In this document: positions 1-7,354 of the stretch, one piece after another | Layout: each line of letters opens with the position of its first letter | Numbering within the stretch: the stretch's first letter is position 1 | Assembly (NCBI GenBank): GCA_016839865.1 | Contig: JAEOTN010000255.1 | Coordinates: 1-7,354 of the forward strand | Length of the DNA: 7,354 nt | DNA from: Promethearchaeota archaeon | GTDB taxonomy: Archaea > Asgardarchaeota > Lokiarchaeia > Sigynarchaeales > MK-D1 | Direction of reading: 5' to 3' | Translations under genes and position numbers: made by a program | Notes under the pieces: model-generated | What the model saw: the letters and a program-made list of their open reading frames with translations, nothing else | Database searches by the model: none | What the model was told of the DNA's origin: nothing

Positions 1-1
1 A

Positions 2-517
2 ACGTTAGCAGATAATTTCACTTATAATAATCGTCTCTTACCAACCAATGTTATCCTCAAAGAACAACAAATTATGGTAGTTCACAACTCTATTGGTTCG
101 ATAGTAAAAAGTGCTGTAATCAAGGAACCGATTTTACTGGACAATTCGCTATATTATATAATTCTAGAAGATATTGATGAAGCTTATTATCTATGTGGGG
201 TTTTAAATTCACGGATAATAACTAATCTCGTACAGATGATAGGAAGCACAGGATCACGAGGTAGTTTACGAAACATTCATAAAAATCCTTATAATTTTCC
301 AATTCCTAAATTTACGGGATCATCTATCCAGCTAAAAATTGCTGATTATTCTAGAAAGCTGGAAAACCTATGCTCTCAAATAATTCAATCCACTAAGAAT
401 AAAACTCAACCGATCAAACCCCGGACTATCCAAAAACAGATTTTCAAAGATACCACCTATAAGGTTGTTCTATCTAAGTTAGATACTCTGACAAATACTT
501 TACTTTCGGGTAAATAG
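2..517 (+). CDS. C-terminal part of a DNA N6-adenine methyltransferase / type IIG restriction-modification protein (5' end outside window)
   Basis: The reading frame is open from base 2 with no stop before the first internal ATG at 74, so this is the last 171 residues of a longer gene rather than a small gene starting at 74. The visible part resembles the target-recognition end of Eco57I/TaqI-like adenine methyltransferases: a hydrophobic segment around DNSLYYIIL, then LCGVLNS (191-211), which recalls the 'LxxxLNS' helix of these domains, a glycine/serine-rich turn, and NPYNFPIPKF (284-313), the usual 'xIPIPKF' strand, followed by a helix rich in Ile, Leu and Lys. The catalytic NPPY and SAM-binding motifs would lie to the left and cannot be seen. 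The family assignment rests on these short motifs and the domain order. A type I specificity-like domain is the main alternative. The gene ends 76 bases before the next gene on the same strand. Confidence 0.6.
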   Translation, partial: TLADNFTYNNRLLPTNVILKEQQIMVVHNSIGSIVKSAVIKEPILLDNSLYYIILEDIDEAYYLCGVLNSRIITNLVQMIGSTGSRGSLRNIHKNPYNFPIPKFTGSSIQLKIADYSRKLENLCSQIIQSTKNKTQPIKPRTIQKQIFKDTTYKVVLSKLDTLTNTLLSGK

Positions 518-521
518 TATC

Positions 522-585
522 GATAATTATTAACGTTCCAATTTCGTCATAAACATAGATACCCCCAAATAAGAATTATAAAGGT
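522..585 (+). promoter_or_regulatory. Possible promoter and ribosome binding site for the winged-helix gene
   Basis: The 76-base gap contains a TATA-like TTATTAA at 527-533 preceded by CGATAA. An archaeal start about 25 bases downstream (near 555) would give a leader of about 40 bases. AAGGT at 581-585, eight bases before the ATG at 594, is a partial Shine-Dalgarno match. A second TATA-like run (ATTATAAA, 575-582) is too close to the ATG to serve as its promoter. This is a weak call in AT-rich DNA. Confidence 0.25.
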
Positions 586-593
586 CAGTAAAA

Positions 594-2153
594 ATGGAAC
601 CGTTTGAAATATTGATTCTGGTTATTTACAGTTTATTACTAGGAGCTATCATCGCAATTATCGTATTTCGTGACAAAATCTTTGAGAGAATAGAGAGACC
701 TAAAGTCAAAACACCTAGTCCCCGCGTCCAAAAGATCTTACAGAAATATTTCAAAGAAAAAGCAGTACAGCAAAAGGAACTGAAGAAGCTTGAAATTATT
801 GAACAAATGAAAGAGACAGTTCTAGATGAAATTGAAACTAAAAGCACGGAAATGACTGAAAAAGCCGAAGCGACAATAAAAACCCTAGAACCTGAAGAGC
901 ATCTTATAGAGCAAGGTGGGAAAATGTTCACCCAATTCAGTATTGATCTTGAAACTGCTCTACCACGAGATGAAAAAGAACGAGCAAAGGATATGGGGGA
1001 CCTTATAGATGCTATAAAAGTACTTGAGAGCTTGGATAAAGACCACTACGAACAAGATGTTAAAGACGACACAGGAAAGGGAATGTATTTTGACCAAATC
1101 ACTTCAAAATTGTATCGTGCTATGAGAAAAGAAGAATTCACACAGGAAAAAATATTTGTGTTTGATAAACTAGTGACTTTAGGATTAAAAACTCTGAAAA
1201 ACACCACTAGAAAAGATCTGGAAGAAGCTCTTAATTTCATGAAAGAAGCGTATTACATTAAGGATTATCAAGTAATCAATCCCGAGTTAACTATAATTAG
1301 CAGAAAAGGTGAGATTCCTCCATTTTCTAAATCAGAAACAGTAATTCTGGCTCTTGCCTACGATGAACATCCATTATCGTATTCAACCTTATTGAAACAA
1401 TCAAAATGGTCAAATGAATACGCTGATTCAGTAATCAACGATTTGATAGAAAAGGAAATTGCCCATAAAGAGGATGACTATATTAGTTTGATTGGATTCG
1501 AAACCCAAGAGGAAAAAGATGAGCGTCATGAACTTGAACTACAACTGGAAGCTCAAATGGAAGAAAAAGCCCGATTAAGAAAGGAGCAACAAGAAAAATT
1601 AGAACAGGAGCTTCTTAGAGAATCTAAACCAGTTCAAGATCAACCCCCGACTCCTGAATTTGAAATTAAGGAAGATGAATTTGAATCCATTATTGGAAGT
1701 GAATTTGTGGGAGACGACATCGATGAGGATCTAAGCGATGAAGCCATTATTGAAGGGGTTATTACTATTTATGAAAACTATGAACACATCAATGGTGGCC
1801 TCATGGATGTGCGATTAATTCATCAACTTTTGTCTGAATTATATCCTGACATAGAAATTAAACAAATTCTAAACACAGTTGACGCCTTGATAGAAATGGG
1901 ATTGGTTCGAACAATCTTTGAATTTCCAGAAACTACCGTACTCTTATTCAAAGAGATGGTTTTTGATGGAGATATGAAAATTCTACTTGGTAGTATCTTG
2001 AAAAATGGATGGATGGATAAATCCGAAATCTGCAATAAATTGAATTGGGATGAAGAGAGAACTCTCAATGTTATGAAACGACTCCAAGACGTGGAAGTTT
2101 TACGTTTGGATGAAAAAAATCGAGTTGTTATTCCTGGATTCTACATTCAATAA
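594..2153 (+). CDS. Membrane-anchored coiled-coil protein with three predicted winged-helix domains, function unknown
   Basis: The 519-residue protein starts with one hydrophobic segment (about residues 5-25), followed by basic residues, so the bulk should face the cytoplasm. Residues 43-100 are highly charged and helical, probably coiled coil, and 100-235 form a further helical region. Three stretches show the helix-helix-helix-wing pattern of winged-helix folds: 246-302, 382-452 and 457-517, each with a long third helix (for example EIKQILNTVDALIEMGLV) followed by a beta-hairpin-like wing. A Glu/Lys/Gln-rich coiled coil (303-343) and an acidic linker (355-382) separate the first from the last two. 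I recognise no named family. The C-terminal tandem pair after helical segments recalls ESCRT-II subunits (Vps22/Vps36/Vps25) or kleisin-associated KITE proteins, and a membrane-tethered DNA-binding regulator is equally possible; these are analogies from predicted fold only. The start at 594 gives the complete hydrophobic anchor. An oligo-T tract follows the stop. Confidence 0.85.
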   Translation: MEPFEILILVIYSLLLGAIIAIIVFRDKIFERIERPKVKTPSPRVQKILQKYFKEKAVQQKELKKLEIIEQMKETVLDEIETKSTEMTEKAEATIKTLEPEEHLIEQGGKMFTQFSIDLETALPRDEKERAKDMGDLIDAIKVLESLDKDHYEQDVKDDTGKGMYFDQITSKLYRAMRKEEFTQEKIFVFDKLVTLGLKTLKNTTRKDLEEALNFMKEAYYIKDYQVINPELTIISRKGEIPPFSKSETVILALAYDEHPLSYSTLLKQSKWSNEYADSVINDLIEKEIAHKEDDYISLIGFETQEEKDERHELELQLEAQMEEKARLRKEQQEKLEQELLRESKPVQDQPPTPEFEIKEDEFESIIGSEFVGDDIDEDLSDEAIIEGVITIYENYEHINGGLMDVRLIHQLLSELYPDIEIKQILNTVDALIEMGLVRTIFEFPETTVLLFKEMVFDGDMKILLGSILKNGWMDKSEICNKLNWDEERTLNVMKRLQDVEVLRLDEKNRVVIPGFYIQ

Positions 2154-2158
2154 ACAAA

Positions 2159-2170
2159 TTTCTCTTTTTT
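2159..2170 (+). terminator. Oligo-T terminator after the winged-helix gene
   Basis: Pyrimidine tract TTTCTCTTTTTT lies six bases after the stop codon and ends in six T residues. Archaeal RNA polymerase commonly terminates at such T-rich runs without a hairpin. A second T7 run (2212-2218) sits just before the next start codon and could act as backup for read-through. Confidence 0.5.
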
Positions 2171-2181
2171 AAGGCTATTAT

Positions 2182-2198
2182 GATAAGAGGTTTTAATA
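2182..2198 (+). promoter_or_regulatory. BRE/TATA-type promoter of the alcohol dehydrogenase-AOR operon, probably leaderless
   Basis: A purine-rich BRE-like element, GATAAGAGG (2182-2190), directly precedes the TATA-like TTTTAATA (2191-2198). The box centre lies about 26 bases before the ATG at 2221, the usual archaeal distance from TATA box to transcription start, so the transcript probably begins at or next to the ATG. Consistent with that, no Shine-Dalgarno lies close to this start; the nearest GAGG is more than 30 bases upstream and inside the BRE. Confidence 0.5.
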
Positions 2199-2220
2199 TC
2201 ATCAACACTGATTTTTTTCT

Positions 2221-3507
2221 ATGAGTGAAGAAGTTCCATGGTATGAAGATCCATTTATTCAAGAGATGATGGGTTTAATGGGCGGTCGGGCGATGCGAAG
2301 TATTATGTCTGGTTTTAAGGGAAATCTGGTATTTTCTGGCGAGAATGGGATTGGGGATGCGACTCAATATCTTGATAAATCCTTGTATGATGAAGAAAAA
2401 CGGATATTAGCCATTACCGATGATTTCACAAAAAAATTTCTACCTATAATGGAAGAAGCATTTTCTGAAACAAAATTTGAATTTAAGCTATGGGAAGGAG
2501 TAATTCCGGAAGTACCATATGAAACAATCGAAGAAGGAGTCAATATCTGTAATGAATTCGAACCTACTGTTCTTATGGCAATAGGAGGGGGATCAGTGAT
2601 GGACACAGCAAAAATTATCCATATTGCGTATGAGCGTCCAGAAATTAATCTGATGAATATTGATGCAGTATCTGGATCCATTGGACTACATCGCAAAGCT
2701 AAACATTTGTTAGCGATTCCCACGACGATTGGTACAGGATCCGAAGTCACTACTACAGCAATTTTTAATGACACTCGCAGAAAACCGCACAAAAAGATAG
2801 CTGTCGATTGTCCAGATATTTTGCCTACAATGGTGATCCTTCATCCGGATTTTGTGAAAACTTTACCTCCATTCTTAACCATGGCAACTGGATTAGATAC
2901 ATTTTCACACGCAATGGGAGCATATGTGTCTAACTACAACCATCCAATAACTACGGCACTTAATTATGCTGCTTTGAAGGAAACTCTTCATTACCTCCCC
3001 CGTTTGGTAAAACACGGTGCTAAAGATGTGGAAGGGTGGGAACACATGCAAATGGCGGCTCTAATGGCTGGTTTAGGGTTCTCTAATGCGATGCCTGGGA
3101 TAGAGCACGCAATGGGTCACAGTTTTGGGGCAGTCATGAACGTACATCATGGTTATTCGGTAGGATTATTCACTCCCTCTTCTGTAGCATGGCAATCCAA
3201 AGTAACAGAAAGGTGGAAAGACATGTGTCCCATGTTTGGAGTGAACACCAATGGATTATCTCGTCAAAAAGCATTGGAAGCACTTTGCGATAGTATTCAA
3301 ACTTTCATTCGAAGGGTTGGAGGAGCTGCTGCAGTTAAAGAGGTGGAACGTCCCAAGATTGATGAGAATAAGTATCGAGAGAATATTCCTATAATGGCAG
3401 AATATTCATTAAACGACATTGCCCATCTGGCCTCCTATCGTCCTATTAAATTATCAAACTATGTGGAAATTTATGAAAAACTGTGGGATGGGCACTTAGT
3501 ATATTAG
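2221..3507 (+). CDS. Iron-containing (group III) alcohol dehydrogenase
   Basis: This enzyme interconverts alcohols and aldehydes using NAD(H) or NADP(H) in the cytoplasm. The sequence carries the family's hallmarks: the nucleotide-binding GGGSVMDTAK (122-131), IPTTIGTGSEVT (166-177), and the metal-ligand motifs GLDTFSHAMGAYVS (224-237) and HAMGHSFGAVMNVHHG (296-311). By alignment with E. coli FucO, the four metal ligands are all present as Asp226, His230, His296 and His310, so it should be active. The family's usual Glu in HAxExY is Gly233 here. At 428 residues it is longer than the typical 380-400, mostly because of about 35 extra residues before the first beta strand (from about residue 34). 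The ATG at 2221 is supported by promoter spacing. It is the first gene of an operon with the AOR, which points to a shared aldehyde intermediate. The physiological substrate cannot be read from the sequence. Confidence 0.95.
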   Translation: MSEEVPWYEDPFIQEMMGLMGGRAMRSIMSGFKGNLVFSGENGIGDATQYLDKSLYDEEKRILAITDDFTKKFLPIMEEAFSETKFEFKLWEGVIPEVPYETIEEGVNICNEFEPTVLMAIGGGSVMDTAKIIHIAYERPEINLMNIDAVSGSIGLHRKAKHLLAIPTTIGTGSEVTTTAIFNDTRRKPHKKIAVDCPDILPTMVILHPDFVKTLPPFLTMATGLDTFSHAMGAYVSNYNHPITTALNYAALKETLHYLPRLVKHGAKDVEGWEHMQMAALMAGLGFSNAMPGIEHAMGHSFGAVMNVHHGYSVGLFTPSSVAWQSKVTERWKDMCPMFGVNTNGLSRQKALEALCDSIQTFIRRVGGAAAVKEVERPKIDENKYRENIPIMAEYSLNDIAHLASYRPIKLSNYVEIYEKLWDGHLVY

Positions 3508-3512
3508 GAGGA
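3507..3512 (+). promoter_or_regulatory. Strong Shine-Dalgarno for the AOR gene
   Basis: GGAGGA starts on the last base of the alcohol dehydrogenase stop codon and sits ten bases before the ATG at 3523. It fixes the AOR start and fits translation of an internal operon gene, in contrast to the leaderless-type start of the upstream gene. Confidence 0.85.
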
Positions 3513-3522
3513 GAGAAAACAG

Positions 3523-5880
3523 ATGACAGAATTGCTAGGATATAATGGAAAAATCGCCTATGTTGATTTGTCTCTAAAAACCGTAAAAATCAAGGATTTA
3601 GATGAAAAAGATGCTCAAGATTATCTTGGGGGGGTTGGATTAAGTGCTAAATTAATTTATGATTTACTAACCGAAACCGATTACGAAACTTTAAAACACA
3701 ATCCTTTGGATCAAATTAATCCGCTTGTATTCGCAACAGGACCAATCACGGGAACCACACGACCAGCGTCGGGCAGATACTCGGTGTGTGGTATCTCTCC
3801 ATTAACAAATATTTGGGGGGAATCTACTTCAGGAGGATACTTTTGCATTGCATTACGCAATTGTGGTTTCGATGCAATAATCATTACTGGAAAATCTGAC
3901 AAACCTGTTTATCTATATCTTGCGAATTCAGAATTCCAGTTTAAAGACGCAAAACATCTATGGGGGGAAGATAGCTATGCAACACAAAAACTGATTAAGG
4001 AAGAATTACAGACGGAGAAAGTCAGAGTTGCATGTTGTGGTTTAGCAGGAGAGAAACTGGTTCGATATGCCTGTATTATGAATGATGACGGGAGAGCTGC
4101 AGGACGAACTGGGATGGGAGCACTGATGGGATCAAAGAATTTGAAAGCTATTGCGATAAATCCCGGAAAACCACCAAAAGTAGCGTCCCCAAAAGAAATT
4201 ACGGATCATCGGAAGAATATTGATTATTTATTATCAGACGATCTTGTGTCTAATATCACCTCAAAAGTGTTCCATCTATTTGGAACTAACTCCTACATGG
4301 ATATGGGGATGTTCGCGGGGGATGTACCTACAAAATATTTCACCGAAACTGAATTTCCTGCAGAGTTACTTACCACTAAAACGCTGAAAGAGGAATTTCC
4401 TATGTTTATTTCTGGATGTGCAGGATGCACGTTACAGTGTGCCAAACAAACAGAAATCGAGCTTGACGGTAAAATTCTAGTTGATGGACCAGAGTATGAG
4501 TCGATGGCAGCATTCGGATCCATGTCTGATATTTACGATGCAAAATCAGTTATACTAGCCCATCATGAAAGCAATGTCTATGGTATTGATACAATTTCAA
4601 GTGGTGTGGCAATTTCTTTCCTAATTTATCTTATAGAAAATGAGATAAACATACGTCAAATAAGACGACGGTTGAAGTTTACAATTCTAGAAGAGTTCCA
4701 CTGGGGTAATCCAAACCTTTTGCATAAATTATTAAAATTAATTGCTGAACGAAAAGGAATTGGGGATGTTTTAGCAGAGGGTGTGAAACGAATGGCTGAA
4801 ATATTAGGAGTGGATCCTGAATTAGCCGCTCATGTGAAAGGATTAGAGATTCCTATGCACGATCCTCGCGCAAATGCAGGACAAGCCTTATCTTATATGA
4901 CAGCTTGCGTAGGAGCAAACCACCAGAAATGTGATTGGTTTCAAGTAGAAAGTCAAACAATAATCTTTCCTGAATATGATGTTATCCCCGGAGAAAAAGA
5001 TGATATCACTGGACGTGAGCGTGGAGTAATAACATTCCAAGATATACGAGGAATCGATGATTCTGCCGTGAATTGTCAATTTCAGACCCCTCCAAAAATT
5101 AGTGATTACGCCAAATACATCTCATTGGCTACCGGACATCGATATACTCCTCAAAGTATTGTGAAAATGGGGGAGCGTATGACTAACATAAAACGCCTCA
5201 TCTCCTGCAATTTAGGTATTACTCGAGAAGACGATAAATTGCCAAAACATGTGCTAAAAGTATTCGAGACAGGACCAACTGCAGGCGTGAATCTCCAACT
5301 TGAAGAAAACTTGAAAACCTATTATAAATTACGTGGGTGGGATTGGAATACAGGTAGACCGACCGTTGAGAAGCTTCAAGAATTAAACATATTAGCTGGG
5401 GGAATCCAAAAAATTGATGAAACTGAAAGAAATTATCCTAGTTCTGAAGAAATGCAAGAAATGGAGCAGTTGAAAGAAAAATACTTACCTTTAGTGATAG
5501 AAAGCAAGATGGTTCCAGAAGATATTTTTAATTATTTACGTTTTGTGTGTTTGTTCGGTCGTTCGGATCAAGATTTTCAAGATGAATTCGGTAATGTTTC
5601 AGATATTTTTAGGTTGTCAGTTTTAGATCTTCCAGATGAGAAATGGTATTGGATGAAATTAGATAAAGGAAATTTCAGCGTGAAGAGAGGGACAGGCCCT
5701 AAACCTACCTTAGAATTGATTTTTAAGACTGAAAAAGCATTTATGGGTGTGATGAATCGCACATTAAACCCTGTAACGGCTGTAATCTCTGGTAAATTGA
5801 AAGTGAAACCGATAAATAAAGTTAGAATTTTTCAGAATTTCATGGGATTGTATATGGATAAGTTTGGATTGAAATTTTGA
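3523..5880 (+). CDS. Aldehyde:ferredoxin oxidoreductase fused to a C-terminal SCP2-like lipid-binding domain
   Basis: The AOR part oxidises aldehydes to carboxylic acids (or the reverse) with ferredoxin at a tungsten or molybdenum bis-pyranopterin site. Residues 7-212 form the N-terminal pterin-binding domain, with FATGPITGTTRPASGRY at 70-86 and RAAGRTGMGALMGSKNLKA at 191-209. The all-helical C-terminal part runs from about 225 to 620. The [4Fe-4S] ligands are Cys299, Cys302, Cys306 (CAGCTLQC) and Cys518. GPEYES (322-327), NVYGID (351-356) and MHDPR (445-449) match the pterin and active-site segments. A classical AOR would end near YYKLRGWDWNTGRPT (600-614). This protein continues to residue 785. 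Residues about 662-780 look like an SCP2 sterol-carrier fold: two helices, strands around WYWMKLDKGNFSV, a polar-hydrophobic strand TLELIF, then LNPVTAVISGKLKVKP, closely resembling the 'G.LnP..A...GKLKi.G' signature. The fusion is in one uninterrupted frame. It probably lets the enzyme act on hydrophobic aldehydes or dock to lipid; this is inference. Confidence 0.95.
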   Translation: MTELLGYNGKIAYVDLSLKTVKIKDLDEKDAQDYLGGVGLSAKLIYDLLTETDYETLKHNPLDQINPLVFATGPITGTTRPASGRYSVCGISPLTNIWGESTSGGYFCIALRNCGFDAIIITGKSDKPVYLYLANSEFQFKDAKHLWGEDSYATQKLIKEELQTEKVRVACCGLAGEKLVRYACIMNDDGRAAGRTGMGALMGSKNLKAIAINPGKPPKVASPKEITDHRKNIDYLLSDDLVSNITSKVFHLFGTNSYMDMGMFAGDVPTKYFTETEFPAELLTTKTLKEEFPMFISGCAGCTLQCAKQTEIELDGKILVDGPEYESMAAFGSMSDIYDAKSVILAHHESNVYGIDTISSGVAISFLIYLIENEINIRQIRRRLKFTILEEFHWGNPNLLHKLLKLIAERKGIGDVLAEGVKRMAEILGVDPELAAHVKGLEIPMHDPRANAGQALSYMTACVGANHQKCDWFQVESQTIIFPEYDVIPGEKDDITGRERGVITFQDIRGIDDSAVNCQFQTPPKISDYAKYISLATGHRYTPQSIVKMGERMTNIKRLISCNLGITREDDKLPKHVLKVFETGPTAGVNLQLEENLKTYYKLRGWDWNTGRPTVEKLQELNILAGGIQKIDETERNYPSSEEMQEMEQLKEKYLPLVIESKMVPEDIFNYLRFVCLFGRSDQDFQDEFGNVSDIFRLSVLDLPDEKWYWMKLDKGNFSVKRGTGPKPTLELIFKTEKAFMGVMNRTLNPVTAVISGKLKVKPINKVRIFQNFMGLYMDKFGLKF
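5506..5877 (+). other. SCP2-like domain at the AOR C-terminus
   Basis: This is a sub-region of the AOR gene, residues 662-785. It follows a charged, helical linker (about 630-660). The pattern of two N-terminal helices, an antiparallel sheet and a GKLKV motif before a final helix is that of the sterol-carrier-protein-2 superfamily, which binds fatty acyl chains, sterols and other lipids in a hydrophobic tunnel. Eukaryotic examples are fused to oxidoreductases such as the peroxisomal multifunctional enzyme type 2 and HSDL2. The match was made by eye, without a profile search. Confidence 0.75.
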
Positions 5881-5902
5881 AAAAGAGAGTTATCTCTTTT
5901 TT
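5880..5902. terminator. Bidirectional hairpin terminator between convergent genes
   Basis: AAAAGAGA (5881-5888) and TCTCTTTT (5893-5900) form a perfect eight-base-pair stem around the loop GTTA. One more A-T pair (5880/5901) and a flanking T run follow. On the plus strand the right arm ends in six T residues (5897-5902). On the minus strand the left arm gives five T residues. It fills the 20-base gap between the AOR stop codon and the opposing membrane-protein stop codon, so one element can end both transcripts. Confidence 0.7.
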
Positions 5903-6380
5903 AATTCTTGAAGGTTACTGCACCAACTAGCGCTAAGATTCCACCACCTGCAGTGATGAAGTATCCAAATCCTAAACGCCATTTGGAAAATGCTCCTGAA
6001 TCCCAAAGAGCAGATTTACCAAGTAAATCAGCAAGATCTCCAATCCAAGAGCCCTGTACCAGGAATAAAAAGACAACTAATCCTGCGATCACCGCAAGAG
6101 AGCCGATAAATGAAAGAAATTTATTACCTGGTAAACATAACAACGCTCCTACCCCAGAAATAATTCCTGGAAGAAGATAAGTAAATTCTGGACTGAAATA
6201 TGGATCAGAATCCCCGAAAAATGCACCAGCCCATGTATTGGTGTAATCTACATTATCTCCCACTACAGATAGAAAGTTCCACCATCCGAGTTCACGAATA
6301 AATATACTTAAAACAACGCCTAATACTGCAATTACACCGCCAAGTATCGCAATATAGGATCTTTTTGTTCTTTTTCCCAT
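5901..6380 (-). CDS. Small four-helix membrane protein, function unknown
   Basis: Read leftward, this frame encodes about 159 residues from the ATG at 6380 (MGKRTKRSY...); a GTG three codons earlier (6389) would give 162. The ATG is preferred because a TATA-like box is centred about 25 bases upstream of it. A positively charged N-terminus precedes four hydrophobic segments (by the 162-residue numbering about 12-31, 71-87, 91-111 and 139-158). The non-membrane loop 33-69 is rich in Trp, Asp, Phe and Tyr, and a second one (112-138) also carries Trp and Asp. By the positive-inside rule both loops should face outward. I recognise no family. The complementary plus-strand frame gives a proline- and charge-rich peptide, which is what the complement of hydrophobic codons produces. 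The gene converges on the AOR and shares its terminator. Confidence 0.75.
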   Translation of the reverse strand: MGKRTKRSYIAILGGVIAVLGVVLSIFIRELGWWNFLSVVGDNVDYTNTWAGAFFGDSDPYFSPEFTYLLPGIISGVGALLCLPGNKFLSFIGSLAVIAGLVVFLFLVQGSWIGDLADLLGKSALWDSGAFSKWRLGFGYFITAGGGILALVGAVTFKN

Positions 6381-6400
6381 TATATTCACTTAATTTATTC

Positions 6401-6417
6401 TTAATATTCTCCTTATC
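6401..6417 (-). promoter_or_regulatory. BRE/TATA-type promoter of the small membrane protein gene, probably leaderless
   Basis: On the minus strand GATAAGGAG (6417-6409) is followed by AATATTAA (6408-6401), about 25 bases before the ATG at 6380. The layout matches the promoter of the alcohol dehydrogenase gene, including the same GATAAG hexamer 37-39 bases before the start codon. No Shine-Dalgarno lies near the start, which favours a leaderless transcript. Confidence 0.45.
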
Positions 6418-6491
6418 CTACCCCGATAATTTAAGTCTATTTTTTATGTTGAAAAATGAAAATCGATGGACACTGAATCGTCACATTTGGT

Positions 6492-6504
6492 AGAAGCTTT
6501 ATAT
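6492..6504 (+). promoter_or_regulatory. Likely BRE/TATA promoter of the DMT-type transporter gene
   Basis: AGAAGC (6492-6497) followed by TTTATAT (6498-6504) has the form of an archaeal BRE/TATA pair. It predicts a transcription start near 6525-6528 and a leader of roughly 15 bases before the ATG at 6543. The leader has at best a weak Shine-Dalgarno-like GAGTTGA. This promoter and the one of the small membrane protein point away from each other within 6381-6542. Confidence 0.4.
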
Positions 6505-6542
6505 CAGATCCGATTGTTGTAATTTGTATTGAGTTGAATAAA

Positions 6543-7354
6543 ATGTGGCAAGATTGGGCTGGAGTTATTCTTGGATTGCTATCCGGAATTTCTAATCATT
6601 CAGGTACGATTTTCCAAAAATTGGCACTTAATCGACTTCCCGATAATCAAAATAAAGTTACTAAACAATTGCTCAAAAATCCTTTGTGGTTGTTTGGTTT
6701 TTTTCTTAATTTAATTCTCACATCAATTTTTAATATATTCGCACATATGTGGGTAGGTCCTGCAGTTCTCCAGGGATTAAATGCTGTTGGATTAATAGTA
6801 TTAGCAATGGGTGCTGCTTACATCTTAAAAGAAAAACTGCAAGCTCCAGAAATAATCGGTATAATAATTAATATCATTGGTGTGACCATATTCGGACTGG
6901 CTAATCTTGTGGTTAAAAATGACACCTATGATTTCACAAACACGGGATTTTTGATTCGTATATCAATATTTACAGGAGTTTTTACTCTGGCTACATTAAT
7001 CTGTGATATCTTCAGAAAAAAAACTCCTATTCTTCCAGCTTTAGAATCCGGGTTTCTCTTTTTAATGACTGCTCCATGGATGTCTGTCATGATTGCAACT
7101 ATCGGAAAAGCTTTCACTGGTGCTGCGTCGACAAATGAAATAATTTTGTTTATAATATCTTGTTTCGTTCTTCCCGGGACAAATTACTTTGGAGTTGTTC
7201 GACTCCAACAAGCATATGCTAAAAAAAGTCGACAAGCAGCAAATCTAAGAATAGTCCAAATGATTCCGACACACATTGGGCCCTTAATTTACTTCTATCT
7301 GATTTATTTTGCTCCAACTCCTACTCCATTTTCCCTATCGCTTGCTTTAATTGG
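6543..7354 (+). CDS. DMT-superfamily (NIPA/EamA-like) multi-pass membrane transporter, 3' end outside window
   Basis: This frame starts at the ATG at 6543 and stays open to the right edge, giving 270 residues. It shows at least eight hydrophobic segments (about 6-22, 48-67, 73-94, 102-121, 135-154, 166-187, 198-217 and 240-257) and begins a ninth. The opening pattern GVILGLLSGISNHSGTIFQK, the segment GPAVLQGLNAVGLIVLAMGAAYILKEKL (72-99) with its 'xLxExL' end of a helix, and the following Gly-rich helix ending IFGLA are typical of the drug/metabolite transporter fold, in particular NIPA-type proteins, several eukaryotic members of which transport magnesium. Substrate cannot be assigned here, and an EamA-type exporter is the main alternative. 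It is transcribed divergently from the small membrane protein, so the two may share upstream control. Confidence 0.8.
   Translation, partial: MWQDWAGVILGLLSGISNHSGTIFQKLALNRLPDNQNKVTKQLLKNPLWLFGFFLNLILTSIFNIFAHMWVGPAVLQGLNAVGLIVLAMGAAYILKEKLQAPEIIGIIINIIGVTIFGLANLVVKNDTYDFTNTGFLIRISIFTGVFTLATLICDIFRKKTPILPALESGFLFLMTAPWMSVMIATIGKAFTGAASTNEIILFIISCFVLPGTNYFGVVRLQQAYAKKSRQAANLRIVQMIPTHIGPLIYFYLIYFAPTPTPFSLSLALI

Follow-up and report, generated by a model that had tools for sequence, protein, structure and literature searches.

The window, that is, the whole stretch of 7,354 nucleotides from a Promethearchaeota archaeon analysed here, contains two neighbouring genes on which this study centres: one for an iron-containing alcohol dehydrogenase (Fe-ADH) and, 15 bp downstream of it, one for an AOR whose reading frame continues into an SCP2-fold domain. 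Table 1 lists their positions together with those of the other frames that have a match; downstream of the fusion, on the opposite strand, lies an open reading frame of 162 amino acids without any Pfam match. About 45 residues (PWYEDPFIQEMMGLMG..., 2221-2355) precede the Fe-ADH domain of the window protein. Comparable N-terminal residues are found in the Fe-ADH homologues that precede other fused AORs; the Fe-ADH proteins of loci L139 and L178 are shorter and have none. The weak ESCRT-II match of the frame at 594-2153 would be in keeping with DNA of Asgard origin.

Table 1. Features of the window, with coordinates, strand and the basis of each assignment.
Feature	Coordinates	Strand	Basis
Iron-containing alcohol dehydrogenase, 428 aa	2221..3507	+	Pfam Fe-ADH 2e-31, ADH_Fe_C 2e-31
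AOR-SCP2 fusion protein, 785 aa	3523..5880	+	open frame, 11 homologues
AOR core, residues 1-623	3523..5391	+	Pfam AFOR_N/AFOR_C, 1aor alignment
Linker, residues 624-639, variable in sequence	5392..5439	+	alignment; full-length model pLDDT <50 at 620-636
SCP2-fold domain, residues 640-785	5440..5877	+	Pfam, AF2, Foldseek, VIA-align, hhalign
Frame with weak TaqI-like C-terminal specificity domain match	2..517		23.9 bits, below the 26.5 cut-off
Frame with hydrophobic N-terminus and weak EAP30/Vps36 (ESCRT-II) match	594..2153		23.2 bits, below the 26.8 cut-off
NIPA-type magnesium transporter-like membrane protein, partial	6534..7352		33 bits, above cut-off

The AOR core has the domains and key residues of its family. 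Pfam places AFOR_N at residues 9-213 (6e-72, 242 bits) and AFOR_C at residues 246-623 (1e-95, 321 bits), both at full length and far over the cut-off, and residues C299, C302, C306, C518, E326 and H467 are unchanged in 12 of 12 fused proteins (alignment A1). The four cysteines align with the cluster ligands of the Pyrococcus AOR (1aor), and E326 and H467 with its Glu313 and His448: we take the cysteines to be ligands of a 4Fe-4S cluster, and the aligned Glu and His to lie near the tungsten. Judged by these residues, the AOR of the fusion protein looks functional. The window neighbours include no gene for a small iron-sulfur subunit alongside the AOR, which fits a Class I WOR in the scheme of PMC13328260, whose section 6 defines that class by the presence of the large subunit only. 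Eight PDB structures match over the whole core, and all of these matches stop at query residue 622-625, so that about 160 residues of the frame are extra; a first-pass annotation of this DNA had put the extension at about 165.

That annotation described the interval 5383..5880 as an SCP2-like tail. The description holds for residues 640-785, approximately, but residues 621-639 comprise the last part of the AOR fold followed by the linker. Taken alone, the single-sequence Pfam signal is borderline: PF02036 matches residues 684-762 with 20.5 bits in the whole protein, below the cut-off of 21.3, and scores 24.3 bits (E 4e-5), above it, when the tail is scanned by itself. Pfam finds SCP2 at E<=1 in 7 of 10 related tails, gives the whole proteins P0002 and P0006 only 12.5 and 14.5 bits, and finds no SCP2 at E<=0.01 in the fused AORs of L050 and L051, which have diverged further. 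Compared with the PDB, the tail profile yields nothing significant, SCP2 appearing at E 0.36 after an unrelated protein, and phmmer with the tail alone puts SCP2 at E 0.065. A profile of 10 tails matches a profile of 14 standalone proteins marked by PF02036 with E 4.2e-26 and probability 99.7% over 138 columns (hhalign), which establishes homology to accepted SCP2 members over nearly the whole tail.

The predicted structure agrees. Residues 640-785, modelled with AF2, reach a pLDDT of 94.7 and a pTM of 0.87, and each of the 26 PDB matches found by Foldseek at E<=1e-3 is either an SCP2 protein or one of the alkylsulfatases and their YjcS relatives, both of which end in an SCP2-like domain. In the alkylsulfatases SdsA1, Pisa1 and SdsAP, this domain is described at the C-terminus in passages of PMC5426288. 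The domain carries the motifs DFQDEF and LNPVTAVISGKLKVKP, the motif LNPVTAVISGKLKV at residues 748-761, and a conserved C-terminal LKF. The terminal stretch ending in KFGLKF (5842-5877) is near-invariant in the 12 proteins of alignment A1 and missing from standalone SCP2 relatives. A full-length AF2 model computed from 12 sequences was too poor, with a pLDDT of 49.7, for placing the SCP2 domain on the core.

The same tail occurs on 11 further proteins of 766-801 amino acids. A scan of a genome-contig collection gave three fused loci, and our wider statements rest on 227 genomes of a single phylum, which we call Asgard genomes because G002, one of its members, is recorded as a Heimdallarchaeota MAG: the tail profile matches 73 of them at E<=1e-3, and the tail is attached to an AOR in six (G001, G002, G003, G060, G061 and G062). 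In G062, the fused frame is split by a contig end, and the remaining tail opens another contig. Plasmid and viral collections, searched for relatives of the tail, contained none. In an AOR tree, built by a quick search from 91 selected rows of the collected loci (6 identical ones of 97 having been removed, and the partial gene of G062 left out), the fused AORs form one clade with an SH-aLRT of 99; next to it, 22 unfused AORs make up another. The fused clade counts 17 rows, two of them repeats (P0005 is the gene of L084, and P0006 that of L082), and some long branches of the tree are placed unsurely.

Could the tail be an assembly join, which the first-pass annotation named as a refuting outcome, or a chance resemblance? 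The borderline Pfam score of the single sequence would fit either. With 11 homologues that share the tail, a single well-supported clade and a confident SCP2 model, both are ruled out, and we see practically no chance for them. We conclude that the tail, from about 5440 to 5877, is a real SCP2 domain.

The first reading had stated that AORs normally have no such domain, and eight other AOR paralogues of 605-887 amino acids, from G001, G003 and G061, lack it. The longest of these lengths is also that of an AOR of L075 (2205-4868), which has about 260 additional N-terminal residues. According to parts of PMC11291895 and PMC8163825, Asgard genomes carry several AORs each, with formaldehyde, acetaldehyde, and aliphatic or aromatic aldehydes proposed as substrates.

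The gene order of the window recurs. In six more fused loci (L001, L002, L003, L050, L051 and L052), Fe-ADH homologues with 53-76% identity precede the AOR at a distance of 7-72 bp. A homologue also immediately precedes the AOR in all 24 loci of the nearest unfused AORs (in three of which, L095, L107 and L111, it is cut by a contig end), and in 31 of 36 additional AOR loci examined by reading, among which L145 is the gene of L109 again. Since the Fe-ADH also precedes unfused AORs, the pairing of ADH and AOR probably predates the fusion. No SCP2 gene was found in the short flanks of the nearest unfused AORs, about 1.5 kb behind the AOR in 24 loci, by blastp with five reference SCP2 proteins.

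We propose that the window encodes a two-enzyme pathway, with ADH, AOR and SCP2 domain, for a lipid-like primary alcohol, and we give this reading a little better than an even chance. The Fe-ADH would turn the alcohol into an aldehyde at the expense of NAD(P), and the tungsten AOR would turn the aldehyde into a carboxylic acid, passing the electrons to oxidised ferredoxin. The SCP2 domain, in contact with the core, would bind substrate or product: it would keep hold of the hydrophobic chain, the poorly soluble and reactive aldehyde being passed to the tungsten site instead of being lost, and the acid would then be held on it, while NAD(P) and ferredoxin are both fed. The net direction would be oxidation and the chain would be long, fatty or isoprenoid; alcohols of these two kinds, for example from ether lipids, are our own suggestion for candidate substrates.

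This pathway draws on the domains of the two proteins, on their operon-like order, on the single clade of fused AORs, on the predicted SCP2 fold of the tail, and on the finding, described below, that in other Asgard genomes AOR and Fe-ADH genes are associated with another SCP2 subfamily. The first-pass annotation had already named long-chain or isoprenoid aldehydes as substrates; SCP2 genes near AOR and Fe-ADH, and a ligase-like gene in eight loci, point the same way, but such a substrate is still something that we infer. Its idea that the fusion links lipid oxidation to ferredoxin is plausible, and its alternative, an enzyme held at the membrane surface, received no specific support in this analysis. 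Counting against the window pathway are the nearest unfused AORs, which have the same Fe-ADH and no SCP2 gene in their short flanks.

Standalone SCP2 genes are present at more distant AOR/Fe-ADH loci, namely L139, L140, L131 and L074; in L139, SCP2, Fe-ADH and AOR are contiguous on one strand. The four SCP2 proteins were used as seeds of an alignment, A7, while the standalone SCP2 protein of L141 is of another type. All four seeds match PF02036, and so do 8 of 8 further proteins of the A7 type, all above cut-off. A7 matches 158 of the 227 genomes at E<=1e-12, and we surveyed the first 60 of these by E-value, with the best hit in each and at most 6 kb per side. Nineteen of these stretches fall short of 9 kb, mostly at contig ends, and neighbours may be missed there; one stretch, L203, has genes interrupted by stops, and the script picked up no frame for SCP2 in it.

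Of the 60 A7 loci, 46 contain an AOR and 45 an Fe-ADH; 36 have both, and 55 have one or the other or both. With the seeds removed (n=56), these counts become 42, 41, 32 and 51. The SCP2 gene is within 300 bp of an AOR or Fe-ADH gene, on the same strand, in 31 of 60. The same script was applied to two controls. Around 20 standalone SCP2 genes related to the fused tail, taken from the standalone matches of the tail profile scan, it finds neither AOR (0/20) nor Fe-ADH (0/20); in arbitrary stretches from 20 of the same genomes, it finds an AOR in three and an Fe-ADH in none. Fisher p values for A7 loci versus controls range from 1.5e-6 to 4e-10, computed on related species that are not independent. 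The three AORs in 20 random stretches, which we attribute to the abundance of AORs in these genomes, weigh against the window pathway. A FabK / nitronate monooxygenase-like family is also present in 10 of the 60 A7 loci; genes of this kind are found in L198 (6440-7525), between SCP2 and Fe-ADH, and in L234 (8523-9614).

Two arrangements stand out among the A7 loci. In six of the 60 (L204, L220, L221, L224, L228 and L232, with domains checked for L232), Fe-ADH and AOR are joined in one protein of about 1,000 amino acids, and the SCP2 gene is directly adjacent; L199 has a fused frame of this type interrupted by a contig end. In eight others (L202, L207, L209, L210, L213, L215, L219 and L227), AOR and SCP2 flank an AMP-binding ligase-like gene, all three on one strand, and part of the same ligase is found beside SCP2 at a contig end in L222. 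The best matches of the ligase-like gene of L207 (4150-5853) are long-chain fatty acid-CoA ligase models, below their cut-offs; the AORs of L207, L209 and L213 are placed far from the fused AORs in the AOR tree. Within the examined stretches of the eight ligase loci, no Fe-ADH is found within 6 kb, and AOR, Fe-ADH, ligase and SCP2 are nowhere found all together in the 60 loci.

In loci that have an acyl-CoA ligase, the acid would be activated after its formation. The genes of the window could also work in the opposite direction: the AOR would reduce a long-chain acid with ferredoxin, the Fe-ADH would make the alcohol and the SCP2 domain would hold the acid, with the effect of detoxifying or storing acids, or of supplying lipid alcohols. 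In Clostridium autoethanogenum, the ADH step is said to follow the AOR step. Passages in PMC9295118 state that AORs reduce non-activated acids when given low-potential donors, others in PMC12727526 that ethanol production by this Clostridium starts with a tungsten-dependent aldehyde:ferredoxin enzyme, and the gene order is as compatible with reduction of acids as with oxidation. The ligase-like gene that adjoins AOR and SCP2 in eight loci suits the formation of an acid and its subsequent activation, but the ligase could also act on imported acid, and these loci have no Fe-ADH. On balance, we regard the reductive direction as unlikely.

Returning to oxidation, the eight ligase loci without Fe-ADH are evidence against the window pathway, and they also lower the odds of a general version of it: an anaerobic pathway in Asgard archaea that handles lipid alcohols and aldehydes on a carrier, in which SCP2 works with a tungsten AOR and either an Fe-ADH, as in most loci, leading from alcohol through aldehyde to acid, or, in one set of loci, a long-chain acyl-CoA ligase, leading from aldehyde through acid to acyl-CoA. 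Its parts would be encoded as separate genes, as ADH-AOR fusions beside SCP2, or as an AOR-SCP2 fusion, and it would deliver electrons of lipid chains to ferredoxin and NAD(P). We hold this general pathway as a tentative proposal, with somewhat less than an even chance.

A simple merger of an SCP2 gene of the kind that neighbours AORs with the AOR itself is rejected as the origin of the fusion: the fused domain belongs with a different SCP2 subfamily, the comparison of the fused-tail profile with A7 (A2 vs A7) giving no match, at an hhalign probability of 0.4%. The merger is also weakened by the nearest unfused AORs, whose short flanks were free of SCP2. In a short SCP2 tree, many inner branches of which are weak, the fused tails form a clade of their own. 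Since the subfamily of the fused tail differs from A7 and adjoins an AOR in none of 20 loci, SCP2 seems to have been coupled to the ADH-AOR pair at least twice, once as a neighbouring gene and once by fusion. The two couplings may be convergent answers to a shared requirement, that of carrying a hydrophobic substrate. The same observation also has its cost: a tail unlike A7, with standalone relatives that in 20 loci are never near an AOR or Fe-ADH, speaks against the window pathway.

A predicted SCP2 fold is, by itself, no proof of ligand binding. In Eis-type acetyltransferases, an SCP2-like domain serves as a docking, oligomerisation or capping module, and the domain of the window protein could likewise have ceased to bind lipid and be used for docking, for oligomerisation or for capping the active site of an enzyme with a small substrate. 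A docking role of a single domain does not predict the coupling of AOR and Fe-ADH to another SCP2 subfamily in other genomes, nor does it account for the ligase context, and we find it rather unlikely. The fusion and the neighbouring SCP2 genes, considered together, suggest instead that these archaea process long-chain, lipid-like alcohols or aldehydes on a carrier.

In Asgard genomes, SCP2 has more than one kind of redox protein as its fusion partner. Frames of about 800 amino acids in L010 (1-1815), L006 and L012 end in SCP2, the one in L010 additionally having Oxidored_FMN and pyridine nucleotide-disulphide reductase domains; similar frames of 790-830 amino acids in other Asgard genomes match the tail profile. 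In L005 (841-2619) and L014 (1450-2535), SCP2 is joined to an NADPH-dependent FMN reductase domain, and the N-terminal stretch ahead of these domains in L005 appears to be embedded in the membrane. In L049 (1942-5664) and L048, a standalone SCP2 gene adjoins genes for a glycyl-radical enzyme and its activase; the enzyme of L049 matches trans-4-hydroxyproline dehydratase above cut-off. These two contigs hint at a possible tie between SCP2 and glycyl-radical enzymes.

In the openly licensed PMC literature, preprints excluded, we found no description of an AOR-SCP2 combination, and no paper that combines SCP2 with Asgard or SCP-2 with Lokiarchaeota, or that brings tungsten, alcohol dehydrogenase, archaea and SCP2 together. 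The words asgard, loki, fusion and sterol are absent from the main text of the 2026 classification of tungsten oxidoreductases (PMC13328260). A recurrent lipid-carrier partner near AOR and Fe-ADH designates a concrete class of substrates for testing. If the proposal is true, Asgard archaea, to which eukaryotes are more closely related than to any other known archaea, would have a route for drawing reducing power from lipid chains.

Among known systems, the closest to the core is the Pyrococcus furiosus AOR (1aor), its best PDB match (E 5e-106): both have one large subunit. However, 1aor has 605 residues and its match stops before the SCP2 tail, and its Glu332, which according to section 6 of PMC13328260 binds the dimer-bridging iron, aligns with Leu345 of the fused protein. 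On the side of the tail, SdsA1, Pisa1 and SdsAP, among its best structural matches, also consist of a catalytic part followed by a C-terminal SCP2-like domain; their catalytic fold is a metallo-beta-lactamase fold unrelated to AOR, their identity is 9-21% over aligned parts of the tail, and they act on alkyl sulfates (passages of PMC5426288). The SCP2 domains of human MFE-2 and SCPx differ in being eukaryotic and in belonging to other enzyme classes. The Asgard standalone SCP2 proteins (P0015-P0036 and relatives), mostly of about 140 amino acids, are homologous to nearly the whole tail (E 4e-26), and 27 of the 28 found carry PF02036; unlike the fused tail, they are not joined to another protein, and AOR and Fe-ADH are absent from 20 of 20 of their loci. 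Finally, the AOR route of acetogens has an ADH partner and, to our knowledge, no SCP2 partner, and it differs from our proposal by its short-chain product. The likeness lies in the use of a tungsten AOR in alcohol metabolism, as parts of PMC12727526 describe it for acetogens and as we propose it for the window.
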